DNA from: Pomphorhynchus laevis
Lineage: Eukaryota; Acanthocephala; Palaeacanthocephala; Echinorhynchida; Pomphorhynchidae
NCBI GenBank assembly: GCA_012934845.2
Contig: WNNJ02001646.1
Span: 34,076-98,075 of the forward strand
Direction: 5' to 3'
DNA: 64,000 nt
Of this stretch, positions 1 to 64,000 are shown one piece after another (position 1 is the stretch's first letter; each line of letters starts with the position of its first letter). The notes under the pieces are model-generated. The model was not told where the DNA came from and made no database searches. It saw nothing but the letters and a program-made list of their open reading frames with translations. Made by a program: the position numbers and the translations under genes.

Positions 1-99
1 TGGAGTACTTTGGGTTTCTCGGGATTAGTCTTTTTCTCAAGACGTCTCCCAGAGCAAAGACTAAGGTTTCTCAAGCTCCTAATCTTTAGAGTACCAACC

Positions 100-205
100 A
101 TGGCCGGCCTTGACTGGACTCTTTGTGGTTGAGAGACCCCGATTGGCTCAGTCAGCGGGCGGCGCGCTGATGTGTCCGGGGGCTCAGATCCCTCTGGACC
201 TGAGG
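100..205 (+). repeat. tRNA-like, possibly SINE-derived, GC-rich fragment
   Basis: This stretch is much richer in G+C than its surroundings. It contains an A-box-like motif (TGGCTCAGTCAGCGG, about 144-158) and, some 25 bases further on, a B-box-like GGCTCAGATCCC (about 181-192), which is a tRNA-like spacing. No complete cloverleaf forms by eye. It could be the head of a tRNA-derived SINE or a tRNA pseudogene. It is not the same sequence as the SINE at 5508-5675. Confidence 0.3.
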
Positions 206-344
206 CTGTAAAGATAAGTTAAAAGAATTTGAAATGCACGTCTTGGACGGCTATTGTTTAAAGTTTTTTCTGAATGTTTTGTTTTTAAAAATTGTTTTTG
301 TTTATCGTTGATATAGTTATTAATAAAATCCTTATTAAAACCCT

Positions 345-950
345 TATGCACGTTGACAAATTCCGGTGACTGATTAAGGTACGTGTAAAGTCCATTACAT
401 GATCAAAGTAAGTGAATAAAAGCCTCACATTATTATGTACTTGAAAAAGGGCCTTTTCGTTACTAAAACACGGTGATAATGGCCGGTGCAAGGTTGTATT
501 AAATGAATAAAGTATGTGGATAAAGGCCGGCTCATGTTTTAAGTACGTGAATAAAGGTCAGTGCATGATTAGAGTACATTAATAAAGGCTTTGCGTGATT
601 AAAGTAGGGGATGAAGGCTGGTGCATGATTAAAGTATTGTATTAAGTCCGTTTCATAATTAAAGTACGCGGATAAAAGCCGGTGCATGATAAAAATATGT
701 GGATAAAGGTCGGTGCATGGTGATAAGTACGTGAATATATTCCGTTGCGTGATTAAATTACGTTGATAAAATCCGGTGTATGATTAAAGTAAATTGATTA
801 AGGCGGGTGAATGATTAAAGTACGTAGGTATAAGCCGCAGCATGATTAAAGTATGTAGATAAAGCATGTTCATGATTAAATTTCGTTCATAAAGGCCGTG
901 CATTATTTAAGTACGGGTATTAAGGCTGGTGCATGATTAATGTACCAGCC
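345..950. repeat. Degenerate ~31-bp minisatellite, left block
   Basis: About 20 diverged copies of a unit containing GCATGATTAAAGTACG followed by TGGATAAAGGCYGGT lie head to tail. Copies differ by substitutions and small indels. The same unit returns at 8135-9445, so the two blocks look like one array split by the LINEs between them. There is no coding capacity: short open frames here are repeat artefacts. Confidence 0.85.
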
Positions 951-1369
951 TTAATAAACTTTATTGGCTGCTTTCTTGGCTGCTTTCTTGGCAGTTTGAA
1001 CTTTCTTGGCTGCTTTCTTGTCAGTTTGAACTTTCTTGGCTGCTTAATAAACTACTTACAATTTAAATTCTTGATTAAAGTTACACTTGTAATCAGACCG
1101 ATTGTCTATATTAAAATAAGTCTTGGTTATTGAAACTCTTACAAAATACAGTTCTATACAAGTTTGAAATTCTAAGCTGCTAACAAATAACTATTTACAC
1201 AAATTACAATCGATTACTACTATTACAACGTTTTCAACGATTACATCGATAACAACGATTACTTCAACGGAGTTAAAATGTCTTGGTTATTAAAATTCTT
1301 ACAATAAAATACATACAATAATTGTTCAATTATATTTGAACAATCAAAGACGAATCGAGAATCCTGATA

Positions 1370-2489
1370 ATGTGTGCCAAGAAGAAAAATGTATCAAGAG
1401 GTAGGCAAGCAAACTCAGGGGATACCGACAACAACAGGAAATTCGAGAGTGTACAAGTGGAATGTTCAACTAGCGATTGTCAAATTTGGACATCGGTAAC
1501 ACATATTTGTGATTTTGGTGATGATACCGGTGACGGGCCACCATTCTATTGCGGATTTTGTGCGGCGAAGCAAATCAATGTGTTGGTTGAACGTTTAAAC
1601 CAATTGGAAAAGGTATTGCAGTGTGACGGATTTGGTCAAGTTCCAAATGGATCTATCCCGGTAAACGCAGCTTCTACCGAATGCGTATCAGCTGAATGCA
1701 ACCTACACAAACGTGCTACCTTGGCTAACATCCCCAAATCACAGTCTGGTAGTAATAACAACCGGGTGGATAACGACGAACCGAACGTATCTGCTGTCCC
1801 CTCAGAAATGGCTCACAACTCGCAAATGCAAATATCGCGACGACGATCTTCAGTAATAACCGCACAACCTCAACATGAATCCATAAAATCCTCAATAATG
1901 ACGACAGGTAACATTCAACATGATGTAGGCATGACTAGGTCTGTACTTCTTAGAGGTGTTTCAAAAGCAAATGTGATTAACTCTCAAGACACTCCTTCAT
2001 AACCGTGAACAGTGTTTAATTATTGCAAACGTAAAGGAATCTGTCGCTATAAATAGCCAGGCACGATTAGACGACGACTTGGGACATCTACAATCCATTC
2101 TTTCGGTGGTATTGCATGAATGTCAAGACGAAGTTGTTAAGAGCATGAAGATAAAGGCCGCTTTTCGTCTCGGTAAGATAAGTAATGTGTTGAGACCCAG
2201 ACTGCTCAAAGTAGTGTTCAACTCCGCTGAAATTATTCACATAATCTTTAACGGCGCATATCGTTTGAAAGGGTCGAGTATACGTCTGCTACGCGATCTG
2301 AGCATAGCTGATCGATTACGTTTGAAAGAGGCTAAATCAGAGTTAGCATGTCGATTAGAGTTGGATGAAAAGAATTTGACAATACAAAATTTTCAAGTTG
2401 TGCGGAGGCGTCTACATATTCATTGGAAGGGACTGTCAGATGTGATCAATCCTGCAAGCCTTTTTACCACTGTGGCGCCCTCCGCCTAA
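1370..2489 (+). pseudogene. LINE-1 ORF1 protein (zinc-finger and RRM-like), one frameshift
   Basis: ORF1 proteins of CR1/L2-like LINEs bind element RNA in the cytoplasm. The ATG at 1370 opens a 210-codon frame with a PHD-like cysteine cluster (C-x4-C, a conserved W, then CGFC, residues about 30-67). The frame closes at 2002, while the homologous continuation (a 'QCLIIANVKES' stretch, then a 136-residue block with 'RLGK' and 'RDLSIADR') runs in another frame from about 1980 to 2489. The same two-part protein is uninterrupted in LINE-3 (40230-41555), so I read this as a single frameshift rather than two genes. A programmed shift cannot be excluded, but I see no obvious slippery site. Confidence 0.7.
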
Positions 2490-5386
2490 GACGTGAAATA
2501 TTCACTGTTTCACCTTGCCTCAATGTCGATCGGTGTATTCGTGAATTTCGAAAATCTCTTCGCGATTTTTCCTTCAAGTTGAGCACAAATAATGGTGGTT
2601 TAAAAATCATTTACTCGAATATTCGTAGTCTACTTAATAAGTTAGATGAAATAAAATGTCTCTTTCAAGATATCGTACCAGATGTAGGTATTTTCACAGA
2701 ATCTTGGCTTAGTTCGTCAATAGCAGACGTAGATATATTCATTGAGGGATACAGCATAAGTAGAAGTGATAGAACAGGGAAAATTGGAGGAGGTGTTATC
2801 GCGTATATCTCTAATAGGCTTCAATTCCGAGTAATTGAAACTCTTAGTGATGCTATTAACCATAATGAAGCATTGTGTATTTGGCTATATTGTCAACACC
2901 CAATAACGGTATTGACTGTGTATCGTTCTCCAAGATCAAACATAGATAGCATAGCTGCTTTAATGGAGAGAAGTAGTTATTGTGATAGATTTGTTGTACT
3001 CGGTGATTTCAACATGCCATCTGTGAATTGGGTTAATTACACTTCCAATGACTCGGATGTCGAGAGTTTGAAGCTACTTGGCTTAATAAACAGCTTGGCT
3101 CTTAAGCAACATGTCAGTCAGAGTACAAGATTTTCACAGGATTCACATTCACTTTTGGATTTATGCCTTACTGTACCGTATGACATTCTTGATAGATTAA
3201 GCTATCTGAACCCAATAGGTCATTCAGATCATGTGGTCATTTCGATTGGTCTGAGCGATGTCTACTCACATGGCGTAAATCCGACGTCGTCTGTAAACCC
3301 ATTCAGAACTGACTTTGCTCTAGTAAATAAATATCTCGTTGGGGTAAAGTGGTTGGATGCTTTTGATGTTGGCGTCGAATATTCATGGCAGTTTTTCAGG
3401 GATACTCTGTACCACCTCCTTAATCGTTTCTCACCTCTTCAGAGTAAACACTGTTTGACATCGATCTCACCGCCTTGGTTTAATAGCGACATAAAACATG
3501 CTTTAAAGATGAGACGTAAGGCCTTTAATAACTATCGTAAAGACAGAGCTAATTTCAGCACTTATAAGAAATGGCGAAACCTCGTTACGTCCATGAAGCG
3601 AACTGGTAGGCGATCTTTCGAAAATCAGCTAAGTATAAACTGTCACCGTGATCCCCGCTCTTTCTTTAGGTATGTGACTGCTAAGCATACGCGCTGTAAA
3701 CCTATAAATTGTATTCAACGTGACGATGGGAAATTCATAACTGATTCTTTGCAGATATCAAATATGTTTAGAAATCATTTCCATTCTTTGAATCTTGGCC
3801 ATAAGGATGTGACAATGAGTGATCCGTGTACATTTGAATCGCCCGGAGATGACACCAGCGACCTCTTCCGATGTGATGATGTTCTCCAAGAGCTTCGGAA
3901 ACTTAAATGCAAAGCAGGTGCGGGTCCAGATGGCTTACCGCCAGTATATCTGCGCAACATCGCTGACATAATATGTCATCCGCTTTACAATATTTTCTCT
4001 GCGTCTGTTGCTTTTGGCGTTGTTCCTTCTGATTGGCAGAATTCCATCATCTGTCCTATTTATAAGAAAGGGGATAGTTCGTCCATTGACAATTATAGGC
4101 CTATTAGTCTCACTTGCGTGTGTTGTCGTGTGCTAGAAAGATTGATTAAGCGACGAATAATAGAATTTCTAAATAGATTTCAAATTTTGAACCCAGCACA
4201 GCATGGATTCCGAAAAGGTTATTCCACGACTACTAATATTGTACATGTACGTGAAAATTGGTATCACTATTATGATCAAGGCATACCAGTTGATGTCATT
4301 TTCTTTGATTTCTCAAAAGCGTATGACTCAGTTAATCACACGCGTCTTATTGAGAAGTTGGAGCACATTCATCTTGATAAGAGGATCATAAACTGGATTC
4401 GTGTATTCCTTTCCAACCGACAAAGTGTCGTACGAGTAAATAAGTCGCTGTCGAGTCCATTTCCAGTGTTGTTAGGTGTTCCACAGGGAAGTGTATTGGG
4501 TCCCATCTTATTCAGTCTTTATATCAACGATTTGATACCAAATATCAGTTCATTCAGTTTATTATATGCAGATGATCTTAAAGTTTGGCGACCTATTATT
4601 TCCGATCTTGACAAACAGCATTTACAAAGCGACGTCGACGTTATATCCAATTGGTCTATACGAAATCACTTGAGGATCAATTCCGCTAAATGTACATGTA
4701 TGCGTATATCACGAAGATCATGTGATCATCTTGGAGGTGAGTACCAGTTTGGTTCAATTAGTATCGAAAGAACCAACTCATATAAAGATTTGGGAGATTG
4801 GGTTTGTGCTGACTTATCCACTCGAAAGCATTCAGACTACGTGTGTTGCATCACAAAACGCTTAATAGGACATACTCGTCGAGCTCTGATAGGCATAGAT
4901 CCGTTATGTTACCATACCTTAGCAAATGCGTTTTTCTTGAGCCATATCTTATACGCATCGCCAGCTTGTTATCCCGAAACTACTTATGAGCGTCGTGCAT
5001 TAGAGAAAGTGTTCAGATCAACAACTAAATTAGTCTCAGGGCTGCATATTTATGGCTACGGGAAACGCCTCCAGATATTAAATATGCCTTGTCTGCGATA
5101 TATCCGTGACAAGCGAGATCTCTCTCTTGTTTGGAAAATTCTGCATACTAAAGATCATCCACTGTCACATCTACTGCAACTGAGAGGTCAACCTTCTCTT
5201 CGCGGACACCCCCTGATGCTGAAAACACAAAGGTACATGCATGCAGTTTCCTGCTTTGCCAAACGAGTCGTACGATCTTGGAATTCGCTTCAGAGTGCGA
5301 CCGTTTTGTCGTCTACTGCTTCAAGTTTTTGCGCCCTACTGGATGATGACCCTTCCTTCTCAAGACAACGGTGGGATTTTCAGTAG
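2423..5386 (+). CDS. LINE-1 ORF2: AP-endonuclease plus reverse transcriptase
   Basis: The protein nicks target DNA and primes reverse transcription of the element RNA (target-primed reverse transcription, nucleus). The endonuclease half shows 'YSNIRSLLNK' (about residue 64), 'FTESWL', 'VLGDFNMPS' (about 192) and 'GHSDHVV' (about 266). The RT half shows 'GPDGLP', 'NYRPISL', 'QHGFRKGYST', 'FFDFSKAYDSVNH' (about 627), 'GVPQGSVLGPILFS' and catalytic 'YADD' (about 715). The frame opens at a TTG that overlaps the end of ORF1. The related LINE-3 and LINE-4 have ATG at this position, so the native start may be mutated here. The C-terminal thumb region is intact to the stop at 5386. Confidence 0.88.
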   Translation: MEGTVRCDQSCKPFYHCGALRLRREIFTVSPCLNVDRCIREFRKSLRDFSFKLSTNNGGLKIIYSNIRSLLNKLDEIKCLFQDIVPDVGIFTESWLSSSIADVDIFIEGYSISRSDRTGKIGGGVIAYISNRLQFRVIETLSDAINHNEALCIWLYCQHPITVLTVYRSPRSNIDSIAALMERSSYCDRFVVLGDFNMPSVNWVNYTSNDSDVESLKLLGLINSLALKQHVSQSTRFSQDSHSLLDLCLTVPYDILDRLSYLNPIGHSDHVVISIGLSDVYSHGVNPTSSVNPFRTDFALVNKYLVGVKWLDAFDVGVEYSWQFFRDTLYHLLNRFSPLQSKHCLTSISPPWFNSDIKHALKMRRKAFNNYRKDRANFSTYKKWRNLVTSMKRTGRRSFENQLSINCHRDPRSFFRYVTAKHTRCKPINCIQRDDGKFITDSLQISNMFRNHFHSLNLGHKDVTMSDPCTFESPGDDTSDLFRCDDVLQELRKLKCKAGAGPDGLPPVYLRNIADIICHPLYNIFSASVAFGVVPSDWQNSIICPIYKKGDSSSIDNYRPISLTCVCCRVLERLIKRRIIEFLNRFQILNPAQHGFRKGYSTTTNIVHVRENWYHYYDQGIPVDVIFFDFSKAYDSVNHTRLIEKLEHIHLDKRIINWIRVFLSNRQSVVRVNKSLSSPFPVLLGVPQGSVLGPILFSLYINDLIPNISSFSLLYADDLKVWRPIISDLDKQHLQSDVDVISNWSIRNHLRINSAKCTCMRISRRSCDHLGGEYQFGSISIERTNSYKDLGDWVCADLSTRKHSDYVCCITKRLIGHTRRALIGIDPLCYHTLANAFFLSHILYASPACYPETTYERRALEKVFRSTTKLVSGLHIYGYGKRLQILNMPCLRYIRDKRDLSLVWKILHTKDHPLSHLLQLRGQPSLRGHPLMLKTQRYMHAVSCFAKRVVRSWNSLQSATVLSSTASSFCALLDDDPSFSRQRWDFQ

Positions 5387-5507
5387 TTTATCTGATGGAG
5401 GGACAAAACGACTCTTATTCTTTTTATTCTTTTTATTTTGTGAAGCAACTTGTAAAGAGCCTCGGCTCAATTCGTTGTCAATTAATAATAATAATAATAA
5501 TAATGAA

Positions 5508-5675
5508 GAGTGGTCCCGCTTCATCATCGGGTGCCCCAACGTCTTTCGACAACGCGATCTTGTGGCTTTGACGTGTGCTTACAGAGAAGTCAATAGAGAG
5601 TGCATGCTCGAGGTTTGAACCCCGTACATAGAGTTTGCAATGCACACGCCTCCACCATTCGGCCACGCGGGGCTC
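5508..5675 (-). repeat. tRNA-derived SINE, copy 1
   Basis: Read on the minus strand, the element starts with a tRNA-like head: GCCCCGCGTGGCCGAATGG contains a good A box, and GGGGTTCAAACCTC, about 33 bases on, a good B box. A roughly 95-bp unrelated body follows, ending in an (ATT)n tail at about 5481-5507. A second copy with the same head and body occurs at 32992-33157, which shows this is a repeat family and not a lone tRNA. The anticodon stem is not paired, so it is not a working tRNA. RNA polymerase III transcription is inferred from the boxes. Confidence 0.75.
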
Positions 5676-5684
5676 TAATAATAA

Positions 5685-8000
5685 TAATACAGAGTTTTAT
5701 TTCCCGTTCCGCCTTTCGGCTGGGCAAATAATTACAAAATAGGAAATTAGTCAGAATCAACAAAATTTGAAGTATACATATTGTCTTCTTAATGCGTCGT
5801 TTTTTGATCAATGACGAAGATCATTAATCTCTTGAAGTGACATAAGGCTGAGTTGAGGGCAGGCTAGAGCATGGAGCAATGCATCACAGGAAGAAGCACA
5901 GAAGCGGCATATACAAGAAGAATCACGGCGATGACAAGCGAGAAGTCGGCGACAGTAGTTATCATGAAAACCATGAATAGATAACCTCCATATCAATGGG
6001 CGTTTCACATTTAACGGTGATCTCCAACTGTTTTGCAGGTACACAGGAGAATTGGCTAAATCATGATCCACGTTTAAGAATTTAGTCTCAAGAGCTACCA
6101 AATGTTGGAGATAACTAGACGTTTGAACACATCTAAGACTACTACATAATCGGACACTAAGCGGCTTTATTTTTGCCAAGTATGTGATCGCTGTCGTACT
6201 ACATTTATTGGATACTCCAACTATATGTTTCAAAAATCGGGCCTGACACCTATCAATCTGTCTAAAATTTAACTCAGTGAGGTCCTCCCAGAATGTTGCC
6301 AACCCATACTGAATAATTGGTAGGAGCATTAACTCGAAATATCTCAACGCTCCTTCAAACGACAGCTTCCTTAGTTGAGGATATGAAGCCGTTTTAATTG
6401 CAATCTTAGAAGATTTAGCCTCAAGGTGCGCGGTAAAAGACCATCTAGACGTTAATAGAACGCCAAGATACTTATAATTAGTACAGAACTCTAGTGTCTG
6501 AGACTTTATAAAAAGCGAGTCATGCTTGGATAAACGACCACCACCGCGGAACTTCACTACCTTTGATTTTGAAATGTTGATGTCTAGTTCATTCCGACTA
6601 CAAAATACAGTCAAGCCATCGAGTGCCTTTTGAGCCGTGCCTAGGTTTCTTGTCAGGATCACAAGATCGTCAGCATATAGCGCCAACTCAACTTCGTTTG
6701 CAAAAGACCGTATAACCGGTGGTAAATCAATAACGAAGATTGAAAATAATAGAGGACTGATTGGGTCCCCCTGCAATACGCCATGATTAACTGTGAAGAA
6801 GTCAGAGTATGCTAAATCATCGAATACCTTGACACGGTTAGGTAATAGAATCTGATATAGTAGGCGAAGAAAGCGCCCACGAAGATTACAATTATTATGC
6901 AGCTTAGAAAGTAGGATATTTCGATTGACTGAGTCAAATGCTCTACGAAAATCAATAAAGATGGCATATAATGAATTTTTATTAGAAATACAGTTGACTA
7001 CAGAAGAACGCACTAGACTGATAGCATCACAAGTCGAGCGACCTTGCCGAAATCCAAATTGTTCTTCAGGCAATAACGAAGAACAGTGCTTAGCTAGTCG
7101 AGAAGTTAATACAAACGACAATAATTTATAAACGTGGTTTAAAAGGAAAATTCCGCGATAAGAGTCTGGAGATTCCAAAGGACCGGTGCCCTTATATAGA
7201 ACTTTCACTATCCCCTCTTTCCAAGAGAATGGCAAACAGGATCCATAGAGTAGAGAATTGAACATAAAGGTCCAATAGCTGCCAAATATGTGGAATGTAG
7301 CTCGGAGTTGCTCCACGCAGAGATTATCCGGACCACTAGCTTTCTTCACATGCATCCGCGCAAGGCATCCTTCAATTTCATCAATGGAAAAGGGTGTATC
7401 AATCAAACCAGAGGAACCGTCAAAATCAAAATTATTAGCTGGCAATGACAACGATAGATCATCGAGATGGAGGAAAGAGCGAAAGTGATCAACCCACTTG
7501 GAAAGCGGAACTAAAGACATGATTTTATTATGATGTTTAGAATGGACTTTCCATGGAAAGCTCTCTGCCAAACTTAATCGATGACACTCTTCTGCGTACA
7601 AACGATCTCGGTGAAAAGTCTGCAACATTTTGGTATAAACCCGTCGAAGGACAATATAAGCCTCCTTTGTAGAATGCCCACTACTACAATCGCGAGACAT
7701 TCTAAGCAGTGTTCGCTGCATTTCTTGCAGGATAGGCCACTTGCGATAATTAAAAGGACGACTCGTGAAGCGCCGACTGGAAGACGAACCACAACTCTGA
7801 ACTATTGCCGCAGTCAAAAGATCAGCACTCGCATGATGTTGACCAGTTGACATAAGAGAATAAGCTTTAAGAACCACTTGGATATTTAAAGACTCGGGAT
7901 TCACAATACGAGAGTGACACAATCTAGTTGGAGATTCTAATATCTGAGAATGAAAATTGACTATACAGTTTACCGGCTTATGCTTGCGTATCAAAGACCA
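5685..8000 (-). mobile_element. LINE-2: 5'-truncated non-LTR retrotransposon
   Basis: A minus-strand LINE fragment. The 3' UTR (5807 down to 5685) ends in a polyadenylation-like AATAAA followed by an (ATT)n tail that abuts the SINE. The RT frame is open; the endonuclease and ORF1 are missing. Its 5' edge runs into short direct and inverted repeats at 7981-8130. It belongs to a different family from LINE-1, 3 and 4, because the RT uses 'GVLQGDPISP' rather than 'GVPQGSVLGP'. Confidence 0.8.
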
Positions 8001-8075
8001 TTCAGAGGCAAGCATGGTATTCTTGCAAGAATACCTCTGAATGGTCTTCAAGAAAGACCATTCAGAGGCAAGCAT
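5808..8075 (-). CDS. LINE-2 reverse transcriptase, 755-codon open frame, 5'-truncated
   Basis: RT motifs in order: 'ASGPDNLCVEQL' (about residue 250), 'YRGIFLLNHVYKLLS', 'EQFGFRQGRST' (about 348), 'IFIDFRRAFDSVNR' (about 380), 'GVLQGDPISPLLFS' (about 430), catalytic 'YADD' (about 466) and 'KYLGVLLT' (about 535). A C-terminal CCHC-like knuckle 'CRFCASS..ALLHALAC' lies close to the stop. The first ~50 residues derive from the repeat block at 7981-8130 and are probably not native protein. No endonuclease is present, so the copy cannot transpose alone. The clade is uncertain (R1/I/LOA-type versus others). Confidence 0.8.
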   Translation of the reverse strand: MLASEWSFLKTIQRYSCKNTMLASEWSLIRKHKPVNCIVNFHSQILESPTRLCHSRIVNPESLNIQVVLKAYSLMSTGQHHASADLLTAAIVQSCGSSSSRRFTSRPFNYRKWPILQEMQRTLLRMSRDCSSGHSTKEAYIVLRRVYTKMLQTFHRDRLYAEECHRLSLAESFPWKVHSKHHNKIMSLVPLSKWVDHFRSFLHLDDLSLSLPANNFDFDGSSGLIDTPFSIDEIEGCLARMHVKKASGPDNLCVEQLRATFHIFGSYWTFMFNSLLYGSCLPFSWKEGIVKVLYKGTGPLESPDSYRGIFLLNHVYKLLSFVLTSRLAKHCSSLLPEEQFGFRQGRSTCDAISLVRSSVVNCISNKNSLYAIFIDFRRAFDSVNRNILLSKLHNNCNLRGRFLRLLYQILLPNRVKVFDDLAYSDFFTVNHGVLQGDPISPLLFSIFVIDLPPVIRSFANEVELALYADDLVILTRNLGTAQKALDGLTVFCSRNELDINISKSKVVKFRGGGRLSKHDSLFIKSQTLEFCTNYKYLGVLLTSRWSFTAHLEAKSSKIAIKTASYPQLRKLSFEGALRYFELMLLPIIQYGLATFWEDLTELNFRQIDRCQARFLKHIVGVSNKCSTTAITYLAKIKPLSVRLCSSLRCVQTSSYLQHLVALETKFLNVDHDLANSPVYLQNSWRSPLNVKRPLIWRLSIHGFHDNYCRRLLACHRRDSSCICRFCASSCDALLHALACPQLSLMSLQEINDLRH

Positions 8076-8130
8076 GGTATTCTTGCTTATGCTTACGTAT
8101 CAAAGACCATTCAGAGGCAAGCATGGTAAT
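7981..8130. repeat. Three direct and one inverted copy of a ~25-bp unit
   Basis: The unit CAAAGACCATTCAGAGGCAA (continuing to AGCATGGTA) occurs on the plus strand at about 7992, 8053 and 8101. An inverted partial copy lies at about 8027-8048, so part of the block can fold into a hairpin. It marks the junction between LINE-2 and the minisatellite. It is probably a by-product of 5' truncation and template switching during insertion. Confidence 0.75.
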
Positions 8131-8134
8131 AATG

Positions 8135-9445
8135 TACGCGGCTAAAGGCTAGTTCACGATAAAAGTATGTTGATAAAAGCCGGTGCAATATTACGGTACG
8201 TTGATAAAAGCCAGCTCATAATATAGAATGTAGTTGAAGTCTGGTGCATGATTAAATTACGGGGATTAAGGCTGGTGCATGATTAAAGTACGGGAATAAA
8301 GGCTGGTGCATGATTAAAATACTTGAATAAATGCTGGTGCATGATAAAAGTATGTTGATAAAAGCTAGTGCATGATTACAGTACGTGGATTAATAACGTG
8401 CATGATTGATGTACTTAGATATAGGTCGGTTTACTATTAAAGTACTTGATAAAGGCTGGTGCATGATTTTAGTACGTGGATAAAGGCTGGTACGTGATTA
8501 AAGAAAGTGGATAAAAACCTGATTATGATTAAAGTACGTGGATAAATAACGTGCATGATAGATGTACTTGGATATAGGTCGGTTCATTATTAAAGTAAGT
8601 GATAAAGGCTGCTACACGATGTTAGTATGTGGATAAAGATCGGTACTTTATCGAAATAAGTGCATATAAGTTTGGACATGTTTAAGTACGCGGATAATGG
8701 CCGGTGGATTATTAAAGTACTTGAATTAAATCTGATGCATTATTAAAGCACGTGGATAAGAGCCTGTACATTATTTAGTACGTCGATAAACGTGGGGGAA
8801 TTATTAAAGTACGTGTATAAAGTTGGTGATGTGCATGATTTAAATGTTGGTTTATGACCGTTGCATGATTTAAGTCCGTGGATAATGACGGCACATGATT
8901 AAAATACGTTGATAAAGGTCGTTGCATTCTTAAAGTACGTGCATAAATGCGGTGCATTTTTATGTACGTTGATAAAGGTTGGTATATTATTAAAGTACAA
9001 TGATAAAGGTTGTTGCAGTGTTTAAGTACGTGGTTAAAGACCGGTGTATGATCAAAGTACCTTTATATAAGCTGGTACATGATTTAAGTACGTAGATAAA
9101 GGCTAATGCATTATTAAAGTACGTTGATAAAGGTGCTGTATGATTAAAGTACGTGGATAAAGGCTGGTGCATGATTAAAGTACGTGGATAAAGGCCAGTG
9201 GATTATTAAAGTACGTAGATAAATGACGTGAATGATAAAAGTTCGTGGATAAATGCTGGTGCATGATTAAAGTACGTGGATAAAGGCTGGTGGATTATTA
9301 AAGTACGTAGATAAATGACTTGGATAAAGGCTGGTACATTATTAAAGTACGTGGATAAATTCTGGTCGTGGATAATGGTCGGTGCATGATTAAAGTACGT
9401 AGTATAAAAGATGGTGCATGATTAAAGTTCTTTTGTAAAGGCTGG
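8135..9445. repeat. Degenerate ~31-bp minisatellite, right block
   Basis: Roughly 40 copies of the same unit as at 345-950. The best conserved copies are at about 9140-9300, where TGCATGATTAAAGTACGTGG recurs almost unchanged. Some copies vary in the spacer (GGATTATTAAAG instead of GCATGATTAAAG). There are no genes here. Confidence 0.85.
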
Positions 9446-9479
9446 AATCTTCCTGTAGCTATAGATCTGCTATGTTTAA

Positions 9480-9990
9480 CAATTCATTCAAGTATAAAAT
9501 AGAATTTCAAGATGAATTAATTATGGAATCGCCAATTCAGCAATATCTACACACCCTCGTCTTGTGAAACGTTGACAGAGGAACTGAGCAAACATATAGA
9601 TTCTCTATTAAAACCATTGTCAAAACATGTACCTTCTCATTTACTTAGTCCATTCCAGTTTCTTAAACATATTGAACCAGTACAACGAATGACTGATGGC
9701 ATCCATATATTCGCAACTATTGACGTATCGTTGCTTTATACATCAATTTCACACACATATGGTATATAAGCATTGATCACGATGATGTGGAGTGCCTGTT
9801 TTGAAATGAAGACTTATAAATTAACTTTATAAAAGAAACAACGATGGTCGTGTTTAAAAGCAGTATCTTTGAATTTGACGGTTTACTGTACAAACAGGTT
9901 AAGGGCACAGCGATGGGAACCACTGGCTCAGTTCTATGCGATAATATATGTAATGTTGTACTTATTTAAACGAATCAAGGCAAATACTCT
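9480..9990 (+). pseudogene. Penelope-like element reverse transcriptase remnant
   Basis: Translations show 'IDSLLKPLSKHVPS' and 'IFATIDVSLLYTSI' (9572-9769). After frameshifts comes a frame with 'YKQVKGTAMGT' at about 9888-9920. Aspartate in a 'DVSSLYTNI'-type motif followed by 'GTAMGT' is the signature of Penelope-like RTs, not of LINE or LTR RTs. At least two frame changes and the lack of flanking domains make it a dead fragment. It lies just upstream of host gene A. Confidence 0.7.
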
Positions 9991-10136
9991 TATTTATTTT
10001 ATAAAGGGTTCGATATTTCTCCTTTCTTCATTAGAGCAAAATCAGTTCACTGATTTTGCTATACTGAAGAAGGGAGACATCCAGAAAGCTTTATAAAATA
10101 AATAAGATTATTTGCCTTGATTCGTTTAAATAAATA
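9958..10136. repeat. Inverted repeat with 26-bp arms
   Basis: CTTATTTAAACGAATCAAGG (running on to CAAATA, about 9960-9985) recurs inverted at about 10109-10134, with about 120 bp between the arms. A smaller palindrome AATCAGTTCACTGATT lies inside. It is attached to the Penelope-like fragment and ends some 30 bp before the start codon of host gene A. Confidence 0.7.
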
Positions 10137-10167
10137 CAGCATTATCTATCTATTAGTATCGTCATCG

Positions 10168-10532
10168 ATGGACGATCCAAATCTGTACCGGTTTAAATAT
10201 GACCAAATCCTTTATAAGTCAGTAAGTCGAAGCAAATCTTGATAATAAAATGTATCTTTATTACTAATTTCGTCATTATCTGTACTTTATGCATTTTTTC
10301 AGATGGATCTGATAACTGTTGGTGATCTATGTAAAAGTGTTTCTGCACTAGAAAATATGTATGACGTAAATTCAATTCGTCATAAATTTGGATTCACAAT
10401 TTCGCATACAGATGTTCTAGCTAAGTTGAATTTTAACTCTATCTTAAATGACGATGAACTTAAAATGCTGGTAGAGGTTAACAAAGCGGAACAATCAATT
10501 ATACAGCAGGCTAGTGGCTCCATGCCACCATG
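10168..10532 (+). CDS. Gene A exons 1-2 (N-terminus)
   Basis: An ATG at 10168 starts 18 codons ('MDDPNLYRFKYDQILYKS') ending at a perfect GTAAGT donor. An 81-bp intron with a TTTTTTCAG acceptor follows, then 76 codons to a GTATGT donor at 10533 that splits a TGG codon. This start is preferred over the ATG at 10303 because exon 1 joins in phase 0 and its donor is ideal. The segment is helical-looking and acidic, with no known motif. Confidence 0.6.
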
Positions 10533-13500
10533 GTATGTTTTTTATTGATCTTTATTTACCATTTCTGAATTGACCATTTTTACCATTTCCTATATAGGAA
10601 ATGCTGAATGTTCTATAGGACATTTATAATTTTCTATACGTGAATTTTACATTCAAGCATAGGGAAAGATATTTTATTCGGCGATATTACATTGCTATGT
10701 TTTATGATTCTATTAATTTCCGACCCTCATCGTTTACAAGAATCGTAATTATTTAGATTTATATAATTTTCATTGCTCTTTACAATTAAAATGGATCTAT
10801 GAAATGTACATGATTTTTGCTAATAAAATAATGCCAGTCGCTTATGTTGTTATCTTTATAAAATATTTTGATATTTTAAACATAGAGAAAAGTCGTTTCC
10901 AATCCGAATTTATACAAAAAGGCGAGGAAACAGGAATATTTATTTGATTACAAAAATCCAATATTTCGACGGCACGTCATCTTCAAGGTTGTAAGAATTA
11001 AAATAACCAAGAAACTTTTAAACGTATAAAAGTTTAAAAGTTTCTTGGTTATTATAATTCTTACAACCCTGAAGATGACGTGCCGTAGTGCCGTCGAAAT
11101 ATTGGATTTTTGTAATCAAATAAATATTCCTGTTTCCTCGCATTGTAATATTTTAAAAATATTTTTAAAATTTAAAAAGTTAAAAATATATTAGAATCAA
11201 TCAAATCAGCAATTTAATTAGAAAATAAAAGCAGACAAATCAGATCACTTAATTAAAGATACATATTTTGTAGTAAATATAAAATATTAACATTTTTAAA
11301 TATAAAAATAGTATTTACATTTTTATATTGACCTCGTTCGTTGAAGTGTATTTCGTAAATCATTATTTCAAAAAAGGTATAGTATTTACATTTTTATAAA
11401 CGTAAAAATGTAAATAAACTTTAAAAATAAACTTTAAAATTAGTGTAAATACTTTTTCCGGAAGCACGCCGAAATATTTATGACTAGGGCGATGTAAAGA
11501 TCAAATCAGATAACTGAGTCTACTTATTGTTATATAATTATAAAATAAACAAAACATAATAATGCTAAATCAAAATTTGATAATTAAAAAATAAAATTAA
11601 TCATTGTTTTTAGATTTTCTATAATTTAAATCAAGTTTAAATAAAAAATTGAAATTTAAAATAAACGTCATATTTATGAATTGACTAATAAATAACCGAC
11701 GTTGTATCAGAATAAGAATTAGAGGTCATCAGTACGATAACTTCATCAAGTACGATAAAGATATTTTTTGCTAGTATATAAATATGCACTATCGCTTAGG
11801 TATTTTGCGAGCAATTTATATGTATAGCTTTATGTTAAATGATGAAAGATATTCTACTCTACTTTATGACTTCGTAGTTCAATTTTCTGGAGCAGATATT
11901 TTTCCACCCTAGAAAATTATCCCGGTTTTTGTAATATTATATGTTAATTTTTATTCTCTATCCCCCTTTTACATAATTTATTTAATTACACTCCCTCTCA
12001 TCTTCTTTACACCCTATTACCTTCTACCTTGCTCCATTAAATTTAATTTACTCTTTCTAACCCCATTTAAATAATTTTTTTTATTAATTTTTCCCTTTTT
12101 ACAATTTTTATCTAGAAACTCATTGTTATAAATAATTATTAAAAATATATGTATAATTTTTATAATTTCGGCATTCGTCATTCTTTCGCGTTGGGCTTAT
12201 ATGATTACTAAAAAATTCACGCGGAATGATATCATCATTTGAGAAAATACGTGTGTGATTATGGTAAAATGGACTAAGTATTTCTTCCTACTAATTGTAT
12301 CCAAGTACCTAGTATTTCCTGCTCATTATATCTAAGTGCTAGTTTCTTATAGAAATTTTAGATTTTATGGTTAATGTTTCTGTTTGCGGGATCTAATTTT
12401 CTATAATTTTTATTCGGCTTTTAGGGATTTCATCTTAATCACTTTATAAATAACTACTAATTATTACGAATTTGTAATACAGAACAAACACCTAACAAAC
12501 TCGTTTCGTTATTTTTTCTAGGCAACGATAATTTGTTCAAAAGTGTTCTGGGTTCTAGAATATTCCTGAATATAATAAATATGAAATATAAATCTGTATT
12601 TAAAGAAAGGTATTATAAAAAATGTCACAACACGCTGCCATCACTATCGTTGAGATTTAGCTAAGATAATATTTCAACTTAAACAATTCCCGATGATGAA
12701 CACAATTGTGTTCAAAAATTTGAATACACCATTTTTGATTTTGTTGAAAATAAAATTTTGATTGTCAAGCTGTTTTTCATGAAATGTTTGGGGCAATTAG
12801 CATCTGTGATTTTGTTCGTAATTAATTATAAATCCTTACTTGTTCAGGAGTGATTATCTCAATTCACACGGTCAGGAAAAAATCCAATTTCTCGATAACG
12901 TAAGTATTTGATTTTTGTTTGTAAATACTGTAATTGTTTTTTTTTCTAAACTGGTAGCCTGACGTATTACAAATATGTACAGATAGATACAACTGTTCAA
13001 TTTGTCGTGTAAATCTTCCTAATTTTTCTCACTATCTGTTTCATTCTCTCGGTCATATGCATAATCATCGACGCCGACGCGCTTCCGTCAGGGTACGTAG
13101 ATTTTACACTTTTTAGAAGTCAACATTTAGATCATTTTTAAATTATTTTAAAATTTATCAGCAAAAAGGAAAGATCTCAATAGTACATCTGCTATTATAT
13201 TGTCACATAATTTATTTTACTTGATTTTGCCACTTTTTTTGGTCAACTGTTCTCTTCAATTCATTAATGGAATTTGTTCTTGTCTCAAACAGACAACGTG
13301 TGTTTGTATTTTTTAAATTCTACTTGTATTTAACTTGTATTTAATCATATTGATTTGTAAAAACATCCAATCTGTTGCTAACAAGGCCACAAGTTATCCC
13401 GCATTTGTATTATAGATCGTGACTGCATTTATATTGCCTGTATATCATTGTCAGACGTAATATTGATCACTTTAATTTGACAATCATGAATGCTTAAACT

Positions 13501-16500
13501 AAAAATTTGCAGCTGCTTCATTCTTTCTTTATCGAGCTTATATTTCCATATAATGTCAATGTATGTCTATTGTTTTTAAGCTTTTATCCGTTAAAAGCCT
13601 TCATCTTAGTCGAAGTTTTTCGATAAAACCTTCGTGTTCAAATCGTGTTTATGCTACTATTTCTCGAAATGAATTTTCATTAAGAATTTTTCACTAAAAA
13701 AAATTTAAATTTAAATTTAATTTTAATTTTTTAAATTAAATCTGCTAAATTATTTGCCTTAAATACTCGCTAAAATCTCGTAAACTTGTAGGCTAATAAA
13801 ATCGAATTATCCAGCTGGGACAAACTTGTTCACATCCTTTGTGAAGCAGATATTAAGCTGAACGACGTTACATTTGAATACTGGGCCATGCCCGATAACA
13901 TGTTTAAAGTTCGCATGAATGTTTGCAAATACAAGTTTCAAACATGCGGAACGGACTTCAAATCAATGCGTCTAAAGGTAATAGACAAAGCTTTGGAATT
14001 CGCAGAAGCAAATTTATCAATAAACCATGGGTTTCGCATCGTTCGATTTCCGTACATTTCAGGTTTGTTAAATAGTTCCGTGTTTCAGCCATCGAGAATT
14101 TGTTAAAAAGCTCTCGATGTATTTTACCCATCTAGAGTTTTTAAAATGTAATTTTGAAAATATAATTTGGTTTATAAAAAAAATTAATGATTACAATTCG
14201 CAACAACAATTTGTAGTTTAGTTTTTTATTTTCCTAAATAATTAGGTAATTGTAATGAACTAAAAATTTAAGTGTACAATGTAAATTAACAATTAAATGG
14301 ATCAAACTCAAGAAATTGCTCTGTGGCCCTGATACCACCTCAATTTTGACGAATTCTTTTTATTTACATGATATGTAGATATTTTTCTATTTCAATCGCT
14401 TCAGTCATTTTTGGTGATATTTAAAAGTAATTTAAAATTAATTAAATTATTTTTAAATTATTAATTAATTTTCATTTTAGTATGAACCTTCTTATGCTGC
14501 AGACATATCTAGCACATACCCTGTACTTTTATAAATAATGTTTATATTTGAAAATATACCGCTTTTAGTTTATTTAACTTTACGGTATAATATGATAGTA
14601 TTTGATTTTGATGTGTTGAACGGTCACTGTCGTAATCGACAATATTGAAATGTTATAGCAGCTTTACGTGATATTAACCTTTGAATATTAATTGTCAAGC
14701 TATACTATTAAGGTGTTGAACGGGCACCTGTTGTAATCGACAATATTAAATCGACATATCTTTACAGTCTTCCTAAACCGATAAACGATGATTCAAGTGT
14801 ACCTATTGAAACTATTGTTAATGGTAAGTGTTCTACTGTCTTTAACGATGACTTTTAGAAGAGTAATTTTATAGGTTTCTATGCTTTACAATTAACAATT
14901 ATAGTTTATAAAGTTTTACAATTTAACAATTTAAGTTTTACACGCTTCTTAATTTAAAAGTTATAAAATAATACAAAAATAATAAACAATTTTAATGATT
15001 TTTAATTTTTTCAATTATTTAACAATTTAAATTATTTTTACTTACACTGTAATTGTTAAAATAACGGTGCACAGTTGTTAATATAATCAATAGTTTAATA
15101 TAATCACATTTAATATTTTAAAATCATAATTATGATGGTGGTGGGAACGGTTAATCTTCCCCGTGATTATTTCAGTATTTTATGTAACGTTTACATTTAA
15201 CAAAACTATAATTTATTAAGATATTAAAATAATATTTTGATAAATATTAATAATATTCTAATAATTGTGCTATTGTTCATCTTACTGACGATGGCTGCCG
15301 GATAACGCATGACCGTCTAGGAGTGACGAGAGTTTGCAGGCTGAAGAATTTGCTCGATTCAAACACCTACCAAAACACGCATTTTCAAATTTAATCCATT
15401 GTATTTACGCATTGTCCAAACCTCATTACAATTTGATAGTCAAACGCGAAACTACAATTGTTGATTTAACGAATAGTTTGCAATATTTATGTGTTTAATT
15501 AATAAATATGGTACGATTTTATACTACGTGGTGTTGCGTATCAATTGAGTATTGATTCATACTCAATCATGAAAATCACAGATTTTCATGATTGAGTATT
15601 TCTTTATATTAAAATGGGTAGGATTTCTAAATTGAATGCATATAAATTTGCGAAAATTTTACATTTCCTGACAAAATAAAAACTATTATTACGATCAGTG
15701 AAACTTAAGTTACTAATTTATCACGAAATAGTAATCATTTTGGTGTCAGGATTGATTAATGAGTGATCATTAAGGTTAATCAATTTAGTGTTTGAAATGA
15801 TTTGCCGGTAATTTATTTTTGTTTGAATAAACTCTAAATGCCACAACCGAATAAAAATACTAATGTATTAAACAAACAACTTGACTTTTCGTTTTGAAAA
15901 TAACAAGAAGGCTTGAAGTATTATCATAATCGTAATGATTATTTTCTTAAATATATATTTAATAATTTTAAATTTTAATTATCAAATTAAATTATTTTAA
16001 TCTACATGTGCTCTTAGAGTTGTATTGATTACACGGTTTGCAGTGTTGCTGCAGAAGAAAAACGTCGTTATGGAAAATATCTAATGGAAGTTTTTCGTAA
16101 GGCTCATTTAACATCGAAGATGGCATTTTGTGATATTTGTGATAGCCGCTTGCCTGAAGGACTATGTGCCGCGGTGAGTTTGCATTTTTGCCAAATGCTT
16201 AGTTAATGGCCGATTAATCGTTTTGTTCGAAGCATTTGATGATGTGTTATTTTTTTTGATTATTTGTAAGAACTGCTGTGTTATAAGGAATGTTGTATAC
16301 AACATGTACCCAAACTCGAAAAAATTACTACTGTCGTTTTTTAACAAAGAATTATGCAAAAATATAAAATAGATATTAAATTTATATTAAAAATTAATTA
16401 TATTATTATATTAATAATATTAAATTAATTAAATTTTGATTAAAATTTAGTTTTTTCTAAATTTAATCAAGTTTAGAATAACTTCTGAATTATTTAACGT

Positions 16501-19500
16501 TAATCTTTCGAGTTAGGCATGTTAGGAGGCAAAAATTTAGTTTTAATATCATTTGGCTAGAATTGTTTTATTGAGACTTGTAATATGTACAAAGTCTAAA
16601 TTGAGCTGGTTGAACGCATTTTAATATGATACGTAAAGGATTATTCAAATTTTTGATGTGATTCTAAAAGCATTGAATGCGTTAAAACGTTGTTGCCATT
16701 AAAGATGGCAACAACGTTTATATCTTTTTTTTCTAAAGATATTTGGTTTTATATTTTCTAGAATAATAGAAAACTACATTATGATACAATATAATATTAT
16801 AATAATATAATATATTGTTAATATATATTATACTCATTTAAGTCAAACGCGAAAGCAAACAGGCAAGACGGTAACACTTTCCGTTTCGTCATCACAATGA
16901 CTCATCAGTTATTAGTATTTGCACTGAATGGTCTCACTCTTGAGGAAGTTTAGTATATTTGAAAATAGTTGGTTATAATTTAATTTGTTGCAAAATGTTA
17001 AATTTAAATTGACGTGTCGAGTATTTGTAAACGTAATAGTAAACTAATATTTATGAAATATTAGATTTGTAACATCCATCATCAAATGATATTCTAAATC
17101 ATTTTACTGGCTATAAAAATGAAGCTATAAAAATTCTTAACTGAAATATTGAAAATCTTAGGATTTAGATATTTATATTTTTTAAATGATTTATCGCACA
17201 AAATACGTGGACTGATTGAACTGGTTTGCTAAAGTTATCTAAATGAATTATAATTCAATTGCAAGAAGTGAATATGCAAATAATATTTATATCTGCAAAT
17301 ATTTTATTTAAATATTATGCTCTATAAATTGTAATGATTAAAACTAAATGATTGTTTATTATATAATTTATTATCTGATTTTTTCATTATATTTTTTCAT
17401 TGAAACAAAATGACTTTTATTAAAATTATGATATAATATTAAATTATATTATATTATCTATATGCTAAATCGGAGTTTTTGTGTCATTGACATGAAAATG
17501 TGTCATTTTAAAATGAATAAAATTAATTATAACTATCTTAATTATTAATTAAAAACCTTAGATAATCTTATAACACTATTTTTATAATAATGATGGATTT
17601 CAAAAGTATATGCAAATATGTTGGGGTTGATAATGCGCACAAAAACTATTACATTTGATTGTTTTATTAATTAGCTCCTGTGATTTCTAACCAAAATAAA
17701 TGTATTCGCTTGACAATAGAATTGAAAATGATCGCTAATTGAATGTCCTTACGTTTGATAATTAACGCTCATTTGATTTTCATCATTTATCTTTTGTATT
17801 TTTCCTTATTATCGTGAATTTTCCTATTCAGCATTTGAGTAGTCGCCGACATTTTCTCAGCACACTGGATTTATTACCAATGCGGAACTGTATTGAAATC
17901 GTAAGTAATAATTCTATTTTATGTGCGTGTAGAAACTTAGAAAAATTGTTACGTTTATAATTTAAAATATAAAAATTGTTACGTTTATAATATATTTTAT
18001 AATATAAATAACTATTATAAATAGTTATTTATAATAGTTATTTACTATTAATAATAGTTATATATATTATTTAATATACTATTATATTAAATAGTGTATA
18101 TTTAATATACAACCTGCTTTCATAATTAAAAGCAGCAAAAATTAGTAAAAATATTACTAATATTGGTAAAATATTTCCACATTAGTTCACTGAACAACAC
18201 TTGACATATTTAGAAAATATTTGTATTTTATACAAATTATTAATCATTTAAACCTTTAGTACAATAAACCTTTACCGATAAAACTTTTGCTCATCTTGAT
18301 TTTAAAAGACATATTTCACTTAACTAATTTTTATGGTATTATTTAATTGTTCAGGACGTTTTGAAAATGAATAATTCAACATGACACTTGAAAAGGGCTA
18401 TATTGTAGAAAAATTGTGATTTTTATTGTGATTTATTATTCCTCTCGATGTTTAACCGGCCTGAACACTTTAAGAGCACATCGAACGTATCAGTGGGCTG
18501 TATTATTTAATTGTATTTGATTTTATTGATATACATATTTGATGTACATATTTTATTTATCACATAAATTTATCATTTTATTTATATAAAATGATAAAAT
18601 TATAAAGAATTTTGGATGATACAGATCAATTTTTGATCATTATTGATAAGTTACATCGCATTTTCTTAAAATGCGATGTAACTTTAAATGCGATGCATTT
18701 CTTTAAATTCTTTGGAATTTTGACGATGGTCTTCTTTTATTTATTCTAACCAAATCTTTCGTCGTTGACAAATCTGTATTGCTTACGAAGTCGTCAATTA
18801 AATGCATCTTAAACTGTAAAAATTTTTAACGTAATCGTTTAAAAACAGCTGTTTCATCACTATATATATTTATGTAAAGTGATTATCGGACTTTTTTGAA
18901 TTCGAATCATTAAATAGCTTAAGACCGAGTATAGATGCCGGCAGATTTATGCTTAAACTTGTTTCCCAAATATTTGAAATTTGCGTATTATAAATCAGAA
19001 GAAAATTGTAAACAAAAGAAAATCAATAATTTTATTTAAACGTTTTTATTAAAACGTTTTTTTTTTGCATGTTTGAAGTTTTTATGCAAACTATATAAAA
19101 TGTTTACTTTTGTAGCAAGGAACCAAATACCTTGATTTTTTACCGGCTATTTTCCGTTTTAATTCTTGTTTGTCTTTATTAAAATCCAATAGCAGTGCCC
19201 CGTATTGAGTTCAAAAACCATTTTTGTATTTTGTAGAGTTTGATATGTGGAATTCCAATTGAAGAAATCGATAACTATCAGGAAATCTCCACTGCTTTTA
19301 AGGAGCTTGAAAAGTCATATCGTGCGCCGTTTGAGCTGTGCGATCTGCAGAAACGATATTGCCAGTATTTCTGTGCATTCTGTCTGTTTTCTATTAGGCA
19401 CTCGACCGAATTAGAAAAGGTCTGCCTATTAATCTTTCTAATTATATGAGTGCAAAGTTGTTTTTAGCATATTCATTCAGCTAATCATATTAAGAATATG

Positions 19501-20652
19501 GAAGCAAAAGATGCCCTACCAAAAGAAAACTTTAAAAATCTCGCCCTCATGAAGGTAATTTTTATTTATTCCTTGATATCTTCAAAATTTCGTTTAATTC
19601 ACAATAGATTTAATGAATATATTTAAAGATTGAGTCCTTTTTAAAAATCTATATTCTCATTTTACCCTCTATCGTTCATCGTATAGGAGTACATTCGAAG
19701 TTTACTTATCCCAGATGAGCATAAAAAGGACATAAGCTCAGTTGAAGATCTACCTGAATCGGTAAAAAACAGTCTACCACTAAATTCCTATACAGATGAA
19801 CTGATTGATAAATCAATTGAATCTGCTTTAAATGATCCTGAAACTTTGATTGAGCGCTCAATTGCGCGCTTTGTAGCTAATCAGTTGAACGATAAACTGG
19901 GAGGTAGACGCCGCAAGCGCAATCATCCCGGAGGTCGCAACCGTGGTAATACTGGTGCGGCTAAGCGACTACGTCAAAGCCGTGCAAACTTCTATCGTGA
20001 TTCAAACGTTCGAGCTGCTCTGCGCACTGCTTTTAGCGGTGCCGGCAGCAGTGCTGATCATTCTGCATTGAGCACTGCAGCTGATAATTCTCGTAGCGCC
20101 AGAATGGCAGCATCAATGAGCGAAAGCAAGTTTTCTAGAGGAGACTCGAGAAGGGTGTCTGCTTCCACTGAAGAACTTCGCCGTAGGCGTAGTTTGGCTT
20201 TAATGTACGCTGAAGAATCGATGCTTCGTTCTGGCATACGACGATCCTTCTCACCGATGCATCCTACATATGCAGCATCAGATCGTTTTGCTTACAATAG
20301 CAGGCCAACAAATATAGTAAGCGATCGCCTTCGCGATAACACCGGCGTCGGTTACTACGACACCAATCAAAGAAACGTTGCATTCGGAGGGCAATGGCTT
20401 TCTGGATCAGGAACAAATTTATATGACAATCGTCAATGGTCTAGGCCAATGATGAACCGAAGTGAATACTCCGATAGTTTTCACAATCGCCCAAATGTTG
20501 TTGATCCAACAACGGGAGGATCTGTATATTCATCGTCACTAGCGCCTCTGTCTTCTCAGCAATTACCAGCTGCATATATGCATCATTCGACCTACGGTGG
20601 TAGTGAATATAACAACGTAGCGGTAAATCGTAATAACTACTATAGACACTGA
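10168..20652 (+). CDS. Host gene A: multi-exon dsRBD-like and U1-type zinc-finger protein (~740 aa)
   Basis: Exons by splice signal and phase: 10168-10221, 10303-10532, 12848-12899, 12958-13092, 13792-14062, 14768-14823, 16055-16173, 17832-17900, 19237-19419, 19468-19554, 19687-20652. All junctions keep frame except 14062 to 14768, where a small exon is missing from my model. Donors are mostly GTAAGT, GTATGT or GTGAGT. The product has three C-x2-C-x11/12-H-x5-H fingers and a segment that fits a double-stranded-RNA-binding fold, then a basic, Arg/Gly/Ser/Asn-rich tail. The combination suggests a nuclear RNA-binding protein in the general style of ZFR/ZNF346-type proteins, but I do not recognise an orthologue. 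The function is inference. Confidence 0.65.
10922..11141. repeat. 220-bp foldback repeat in a gene A intron
   Basis: Two arms of about 100 bp are near-perfect inverted copies around a ~13-bp centre. GCGAGGAAACAGGAATATTT opens the left arm and its reverse complement closes the right arm. The right arm has an extra ~8-bp duplication (GTAGTGCC). The arms carry TTCTTGGTTATTATAATTCT, which is also found in the leaders of LINE-1 and LINE-3. It has no coding capacity. It is transcribed as part of the intron, so it would form a long RNA hairpin. Confidence 0.85.
11495..11745 (+). repeat. Dispersed ~240-bp AT-rich repeat, copy 1
   Basis: The stretch from ATCAAATCAGATAACTGAGT to AGAGGTCATCAG matches 31796-32035 and 59398-59612 in the same order and orientation. 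Shared landmarks are CATAATAATGCTAAAT, TTATGAATTGACTAA and an ACGTTGTA-like end. No ORF and no clear terminal repeats are visible. It is probably a non-autonomous element. Confidence 0.65.
12848..13092 (+). CDS. Gene A exons 3-4 (first zinc finger)
   Basis: Exon 3 (12848-12899) follows a TTGTTCAG acceptor, completes the TGG codon and ends at GTAAGT. Exon 4 (12958-13092) contains 'YNCSICRVNLPNFSHY..FHSLGHMHNH', a C-x2-C-x12-H-x5-H finger of the long-spacer U1/matrin kind, then an RRRR run. It ends at GTACGT in phase 0. The 58-bp intron between the two is short for this gene. Confidence 0.6.
13792..14062 (+). CDS. Gene A exon 5 (dsRBD-like domain)
   Basis: The exon opens in phase 0 after ACTTGTAG and ends at CAG|GTTTGT. 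Its 90 codons lay out as helix ('WDKLVHILCEADI'), strand ('VTFEYWAMPD'), strands ('MFKVRMNVCKYKFQTCG') and helix ('MRLKVIDKALEFAEA'), the order and spacing of a dsRBD. The usual basic KKxAK signature at the second helix is weak here, so RNA binding may be altered. The domain call is by pattern only. Confidence 0.55.
14768..14823 (+). CDS. Gene A small exon 'LPKPINDDSSVPIETIVN'
   Basis: A 56-base exon between a CTTTACAG acceptor and a GTAAGT donor. Its 3' phase joins perfectly to the exon at 16055. Its 5' phase does not fit the exon ending at 14062, so one more small exon probably lies between 14063 and 14760. A candidate at 14481-14522 is open only in a frame that fits neither neighbour. Confidence 0.45.
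15559..15599. repeat. Perfect 19-bp hairpin in a gene A intron
   Basis: ATACTCAATCATGAAAATC is followed after three bases by its exact reverse complement. Similar perfect hairpins occur at 16685-16719 (15-bp arms, 5-base loop) and 18650-18682 (15-bp arms, 3-base loop), all in introns of the same gene. The origin is unknown; template-switch copying is likely. Confidence 0.8.
16055..17900 (+). CDS. Gene A exons 7-8 (second zinc finger, split by an intron)
   Basis: Exon 16055-16173 ends with 'FCDICDSRLPEGLCAA' at a GTGAGT donor. Exon 17832-17900 begins 'HLSSRRHF' after TATTCAG. Joined, they form C-x2-C-x11-H-x5-H, so the intron interrupts the finger between its Cys and His pairs. Finding both halves with matching phase supports the splice model. 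The intron contains the antisense hammerhead ribozyme at 16855-16922. Confidence 0.6.
16855..16922 (-). ncRNA. Hammerhead ribozyme (antisense to gene A)
   Basis: On the minus strand the sequence contains the invariant CTGATGA (16908-16902), stem II GTCAT/ATGAC with a TGTG loop (16901-16888), GAA (16887-16885) and stem III ACGG/CCGT (16884-16881 with 16871-16868). The cleavage nucleotide is C at 16867. Stem I pairs AA with TT near the core and GCAAA with TTTGC further out, with an internal loop, as in type I hammerheads. Every core base needed for self-cleavage is present. Such ribozymes are known in Penelope-like elements and in intronic copies. Activity is predicted, not shown. Confidence 0.8.
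19237..19554 (+). CDS. Gene A exons 9-10 (third zinc finger, split by an intron)
   Basis: Exon 19237-19419 ends '..FCAFCLFSIRHSTELEK' at a weak GTCTGC donor. Exon 19468-19554 starts 'HIHSANHIK' after TTTTTAG. Together they give C-x2-C-x12-H-x5-H, again with the intron between the Cys and His pairs. The 48-bp intron is very short. Because the donor is poor, a read-through form ending in a stop at 19447 is possible. Confidence 0.55.
19687..20652 (+). CDS. Gene A last exon (basic, low-complexity C-terminus)
   Basis: A 321-codon exon after ATCGTATAG. It begins 'EYIRSLLIPDEHKKDISS', carries an acidic helical part, then 'GGRRRKRNHPGGRNRG' and a long Ser/Arg/Asn/Tyr-rich tail ending 'NRNNYYRH' at a TGA (20650-20652). 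The RGG-like basic patch and Tyr/Asn-rich disorder are typical of RNA-associated proteins (inference). Base composition here is clearly higher in G+C than the flanks, as expected of real coding sequence. Confidence 0.7.
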   Translation, partial: EYIRSLLIPDEHKKDISSVEDLPESVKNSLPLNSYTDELIDKSIESALNDPETLIERSIARFVANQLNDKLGGRRRKRNHPGGRNRGNTGAAKRLRQSRANFYRDSNVRAALRTAFSGAGSSADHSALSTAADNSRSARMAASMSESKFSRGDSRRVSASTEELRRRRSLALMYAEESMLRSGIRRSFSPMHPTYAASDRFAYNSRPTNIVSDRLRDNTGVGYYDTNQRNVAFGGQWLSGSGTNLYDNRQWSRPMMNRSEYSDSFHNRPNVVDPTTGGSVYSSSLAPLSSQQLPAAYMHHSTYGGSEYNNVAVNRNNYYRH

Positions 20653-21049
20653 AAATTCATGGTGTTGTTTATCGGTATTTGTTTTTTGAAATCAAAACAT
20701 AAACCAATTACCTATTACCAAATTACATTAGCCTTTTCATTTTGTATTCTGTGACTATTCACTCTGCTTTTTTGTGTGTAATTTGTCAAAAGAAAATTAA
20801 GTCGACGAACTCCAGCCATAGTCAAAATTGAAATTATCTTGTTATTTGGATGTTTTTACTAATTTCTATTAAGCACAACAACGGATTCCAGTCGCTTTAT
20901 CTGTTAATAGCTCAGAATAAAATAATTACTTTTTTAAAATATAATAAAATATAAATTAATAAATAATGCATTACTAAATAATAGCTCAAAATAATAAATA
21001 AAATTAATAATAATTTTATTATTAAAATAATGGATCTACTAAATAATGG

Positions 21050-24000
21050 ATCTGACTAACAATTAAATAAAAACAACTACTTGATTACTAAATAAATTTA
21101 TAGTAGTAATTTATATTACCTTTTTATTAAATATTAAATGCCCAAATAAATAATAACATAATAACTTAATACTAAAGAAATAAAAATAATAACTTAATAC
21201 TAAAGAAATTTATAATAATTTACTAATATTATTTATTAATTTGTAATTTTAATTAATTACTACTTTATTATTAAATGTTAAGAACACAAATTAATAAGTA
21301 ATAAAATAAAAACTTAATACTAAAGAAATTTATAATAATTTACTAATATTATTTAGTAATTTGTAATTTTAATAAATTACTACTTTATTAAATATTAAGA
21401 ACACAAATTAATAAGTAATAAAATAATAACTTAATACTGAAGAAATTTATAATAATTTACTAATATTATTTATTAATTTGTAATTTTAATAAATTACTAC
21501 TTTATTAAATATTAAGAACACAAATTAATAAGTAATAAAATAATAACTTAATACTGAAGAAATTTATAATAATTTACTAATATTATTTATTAATTTGTAA
21601 TTTTAATAAATTACTACTTTATTAAATATTAAGAACACAAATTAATAAGTAATAAAATAATAACTTAATACTGAAGAAATTTATAATAATTTACTAATAT
21701 TATTTAGTAATTTGTAATTTTAATAAATTACTACTTTATTATTAAATATTTAGAGCACAAATTAATAAGTAATAAAATCATAACTTAATACTGAAGAAAT
21801 TTATAATAATTTACTAATATTAATTAGTAATTTGTAATTTTAATAAATTACTACTTTATTATTAAATGTTAAGAACACAAATTAATAAGTAATAAAATAA
21901 TAACTTAATACTGAAGAAATTTATAATAATTTACTAATATTAATTAGTAATTTGTAATTTTAATTAATTACTACTTTATTATTAAATGTTAAGAACACAA
22001 ATTAATAAGTAATAAAATAAAAACTTAATACTAAAGAAATTTATAATAATTTACTAATATTATTTAGTAATTTGTAATTTTAATAAATTACTACTTTATT
22101 ATTAAATGTTAAGAACACAAATTAATAAGTAATAAAATAAAAACTTAATACTGAAGAAATTTATAATAATTTACTAATATTAATTAGTAATTTGTAATTT
22201 TAATAAATTACTTCTTTATTATTAAATGTTAAGAACACAAATTAATAAGTAATAAAATAAAAACTTAATACTGAAGAAATTTATAATAATTTACTAATAT
22301 TATTTAGTAATTTGTAATTTTAATAAATTACTACTTTATTATTAAATATTTAGAGCACAAATTAATAAGTAATAAAATCATAACTTAATACTGAAGAAAT
22401 TTATAATAATTTACTAATATTATTTATTAATTTGTAATTTTAATAAATTACTACTTTATTAAATATTAAGAACACAAATTAATAAGTAATAAAATAATAA
22501 CTTAATACTGAAGAAATTTATAATAATTTACTAATATTATTTAGTAATTTGTAATTTTAATAAATTACTACTTTATTATTAAATATTTAGAGCACAAATT
22601 AATAAGTAATAAAATCATAACTTAATACTGAAGAAATTTATAATAATTTACTAATATTAATTAGTAATTTGTAATTTTAATAAATTACTACTTTATTATT
22701 AAATGTTAAGAACACAAATTAATAAGTAATAAAATAATAACTTAATACTGAAGAAATTTATAATAATTTACTAATATTAATTAGTAATTTGTAATTTTAA
22801 TAAATTACTACTTTATTATTAAATGTTAAGAACACAAATTAATAAGTAATAAAATAAAAACTTAATACTGAAGAAATTTATAATAATTTACTAATATTAT
22901 TTAGTAATTTGTAATTTTAATAAATTACTACTTTATTATTAAATGTTAAGAACACAAATTAATAAGTAATAAAATAAAAACTTAATACTGAAGAAATTTA
23001 TAATAATTTACTAATATTATTTATTAATTTGTAATTTTAATAAATTACTACTTTATTAAATATTAAGAACACAAATTAATAAGTAATAAAATAAAAACTT
23101 AATACTGAAGAAATTTATAATAATTTACTAATATTAATTAGTAATTTGTAATTTTAATAAATTACTACTTTATTATTAAATGTTAAGAACACAAATTAAT
23201 AAGTAATAAAATAATAACTTAATACTGAAGAAATTTATAATAATTTACTAATATTAATTAGTAATTTGTAATTTTAATAAATTACTACTTTATTATTAAA
23301 TATTTAGAGCACAAATAAATAAGTAATAAAATCATAACTTAATACTGAAGAAATTTATAATAATTTACTAATATTAATTAGTAATTTGTAATTTTAATAA
23401 ATTACTACTTTATTATTAAATGTTAAGAACACAAATTAATAAGTAATAAAATAATAACTTAATACTGAAGAAATTTATAATAATTTACTAATATTAATTA
23501 GTAATTTGTAATTTTAATAAATTACTACTTTATTATTAAATGTTAAGAACACAAATTAATAAGTAATAAAATAATAACTTAATACTGAAGAAATTTATAA
23601 TAATTTACTAATATTAATTAGTAATTTGTAATTTTAATAAATTACTACTTTATTATTAAATGTTAAGAACACAAATTAATAAGTAATAAAATAAAAACTT
23701 AATACTGAAGAAATTTATAATAATTTACTAATATTATTTAGTAATTTGTAATTTTAATAAATTACTACTTTATTATTAAATGTTAAGAACACAAATTAAT
23801 AAGTAATAAAATAATAACTTAATACTGAAGAAATTTATAATAATTTACTAATATTAATTTAGTAATTTGTAATTTTAATAAATTACTACTTTATTATTAA
23901 ATGTTAAGAACACAAATTAATAAGTAATAAAATAAAAACTTAATACTGAAGAAATTTATAATAATTTACTAATATTAATTAGTAATTTGTAATTTTAATA

Positions 24001-24070
24001 AATTACTACTTTATTATTAAATGTTAAGAACACAAATAAATAAGTAATAAAATAATAAATAATAAATAAA
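21050..24070. repeat. Satellite array, ~25 units of 117-120 bp
   Basis: Each unit contains CTTAATACTGAAGAAATTTA, then a dyad around ACTAATATTAATTAGT, then TTAAGAACACAAATTAATAA. Three unit types recur: 120 bp with AAATGTTAAG, 117 bp with TTTATTAAATATTAAG, and one with ATATTTAGAGCAC followed by AAATCATAAC. The third type is spread at about 21740, 22340, 22580 and 23300, which hints at block duplication. The first two or three units at the left edge are more diverged. It lies 400 bp past the gene A stop codon. Confidence 0.95.
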
Positions 24071-25755
24071 AAAAATCTAATAAATATTTTATTGGTAATT
24101 AGTTGAAGCATGTGCAACTTTATGCAAAGCTTAATAATAAAACAAAACTTTAATATCATGATTGATTCACGGAATATCTTCCACATGTTTTGTACACTCG
24201 AGATTAATAAATTCAATTAAATCAGCATATTGAAATATTTGAAATGTAATCACAACGAGATTTTGTATCTATAAAAAAGAAAACTAACTGCTCAGCAAAA
24301 TTATAACTTTCAAAGCAAAATTACTATATGATATTTTCATATAGATATTAAATTCCAGGTTGTTGTGCAGGTCTAGTCAATTCATAAATCTAAAAATGTC
24401 AACAAAGTATATAAAAATACCTAAAAATACTTTAGCAAAAATACTTTAAATCGAACTAGCATTAATATAAATTATGGCATTTTAATATTTCTATTAATTT
24501 TTTAATTAATTGAAATTAATTAAATTCACATATCGTAATATTCTATCATTTTAGACTGTGTATTTACTTTAAATCATGTCGGTGCTGTATACCCATAAAT
24601 ACTGCATTGTTATACAATATCGTATATCAATGCAGTATCAAATATGAAATTGTATCAAATATTAAATGATCTTATCAACATTGCTATTTTATTAAAGTTC
24701 TTAAAATATTTTTTTAAACCTATTTATAAGTAACTTTTTCTAATAATTAATTATTATTTAATTAATAATTTTTAATTTGCAAATAATTTGTTTTGCAAAA
24801 AACTGAATGAAAGACTAAAATTAATTTTTTTTTAATTTCATTTTAACGCACATCATTTCAGTCAATCAACACAAGTCTTTTTTTATTTTGATCAATTTTC
24901 GAGATCAGGCCGACTTTTAGATCAAGAGTTCAATTATTTTCTTTAAATTGCTCACTTGATTACTTCTCAAATATATATATGAATACAGACTTCTACAGAC
25001 AAAGACTGTTCCAATACAGTTGTCATTGTTGAAAGTGTTAGTTCTTTAATGAACTAGCTATGACCTGACTTGCCAAAGTTTAGAGAACCCAACCAGTTGA
25101 AAAGGGATATAAAATGCAATGCAATCTACTTTTATTATTGTAAGGTTGTCAGCAAATAATGATTTAATATTAATATTATTAAAATCTAATATTAATAATA
25201 AATCTATATTAATGTAATATTAATCTAATATTAAACATAAGGATTAAAGTTTTCCAATAGATAGACATTAATCGTATCACTAAAATCTAACATTGGACGT
25301 TTTGAATGACAATATATAAGCATCTAAAAATGACAATAAAAAGGGCATTTTGCTATAACCGTCGATATTTATACATAATTAATTATCGACAAGCGTTTAT
25401 AGTGTCAATCGAAAATCATGATCTTGATCCATCCCTACGCGTATTTAGTATTTGTAAATGTCAATAAATAGGTAAATTGATAAATTCTTTTTATAATTTA
25501 TTTTAAATATCAATTGCTATTACGATGAAAATTAGGCTATTCAATACACGAATTTCATTTATAAACTGTAAATTAATTTGTTGAGTTATTAAAATGTTTC
25601 GATAAAATAAAATCGATAAATCAGATTCCTTAGAAATTTAATCAATTTGAATATTAATGAAACCAAAAATAGAAACTGTGGATTTACTGAAAAATTGATA
25701 TTTTGATAGTATTATGATTAAGGATTAGAATTAAGGAACAGAATTTATAGAATAT
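24071..25755. other. AT-rich intergenic stretch, nothing recognised
   Basis: No splice-supported exon, transposon motif or strong repeat was found on either strand. Open frames are short and of AT-rich random character. Confidence 0.5.
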
Positions 25756-25761
25756 ATATAC

Positions 25762-26215
25762 AATGCGTATGAAATTATCATGCAAATATGTGCTTTTACG
25801 ATTAAATTATGTACTTTTATCTAATAACTATGAAATTTGCAAATGTTATTCTTTAAATTTATAAATTTATTATTTATTTATACATTAAATCTAAATGCCG
25901 ATAAAGCAGACGAGTCGAGTGATTGTCAGCCGACATTATAAAGACCGAAACGCGAAACGTAGATATTGGATCAGTAGCTGATAAGGTCTACCAATACTGA
26001 AATGTAACGTACTGCTGTTGACTTATAGATAGGATTACAGTAGCGTGCAGAATAAAAATAGTCATCTAAATTTCAATGATAACAAATAACCGCACTGGTA
26101 TATCAATTTGAAATTTCAATGTACAGTTCGTATGAAATTATCATGCAAATATGTGCTTTTACGATTAAATTGTGTACTTTTATCTAATAACTATGCAATT
26201 TGCAAATGTTATTAA
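25762..26215. repeat. Pair of ~90-bp direct repeats, 360 bp apart
   Basis: TGAAATTATCATGCAAATAT through CTAATAACTATG occurs at 25768-25855 and again at 26129-26214, with only a few differences. The interval lies directly downstream (in minus sense) of the Tc1/mariner relic and could belong to the same insertion or to a non-autonomous element. No terminal inverted repeats were identified. Confidence 0.7.
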
Positions 26216-26422
26216 CTTTCGACTTAGACTTCAATAAACTAAATTGTTTGCAGTTAAGAGTAAATATGCTATGCCGATTTTATCGATTTTTAGCGTTTAT
26301 AAGTGTCTGACGTTATTATGCAGCATATATTATTTTTTATTTGAATGACTTTTCTTCCAGAGTGGAATTTCTCCAGATGATAAAATTGAATAAGTAGACA
26401 TCAAACAATTGTTAGAAAAAGT

Positions 26423-27041
26423 TTACATATTAATGTAGCGACCTCGAGACTCTAACAAACGTAGAAGCCGGTTGTCCATTGAGCTTGTTAAATTTTTTAA
26501 ATCCAATGAAGTTATTTTACTCGCGGCTTTAGTAATTTCAGTCCACAGTTCGTTTTTATCGATAAATCGTTTGTTATTTGCGTATACTTTGCGCTTAAGC
26601 ATTGACCATAAATTTTCAATGGGGTTCAAATCAGGTGACGACGGAGGCCATTTCATTATTTTAGAGATTTCTATACTATTTCCCTTCCAGGAATTCCATA
26701 TTGTATTTTGTGACATGTGCGGGCGCATTGTCTTTCATAAAAATAAAGTTGCTTTCCCCATTACGGATCTGCATGCGATACCATGGCAGAAAATGTTTGT
26801 TGAGAAACTCCAAGTATGAATGAGCGTTCAATTTCACGCCGTCAGGAATACAGAAAGGTCCTATTATTGTGTCGTTTACAATTGCGGCCCAAATAATTAA
26901 GCCGCCACCACACTGTTGGCGTCTTCCTAGAATCGGCTGCGGCGTAGCCGATATACGGTTTCTTACATTCAAGCATCCGAAAGTTTGATCCTCTGGTTGT
27001 TTATGATGGTCTGCATTGCAAATTGTAGGATTTGCAAACAT
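26423..27041 (-). pseudogene. Tc1/mariner-family transposase, 5'-truncated and frameshifted
   Basis: The minus strand encodes the catalytic core of a DDE transposase. 'GGGLIIWAAI' is followed by the second Asp motif 'FMKDNAPAHVT' and, in a shifted frame, the Glu motif 'WPPSSPDLNPIENLWSMLK', then the usual C-terminus to a stop at 26424. The N-terminal DNA-binding domain and the first catalytic Asp are missing upstream of 27041. One frameshift lies at about 26680-26725. Depending on where the shift falls, the D-to-E spacing is about 37 residues, longer than the DD34E of classical Tc1. It is a dead copy. Confidence 0.85.
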
Positions 27042-28600
27042 ATATATGGATTGCTAATTATATATACTTATACATATATGAATCAGAATTTTTGAAATCT
27101 ACCAACAAATATAAATTTACTACTAAAATTTATATATAATATATATAATTTATTTATTTTAATTAATTTTAATTAATATATATTTAAAATTTATTTATTT
27201 TAATTAATTTATTATATATATGGGTCACTTATAATGTAATTTTCTCCTAATTCTTTTTTATCGTACAAATCTAAATAGTCTTTAAGATACTTAAAATACT
27301 TTGTGAAGAACTTGACTATAGAATATTATTAACAATTTACTAAAATACCAGGATAAAAGGTATGAGTACTTAAGAAGTTACTGAAAAAAGAATGAAAATA
27401 CCGTACAAATCAAAATAATCAATAATACAATATAATACAAGCAAATTTCAAATATGAGTCTACAAACATCTACAAGCACAAAATCTTTGAGAATACGAAG
27501 ATACACTATTTTTGTGTATCGGAAAAATTCAAATCAAATCGACTTTTAGATTTAATTGATAATTTTAAGTTTATACCTATCATCATCCGCTACTATTTTT
27601 TCGAATCTTACATGACTTGTAAGATATTAAACATTTAGATAAACTTACTGAGCCAATAATATTTGTATTTTTGATGGAGCCATCTGCTCTTGTGACTTGT
27701 TGATCGATTTTATTAGTCTTTAAATTATGGCGTGAGCATAATATCCTTAAATATCCATCGGTTTTATAATTATCAAGGTGTGTACGATTAACATGTTGAT
27801 GCATGCAATTACTTTGATATAAGCAATTCATAATAATATTTTATATTATATTAAAAAAGAAAAGTTTTGAAAGTAAAAACATCAATTTAGTTAAAGTTTT
27901 TCTCCAAGGCATTTTTAATCGCTGCTGAACATTGTTTCTTAAGTTGGAAATTTAAGATGAATATTTCGTTGATTCTGATGGAGATTTTAGTAGTGAGATC
28001 TGTTAAAGAACTTTCATTGGCTTTTTTCGATCCAATCCTTCAGGGTCAACATCACACATAGAATGAAATATTCCTTTTTTTATTTCTATTAAGTGCTCCC
28101 AATATTTAGCCTTATTTCTATTATGTTTATAGTCAAATGTGTTCGAGGGCTTGCTGTACCAATGACTGTGCATGCGGGTTAAAACTCATAACATCCAAGA
28201 ATGTTCGCTCGGTCATCAAAGTTAATAAGACCCTGATTGATATATATAATCTCGCCTCACGATCTCTGGTAGTTGTGATTGCATTAAATATATATATAAC
28301 AGTCAGGAACAATTATCAGTACAGGTTATATCTCAACATGTTGACTTACTTGTTTTAATACCATTTCAATTGTGTATCTAATTATGTTGTGTCTAACTAT
28401 TGAATGGTCACTAACTTTGCAAGATAATGCATGTTTTGCAGTTTTGGACCTACACATGCACATTTTCTTAGTTGTGTCAATCGACCAACCGAATTAAACT
28501 GCTCATCCCGCTCGAAATTTATGGTTGCTGAAATAAAAGCCCATATTGTCACAAACTCTTGCTCGCAGTCATGATGACGATCTTTATACAAAATCATGGA
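27042..28600. other. AT-rich stretch with one weak minus-strand exon candidate
   Basis: 27649-27831 on the minus strand encodes 'NCMHQHVNRTHLDNYKTDGY' and more, ending at a good GTAAGT donor (27648-27643). It is Cys/His-rich and unlike its AT-rich surroundings, but no partner exon was found. The rest is AT-rich with no recognised content. Confidence 0.25.
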
Positions 28601-30820
28601 TTAGGGCGGACGGCACTTTTGTCCAGCAAACAATTGTTTCGCGCTACATACTGTATATCTGTGTGGCGGACCGCACTTTTGTCCGACAAACAATTGTGTT
28701 TGTCGCAATGTTTTTTAAAAATAAAGACATGACATCTGCTAATTTTTCTGATTCGCGACCAAATATGGTTAGCAGTTGTTTCCATAATGTTGCATCACCC
28801 CCTGAGGGTCATGTTGAGCCTGGAGTTTTACGAGCAGAACTTATGATATGCTCCGCGGTGGGATTACATTTCACCTAACTAAATTATCGCGTATTTTACA
28901 AGCAAGCGCATTTTCGTAAATGAAAATTATGGAATTTTGAATCGAAATGAACTGCAGATTATTAGGACATATCACCAGGTTCTTTTTTTGGATCATAACA
29001 TTCTTCTTACGACATTAATACCAGCAAGATCAGACATTTGTGGAGGTGTCTGTTTGGTTGGTGAACCAGTCGTGCGATGCAGCAAAATTTTGCATTGTAA
29101 CCGTGTGATAATGGCTTCTAAACCGTATGGCACTTGTAGTAACGTGGATTGCACCAATTTGATTAAGTAAATATCGATGTCAAATAAATCTCCGGACTAA
29201 GCACATGTATATTGGATTTATACGAATCGTAGGCTACTATGAAACGGAGATTTATCAAATCATTTATGAAAATTGAGCACGGTTTATTATAATACTTTAA
29301 TATTTATTATTATCTACTTTATTTTATGTATTTGATAAAAAAAGACTGATAATAAGAGAAAGAAACAAATAAATGTAAAATTAAAAATATTATACTCCTG
29401 AAAACAGGAGGATGGTATTATCAGTATATACCATATGATGGTATTACCATCATATGTTGAATGCTCATAAGAGGTTTAAAAAAGTATAATGGAGGCTGCT
29501 TAGTACATGATTGGAGAGATTAGGAAACCTGTGAGCTACACCAGTAATTTGGTAGAACTGTCGCGCATCAGGTTTATCTTTATAGTAGAACCGCTTGGTA
29601 TACAACAGTATCTTCACCCTGTTAACATTTCTGGTAGACAACCCGAGGGACCAGATCAAGGAGATAATAAAAGAAATGAAAGTGCGGTCAAATGTAGTGG
29701 TCTACTCGAGAAACAGCAACAGATAATTGATGACTGTCTCCTGATAGAACCGATGCACTCAATCATTGGTTGTATGAACCGAACTTCCCTTAACATACCC
29801 ATGAAAACTTTGGGATTGAATTTTGCCTAACTAAATTGTCGCGGATGTTACAAGCAAGCGCTTTTTTTGTAAATGGAGATGAGAAAGTTTTGAATCGAAA
29901 TGTGTCGCAGGTCTTCGGATATGTCACTGGATTCTTTTTGGTTAAAATTTTTCATTTTATAACGTTAAAACCACCAATATCGCAAGGGATGGCTGGTAAC
30001 ATTGTGATTGTGATTTTCTTTCTCATAATGTCTGTCAAATGCTGACAGATACGAGTGGAGATTGGCGTATGGAATTTTGAGATTTTTGATGATAGACCCT
30101 AAGAATTCAGTATATCTGTTCATGATAAATCTATACTCTTGAAAATACATCAAGAATGAATTGGTTTCGGTGTTGGAGTTCTCCGTAGTAGTGTAGGGAA
30201 ATCAATTCGTCTAAAGCTCTGTCAATGACTTCGGTACCAATCCACCCGAATGTACTCTCCTTCCAACTGACAAATTTCTCTCTCTTGAATATCTTCTGGA
30301 AGATTAGAGTCTGTTGAATAACTTAAATATTTTTTAATATAGCCTTTTAAAAGAAGTCAGAAAGATGAGGAAGATGTAACGTTTTTATAAGGACCTTGAG
30401 TTTTATCGGATTTGAATTGAAAATGCGACCTTAATAGGCTGTCGATAAAATCCAGGTAGCTTGCTTACATAGGCGAATAATACAGGCTTTATTCCTACTT
30501 AGTTATAGTCTGTTAAATAGCTCAAATATTCTTTTAATAAACCTTGTTTAAAGGAGTCAAAAGGATGAGGAAGATGTAAGCGATGTAACAAGATGATGCG
30601 TCCTTTATAGTCTGTCGATAAAATCCCGGTAGCTTGTTTACATAGGTAGAAAGTAAATCGGATCAAATTCGCATTACCTACAACAGGAGAGTCTGATAGC
30701 CACCTGGACAAGGGCCACTTTAATTGAATCAAAGTGGTATCTTCGTCGCATGAGGAATATTCTTCTAATCGCCATCGAAGTATGTCATACGAAATAGGCA
30801 ATTGTTGGCTGTTCAATACA
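28600..30820 (-). pseudogene. Unidentified decayed coding remnant with internal duplications
   Basis: G+C content rises here, and several minus-strand frames look protein-like without matching a family I know. They include a 105-residue frame at 30816-30499 ('RWRLEEYSSCDEDTTLIQLK', 'ANLIRFTFYLCKQATGIL') and 29659-29465 ('RFYYKDKPDARQFYQITG'). Direct repeats interrupt it: 28605-28640 with 28665-28700, 28861-29035 with 29815-29985 (about 70 percent alike), and 30306-30480 with 30504-30660. The structure suggests a mutated, internally duplicated mobile element or endogenised gene. No catalytic motif is visible. Confidence 0.35.
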
Positions 30821-31109
30821 GAAGGGTATTAAGCAAACACTTCTGATGAAACAGTAGAATGTCGAAGAGAGAATTGGTGATGTTTAGTGAATAAAGGGGT
30901 TGGTGGTATATGAATAATGCATTCGTTGCTTGCTCTCCGTAGTGCTGCTTTAATCCAGCGATCAGTTCAATTCTTGAAGTCGCACAATATTATGTCATAA
31001 ACCACTATCAACTATTCGATCAAGAAGGTCGCGATCTTATGTATCTCCGCTGGTCAAATATGGATATTAGCTAAACTGATTCGCTTACCGTTATTACATA
31101 GTAACTTCG

Positions 31110-31610
31110 CTAGTAACTTCCAGTTAACATATTTTTGGAAGATTTACACAATTCGACGGGAAACCGTGTATTTACAGAAAGCGGCTAAAATCGCGAATTC
31201 ATCGAAATATATATGTTTTGGGCACACCTTATATTTATAGTAATTTGGATTCTTCGTTCGAATAATTTGTAATACAAATAAATACGTATCAGAAAACTAT
31301 AAAATACATTTATCAAAACAACACATTGCTTTTAGGAAAGCAATATTTTGATTTAGGTAAAAAACTTCAATGTTAAAAAATTTACCCGTTAATGACTCAA
31401 CAACGAAGCTTTTCATACAATAAATTAAACTATTTTTCTCCAATGTATTACTCGAATTAATGCTGTACTTTGTGAATATTTCAAATCAATTTAGTTTGTA
31501 ATTAGATAACTTCGCAGTTAACATATTTGTAGAAGTTTTACACAATTCGACGGGAAACCGTGTGTTTACAGAAAGCGGATAAAATCGCGAATTCATCGAA
31601 ATGTATATCT
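31110..31610. repeat. Pair of ~100-bp direct repeats, 393 bp apart
   Basis: CAGTTAACATATTT through GGGAAACCGTGT and GCGAATTCATCGAAAT occurs at 31121-31213 and 31514-31606 with few changes. The intervening DNA is non-coding. They could be termini of a small non-autonomous element or a segmental duplication. Confidence 0.7.
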
Positions 31611-31795
31611 TTCTCTCACTAAGTATTTTGTTATATGGAATAATTAATTTATACAACTCGAATTTTGCAAAATAGTAGAAGAAAATATAAAAGCGAATAA
31701 AAAAATTAAAAAATGTATAGCAAAATACAATTTATGGATACAAAATATAATCGATTCGCTATTTTAGCGTCATGTTTCTAAAAATATATAAATCT

Positions 31796-32035
31796 AGATC
31801 AGCTAACCGAGTCGACGTATTTTTTATTATTTATAAATTAAAAATAATGCTAAATAAAATATAAATAATTAAATAATAAATAATTATAAATATTAATTAT
31901 TTTTTTATATAAAATTTTATAACTTCTATCAAGTTAAAATTTAAAGTCCAGATTTAAAATAAAAGTCATCTTTTATGAATTGACTAAGAAATAATACACG
32001 ATGTATTCGAATATGAAATAGAGGTCATCAGGAAA
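31796..32035 (+). repeat. Dispersed ~240-bp AT-rich repeat, copy 2
   Basis: Matches 11495-11745 and 59398-59612 (landmarks GATCAGCTAACCGAGT, TTATGAATTGACTAA and AGAGGTCATCAGG). It is the most diverged of the three copies in its AT-rich middle. Confidence 0.55.
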
Positions 32036-32991
32036 AACTGCTGTGTTATCAGGTTTCGGGCACTATTCCTCGACACTACATAGCAGAATGGCCAAATACA
32101 TGTCAATGACATGTCAAATATACGCTAATTTTATTTTTAATCTTAAATTAACTTCTCAAGTTTTGCTGTCTGCATCCAAATGAAATAAAATTCGAATATA
32201 CACATTAAACACGAATGATAATCTAGTGCCCAGAATTTCATTCTGATAATTTACTAAATAAAGCCAGGGTTTTTAAAGTTTGTGGCATAAAAAAGTAGCT
32301 TACTCAAAAGCATTGTTAGGACCCCCATTTTTACAATATAATTCGATTATGCGTAGTTCGTTGCATTTGAATGATAATATGCAATTTCAAAACTTATTAT
32401 ACTATTTTTTACAAAGTTGAGGCAATTTGAACTCCGTGAAAAACTATACAAGGGATTATTTGTCTTTTTTGACTGTTATTGCAGAATTCCGAAGATAACT
32501 TTATTGTTTTTCAATTCGCTTGTAAGGATTTTGCTACCGGATCAACAAATTAGTGCGAGTGATTTATATTCTGGAAACTGATAATATCATAAAAACAAGA
32601 TTTTGTAATCACATAATGTAAACGAGATTTACGGTAACAAAATTCCATAAAGAGTTAAAGAGTTAATTAAAGAGTTAATGTTTCATTAAAGTATATTTTT
32701 AAACTAGGTGATGTAATATGGCCTGTTTAAAATATGAAATATTTAAAATCAGATAGGAATATTGAATGAACAAACCGTTCATTTTAATAACAAAAGTGTT
32801 TGGCAAATAAAAAATAAATAATTTACAATTAATTATGATTAAAATTTACATTCCCGAACAAGAAGCGATTCGAATAACTGACAGATTGACTTTAATTTCA
32901 AAATTTTAACTGTACTTTATTAATTCTGTTTTATGTTTTGGTTAGCGGACTGAACAGCCCATAGGGCTTTGTCATATAAATTAATAATATA

Positions 32992-33157
32992 GAGTGAACC
33001 CGCTTCATCATCGGGTGCCCCTACGTCTTTCGACAACACGATCTTTTGGCTTTGGCGTGTGCTTACAGAGAAGTCAATAGAAAGTGCATGCTCGAGGTTT
33101 GAACCGCGTACATAGAGTTTGCAATGCCCACGTCTCGACCATTCGGAGCGTGGCTGA
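32992..33157 (-). repeat. tRNA-derived SINE, copy 2
   Basis: About 90 percent identical over the body to the copy at 5508-5675, including the B-box region (GGTTTGAACC on the plus strand) and the A-box side (CGACCATTCGG). The tRNA-like head ends differently (GAGCGTGGCTG) and is followed by a short inverted repeat with GGCCACGCTC. The 3' tail on the minus strand runs into TATTATTAA. Confidence 0.7.
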
Positions 33158-33549
33158 ATTAATTAATTAATTTGGCCACGCTCCCGCTTGGCCGGGTTAA
33201 AAATAATGTAAAATCACGGATGTTGGCATATATTACATAGAGTACAAGGCAAAGCTTGGAGGCACTTTTGCCGATCAAAATATAAATTAAAATAAAATAA
33301 AAATATATAGTAACTTATCGCGGATAGATATCCACTGCATTTTAACCATACATCGGCCTGTATCCAACTCAATAATTTGTGTTTGAAAATCGCTGCATTC
33401 GGCACAATAGACTATTGCAGAATAGACTGCATTCGGCGCAATTCTACCAATAGACTATTCCATAGGTCCATAACCATGTCGGATAATATATATACTAGTC
33501 TACCATGAGACTTATAGATAAATCATGCCTTCTTAATTGCCAATTACTA

Positions 33550-34190
33550 AACTAGATCGGCCTGTATTAACCATACATAGGCATGCGTCTAACTCAATAA
33601 TTTGTGTTTGAAAATCGCTGCATTCGACACAATAGAATATTGCAGAATAAACTCCATTCGGTGCAAAGTTCGTTTTATGGAGACGACAAGCAAATCATTG
33701 ATATGCTTAACCAATATAATTATCATGCATCTTCAATATCACTGATTCAATATCAATCTGAACCTCTCGATAATAGCGTTTTCGTGAATCTTAAAACTTC
33801 ATCGAAACAATAGTCTATGAATATAAGTGCACAATGATATTACGCTTTTAAAACTAAGTAAATCCCATGCTTACAAAGAATTTTCTGTGTGGCCATTTTA
33901 AAAGTTTGCTACTGAATTGGCAAAAATTCTTTCCTTTCACTTTCAAAAGTGTTTTACTGGTAGCCCGGTTCCATCCCAACTCAAATCTGCTAATATAGTC
34001 CTTGTTCCCAAAGCTGGCAAAACGTTTACGCTAGAAAATTGTAGACCAATCTCGTTGTTACCTATAGTTGCCAATTTTTTAGAAAATACTTTTATGCGTA
34101 GGTTCTCAAGGCAACATTTATTATTATTTATACTTCACGTAAGCCAGATGGCTGTTTTGACCGCTCATAGATAACAACCACAGAAAGAAA
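33550..34190 (+). pseudogene. LINE fragment (RT N-terminal part)
   Basis: A frame at 33917-34174 encodes 'LAKILSFHFQKCFTGSPVPS', then 'LKSANIVLVPKAG' and 'NCRPISLLPIVANFLE', the pre-catalytic RT blocks of a non-LTR element. It ends before the catalytic Asp motif. The same family appears at 35700-36480 and 37690-39430. Confidence 0.65.
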
Positions 34191-34219
34191 TCAAAATGAA
34201 AAAAAAACAAAGACAATAT

Positions 34220-35700
34220 AAAAATATACATCAGTAATCTTCGTCGCAGAAACGATTAACACCACGGGTAATTCACCGGCAAAGGAGTACGTTCGTAACT
34301 CATACAACGCATAAGCTGTACTTTGAATGATTTAGCATCAGATATGTCCACGGTGTTATCAGGAAGAACATATTTTACCCGTTGATCGCTCAATGTGAAA
34401 GTCGGAAATGATATGGACATCTTCCGTGACTCAAAACTACCATTTTTGGAATACTCTATACTTCCCATTCTCTTATTAAACACTATACAATCCGAAAGAT
34501 ACTACGCAACTTGATGAACAATATGACGCATATCCAGGAGATCATACATTATCAACCTCTCGCGTATAGATACTAAATCTCAACTGCTTAAGCTAGAATG
34601 ATAGGAAATTATGCATATGGGCATACTTTCGTAAAGCGACGGGATATGCTCTCCGAATCATCAGTTTGTTTAAGTGTACAAGGAAAGACCGCCGGAGAAA
34701 CATATTCAATCACCGGTCTCGCCAGTGCATTGCACAAATATACAGCATAAGACTGAGTTAACTTTCTAAATAAGTTTTTTATAATATAACACACTTTCCG
34801 AGATTTGTTACACATTCTATCGGTGTTCGCGTGTGTTTTTAAATTCGTCCACACCATTATACCAAGATCTTTGGTGGCAGCAGTATTCGTAATGATCTCG
34901 TAACCGAGATAGTATTTAAGGTACACGTTGCTACGACCAAACCTCATACAAGCACATTTTTGTATTTAAACTAATTACTGTTGTTATGGACCAACGATGA
35001 ACAAGGTTCAACATGTCCTAAAAAACTTCACGATCTTCAAGATCCTTAAGCATCTTCCACATTTTTATGTCATTGGCAAATTCAAGAATATGACAACTTT
35101 TTAACGAGTTCAATAGCCTATTGGCAAAGATATTAAATAACAATGGGCCAAGAACAGATCCCTGAGAGACTCCGGTAGTGTAAATACGAGAAGAAGACAG
35201 GCATCGTCCGACTCCAACTCTAAATGATCTAATGTGAAGAAAATCTTTGATTCAGTAAAGAATTATCGAGTCAACATTGTAATTATCAAGAACAGCTAGC
35301 AACATCCTATGCGTAAGCCCTATCAAATGCTCGACTGAAGTCTAGAACTACTGCGTCAACGCAATAACCTTCAGCCGCATGCTCAACCCAATTTTCACAA
35401 GCGCATAATAAGTTCGTGAGGCATGAGCAACCAGGACGAAATCCGCGTTGTACCCTATTCAGGATTCTTAGTGAATTCAAATGAGCATATAAACGTCTGT
35501 TTAATATCCACTCAAGGACTTTGCAAATCACACTAGTAGGGCTTATTGCACGATAATTATCGGCACTATTTCTGTCCCCATGTTTGAAAATCGGGACAAC
35601 AATGGCTGTTTTCCCGATATTTAATAATCTTGATATGTACAAGCTCAACTCAAATAACAACGCCAATATAATGCTGTTCTTAACAAGGATCAATATGCTT
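34220..35700 (-). pseudogene. LINE fragment, CR1/Jockey-like RT, minus strand
   Basis: The minus strand reads, in order, 'VVPIFKHGDRNSADNYRAIS', 'VQRGFRPGCSCLTNLLC', 'VVLDFSRAFDRAYA' (35693-35307). In shifted frames, 'GVSQGSVLGPLLFNIF' follows at about 35160, a mutated catalytic box 'FANDIKMW' at about 35075, and a C-terminal RT block at 34947-34609. The YADD box has become FAND and several frames are used, so it is inactive. Its insertion separates plus-strand LINE fragments. Confidence 0.7.
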
Positions 35701-36480
35701 CAAAGCCAAAAGATTCTAAGACTAACGAGCTTTTGCAAATGACCGATAAAATCTTTCAATCATTGAGCAATTAAAATCACAACAGCTTATTCGAGTTTTA
35801 CAACTTGATCTATCATAAGCTTTTGATAAGGTTGGCAGATAATTGCTTATGCTTAAGCTACAGGACTTGAACTTTCCGTATTGGCAAATTAATTTCTTAC
35901 GTGAATATATAACTGAGCGTAGACAGAATAGTTCACAACGGACTTCATTTATATACAATAACTATGGGTATTTGAGTGTCACAGGAATCAGTTGTTTAAC
36001 CAGTTCTGTCAATATATAATAAATTATCTCAAACCGCACCACCAATCAAACCTAATGATCGATTATGCAGACGGCATTACATGTCTAATACAAGCCACAA
36101 AGGATACCTCATCATATGTTGCTCATCAAAAACTTTCTCAAATTAACAAATGGCTTATGGAAAACAAATTAATTCTGAACAGCAACAAGTCTAGAGATGA
36201 GATTATTGGAGTAAAATATCACGTGATCTTCCATTCATTCAATCAGACGATTTTCCCATCATCCACAAATATTCGATATAGGTTCTTTTAGTTACTATTA
36301 ATAGCGATATGTCATGGAAGTCTCATTTTCAAATTATCAAGAGCAAACACCTGTCCAGAATATACCTAATGTAAATAATCAACTTCCTTGAATGCTGCAG
36401 TGAGGATTTAATGACATTTTATATTATTCATTAATACTGTTCGGGTACCCATCTTTTCATAGCGCAGTAAACAGCAATTT
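35700..36480 (+). pseudogene. LINE fragment (RT catalytic part)
   Basis: The plus strand at 35992-36291 encodes 'LMIDYADGITCLIQA' and 'INKWLMENKLILNSNKSR', an RT C motif in which the second Asp of YADD is Gly. Preceding frames show the 'FDKV..LLMLKLQDLNFPYW' region. It belongs to the same family as 33550-34190 and may be its displaced continuation, split by the minus-strand LINE at 34220-35700. Confidence 0.6.
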
Positions 36481-36649
36481 GTTTATATGGACCTGTTGTA
36501 AAACGTTGTTCAAAGCTGATAAGTAGATAACCAAATAGACCGGACATTTTTTTCCAGTAAATTATTTAAAAAAGGCTAAGGAAGTTTTACAAGGAAAAAT
36601 GTTTACATAAAAGTTTAAATTTAAACCTTCCTCCGGTCAATCCCACGCA

Positions 36650-37600
36650 AGCTTAACTATATAACGTCCTTTAACGTCATGCAATAAGCCGTTACATGTT
36701 CATCTACGCTCATGCACCCGCACATCGCATACACGATATCGCCATTTCGGCATCCAACTGTCTTTCTTCTATCTACAAACGTCTCTCCAATCTCTATCTC
36801 GTTCTAAACCCAGATAAGTTCAAAATAATGTGAATCCTACCCTGTCAACCTAACATATCTCTTCCCCCTGTATCTTTTGCATCATTAATCATCATCATAG
36901 TCCACAATCTCACTTTCTTAGGATTTCATTTTGATGATCATCTTTCTATTAACCCTTCGTCCGCAACAAGGTCCGCTTAATAGACTTAATTATCCGTGAC
37001 ATCCGCCATATCCGCCCCATTATCGACTTCTGTTCTTGCATGTATCTTATTTCATCGTTTCTCTTCCCTCAAATCGATTACTGCCTTAGCCTTTTCGCCA
37101 ATTCTCCAAAATCCATCATTCTACCCCTACAACGCATCATCATCTCCACCGTTCGAGTTATCCTACGTCTCCGTCGCTTCAACCACACATCCACATATCT
37201 TGCCCAACTCTCCTCGCCCACCATCCACATCCGCATACAACTTCGCCTTCTTATCGTGACTTTTCGTCTCATCGCTGTCGACTCCTGATCGTTCATCAAC
37301 CTCTCTTTCTTAGACAACACTCATCCCACCTCACTATCGCTGTGTTTTCGTCATACCCTCTTACTCAACGTTCCCAATTACTCTGGCAACTACGACCTTC
37401 GATCCTTCCTCCTTGCCACCACTGCTTAGAATCAGCTCCTTCTCGACGACCGCCGCGCTCCCTTCTTTATCACATTCGAATACCACTTCAGTTTCCACCT
37501 TCTCGATACATGATTTAGACTTTTGCTTTTATTTGTCTTCGTAGTCATGTAAGCGTGCGCCAGCACGCATTTGCCACGTAAAAAATAAATATATTTTTTA
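36650..37600 (+). pseudogene. 3' fragment of a LINE-3/LINE-4 family element
   Basis: The fragment aligns with the last ~900 bp of LINE-4, including 'IDYCLSLFANSPKSIILPLQR' in pieces and a C-terminal 'WN'-type block. It ends in the family's 3' hairpin GCGTGC-GCCA-GCACGC (37553-37568), then ATTTGCCAC and an A-rich tail. It is 5'-truncated and has stops throughout. Confidence 0.7.
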
Positions 37601-37689
37601 AATAACAGGAGAAGTAATGAGTTATAACGACGATTGCTCTACTGATCCTTCAACAGTCCCAGAGTCGTTGTGACTAGGGCAGTCAGAAG

Positions 37690-39470
37690 ATATGAGGCAG
37701 TTATATAGTTGTAATATTCATATTCACACTTGTGAGTATAAATTTGTGCCCCAGTAATGCATTTTGTAATGCTCGTAGTGTTCGGAATAAATTTAACGAT
37801 TTAGAAGCCAATACCCATATACATGAATGTGATCTAGTCATTATTGTAGATACATGTTTGACGGAAGAAGGATATGATCAATCAATAAATTCCCTGGTAC
37901 GTGGGTTATAGTGTTTATAGGGAAGATGAACGATCTTGAATTTTAGCAATAAATTTACAGAGAGAAATTAAAGAATGGGGAATTTTAGCAAGCGATAACA
38001 GGCGCGTATAATCCTCCAACCCGAAATAAGCAAAAGGCTTAAGATCTTATATATGATCATTTGAGTAGTGTTTCCAATGATAAAGTTTCAAATTTTTTAC
38101 TTGCTGGGTATTTCAATCACAGTAGTATAGATTAGGTGGCCTCAATGTATAATATGATGCAGACAGTTAATTTTCCAGCCAGAGGCAGTGCAAAGCTTGA
38201 TCTAGTCTATACAAATGTAAAAGCTTATCAGTCACATCGTTCCGTTTCATAAGTCAGTTGTTGGTGTTTAAGGAATATTGATTGGGATATAGTCAGTTTT
38301 AGTGAGGTTCTGTTATTGATTGAGGCCATTAAAGTGGGCAACAGAGTTATTTTTACCGCAAAGAAAAGTATGGATATATGATGATGATCCATACTGAATA
38401 ACTCTAGTTATTAAAGACATCCAAAATCAACGATATAAAGCTTTTCACAGTCGTCGTGTATCAGAATATGTCGCTTTATCCAATAAACTGAATACTCATA
38501 TTGGGAGATCTAAGAGAAAGTGGTTTGCATGCAAATGGATTGAAAAATAAGGATCAAAAAGGATGTTGGAGACATATAGACAGTACGTACTCCAGAGTTG
38601 GTCGAGCATTACGTGCTGGATGAGAACGTGTACAAAATGATTAATGGTATTAATGAGTCTCTTACTGATCCTATGTCGTACCGTAACGATTTAACTAATT
38701 TAGTAAGATTCCAAAAACTGAAACAACTAAGCTATAGAGACTTTGATGTTTCAACTGTAAGCGATATTGATGTGAACAAACTAATTCATAAGATAAACCG
38801 TAGTAAATCAGTCAGTTCTGGTATATCAATATGGTTGGTCAAAGAATTCAGAACAGAATTATCCCCAATTCTATCGAGTTACTTCTAGGAAAGTTTTTGG
38901 AAAGACGTTGTGCCTGACAAGCTAAAAAGTGCTAATATAGCACTAGTTACAAAAGGATCTGGTGGCGTCAGCCTAGATAATGTGCGTCCCATATTGCTAA
39001 TTCCTATAGTTGCTAGATTAATGGATGGATTTTTACTTAATTTATTAAAGCCACATTACCAAGATTTTTCTGATGATGATCAGTCCACTAATATACCTTG
39101 ATCAGGATATATCACAGTGTTTAAAGCGCAGTAGACAGGAAATTGATTGTGAGAATGATTCAACTTGATCTGACAAAATCATTTGATAGAATTGATTACA
39201 ATATTTTAATTCGCGGATTAAGTACCACATTGCCGCTTTGCATTGTTAAGTGGATACATGATTATATCAAGAAAGAGCACAAAGTATTATATCTGAGGGG
39301 ATCATGACGAGTATTTGCAAGATAAAGTGTAGAATTCAGTAGAGAGGGGTATTATCGCCTATTTTATTCAACATATTTGTGAATGACTTGAACCAAAACT
39401 GTGATATATTTCATATGTAAGTTTATTATTTGTTTCAAATAGTTAAATAAAGCTTCTTGAAAGACTGATC
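37690..39470 (+). pseudogene. Decayed LINE with endonuclease and RT pieces
   Basis: Readable pieces include an endonuclease start ('ARSVRNKFNDLEANTHIHEC', about 37765-37830), 'LAGYFNHSSID' (about 38100; the catalytic Asp of the DFN motif is changed), 'LDLVYTNVKAY', RT blocks at 38598-39101 ('LKSANIALVTKGSGG', 'LDNVRPILLIPIVA') and a run to about 39430 with several stops. It is related to the fragments at 33550 and 35700. Confidence 0.65.
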
Positions 39471-39579
39471 TCATTACAATTTATTTAAATATTGTTTACA
39501 ATTTATGGAAAATGGAACTCCTGATTCGCCCTTGCTGGATTGTCACACAGATACACTAGCGCGGTATTTGCAACCCAGT

Positions 39580-39964
39580 TAGCTCACGATCGGCAGCTCT
39601 GATCCTTAAGCATGTGACGTTTGGCGTCTATGACATGATACGTTCGAAGAAATTTCTTACTCATATTCGAGCTAATTAATCGAATAAATTAATGATTTTA
39701 CGCACTTATGTTTCTCCAAACCTTTATCAAAGTATCAGAGACGCAATATCTCACACAAGCAATCAACATATTAAAAGAAATGTTTGATAAAACAATTAGC
39801 GTCGTTTACTCGTGATATTTACTGTGCTCATGTAAGCAATCTGACTGCGAATCAGTATCTCAGTATTTGAATAAACTAAAGTCTATGGCATCCGACTGTA
39901 AATTTAAAGCTGTAACAGCATAAGAGCATCGTAGTTCTCAATGCTTTGATATCTGGTCTCAAAT
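39580..39964 (+). pseudogene. Ty3/gypsy element 1: gag, left part
   Basis: Frames here read 'LRTYVSPNLYQSIRDAISHT', then 'ILKEMFDKT' and 'SVSQYLNKLKSMASDCKFK', the capsid pattern of a Ty3/gypsy Gag. The frame would continue at 44514, on the far side of LINE-3. Stops and small shifts show decay. No 5' LTR was recognised. Confidence 0.6.
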
Positions 39965-40000
39965 ACCTTAACATAAGTCTTGATTATTATAATTCTTACA

Positions 40001-40180
40001 TTCCAGATTATTCCTGTCAGTTCCAGATTATTCCTGTCAGTTCCAGATTATTCCTGTCAGTTCCAGATTATTCCTGTCAGTTCCAGATTATTCCTGTCAG
40101 TTCCAGATTATTCCTGTCAGTTCCAGATTATTCCTGTCAGTTCCAGATTATTCCTGTCAGTTCCAGATTATTCCTGTCAG
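40001..40180 (+). repeat. Nine identical 20-bp repeats in the LINE-3 leader
   Basis: TTCCAGATTATTCCTGTCAG is repeated nine times without a single change, ending 49 bp before the ORF1 start. LINE-1 has different but similarly placed repeats at 953-1050. By analogy with the promoter monomers of mammalian L1, they may carry transcription signals; that is inference. Confidence 0.97.
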
Positions 40181-40229
40181 TTCCGCTCGCTACGCTCGCG
40201 GATTGAGCTCAATCTATCGATAAAAGGTC

Positions 40230-41555
40230 ATGCCTAAAAAAGCGCGATCTCAGATCCCTGTTCCTGATCAACAATCTTCCACATCTAAATGCAATGATGG
40301 TTATACCAGCTTTGAAGTTGGATGCGATTCCAAAGATTGCGATGTATGGACACTTGTTCGTGTTAAAATATCCGACCACTCAGTGTATAAACTTAAACAT
40401 TTCACTTGCGGTTTTTGTACATCAGTACGACTACTACAGTTATCCTGCTCATCTACTCCTGTATCACACGCTACCACTCAGACCAATGCTGTTTTAGATG
40501 TTTCCCTCGCATCAACACCTGACTTCGCATCATATAATCCCATTATTGAACCTACTCTCTCACACACTCCTCGTTCAACTACGTACCAAACTTCCATTAA
40601 TCTTTCTCATTCTAACAATGCTAACGGCAAAGCTTTTCATCTCGTACCTCCTCTTTCCTATTCCTCCCCCAATCTAAATAAATCTCAAACTTCTTTATTC
40701 TCCTCACGAACTCCTTACTCGACCCCCCCTGTATCACCTCTCAATAATTTACACCCTTCCATCAAAATCATTTCCAGTAACATTTCCGATCAACTAATTC
40801 AACACTCCATTCCTGTCACTCATGCCCCAACCTATTTTAATTCTCCTTACTCTACCTCCCACGTAACACTTCCCAATAAGTTACATCCTTCATTTAAAAT
40901 CATATCCAGTCACATCTCTGATCAACCGATTCAACACCCCGCTCCTGTCACACTTGCTCCAACCAATATTAATTCTTTATCAAGCACCCCTGTCATTTCC
41001 ACTTCTATCTGCTCATCTACCTCGACTCCAACCAGCTCTGTCCGTCCACCACTTCCACGAAATCGTTTTCCTTCGCGCGATCGCTGTATAATCATATCAA
41101 ACTTAAAGCTTTCCGAATCTGCTTCTCCACAATCTCGCCTCGATGATGATGTATCTGCTTTCAGGTCTATCCTAGCAACCATTCTTCCTGATGATAACCC
41201 ATCACTCTTCAATAATATCGCTCCTGTATCCTTTATTCGTTTAAACAAATCCACTAAATCAAATCATCTCAGTCCTCCACTCTTAAAAATCGTTTTCCGA
41301 CATAGTTCACATGCCTCTTCGGTACTCTCCCAACGTTTTAAACTTCTTACCACTTCATCTACTTGCCGTATCTTTCCTGACCGCTCCCCTTCTGATATTG
41401 CCCAGCTCAATTTAGCTCGCATTGAAAAACATCGACGTGAAACAAACGGCGAGTCATCCTTATCTATACGTAAAATCAACGGAAATTTTCACGTTCTTCA
41501 CACAAGGCCAAAAATTCGATGGCGTCCCATCTCTCCCCCTTGTCTTCTTCGCTAG
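40230..41555 (+). CDS. LINE-3 ORF1 protein
   Basis: A 441-residue protein from the ATG at 40230. The N-terminus has the same cysteine cluster as LINE-1 ORF1 ('GCDSKDCDVW', then 'FTCGFC', residues about 30-70). A Ser/Thr/Pro-rich linker follows (about 85-270), then a C-terminal block starting 'RDRCIIISNLK' with 'SRLDDD' and 'LLKIVFRH' that fits an RRM-like RNA-binding fold. It presumably packages element RNA. The last codons overlap the ORF2 start. Confidence 0.85.
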   Translation: MPKKARSQIPVPDQQSSTSKCNDGYTSFEVGCDSKDCDVWTLVRVKISDHSVYKLKHFTCGFCTSVRLLQLSCSSTPVSHATTQTNAVLDVSLASTPDFASYNPIIEPTLSHTPRSTTYQTSINLSHSNNANGKAFHLVPPLSYSSPNLNKSQTSLFSSRTPYSTPPVSPLNNLHPSIKIISSNISDQLIQHSIPVTHAPTYFNSPYSTSHVTLPNKLHPSFKIISSHISDQPIQHPAPVTLAPTNINSLSSTPVISTSICSSTSTPTSSVRPPLPRNRFPSRDRCIIISNLKLSESASPQSRLDDDVSAFRSILATILPDDNPSLFNNIAPVSFIRLNKSTKSNHLSPPLLKIVFRHSSHASSVLSQRFKLLTTSSTCRIFPDRSPSDIAQLNLARIEKHRRETNGESSLSIRKINGNFHVLHTRPKIRWRPISPPCLLR

Positions 41556-44428
41556 TCGATCTCGCTCCTAAGCATACTTTTCGTCTTAGTCTATTCAATA
41601 CTCGCTCCATTCTTCATAAAGCTGATATGCTTCTCGATATCTTCGATCAATTATCTATCGATATTCTCTGCATTACCGAATCCTGGCACACTGACTCCAA
41701 CGATCTTGCTATTCGTCGTCTATGTCGCTCTGGTTGTTCTCTAGTTGAATCAGCTCGTCAAATTACATCTCATACATCTACTGCGTCTAACCATGGCGGT
41801 ATTGTTGCCATTGCTCGTCACCCAATGTCTTTACGTAAAATCAACGTTAACATCCGTTACACCTCGTTCGAATTACTCATATGCAGATTATCAACGCCTT
41901 TCCCTCTGGAACTTGTGATTGTATACCGTCCAGGTTCAGTTGCCCCATCACGTATCTTCTTTAACGACCTTGCAGATCTAATGTCTCACTGTTCATTGTC
42001 TTATACTCCTTCTTTTGTTCTCGGTGACTTTAACATTCGTCTTGATCGCCCGTCTGACTCTGACTCTATCACTTTAACTAATCTTTTTTCTGATTTTAAC
42101 TATAAATTACTTTCAACAAGCCCAACTCATATTCTCGGCGGTGCTCTCGACATCATTGCTGTTCCTAACTGCTTCAATGACTATACCTCCTTGTCAATTA
42201 CTGATCCTGGTTTGTCCGATCATTTCCTTGTCACTCTTACTCTTACTCGTCCCCATCCTCCTTCTCCGCCTTTACCATTATCTACACCAAGTCGACCCTG
42301 GAAGCTTCTCGATATCCCTATTCTCTGCACAGCCTTACTCAATTCTTCACTCTTTTCACTTCCTCTTAACTATCTCTATCCCGATGATCTCTGCATTCTG
42401 TTTGATTCTGAACTTACGTCGATCCTCAATAACCTTCTACCTAGTCGACTTCGACGTTCCCAGCGCTTGCGCCATGCTCCCTGGTTCGATTCTGACTGTA
42501 GTCTTTCTAAGCGTCGACTCCGTCACTCTTTTCGTATGTATAAACGCTTTCTTAAACGTTCACCCAACTCACTCCCTCCAAATCTTCGTGATTCCTACTT
42601 TTCTCAACGCCGTTCACATCTCATTCTTATACGTACTAAACGTACTCTCTTTTGGCGAAATCAACTCGAGTCATCTTCCAACTCGAAATCTCATTGGAAA
42701 ATCTTAAACTCAATTCTTTCACGATCATCTACCCCTTGTAATATAAATCCTGATGAATTTTCTTCTTATCTACAAACTAAGCTATCTAATTTACTTTCCC
42801 TACTACCCATAGCCCCCTTGTACCCACTCTTATCTTTAAATACTTCCCTCCCAGAACTATTCCACCTTCTTCCCGTTTCGTCTGATGAAGTTTCTTCGGT
42901 TCTGCTGTCATTACCTAATAAAACCTCTCCTTCTGACCCAATTCCCACTCACTTACTTAAAAATATCTGCACTTTTATCTTACCCTTCCTAACCACATTG
43001 TTCAACTCGTCCATCCGTAGCTGTACATTTCCTTCCATCTGGAAATGCGCCACTGTTCGTCCTATCATCAAAAAGCAATCTCTCGACTCTTCACTACCAT
43101 CTTCGTACCGTCCAATCTCACTTCTCCCAACCCTCTCTAAACTCCTTGAGCGTCTCGTTCTTAAGCAAGTTAATACATATCTCTATTCCTCTAACTTATT
43201 TCCTCCCTTCCAAGCCGCTTTTCGCTCTAATTACTCTACCGAAATTGCATGTCTTAAAGTTTATAACGACTTACTCATATCGCGCGATCATAAATTATGT
43301 AGTGTCATAGTTTCTCTTGATCTATCGTCTGCTTTTGACATCGTCGATCACTCGATTCTTCTCCATCGCCTTCGTCATGATTATGGCTTCTCTTTACCCA
43401 CTGTATCATGGTTTTCTTCATATCTATCAAACCGTACATTTCGCGTATATTCTAACTCTTCTCTCTCCCATCCTTCGTCCATTCCGTCCGGTGTTCCGCA
43501 AGGCTCCGTATTAGGCCCTATACTTTTCTCTCTTCTTCTTGGTGATTTGTCTTCGATTTCTCATAAATTTAACTTCCATGTTATGCAATATGCTGATGAC
43601 ATTCTCATCTATACTCATGCACCTGTTTATCGTATTCGCGATCTTAGTGTTTCTGCTTCCGACTGTCTTGTCTCAATTTCCAATCATCTTTCTTCCCTTC
43701 GCCTTTCTCTGAATCCTGATAAATCCAAAATTATGTGGATCCTACCTCGACGCCTCGGCTTCGAACCTCCCTCCGTATCATTAAATTCTACAATTATTCC
43801 TATCGTTGATAATCTCGTTTTCCTAGGCTTCCATTTTGACAACCGACTTTCACTTAAACCTTTCGTTAGAGATAAAGTACGCTCATCTACCTTGATACTC
43901 CGCAACCTCCGTCAAGTTCGTAGATTGATCGATTTCCCTTCTTGTATGACTCTCATATCATCTCTCCTTTTTTCTAGACTCGATTATTGTCTTAGTCTAT
44001 TTTCCAACTCACCTAAATCCACTCTTCTTCCCCTACAACGCATCGTCAACGCAGCTGTCCGAATTCTCCTCCGTCTTCGTCGTTTTGATCACACATCCTA
44101 CCATCTTGCTTCTCTCGATTTGCCTACAATTTATTGTCGTGTTCAAATTCGTCTTCTTATCGTTGCTTTCCGCCTTGTAACTTTTCATACCCCTTCATTT
44201 CTCAACCTTCCTTTTCTTGATAATTCCCGTCCTGTTTACTGTTCCTTGCGTTCCTGTAATTCCCTTCTTTTACATGTCCCAAACTACTCTACCTCCTTTG
44301 GACTCCGCTCCTTCCTGGTGGCTGCTCCTCTATCGTGGAATCATCTGCCCATTCATATACGCCAATCAACTTCCCTGCAGTGCTTCAAACGACAAATCCG
44401 ATCCCATCTGAACAATTTAACTGCTTAA
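41519..44428 (+). CDS. LINE-3 ORF2: AP-endonuclease plus reverse transcriptase
   Basis: 969 residues without interruption. Endonuclease: 'LFNTRSILHKA' (about 24), 'CITESWHTD', 'VLGDFNIRLDR' (about 167), 'GLSDHFLVT' (about 231). RT: 'SYRPISLLPTLSKLLERL' (about 530), 'FRSNYSTEIACLK', 'LDLSSAFDIVDHS' (about 601), 'GVPQGSVLGPILFS' (about 657) and catalytic 'QYADDILIY' (about 690). The C-terminus has 'RLDYCLSLFSNSPKS' and ends 'SHLNNLTA'. The ATG overlaps the final tryptophan codon of the ORF1 domain, a start-in-overlap layout shared by LINE-4. All visible catalytic residues are kept. Confidence 0.92.
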   Translation: MASHLSPLSSSLVDLAPKHTFRLSLFNTRSILHKADMLLDIFDQLSIDILCITESWHTDSNDLAIRRLCRSGCSLVESARQITSHTSTASNHGGIVAIARHPMSLRKINVNIRYTSFELLICRLSTPFPLELVIVYRPGSVAPSRIFFNDLADLMSHCSLSYTPSFVLGDFNIRLDRPSDSDSITLTNLFSDFNYKLLSTSPTHILGGALDIIAVPNCFNDYTSLSITDPGLSDHFLVTLTLTRPHPPSPPLPLSTPSRPWKLLDIPILCTALLNSSLFSLPLNYLYPDDLCILFDSELTSILNNLLPSRLRRSQRLRHAPWFDSDCSLSKRRLRHSFRMYKRFLKRSPNSLPPNLRDSYFSQRRSHLILIRTKRTLFWRNQLESSSNSKSHWKILNSILSRSSTPCNINPDEFSSYLQTKLSNLLSLLPIAPLYPLLSLNTSLPELFHLLPVSSDEVSSVLLSLPNKTSPSDPIPTHLLKNICTFILPFLTTLFNSSIRSCTFPSIWKCATVRPIIKKQSLDSSLPSSYRPISLLPTLSKLLERLVLKQVNTYLYSSNLFPPFQAAFRSNYSTEIACLKVYNDLLISRDHKLCSVIVSLDLSSAFDIVDHSILLHRLRHDYGFSLPTVSWFSSYLSNRTFRVYSNSSLSHPSSIPSGVPQGSVLGPILFSLLLGDLSSISHKFNFHVMQYADDILIYTHAPVYRIRDLSVSASDCLVSISNHLSSLRLSLNPDKSKIMWILPRRLGFEPPSVSLNSTIIPIVDNLVFLGFHFDNRLSLKPFVRDKVRSSTLILRNLRQVRRLIDFPSCMTLISSLLFSRLDYCLSLFSNSPKSTLLPLQRIVNAAVRILLRLRRFDHTSYHLASLDLPTIYCRVQIRLLIVAFRLVTFHTPSFLNLPFLDNSRPVYCSLRSCNSLLLHVPNYSTSFGLRSFLVAAPLSWNHLPIHIRQSTSLQCFKRQIRSHLNNLTA

Positions 44429-44456
44429 CTTTCTCATTTTGTTTGTGGACTTGTAA

Positions 44457-44473
44457 GCGTACAGCTTGTACGC
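44457..44473 (+). promoter_or_regulatory. LINE 3'-end stem-loop (RT recognition candidate)
   Basis: GCGTAC-AGCTT-GTACGC, followed by ATTTGCCAC. The same position in related copies has GCGTGC/GCACGC (37553-37568, 49249-49264, and 51670-51685 on the minus strand). The base pair changes on both sides of the stem (A-T versus G-C), which supports selection for structure. Analogous 3' hairpins in L2/UnaL2-type LINEs are bound by RT. Confidence 0.75.
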
Positions 44474-44513
44474 ATTTGCCACATTAAATAAATTTGTATT
44501 ATTATTATTATTA

Positions 44514-45545
44514 AATCGAATGTTATTAAAGAACGATTGCTCGAAAAAACATCCTTAACCCTTAGTGTAGCATGTGCACAAGCAAAAGTTGTAGAACATG
44601 CTCATTCCCATACTGCTGAAATGGACCAATCTTCTAATTACACTTCGAGTATCGCAGCTACGAAGATACCTACACATACTAACGACAAGGAAATTTCTAA
44701 TAGTATAGATTCAAATACCGACCAAACAATTCTCGCAGCTTCAAAACGCTTGCACCGAATTTTGAAATGTTTCTTTTACGCAAAAACTTCAAAGCATCAA
44801 CGGACTTCATGTCCAGCGAATGATGCAGTATGTTCGAAATGCGGAAAGGTTGGACATTTCTCTCGAGTATGTCAAAGTGGCTCAAAACTTAACATTTGCA
44901 ATGTCTTGGGCAATTTCAGCTGATTCAAGCAATATCCCTATGCGCATAAAATTTTTTTTAGTGAGCACAATTGTTGATACCGTGAATACCAACAATTTCA
45001 TTCGTTCCAACGTTGCTCGTAAACTCAAATTAAGTTACGATTCGCTCTACAAAGATGTAGTAACAATTGCTATGGCAAAAATTGCGTCATCAACAAAAGG
45101 GACGATGCGAGAAGATATTGTCGTCTTTGATCGATCGTATAAGTCGGTGTCTTTTGGTTTACTTGACAATCCATGTGCTGAATGCATACTCAGTCAGAGT
45201 TTTCTTGGACGGCATAAATCTAACTTTTTCGTTGTCCGGAAGTGAATCACTAATTTCTATCAACGCAATTACAACTGTGCGAGTACCACTCCCAAAACTT
45301 TTCTCAGACGATGTCAAATCATGGAAACTGATCACAACGGACTCACGACGCTACACACAGCCTGAACTTTAATTTATTATAACGGAAAATAAACGTCTTT
45401 TGACAAGCGGAATAATACGATATAGTCGCCATGGTGAACCCAACATCTGATTGTTAAGAATTCAAAGAAATGTAGCTTGGTGATAGATTATTCAAGAACA
45501 GTCAGTGTATATGACTGTATATGAACATATTAACCTCCAACATGT
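44514..45545 (+). pseudogene. Ty3/gypsy element 1: gag end, zinc knuckles, protease, start of RT
   Basis: The sequence continues Gag after LINE-3 ('VIKERLLEKTSLTL', 44521 on), then two knuckles ('CFYAKTSKHQRTSC', 'CSKCGKVGHFSRVC'), a retropepsin remnant with Asp in 'VDTVNTNNFI' and 'ILSQSFLGRHK' (to about 45240), and the first RT blocks ('LLTSGIIRYSR', 'IDYSRTV') up to 45545. There LINE-4 cuts in. Several frames and stops are used. Confidence 0.7.
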
Positions 45546-48500
45546 CCACTTAAACCACCCCGGTCGTTTCTGATATCCTTTGTCAACCCACTGATCCTGT
45601 CATCACATGCACTTCTAATCCCATGTATTCACTTCTCCACACCACCGTATCTTCCCTTCTGTCGGGTTTCTCAATACCCTACATCCCTCAATCAAAATCA
45701 CCTCCACCAACCTTCACAATCCTTCCACTCATAACCTTTCCTCGCATCGCTCACCACCCTCTATATTATCCAAATCATATTTGTCTTCTGCTGTTAAACC
45801 TACTCCCTTGATATCTTAAACTCCCTTTCTCCTATCGTGATCTCACCAAGCCACGTTACTCGTCCTCCTTTACGGAAACGCATTCCTTCTCGCGATCGTT
45901 GCGTCATCGTCACTAATATCACTCCTTCCACCTCTTCATCTCCACAAGCACGTCTCGACCACGATGTTTTCGCATTCAGATCCATCTTCTCGACTCTTGT
46001 TCCTGCGGATAAACCATCCTTTTTCAACAACATCTCTCCTGTCGCATTCATCCGCCTAAATAAATCTTATCAATCTAATCCTTCCCAGACCCCTCTCCTA
46101 AAAATTGTTTTCAAGCATTGCTCTCACGCGTCTTCTGTCCTCTCCCAACGATTCAAACTCATGTCATCTTCAGCCAATCGCATTTTCCGCGATCGCACCC
46201 CCTCCGAAATCGCTCAACTCTCATCTGCCAGCATTGAAAAACGCCGTGGCGAGGAAAACGGCGAAACATCTCTCTCCATCCGAAACATGGACGGAAATTT
46301 TCAAGTTGTCCACACCCGCCCAAAAATTCAATGGCGCTCAATCTCCCCTATGTGTCTTCTCCACTAGCCCCTGTCACCACCACACACGGTTTCCGCCTTG
46401 ACCTCCTCAACACTAGATCTATTCTCAATAAAGCCAATATCATCCTCCACCTATTCACCAAGCAATCCATCGATCTCTTATACATCGCAGAATCATGGCA
46501 CACCGATTCTGACGACCTCTCCATCCGCCGTTTGCTCTCTGCCGGTTGCTCACTAGTCGAATCCGCTCGCCCCTTCAGCAAATCCCCTTCTAAATTCTCT
46601 AATCAGGGCGGCATTGTCGCATTCGCCCTTCACCCCGCGTCTATTCGCAAAATCACTTCCCATTTCAGTCTCTGCTCATTTGAACTGCTAACTTGTCGTT
46701 CTTCTAACCCGATCACTCTAGATCTTGCCATTGTATACCGTCCTGGTTCATCAGCTCCTACATACTTATTTTTTAACGAACTCGCTGACCTTCTGTCTCA
46801 GTGTTCTTTGTCCTCAATTCCTTCAATCGTTCTTGGAGGCTTTAACATCCGCCTAGACCGCTCCTTTTGCACCGAGTCAATCCAGTTCATCAACATTTTA
46901 TCAAACTATAACTACACACCCATTTCCACTGCCCCACACATATTCTTGGTTGGGCACTCGACATCATCCCTGTCCCCGATCATTTTGCTGCCTACACCTC
47001 ACTGTTTATTTTCGATCCTGGTCTATCCGATCACTATCTCGTCACCCTTGATCTCACTCACAATCACACCCCTCCTCACACACCTACAATCCTACGTCGC
47101 TCTTGGAGAAATCTTGACCTCTCTCTTCTGCGCTCTGCCTTACTCAAATCGTCTCTTTCCTATCCCACAATAACATATTCCTCTCCTCACGATCTCGCCT
47201 TTCTTTTCGACTCTGAACTCACATCCACTCTCGATATTCTCTTGCCCTTCAAGCCTAACCCTCACCGTCGATTGCACCATGTCCTATGGTTTGACATCCA
47301 GTGCCTACTCTCAAAGCGTCGACTCCGTCATGCTTTTCGAGTATATCACCGCTCTCTAAGACATGATTTCCGCTCGATCACTCCGTCTTTCCGTGACCCC
47401 TATATGGCTCATCGCCGGTCTCATCTCCACCTACTACGTACCAAATGCAACTCCTTCTGGTAGCGTAAAATCATCACCTCATTCAACTTGAAGACTCTCT
47501 GGCATACTTTTAACTCAATCCTTGCTCGCTCCTCTTCGCCCTGCAACATCAATCCCCATGATTATTCGTCATTTCTCCAGACCAAAGTATCCACGTTGCT
47601 CTCTCACATCCCGATATCATCCTATCCCACTCAGCCCCGCCTAGCCGCATCCTTCCGGAACTCTTTCATCTTATCCCTGTCTCACCTTCCGAAGTGTCAT
47701 CTGATCTCAAGTCCTTGCCCGGAAAAACCTCACCTGCCGATCCCCTGCCTACCCATATACTTAAATCCATATTCTCATCGATATCCACATTTCTCACAAC
47801 CTTGTTTAACTCGTCCATCCGCAGACGTATCTTCCCTTCACACTGGAAATCCGCAATCGTTCGTCTCCTAAAAAACAATCGCTCGACCCCTCACTTCCTT
47901 CAAGCTATTGCCCCATTTCACTACTCCCTACTCTTGCTAAGCTTATAGAACGTCTCGTCTTTATACAGATCAACGCTAATCTCTCGTCATCCAATCTGTA
48001 CCCTCCTTTCCAATCTGCGTTCCGCTCTAATCACTCCACAGAAATCACCTGCATGAAAGTTTACAACGACATTACTCATTTCTCGAGACAAGGCTCTATA
48101 TAGTGTTCTCATCTCCCTCGACCTCTCCTCCGCCTTCGACATTGTTGACCACTCCGTCCTCCTTTCACGCCTTCGTTATGATTACGGTTTTTCTTCTTCC
48201 CTTGTAGCATGGTTTGCCTCATGTCTATCCGACCGTTCATTTCGAGTATGTTCTAATTCATCATCCTCCCCTCCCATCCCTATTTTTTGCGGGATCCCAC
48301 AAGATTCAGTCATAGGTCCTCTATTTTTCTCTTCTGCTTGGAGATCTCTCTCCGTTTATCAAACCTAACTTCTTTAATGTCATGCAATACGCCGATGACA
48401 TCCTCATATATGCTCATGCACCCGCACATCGCATACACTATATCGGCATTTCTGCCTCCAACTGTCTTTCTTATATCTACGAACGTCTCTCTAATCTCTA

Positions 48501-49295
48501 GCTCGTTCTAAACCCTGACAAGTCTAAAATAATGTGGATCCTTTCCCGTAAACTAAGCATATCTCTCCCACTGTATCTTTTGTCTCATCGATCATCCCCA
48601 TAGTACACAATCTCACTTTCTTAGGTTTCCATTTCGATGATTACCTATCCCTTAAACCCCTTGTCCGTGACAAGGTCCGCTCGTCTATCTTAATTCTCCG
48701 TGACATCCGCCGTATCCGCCCCCTTATAGACTTCCGTTCTTGTATGTCTCTTCTTTCATCGCTTCTTTTCCCTAAAATCGATTACTGCCTCAGCCTTCTC
48801 GCAAATTCTCCAAAATCAATCATCATACCCCTACAACGAATTATCAAATCTGCCGTTCGAGTGCTCTTTCGTCTCCGTCGCTTCGACCACACATCCACAT
48901 ATCTTGCCTAACTCTCCTGGCCCACCATCCACATCCGCATCAAACTCCGCCTTCTCGTAACTTTTCGTCTCATTACAGTCGGCTCCCCATCGTTCATCAA
49001 ACTTCCTTTCTTAGATGACACTCGCCCCACCTCGCTATCGCTGCGTTCCCGGCATACCCGCTTACTCCACCTTCTCAATTACTCCAAAAACTATGGTCTC
49101 CGATCCTTCCTCGTCGCCGCCTCACTCGCCTGGAATCAACTCCCTCTCGACGTCCGCCGCGCTCCCTCCTTTATCACATTCAAACATCTCCTCCGTTCAC
49201 ACCTTCTCCACACATGATTTACATTTTTGTTTTGTTGGGGTGATATAAGCGTGCGCTGGCACGCATTTGCCACTTTAAAATAATTTTTTTTATAT
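45540..49295 (+). mobile_element. LINE-4: decayed relative of LINE-3 inside gypsy RT
   Basis: 5'-truncated in ORF1. ORF1 remnant at 45837-46367, endonuclease frame 46331-47173 ('FRLDLLNTRSILNKA', 'IAESWHTD', 'VLGGFNIRLDR' with the catalytic Asp changed to Gly), RT pieces 47242-48511 ('LDLSSAFDIVDHS' in a shifted frame, 'CNTPMTSSY' from a shifted YADD) and C-terminal pieces to 49250. It ends with the hairpin GCGTGC-GCTG-GCACGC (49249-49264) and ATTTGCCAC. ORF1 and ORF2 overlap at an ATG as in LINE-3. Many stops: inactive. Confidence 0.8.
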
Positions 49296-50766
49296 ACAAG
49301 TTTTGACGATTATCCGTTGCCTCACATTGAAGATATAGTATCAAGTTAGTCAATATACGATTTATACTGATATCGATCTTACATCTGCTTATCATCAAGT
49401 TCCTATAGACGAGCCTGAAATTGCTTTAACTTGAAGCAGATGGATATTAATATGAATTTTGCAAAATACCGTTTGGACTAACAAATGCCGTACCAGCTTT
49501 TCAACGCGTTTTGAATATAATCATTTCGGACGAATATTTGGAAGAAACTCATGCCTATCTCGACTAAGAAGTCATATGCGGGATAGATAAGGATGATCAA
49601 GACCGAAATTTAATGCCTGTTATAGAAATCGTAAGAAAATACAATATTTCGTTAAATACGGACAAGACAAGAAGTGCAACAAATGTTATAAGCTTACTTG
49701 GCTATCAAATTTCTAAAATTCATAAAAAACTGATTCTAATGAGAAAAATGTCTAAACTCTCTTCAATTGCCTACATGCAAGCAGGTATTACAACTAGTAA
49801 TGGGCTTATTTTCACACTATTCTAAATGGATTAAGGACTTTTCTTTCAAAATACGTCCTCTCGTCGAAGTACACACATTTCCGATAACACGTGAGACTAA
49901 AAATTCGTTTGAATCTATTCACCAACAAATCGTTGAATCTACTCTTAGAACAGTTGATTTTTCTATTACATTTACTGTCGAGACTGACGCATCGAATTAT
50001 TCTGTTGGAGCAGTACTTTCTCAGCATCATAAACATATCGCTTATTACTCAAAGATGTTAGATAAAACAGCTATACATCAGTCATCTATTAAGAAGAAAG
50101 TCTCTGACATAATACTTGCCCTGATACATTGGATACGTGGGACAAAAGTTTACTGTGATAAGCGATCAGCGATCGATTGCATTTATATTCAATAAACACA
50201 GGCGAAGCAAAATCAAGAATGATAAAATTGAACAATGGAAGATGGAACTTTCAGAATATGCTTTTGAAATTGTGTACAGACCTGAGACTTTAAATATTTT
50301 TGCCTATTCCTTGTCTAGAGATGTCTGCGGAGCTTTGAGACGTCTTGATAGACTTGCTGAGCTCCACTGTCAATTATGTCATCCTGGTTGAACTCGTTTA
50401 GCTCATTATATTCGACGGGAAATTTTACCTTATAACTTGGACAATATCAAAACTGTTATTAATAGTTGCGATGAATATTTACGTCTTAAGCCTAGATTTT
50501 AAAAACTTCCATAAGCACACTTAATCAAGGCCACGTATCCTTTTAAACTTTAGGTCATTGATTAAAAGGGACCCAACCTACAAAATATGATCATCCTTAC
50601 TGGTTAACGATAGTCCATGAATTTTCCCGTTTTCCTTTCGGATTTGTCTGTGCAGACACAAGCAGTTTTTCTGTAATGGAATGTTTGACTTCAGTATTTA
50701 ATATATTTGGGCCCCTCAATTTGTGCTGACCGATCGAGGACTATCTTTCACATTCGTGAAACTTGT
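49296..50766 (+). pseudogene. Ty3/gypsy element 1: RT, RNase H and integrase
   Basis: After LINE-4, pol resumes with 'DDYPLPHIEDIV' and 'DIDLTSAYHQVPID'. The RT box reads 'AYLD' followed by a stop in place of the second Asp (about 49565). The connection region is 'LGYQISKIH'. RNase H follows ('FTVETDASNYSVGAVLSQ', 49975 on), then the integrase zinc-binding region ('LHCQLCHPG', 50358) and a core fragment with 'DRGLSF' near 50730. Frames shift repeatedly. Coding stops at 50766, where the sequence turns back on itself. Confidence 0.8.
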
Positions 50767-50786
50767 GATACATTGGATACGTGGGA

Positions 50787-51655
50787 CTTTTGTCCCACGT
50801 ATCCAATGTATCAGGGCAAGTATTATGTCAGAGACTTCCTTCTTAATAGATGACTGATGTATCGCTGTTTTATCTAACATCTTTGAGTAATAAGCGATAT
50901 GTTTATGATGCTGAGAAAGTACTACTCCAACAGAATAATTCGATGCGTCAGTCTCGACAGTAAATGTAATAGAAAAATCAACTGTTCTAAGAGTAGATTC
51001 AACGATTTGTTGGTGAATAGATTCAAACGAATTTTTAGTCTCACGTGCTATCGGAAATGTGTGTACTTCGACGAGAGGACGTATTTTGAAAGAAAAGTCC
51101 TTAATCCATTTAGAATAGTGTGAAAATAAGCCCATTACTAGTTGTAATACCTGCTTGCATGTAGGCAATTGAAGAGAGTTTAGACATTTTTCTCATTAGA
51201 ATCAGTTTTTTATGAATTTTAGAAATTTGATAGCCAAGTAAGCTTATAACATTTGTTGCACTTCTTGTCTTGTCCGTATTTAACGAAATATTGTATTTTC
51301 TTACGATTTCTATAACAGGCATTAAATTTCGGTCTTGATCATCCTTATCTATCCCGCATATGACTTCTTAGTCGAGATAGGCATGAGTTTCTTCCAAATA
51401 TTCGTCCGAAATGATTATATTCAAAACGCGTTGAAAAGCTGGTACGGCATTTGTTAGTCCAAACGGTATTTTGCAAAATTCATATTAATATCCATCTGCT
51501 TCAAGTTAAAGCAATTTCAGGCTCGTCTATAGGAACTTGATGATAAGCAGATGTAAGATCGATATCAGTATAAATCGTATATTGACTAACTTGATACTAT
51601 ATCTTCAATGTGAGGCAACGGATAATCGTCAAAACTTGTATATAAAAAAATTATT
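50787..51655 (-). pseudogene. Inverted copy of gypsy RT/RNase H segment
   Basis: Nearly identical to 49296-50148 in reverse orientation. RNase H 'FTVETDASNYSVGVVLSQ' and the preceding 'LGYQISKIH' region are legible in frames at 51168-50716 and 51322-51110. It shares the defects of the plus-strand copy, so duplication came after decay. Confidence 0.8.
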
Positions 51656-53290
51656 TTAAAGTGGCAAATGCGTGCCAGCGCACGCTTATATCACCCCAAC
51701 AAAACAAAAATGTAAATCATGTGTGGAGAAGGTGTGAACGGAGGAGATGTTTGAATGTGATAAAGGAGGGAGCGCGGCGGACGTCGAGAGGGAGTTGATT
51801 CCAGGCGAGTGAGGCGGCGACGAGGAAGGATCGGAGACCATAGTTTTTGGAGTAATTGAGAAGGTGGAGTAAGCGGGTATGCCGGGAACGCAGCGATAGC
51901 GAGGTGGGGCGAGTGCCATCTAAGAAAGGAAGTTTGATGAACGATGGGGAGCCGACTGTAATGAGACGAAAAGTTACGAGAAGGCGGAGTTTGATGCGGA
52001 TGTGGATGGTGGGCCAGGAGAGTTAGGCAAGATATGTGGATGTGTGGTCGAAGCGACGGAGACGAAAGAGCACTCGAACGGCAGATTTGATAATTCGTTG
52101 TAGGGGTATGATGATTGATTTTGGAGAATTTGCGAGAAGGCTGAGGCAGTAATCGATTTTAGGGAAAAGAAGCGATGAAAGAAGAGACATACAAGAACGG
52201 AAGTCTATAAGGGGGCGGATACGGCGGATGTCACGGAGAATTAAGATAGATGAGCGGACCTTGTCACGGACAAGGGGTTTAAGGGAAAGGTAATTATCAA
52301 AATGAAAACCTATGAAAGTGAGATTGTGTACTATGGGGATGATCGATGAGACAAAAGATACAGTGGGAGAGATATGCTTAGTTTACGGGAAAGGATCCAC
52401 ATTATTTTAGACTTGTCAGGGTTTAGAACGAGCTAGAGATTAGAGAGACGTTCGTAGATATAAGAAAGACAGTTGGAGGCAGAAATGCCGATATCGTGTA
52501 TGCGATGTGCGGGTGCATGAACATATATGAGGATGTCATCGGCGTATTGCATGACATTAAAGAAGTGAGGTTTGATAAAGGGAGAGAGATCGGTGAGTAG
52601 ATGAGAGAAAATCATGGGTCCTAGGATGGAACCTTGTGGGACCCCGAAGGAAATAGGGATAGGAGGAGAGAATGATAAATTTGAACAGACTCAAAAGGTA
52701 CGGTCGGATAGATATGAGGCAAAATATGATACGGAGGAGGAAGAAAAACCGTACTCATAACGAAGGCGAGTAAGGAGGATGGAGTTGTCGACGATGTCGT
52801 AGGCAGATTAGAGGTCGTGGGAGATGAGAACAGTATATTGAGCCTTGCCACGAAAATGTGTAGGTCGTTGTAAACTATCATGAATGCGATTTCTGTGGAG
52901 TGATTAGAGCGGAAAGCGGATTGTAAAGGAGGGTACAGATTTGATTAAGATAGATAAACGTTGATCTGTATTTAGATAAGGCGCTCTAAGATATTGGAAA
53001 GTGTAGGGAGGAGTGAAATGAGACGATTGCTAACAGGAAGTGAGGGGTCGAGCGATTGTTTTTAAAAAAGGTGACGAACGATGGTGGATTTCCAGTTTGA
53101 TGGACAGATACGACCTCGCATGGACGAGTTTAACAAGGTGGTGAGGAAAGGGGATATCGATGAGCATATGAATTTAAGAATGGGGGTAGGCAGTGGATCG
53201 GCATGTGGGGTTTTGTTTGGAAAGGACATGAGAACAGATGAGACTTCGGAAGGTGAGGGAGGGAAAATAGGATAGAGTTCTGGGAGGATG
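51656..53290 (-). pseudogene. LINE-4b: minus-strand LINE-4 family copy, 5'-truncated
   Basis: Reading leftward: RT block 'FPNKTPHADPLPTPILKF' (53298-53062), 'MQYADDILIYVHAPAHR' at about 52550-52500 (YADD kept), C-terminal pieces 51919-51686 and the hairpin at 51685-51670. Out to about 52563 it is almost identical to LINE-4; beyond that it is only about 80 percent alike though still colinear. Confidence 0.75.
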
Positions 53291-53415
53291 ATAAACATTG
53301 CTTATGCTTGTTACCTTGTTTCCTTGTATTTATTTAATTATAGCTTACTGAATAAAACCATCATTTGGTATGAAGTCTACAACAATTTATTCAGTAAAGT
53401 TTCGACTATCGTCAC

Positions 53416-54500
53416 ATGGAAAAGCTTATAACACCCAGCACGTTAAGTCTAAAGCCGGACGCGGGTAACGCTCAAGACGAGTGGAATCATTGGCGTCAGA
53501 AGCTGTTCAACTATTTGTCTTTGCAAACGGATATTACAGATGAACAGAAGAGATTTATACTCGTTAATCTGCTATCTTCACGTCTCTACAAGCTTTTTAA
53601 AGATGTGCTACATTTGATTCCGCCATTAATACACTTAATGAAAAGTTCAAGAAACCAATCAACGTCATTTTTGCGCAATTCCAATTGCATACATTCCGCC
53701 AAGAAAAATCGGTATGCATCTCTAAATATGTTCGACAACTGGAAGATCTCGCCTCACAATGTTATTTTCAAGCAGTAGACGCGGAAATAAATCGCAAAAA
53801 TTACATCACAGATTCGTTCATTCAAGGGATACAACTCCCATATTCGAGAAAGGATTCTCGAGTCAAACAAAAGTGACCTAGACGAAATCGTGTCGATGGC
53901 AGCATCATTAGAGACAGCTCAACAACAAGCAGCCTTATCTGTTCCCTCCGACAATACGAGTCTAGCGACTATTACGCAAGAAATGACGAATTCAAACAAT
54001 TCGTTGAAACTCATTAACAATTGTTTAACGCTGCCCTCTGTAACAGTAAATTATGCTTATTCTGCGGCAATAACTATCATAATCGTACTCAATGTCCGGC
54101 ACGTGATGTCACATGTTTCAGATGCCGAAAATCTAGGCATTTCGCCAAGGTATGCCGCTCAAAACATAGGATTCTGATATCTACTTCATCTGCGATCTGT
54201 TCAATCTTTAAACCTTCTTCGATATATCAGAATTCACTGGCGCGTATTCGTATTGAGGGTAAGTTAGCCGAGGCTCTTGTAGATACCGGCAGGTGCGAGA
54301 ATTTTATCGATTCAAATCTTGTAAACAGACTGGTACTCTTTACAATTCCATGTTACAAAAGGGTATATATGGCTTCTTCTGCATCTTCGGCAATTATCGA
54401 GAGTCAATGTTTGGTTTCGATTGAATACAACAATACAGTTTATGAACACTGCCGCTTCTCCGTTATTCCGTCATTGTGTACCTTTGCTTTTCTCTCTTGT
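53416..54500 (+). pseudogene. Ty3/gypsy element 2: gag and protease remnant
   Basis: 'DEWNHWRQKLFNYLSLQTD' (from 53476) is a Gag start. Shifted frames give 'FRQEKSVCISKYVRQLEDLA' and 'DSFIQGIQLPYSR', then knuckles 'CLFCGNNYHNRTQC' and 'CFRCRKSRHFAKVC' (about 54050-54170), and a retropepsin remnant with 'EALVDTGRCENFID' (about 54270; the active site DTG is present, followed by R). At least three frameshifts. It breaks off at about 54490 into a LINE scrap. It is related to element 1, whose knuckles are similar, but is a separate copy. Confidence 0.75.
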
Positions 54501-54765
54501 CGGTGATTTGTCTTCTATTTCTTATACATTTAACTTCCATGTTATGCAATATGACATTTAGATGACATTCTTATCTATGCTCATGCACCTGTTTATCGTA
54601 TTCATAATCTTAATGTTTCTGCTTCCAACTCTCTTGCCTCAATTTTCAATAATCGTTAGTATCTTCGTTTTACTCTGAATCCTAATAAATCCAAAATAAT
54701 GTGGATACTTCCTCGACTCCCCGTCTTAGAACCTCCCTCCGTAAAGGGAGGTTTTAAGACGGGGT
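54490..54765 (+). pseudogene. LINE-3 family RT scrap ending in a hairpin
   Basis: The stretch matches LINE-3 around 43530-43770 ('GDLSSIS..FNFHVMQY' and onward). The catalytic box is destroyed by an insertion and a stop at about 54555. It ends in a 20-bp-arm hairpin: CCCCGTCTTAGAACCTCCCT at 54719-54738 and its inverted copy (one mismatch) at 54745-54764. The hairpin includes LINE sequence in its left arm, so it arose after insertion. Confidence 0.7.
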
Positions 54766-55342
54766 GACGCCGTCTTGATGCAGACGGCGTCTGCATTAAG
54801 GTTGTTTCAAAGTTCTTCTATCAAAGTCTTCTATCAAATTGCATCGCGCTCAATTTCTGTACCCTGCTTCTTGAATAGTTAAAGAATGACCTCGAAGATC
54901 ATTTGAACCACGTAATAACTACGAACTTAGGATTAGGGTAATTGAACCCTACTTTACAGAGGGTGATGGGGACGTTTTAATAAATGCCAAACTGGGCATA
55001 TATCCGTGTACCGACGGGTCCATGTGACCGTCTCAAGTCCTAGTGATCTCAGACTGTCTTCATAAGGCACTGATATCAATCGCTTCAGCATATGGAATCA
55101 TTTGTAGCTCGAATTCACGTTGTTTAATAAAATTTACAGATAATATAAATCTTTAATTATATGCGTGTTTTAATTTTATTTGTTTCTGCAATTTTCTTTT
55201 AACATTTGAAATGTTCGTTACCCATAAATACTATTTCTGTGAACTAATTAGTGGGTCATGATCAATATGTTAAAAAACTGCTCTAGATTTATAGTAATTT
55301 TATTTCGTATGTGTTTTAGATAATGCCCTAGAATTGCTACTG
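54766..55342. other. Unassigned stretch upstream of MED17
   Basis: The first ~350 bp are of moderate G+C with no recognised frame and may be more transposon sequence. The last ~200 bp are AT-rich. A TTTTAG at 55314-55319 could be an acceptor for a 5' UTR intron. No promoter motif could be recognised with confidence. Confidence 0.4.
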
Positions 55343-55449
55343 ATGGATAATTCACAGGACGACATTGAAAATATATTTGTAACGCTCGATCACAGTTCGT
55401 TAAAATCTGTCTATGAATATTTACCTGACGGAAGCAGTAATTATGTAAA
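55343..55449 (+). CDS. MED17: MED17 exon 1
   Basis: An ATG at 55343 starts 'MDNSQDDIENIFVTLDHSSL', then 'KSVYEYLPDGSSNYV', ending two bases into a Lys codon at a GTACGT donor (55450). The alternative donor GTAAAG five bases earlier breaks the frame with exon 2. The distance from the start to the DG motif matches the known family, which supports this ATG. Confidence 0.55.
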
Positions 55450-58400
55450 GTACGTTTTTATTTTAAATAATATTTTTAATAATATTTTTTAATAAAAATA
55501 AGTATATTGATGTAATTCTCTGCTAATCAATGGATTCAATTAAATTTTTTAGACGTATAAGATGAAAAACAGCACAGTATCCACGAGAGATTCCATTTAT
55601 ATTTCAAAATGTTTATGAATAAAACTAAGAACGAACTTTATCTACTTGTTTTGTTCGCAGATTCATCGCTAGACACGTATTTCGTGTCTAGCGAAATACT
55701 GGTCTAACGCTGGACACGTGTTTTTTATGTGTGGTCACAACTCTAAACATTTGTTTCGTCCTTATGGAACTCGTTAGTAGCGTGAACATTACCCATTTTT
55801 AGAGACACCTTAACACACACTGCCATAACTATATTGATGTATTTATGTGCTTATTAATAAATTCAATTATATTTCTGAGACGTATAAGATGAAAAACAGT
55901 CTAGGATCCACGAGATATTTCATTTATATTTCAAAATGTTTATGATTAAAACTTGTAATGATCTACACCTTGATTTACGTGGATGCTCAGTTATTCAATG
56001 TATTTAAACAAGCGTAGACGAGCTTTGTTCTTATAAGACTACTACGTACAAAGTTCTTGATGTAGTTCTAGAACTACATTAAGTTAGCAGCTGTTTAACT
56101 TTTCCTTTGCGTAAAATATAATTGAATTTATAGATTAGTAGATAACTACATCAATATACTTGTGGTTGTTTGTGTTAAGGTGCCGATGAGTAAAGATCAT
56201 GTTCACGTTTGAGTTCCATAAAGACGAAACGTGTTTAGCGTTGTGTTTGTGTTCTATTTCGTACAGTTTAAATTCGTTGAATGACTGATTTTTTATTTTA
56301 GATTATTTTTTGAAATGCACCAATTTTTTATTTTAGATGTGACCATAGATATTAATTAAATTTGCAATTTTTATAGTTTTGTCTTGCCTATTTGCTAAGC
56401 GTTTTTTAAAATAGGTAACAAAAGGTTTCAAACAGCTCTTTGAGCTTTATTTTGCTTATCAAAACCCAAACAAAATTTCGTATATATTGTCTGCGTGCTT
56501 GACAAGCTTTGAACAACATGCCTGCTGGCGCACGCTTACATGACCACACAAAAAAAACAGAAATCTAAATAATGTGCCGATAATATGGGAACGAAGGAAG
56601 TATTTGAATGTAATATAGGAAGGAGCGCGGCGGACGTCGAAAGAGAGCTGATTCCAAGCGAGGGTGGCGGTGACGAGGAAGGATCGGAGACCGCAGTTGT
56701 TAGAGTAATTGGGAACGTGAAGTAATAGGGAATGACGGGAAGGCAGCGATAGAGAGTTGGGACGAGTGTCGTTTAAGAAATGGGGCTGATGAACGATGGG
56801 GAGTCGACAGCGATTAGACGAAAAGTGACGAGAAGAAGGCGCTCTGTGCATGACAGTGACATACGCACTGCTATGCACAGAGCTTATGCTAAATTCCCTT
56901 CGATGATTCAGATTAAGGGTAGTTCTGTTTTTCGAGCTTTAAACACTGTTTAAGCGTGTGTTAAGGTGCCTATGGATGATTATTGAAGTCACGATACTGA
57001 TGAGCTCCGTTAGAGCGAAACGTGTCTACAGTTGTTGACGTTTGTCGTCACACATAGGATAACTGGTCATACGTAGAGACTTTAAATATTGCGAGAATAA
57101 TTCGATTCTATATCTTGGTCTGATGAAGATATATAGAATGCTGTCTGGTGTTTTGCCTCCTCATGAGGGTGTTCCATGGCCGGTGTAATTTAAGTAAATT
57201 ACACCTTCGCTAATTTAAATAAACATGATTTTTATTCCTTAACTTTTAATTAATTATAAATTTAATTAATTTAGTCTGTTGCTGTTTTTAAAGAGATGCT
57301 TCATATAATGAAAATTTAACGGACAGCCTATCTCAATTGAGTACGCAAGGTCAAGATGGTGATAAAATTGAAAAGAAGCAAAAGATTGCAGCATGTGCAC
57401 TTCGAGATCTAAGATTAAAATTAGAGTAATAGGCAAAATTATAAAGTTTTCATTCCTTTATTTTCGCATAGAGCTGCTGTGCATGAAATTGATAGCGCAA
57501 TCAGCCTACTAACATTGGTGCAGAAATCCGACTACTTTAGGGTTGAAAACGTCGCATTGCAATACCAGCCAATATGTCCTTTACCCTTAAATGAAGTGAG
57601 TTGACATTTAGTATTGAATTCAAATGTTTATTCGTAAATTTAATCGTTTAAAATAGCTTATTATTTTGGAATTACTGTTCAACGAGTTTGTTTATTTTTG
57701 AATAATTTTGAGCTCTGAAACTTTAAACTGTTTATGCTAATTTGATTTAAATATTTAATTATCATCTCGATGATAGTACATCAAAATAGCTGATTGCTAC
57801 AAATTCCCTGATGTTTGCTTATACTTTCTAAAATAATTATCAACTTTTTTATTGCTCTATTTTAACGCAAATACTTCAATTGTAATTACTGCTATCATTT
57901 TATTATCTCAAGCATTTGAAAGTGTCTAAGCATATGCTAATGGGTGAATTCGTAATTTTCAAATTTATAATTATTTAATTTATTTTTTTAACATAAATAT
58001 TTAATTTATATTTATATTTCAAATAAGCATATTCCTGCACAGGTAAAATTCTTGGGTACTCTTACACCAATCCAACCTCTTAAGAGCTACTTAAAAACTA
58101 CTGTACGATGTTGTCGCTTTGTGATATTTTTCTATTTATTTTAGTAAAAATCTTGCGAAAAATAGTCTTAAAGTAAAATTAATGCTTTATTGTGAAATAA
58201 AAAATTAGAAACTTAATTGATTCGACGAAAAACACGTAATAGAATAGAATTATTAAGCAACGAATGTTGTTATTAAGATAAATTCACAATGTAGTCATTA
58301 AATTATTAATAAATAATTTAATAAATAATGAATAAATTCAATATATTTAAATGGTAAGAGTACCGAAGCATTTATCGTAAATAATAAGAAATTTCATTTG

Positions 58401-59768
58401 GAAATAACGTCGTGATAAACTTTATATGTAAAGTTCGGTACTTAAATATTAATTAAAAATCATTAAAAGATAATAAAAATTAGATAATAAAAATAATATT
58501 AAAAATTAAAATAATTATTTAATAATATAATAATTAAAACTACATTATTAAAAATAAATGTGGTTGTCATTTTGTGGAATAATGCGATTTGAGTTATGTC
58601 TAAAAGAAAATTGTTTCAAATTAAAAATTTATAATATTATTGGATTACCGTGCAAAATAGTGTTCAGAGACAACATGTGATATTTTTACAGTCAAATTAC
58701 GTGATATTCATAAGATACGTTTATGTTAGTGCATTTTAAACTGATTATTTAAGTTCAATAGTTCTTCCTTTGCAAGCTGTTACTCAATTAACATTGTCTT
58801 AATCTTTTTACCCAATTACAGTACCTAAAGATTTTACAGTAATAAGTCCATAAATCGATAAGCGAATTTAATTGAAATTAATCATTAAATTGATAATACT
58901 TAAAAAATATTTTATTTATTTAATATAATTAAATAAATATAATTTATATATTTAATTATTATTATAATTTATTTAGCATAATTTATATAATTTTGATTAT
59001 ATGCACATTTAAAAATACAACTTCAATCTCAACACAGTTATCAAAATCGTTTGTAGCCAAATGTTATTCACAGCGTTCATCTATCATTAATATCTGTGAT
59101 TTTCGTTCTTGTTTTATTTGTTTTCTATTTGTGCTGACTTTGTATTGCGTGTCGTCTATATTGCGAAACGGGCATCGCAAACTAATGCGAACAATTAACG
59201 CGTCATCCGTATACGAGTCAAGTCAGAACTTTCATCTCGCAATGCTGCATTTCAGACGGAAATGGATATACAGAAAAAACGGAGAAAGCTTTCTTGTCGA
59301 TCTTAGCTTCGATAATTGTAATTGATTTTGCAAATTATTTAGATTAATCGAATATCTTTTAGAATAAGAAACATTTGAAATGTTAATTGATATTAATCAA
59401 ATCAGCTAACTGAGTCTACGTATTTAATATAATTAAAAAATAAACAAAACATAATAATGTTAAATCAAAATTTTGATAATTAAATAATAAAATAAATAAT
59501 TGTTTTAGATTTTCTATAATTTAAATCAAGTTAAAATAAAAAATTGAAATTTAAAATAAACTTCATTTTTATGAATTGACTAATAATTAACAGACGTTGT
59601 AAGCGAACTATAGTATATATGTCCTTAATATATAAGGACATATATATGTCCTTACCTTTAAATAATTTTGATTTATTAAAATATTTGAGGATTCTAATAA
59701 TTCAATTTTATCAATATATTTATATTTACTTGATGGTTTAATTTTTGTTAGTTATGCGTTATGGTTAT

Positions 59769-59841
<73 letters not shown>

Positions 59842-62800
59842 AAATATAAGATTAATTAATTTTCTAATGCATCTTTAATATCTACTAAATCTAGATTTGT
59901 ATAAAGCGTACTAAAATCGTATGTATTTATATTTTGAAAATTTTTTCCTTTTGTCTGTTCTAAAAATTCTTTTGTAGAATTAATACTGAAATAGTGTTTT
60001 ATACCAGTATTAATTTCGATTACCTTGCAATATTTTTAAAGTGTGCTTTAATTACTTTAAGTATTTTATTCATATAGACAGAAAGTGGTTTTAATGTACA
60101 TTTAAACGCACTACATATGAACCTAGGTTTTATTGGATTTTTATGTAATTTTGGATTCCAATATAATATAGGTATAGTTTTATTATCTAATTCAACATTT
60201 ATACCCTTTTTATCCATTATAGAACGATGACTTGTAATAATTGTTTCTAAACTCAACTCACTACGTTCATATGTTGGATTTACATTTAAATCATTTGAAT
60301 TAAGCTCTTTCATTAGTATATCATAATAAAGCATTTTGCATATAAAGGCAAAGTTATTACTATATTTATCAATATTTGTTATATATATAGTTATGCTTTA
60401 ATTTGGTAAGTTCTGTGTACATATCTTTATTAATTTAATCTTTATTTTTATAATTGTTTGTTATTTTCATTTTCTCTCTAATTTCATCTAATAAATAAGT
60501 TTTCCAAATGTTTATCTTTGATGTATTTATCTTTTACTATTAAATAATTTCCCAAAGTAAGCATTCAAGTCATTATATAACGAATTGTAAATTATAGATT
60601 ATGAGTGCACATATATGTGCATATATGTTCATTTATTTTATCAAAATTAAGACTTTTGCAATTGCATTCTGTTTCCATTATGTTTCTAATATTATCGTTA
60701 CATATTGATTTTAATTCTTTATTATAATTACAAATTTTTCGTCCTAATGGTGGTAGGAGTTTATACCTTATTTTAGGAATATATTTACTTAAATCTGACC
60801 CTATTATTTCTTTACATTTAGAATTATTTAAAAGTCCGGCTATATTTATGTTATCTATACATTTATTAATGAAGTTTATGGTTAATGTATATTTTCTATT
60901 GTTATTATTAACATTTATTGTACGATTATAGTATTTTGTATTACAATAACTGTCTATTATACAACTTAGCCTATCATAGTCGTTAATTAATTTTTGATTT
61001 ATTGAACATATGATATGTTTAGAAAAACTTCTTATATTTACAAAGATCTTTTAGCTTATTACCACTAAAAAGTTGTTTTAATATTTCTAATTGTTCATTT
61101 ATATACATATCTTTTTTAATATTTTTAACTATTTTTCCTATTCATTTTATCACCATGACTTCTTGGTTTGCGTTTAACTGGATTATTATAATATAGTTGT
61201 TTATTATGTATTATACTACTTCTGTCAATTCCTTGTACCGCGTCATTCAATCTTAATGGGTACATGGAATTAAGCGTTTTAATCCAAAAATCTTCTCTTT
61301 ATTCTAATAGTTTTTGATTTAATATTGTCTTATTTTCTCCAACAATATGTTCTAAAATAAATAATTTACAGTTTTTAATATCATGTCCTATTAATCTCAT
61401 ATGTTTATGAAATATAGTTTGACTATTATGCTGTATACTATATATGTGTTGCCATTATATATGTTTTTGCGTATTAAAACATGAATGCGTATTTATCAGG
61501 AACGGTTTATCAGTAGCTCAAAAATTATATGCATATCTCTACTTCCTACAGGTGTCGTTCTTACTGAATCGCAAAATGATTTTTTTTAATTTATTATATA
61601 AATTCAATTTTAACAAAATCCGAAAAATACAAACATCATTTATTAGCTGGCTATCGATGGAGAGAATATGCAGACAAGGAACAACACATAAAATTTATAT
61701 AAATATAAATATTTAAAAAATATTTATATTAAAATATAAAAATATTTAATTTAAAATATTTTAAATATTAAGATCTAATCGTTGAACATTGAAATAAAGA
61801 TATGTAGGCAAGGAACGACACATAAGATCTAATTGAGATCTATTAAGATCTTATCGTTGAACATTGAAATAAAGATTAAAAGTCATATCCGATATAATTA
61901 ATTCTTATTTATTTAAAACTGTTTTAAACAATTTTTATGATCTTTGCATCAAAAGCTAAAGTCTTATACAGAGAATCAAATCTTATATTTAAAAAAATAT
62001 TTTGGATTTTAAAGTTTTTAAAATTTGTTTTTTGTTGAAATTTTTACCAAAATCAATGGATAAAATTTTCTTTAAATATATACATACGTAAATACTTAAA
62101 ACTGTTCTTAAATATATCAAAATTCACATAAGATGTTATTTCACAAAGATGAAATTAAAAGATGATGTTAATAAAACTCAATAATCTCGTATTTAAATTC
62201 TCCTTATATAATCAAATTCTCCTTATTTGGTTAATCAATATTTAAGAACTTAATGCAAATACATTGACGCCTCTCAAAGATGCAGGGGCAGTAACTTTAT
62301 GACATGCAAAGCCTTAGCGACAAAGGGTGTGTATTTTCACTGATAAAAGAGCGCTCTAAAATTATCTAAGTTCGCTTTGTACTGAATCCATTTAAAATGC
62401 TCAACTCGACAACCAAATCTATAAACTATTTTGAAATAGCCTTATTGGTATGATTAACCTATGATTTGCAAATATTTATTATTCTAAATATTACTATATT
62501 ACTTCCAAATTAATGTTACTAATGCAAATTTGTATTACTTACGAATTACTTCGTGTGTACCGAATTAAAATTTTGATTTCCCAGTAAAAATATTTTATTG
62601 TATTTTTAAATAAAAATTCAAATCAGTGGAAAATTGCTATTAATTCCATTTTTATAAATTAATTATTCACGTTTTATTAATTATTTACAATTTTATATAA
62701 ATTAATTAATAATTTTTATTAATATATAAATCAATTATGTTCTAAACAGTGATTGAACAGAAGAGAGCGAATTGTTTGCTTTATTTAATGGGATAAAGTG

Positions 62801-63624
62801 CAAATAATTGTTCATTAAACAAGAGACAAAAACAATTATTTTCACTCTCTTATGCTAAATCAGGAATTTAAACATATGTGTGAACATATGATTAAATTAT
62901 TAATCGTTTAATTATGTTAAATTGGCAATCCCGAAACTTATGTTAAAGTATCATCAGTTTTGGGAATGTTTCATTCCCAAATGCAATGAAATTCCCATCA
63001 ATTTTGTAATCCCTATCATCATTTTTGGGAGTGCCGTCATTATCCCTTTCGTCTGTATGACTTAAAATGTGTAATAAGATTTTATGAATACGTTGAGTTA
63101 GAAGAGAAAGGTTAAATAATGGCGTAATCATATTTTGCATCTCTTTTTCTTTTACGTCGATAGCATTTAAAAAAATTTAATTATCTTTTACGTCAATATA
63201 TGTTTTTATTTAAAGTTCATTTGAACATTAAAATAATTTCGACAATTTATAAAATAATTGATTAACTGATTAATAATTGCCTATGACAGTTTATTTTATT
63301 TTGTCCAGGTGGCTCTCAAGGAACAAAAGTAGACGGGCATGTTGAATTATTTCAGAAGAAAAGTCTTAAACGATCGGATACGAGTGATTGCCCAATTGAA
63401 CTTAGAATTTCATCGAATCTTAACCAGAAATATCCGACTAGATTGATTACTTCACTTTCATTTCCCAGCCTCTTTCCAGATGATAACGGTAGGTATAAGG
63501 AGGTGACGTTGGTAAGCAATTGTTACTCGCATGTTGGTCGAAAACGCCCTCGTGAATCTGTGGAAGATTATAGAATGCGATGTGCTCAGTCGAATTATTT
63601 TGTTAGATTCGTTTCGGCTGTCTT
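55343..63624 (+). CDS. MED17: Host gene B: Mediator complex subunit 17 (MED17), partial
   Basis: MED17 is a scaffold subunit of the Mediator head module, linking activators to RNA polymerase II in the nucleus. Exons by signal and phase: 55343-55449, 57294-57425, 57472-57595, 58043-58102, 59074-59317 (start uncertain), 63309-63624; the gene continues past the window. Support: 'VYEYLPDGSSNY' with a following NL helix fits the family N-terminus. 'ALRDLRLKLE', 'AAVHEIDSAISLL' fit the N-terminal coiled region. 'LHFRRKWIYRK', then 'DLSFDNCGS' and 'GHVELF' match the conserved LRxxWxLRK, GDLSYRxxGS, GxFEV block. 'CPIELRISSNL' matches the CPLDVxIPSDL segment. The identification rests on remembered family patterns, not a search. 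Confidence 0.65.
55660..56250. repeat. Inverted pair of degenerate hammerhead-like repeats
   Basis: The minus strand of about 55755-55845 and the plus strand of 56150-56245 share GTGTTAAGGTG, GTTCACG, GAGTTCCATAA and GACGAAAC in the same order as the intact ribozyme region at 56945-57060. In both, the CTGATGA box is damaged (CTAACGA on the minus strand, deleted on the plus strand), so neither should cleave. A separate perfect hairpin CGCTAGACACG/CGTGTCTAGCG lies at about 55668-55696. Confidence 0.65.
56459..56880 (-). pseudogene. LINE-4 family 3' fragment in MED17 intron 1
   Basis: The minus strand reads the C-terminal part of the LINE-4 RT ('LPSRHSLLLHVPNYSNNCGL', 'WNQLSFDVRRAP') followed by the family 3' hairpin with one mismatch (56535-56520). 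A palindrome CTCTGTGCAT...ATGCACAGAG (56845-56881) marks its 5' break. Confidence 0.75.
56991..57048 (+). ncRNA. Hammerhead ribozyme in MED17 intron 1 (sense)
   Basis: Stem I ACGATA (56991-56996) pairs with TGTCGT (57043-57048). The core is CTGATGA (56997-57003). Stem II is GCTC/GAGC with loop CGTTA (57004-57016). GAA is at 57017-57019. Stem III is ACGT (57020-57023) with ACGT (57038-57041). The cleavage position is T at 57042. All conserved core residues are present and both flanking stems pair. The type I layout is the one known from Penelope-like elements. Cleavage would cut the MED17 pre-mRNA within an intron. Activity is predicted only. Confidence 0.82.
57294..57595 (+). CDS. MED17: MED17 exons 2-3
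   Basis: Exon 2 (57294-57425) follows CTGTTTTTAAAG and encodes 'DASYNENLTDSLSQLS' to 'IAACALRDLRLKL'. A 46-bp intron with a GTAATA donor splits a Glu codon. Exon 3 (57472-57595) encodes 'AAVHEIDSAISLLTLVQKSD' and more and ends at a perfect GTGAGT. The predicted helices correspond to the WPWxxVRxxLRxALTE..VL region of MED17; the WPW motif itself is absent. Confidence 0.6.
58043..58102 (+). CDS. MED17: MED17 exon 4 (tentative)
   Basis: After a strong CCTGCACAG acceptor, 20 codons ('VKFLGTLTPIQPLKSYLKTT') run in phase 0 to a GTACGA donor. The phases on both sides fit exons 3 and 5. Without them the exon would be too short to support. Confidence 0.4.
59074..59317 (+). CDS. MED17: MED17 exon 5 (conserved core; start uncertain)
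   Basis: The 3' part ('ILRNGHRKLMRT', then 'SSQNFHLAMLHFRRKWIYRK' and 'FLVDLSFDN') lines up without gaps with the conserved MED17 block and ends at GTAATT in phase 1, matching exon 6. The only usable upstream acceptor is TTCACAG at 59073. The first ~30 residues it adds are unusually hydrophobic, so another start may be used. Confidence 0.55.
59398..59612 (+). repeat. Dispersed ~240-bp AT-rich repeat, copy 3
   Basis: Closest to copy 1 (11495-11745). The shared run includes ATCAAATCAG, AACTGAGTCTACGTATT, AAAACATAATAATG, TTTCTATAATTTAAATCAAG and TTATGAATTGACTAATAA. It lies in the MED17 intron in the same orientation as the gene, just before a small palindrome (about 59620-59656). Confidence 0.7.
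59771..59839. repeat. (AT)n microsatellite, ~34 repeats
   Basis: An uninterrupted run of TA dinucleotides of nearly 70 bp within the last MED17 intron of the window. Confidence 0.97.
59862..61430 (-). pseudogene. Penelope-like element, RT and possible N-terminal GIY-YIG remnant
   Basis: The minus strand, from the right: a frame with 'LFILEHIVGENK' and 'REDFWIKTLNSMYPLRLND' (about 61390-61250), which resembles the end of a GIY-YIG nuclease domain; a decayed linker; then RT with 'ILYWNPKLHKNPIKPRFI' (60334-60020) and 'INTYDFSTLYTNLD' (about 59930-59890, holding the first catalytic Asp). The final RT boxes are missing at the (AT)n tract. The order nuclease before RT is unusual for Penelope itself but known from some PLE groups. 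Inactive. Confidence 0.6.
61440..63308. other. AT-rich MED17 intron sequence, nothing further recognised
   Basis: No repeat family, RNA motif or exon with fitting phase was found. A short duplicated phrase (AAGATCTAATCGTTGAACAT and a near copy at about 61770 and 61845) is the only local structure. Confidence 0.45.
63309..63624 (+). CDS. MED17: MED17 exon 6
   Basis: After TTGTCCAG, two bases complete a Cys codon and continue 'GSQGTKVDGHVELFQKKSLK', 'SDCPIELRISSNL', 'PSLFPDDNGR' and 'VEDYRMRCAQSNYFVRFVSA', to a GTGATA donor at 63625. An earlier donor, GTAGGT at about 63488, is also possible. The reading frame would stop at 63628 if unspliced. Confidence 0.6.
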
Positions 63625-64000
63625 GTGATATATTATAAAAGCATCTCCTATAAAAGAGATGTATCTTTTATCTCCTATAAAAGATACAAATTGGAGAATA
63701 ATACGATTTTCGTTATTATTTATAGACGAGATTATTTCAGCAAAATAAATTACTTATTTTATAGAATTAATCATCTTTTGGTTTTGAAATTAAATTAAAA
63801 TCAAAAAAATCTTGTAATATATTATATAATTCTTATATCGCATTTAAATGCATCATATACTAACGTAAGTAGAAAATCTATCGGGGTAAGAATGTCCACA
63901 TATAGCAGAATTTGTATCTTCACTGACAATCTGAAAATCAAAAACAATTATGCATGGTATATTAAAAATATGCAACAAACATACTGTAGAGAAAATTTCA

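Follow-up and report, generated by a model that had tools for sequence, protein, structure and literature searches.

The hammerhead core in intron 1 of a MED17 gene of Pomphorhynchus laevis, found in a 64,000-nucleotide stretch of contig WNNJ02001646.1 (hereafter the window), very probably belongs to a metazoan non-LTR retrozyme, present here in a single, degraded copy; this non-coding retroelement has a type I hammerhead almost devoid of helix III. Because this copy, a member of a family here designated F1, is one worn copy among more than 1,000 self-cutting mobile repeat relatives, the most likely reading of the hammerhead is that of a transposon remnant and not of a switch devoted to MED17. 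The ribozyme described in the initial annotation is not gene-specific but belongs to a repeat that is dispersed and often arranged in tandem. Comparison at the sequence level establishes a high-copy, often tandem family with a covarying fold and a sense insertion in MED17 intron 1.

The genomic setting described in the initial annotation, a hammerhead core on the sense strand of MED17 intron 1, holds, and the joined conceptual exons match human MED17 collinearly. The coding part of exon 1 was read at 55343-55449 (+), with a weak match to the MED17 N-terminus, and exons 2 and 3 at 57294-57425 (+) and 57472-57595 (+), both within the collinear human match; from this reading, intron 1 is inferred to span 55450-57293 (+). 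A 46-bp intron separates exons 2 and 3, and further exon pieces follow. The conceptual protein matched human MED17 residues 75-230 with a whole-sequence E-value of 0.0011 (independent E-value of 0.014 for the best single stretch), and all three PDB sequences matched at E-values up to 10 were MED17. Pfam returned nothing for this protein; a Med17 profile search of the whole genome also returned nothing, and is uninformative because control genomes were silent too.

Intron 1 itself is a nest of repeats, comprising the F1 copy, an inverted F7-like insertion and a LINE piece. The F1 copy (56866-57168, +; similarity starts at 56861 in some comparisons) represents about 303 bp of a unit of about 463 bp, and was delimited by BLASTN against 19 other loci and against two tandem units of locus L009, to which it corresponds as unit positions 1-303 of 463. 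Its first bases form a short fold-back with the sequence just upstream, the nearly complementary arms lying at 56841-56858 and 56866-56883 (+). An older F1'/F7 retrozyme insertion in inverted arrangement occupies approximately 55510-56287, a region (locus L075) in which the F7 core was found at 2 mismatches. It contains two degenerate hammerheads (55721-55800, -; 56182-56265, +), recognised by the family model R1 at 22.6 and 22.4 bits (E about 0.01) as the two new weak matches in the window beyond the F1 copy, whose own score of 109 bits is not independent, since the model was trained on an alignment that contained it. Between the two retrozyme insertions lies a LINE-like fragment (56514-56835) that, by BLASTN, shares about 80-81% identity with three other places in the window.

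Other repeats were also recorded in the window, including an array of a 120-bp AT-rich unit at 21175-24058 (about 24 copies, 96% matches, GC down to 0.115) and two arrays, at 503-945 and 8130-9428, in which a 31-bp GTACGTGGATAAAGG-type unit is repeated in tandem, the larger with about 38 copies. Elsewhere in the genome, three contigs (G000:C2414, C2953 and C3234; loci L088-L090) carry COX1-like stretches interrupted by in-frame stop codons and broken frames, which are perhaps nuclear copies of mitochondrial DNA.

The invariant bases and the other letters listed in the initial annotation are all present: CTGATGA at 56997-57003, GAAA at 57017-57020, and stem II (GCTC/GAGC) within 57004-57016, with arms at 57004-57007 and 57013-57016. 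The core as a whole (56997-57020, +) is backed by its sequence and by compensatory changes in helix II. A 27-base F1 core pattern had 783 + 756 = 1,539 matches with at most 3 mismatches in the 249-Mb assembly to which the window belongs, against 0 for the reversed pattern used as a control, which bears out the earlier judgement that the core lies beyond chance. Many of the listed matches are spaced about 463 bp apart in tandem arrays, and BLASTN of 55400-57700 showed 56861/56866-57168 to be common to 19 other fetched loci at about 80-94% identity. The retrozyme reading is supported by these counts, the spacing and the shared body of about 300 bp, together with covariation, a one-pair helix III over a palindromic loop, low GC content and the lack of a long ORF. 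Across four units (F1, F3 and F7), GC content was 0.36-0.39; no long ORF was seen on inspection of F1 copies, and the ORF list has none inside the unit. Predicted circular folds were paired, with z-scores of -2.6 and -2.4 for F1, -3.2 for F3 and -1.0 for F7 (60 shuffles each). The F1 family shows the following retrozyme features: short tandem repeats with a type I hammerhead, low GC content and neither LTR nor ORF. Its 463-bp unit lies outside the monomer size of 170-400 nt, a published range rather than a strict criterion, within which F7 (296 bp) and F3 (351 bp) fall. The copy in the window is single and partial, with no intact partner unit adjoining.

Alignment of 64 core copies, which collapse to 55 distinct 94-base stretches, revealed a fold common to the family. 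In 37 of the 64 copies, ACGGTA before the core and TACCGT past the helix III loop are exact complements, and the cleavage triplet is GTA in 50, GTC in 10 (including the window) and another in 4. In the window, family helix I corresponds to 56991-56996/57027-57032 (+), and the minimal helix III to A57020-U57025, followed by the family cleavage position C57026 (57020-57026, +). This helix III consists of one A-U pair, present in 54 of 55 copies, that closes a tetraloop (CGCG in most copies). The window copy retains the invariant CUGANGA ... GAAA core and an NUH cleavage site with the triplet GUC; given the helix I complementarity and the triplet after the core, family cleavage would be expected at C57026^U57027. 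Stem I is long and contains an internal loop, and loop II has 5 nt; the outer stem I helices (56969-56974/57053-57058 and 56975-56979/57045-57049, +), paired in 70.9 and 77.4% of cells, fall short of the inner fold where the related family is concerned.

Covariation was assessed in 51 aligned copies (50 distinct rows), of which 29 belong to F1 and 22 to F1'/F7. The inner family fold is paired in 91.6% of cells, and partners slid by 1-3 columns pair in 21-58%. Between F1 and F1'/F7, 50 cells of helices I and II have both partners changed, where shuffles give a mean of 21.7, and helix II carries compensatory changes (CG:27/UA:21 and UA:29/CG:13), switches that may each be a single inherited event. 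Two of the five covariation measures show no excess over shuffles (pairs changed on both sides, 98/500; further pair types, 375/500). These two measures, together with the unit length above the published range and the missing Rfam call, weaken the retrozyme reading.

The covariance scan, which the initial annotation had set as a refutation, detected no hammerhead in the window at the Rfam gathering threshold, the best match being HH9 at 16.4 bits against a threshold of 52. This is formally a refuting outcome, but related loci are equally silent: none of 11 loci that carry hammerheads of several families, in tandem or dispersed, reaches the threshold, so the Rfam models fail to reach these ribozymes. 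The weak matches in the window also meet the hairpin at the 5' end of the F1 copy, and one locus of another family, F4, scores 29.2 bits with Hammerhead_3 (threshold 48.5). Rfam hammerhead models applied at their thresholds therefore miss hammerheads backed by sequence comparison.

F1 and three further families account for more than 5,000 hammerhead core matches. The mostly older F1'/F7 copies have an ACGCTA/TAGCGT helix I, a GTCC/GGAC stem II, and a helix III of AC/GU over a palindromic ACGT loop; their patterns gave two overlapping sets, one of 133 matches with at most 3 mismatches, which includes a few F1-like copies, and one of 130 with at most 2. F3, with a spacing of about 351 bp and 793 matches at up to 3 mismatches, has a regular 4-bp helix III in many copies, and F2, whose core has 2,685 matches with no more than 2 mismatches, forms arrays spaced at about 306 bp. 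A type III layout with GTC occurs in 11 of 14 distinct F2 copies (5/280 shuffles), and a type III layout was also found in 3 of 7 distinct F4 copies (control 3/140) and 3 of 4 distinct F6 copies (control 2/80). The corresponding counts are 0/3 in one further family (control 2/60), 1/40 in F1 (79/800), 0/8 in F3 (10/160) and 0/4 in F7 (3/80). The repeats with this layout, tandem or dispersed, are represented by loci L030, L035 and L037 (F2), L034 (F6), and L031, L033 and L040 (F4). In these repeats, which belong to an apparent animal genome, the GTC site lies 5' of a stem I hairpin; PMC7229834 describes metazoan hammerhead motifs as mostly type I. A ribozyme-core micro-array was also observed at G000:C2085:46304-46496, where the F7 core recurs head to tail every 24 bp at least 6 times.

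An ORF whose motifs we take to be those of a Penelope-like element (PLE) reverse transcriptase has at least 142 matches in the genome, some of them in tandem 2,793 bp apart. It matches RVT_1 with an E-value of 0.00018, which falls below the Pfam cut-off, and has weak homologues, the sole organism-named one coming from a clam. In the window, broken frames at 59859-61298 (-) resemble a PLE with a GIY-YIG-like stretch upstream of the reverse transcriptase, a Naiad-like order; Pfam gave no supporting match for these frames, and a literature search listed no paper on Naiad-type PLEs with hammerheads. At L046:895-1620, inverted F3 retrozyme copies are joined directly to a 5'-truncated Penelope-like ORF. 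The possibility that this junction marks the exact cleavage site was rejected, as the retrozyme part runs 3-4 nt past the site.

Insertion ends were mapped for 31 F1 clusters in 20 loci including the window, and in 28 of these the 3' end lies clear of the edge of the locus. In 13 of these 28 clusters (12 of 27 without the window), the 3' end lies at unit positions 303-325, several 3' ends run into TA repeats, 5' ends are scattered, and both orientations are present in 8 of 20 loci. A pile-up of insertion ends at the cleavage site was rejected, with 5' ends scattering and 3' ends clustering elsewhere. The 3'-end clustering and the inversions agree with the in vitro behaviour of a lizard PLE, which cleaves both strands of AT-rich DNA and initiates within its template (PMC11167929). 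Considering the PLE matches, the F3-PLE fusion, the clustered 3' ends and the two orientations, F1 was probably spread by the abundant Penelope-like elements. It counts against the retrozyme reading that, of 20 PLE loci, only 3 had such a hammerhead within about 1.5 kb, none of them of family F1.

Among the rival explanations, one retains the fold of the initial annotation, in which ACGT at 57020-57023 pairs with ACGT at 57038-57041 as stem III, ACGATA at 56991-56996 pairs with TGTCGT at 57043-57048 as stem I, and T57042 is left at position 17. By this account, three substitutions in the window copy created a 4-bp helix III with a 14-nt loop and a hammerhead that would cleave at T57042 and act in cis on MED17 pre-mRNA, which appears improbable. 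Its GUU triplet is permitted, its 6-bp helix I has a single G-U wobble, and its core is more stable in the window copy (-9.3 against -1.4 kcal/mol for the family core of helices I and II); the order is reversed in a typical copy (-1.7 against -10.1). With outer helices, the family and earlier folds reach -11.5 and -14.4 kcal/mol in the window copy, and -20.2 and -6.8 in a typical one. The unconstrained minimum-energy fold, however, is neither of the two. Over the 51 copies, the earlier fold pairs 72.2% of cells (70.2% in helix I, 51.8% in helix III); it too exceeds shuffles in cells paired, cells changed and covariation score, partly through the shared stem II, but the comparison favours the family fold. 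Within stem III, the third pair forms in 1 of 55 copies and the fourth in 11, and the complete fold (helix III of at least 4 bp, helix I of 6 bp) occurs in 1 of 54 scored copies (1 of 55 was skipped), the window copy itself, and in 171 of 100,000 flank shuffles with the core kept. Against the family fold stands the fact that the earlier helix I alone is possible, wobbles allowed, in 37 of 54 copies and the unbroken family helix I in 31. A subfamily with the earlier fold was also considered and rejected: among the best 100 of 124 matches, sorted by mismatches, no other match to the window's 3' segment has fewer than 3 mismatches. We read the earlier fold as a private accident of the window copy, which might still be active in vitro; the stem II assignment and the letters of all stems stand, and the pairing of helices I and III and the cut at T57042 fit the family worse than the alternative. 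In the preferred retrozyme fold, helix I of the window copy keeps 4 of 6 pairs, with adjacent mismatches at 56993/57030 (G-A) and 56994/57029 (A-C), which explains the low stability of its family core. Owing to these two mismatches and to the lack of an intact neighbouring unit, this copy most likely has little or no cleaving activity and would be a passive rider in the intron; we think it unlikely that any putative cutting of MED17 pre-mRNA by it matters much. The same damage speaks against a domesticated hammerhead regulating MED17 splicing, like those of the amniote RECK and CTCL introns. The sense orientation in intron 1 is compatible with such a role, and PMC6155905 describes cases of this kind, but the many similar copies elsewhere and the repeat-rich intron make it highly improbable.

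Two further rivals concern the repeat itself. Instead of being an independent retrozyme, it could serve as the pseudo-LTR of a Penelope-like element, considering that PLEs are abundant in this genome and, according to PMC7761336, carry weak-helix-III hammerheads in tandem. The core scan of 20 PLE loci with flanks of about 1.5 kb, however, found four hammerheads in three loci, all of families other than F1, and the F1 core in none of the 20, so no PLE carrying the F1 ribozyme was found; moreover, long arrays of complete 463-bp units with neither ORF nor PLE, which would contradict a pseudo-LTR, are already seen, and this origin is accordingly hardly to be expected. Nor is there appreciable likelihood that a hammerhead-like string arose by chance in an unrelated satellite. 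Tandem arrays alone would be compatible with an ordinary satellite, but the helices covary, and the several families in this genome have the core and the pairing in common, not the stem sequence (2,207 matches in the assembly to a generic core pattern not fitting F1, control 0; F2 and F3 are among the families so detected).

For the retrozyme reading, the following route may be proposed, in part after PMC7229834. Tandem F1 units would be transcribed; the helix III loops of neighbouring hammerheads, most of them palindromic, would pair with one another, and the hammerheads would cleave 3' of position 17, acting as dimers where helix III is a single pair, as in axolotl. The resulting monomers of about 463 nt might then be circularised by a tRNA ligase, and a Penelope-like reverse transcriptase might copy the circles at AT-rich nicks; the resulting insertions would be tandem, inverted and truncated to varying degrees.

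Retrozymes, newt-like hammerheads and intronic hammerheads are already described kinds, to which F1 adds a member. Like the metazoan non-LTR retrozymes of Cervera and de la Pena (2020; PMC7229834), F1 consists of short, low-GC tandem repeats without LTR features, carries a type I hammerhead and shares its genome with PLEs; unlike them, its unit exceeds their monomers, and the window copy is broken and single. The axolotl and newt hammerheads HHR_Amex1 and HHR_Amex2 in the same source resemble it in the palindromic tetraloop on helix III, which has one pair in F1, as in HHR_Amex1, and two in F7, but they belong to other genomes and have other stems. PLE hammerheads share the weak helix III, the tandem arrangement and the genome, and F1 differs from them in its long stem I with an internal loop, the lack of an ORF and its absence from the PLE loci. 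Compared to amniote intronic hammerheads (HH9/HH10, RECK, CTCL), with which it shares an intronic location and, in HH9, the nearest Rfam model, the window element is a copy of a high-copy repeat with a damaged helix.

The finding thus shifts from a "ribozyme switch" in a general transcription gene to a ribozyme-bearing transposon remnant. A broader proposal, which we regard as possible yet doubtful, is that one animal genome hosts both newt-like type I retrozymes (F1 and F7, with a palindromic helix III loop) and GUC-cutting type III retrozymes (F2), all spread by a PLE reverse transcriptase that would copy ribozyme-made RNA circles in a rolling manner, starting inside the circle at AT-rich nicks. 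If this were true, the clustered internal 3' ends, frequent inversions and retrozyme-PLE fusion would be genomic footprints of the PLE route. The genome allows PLE-driven retrozyme mobilisation, offered as a hypothesis in PMC7229834, to be tested on several families at once.
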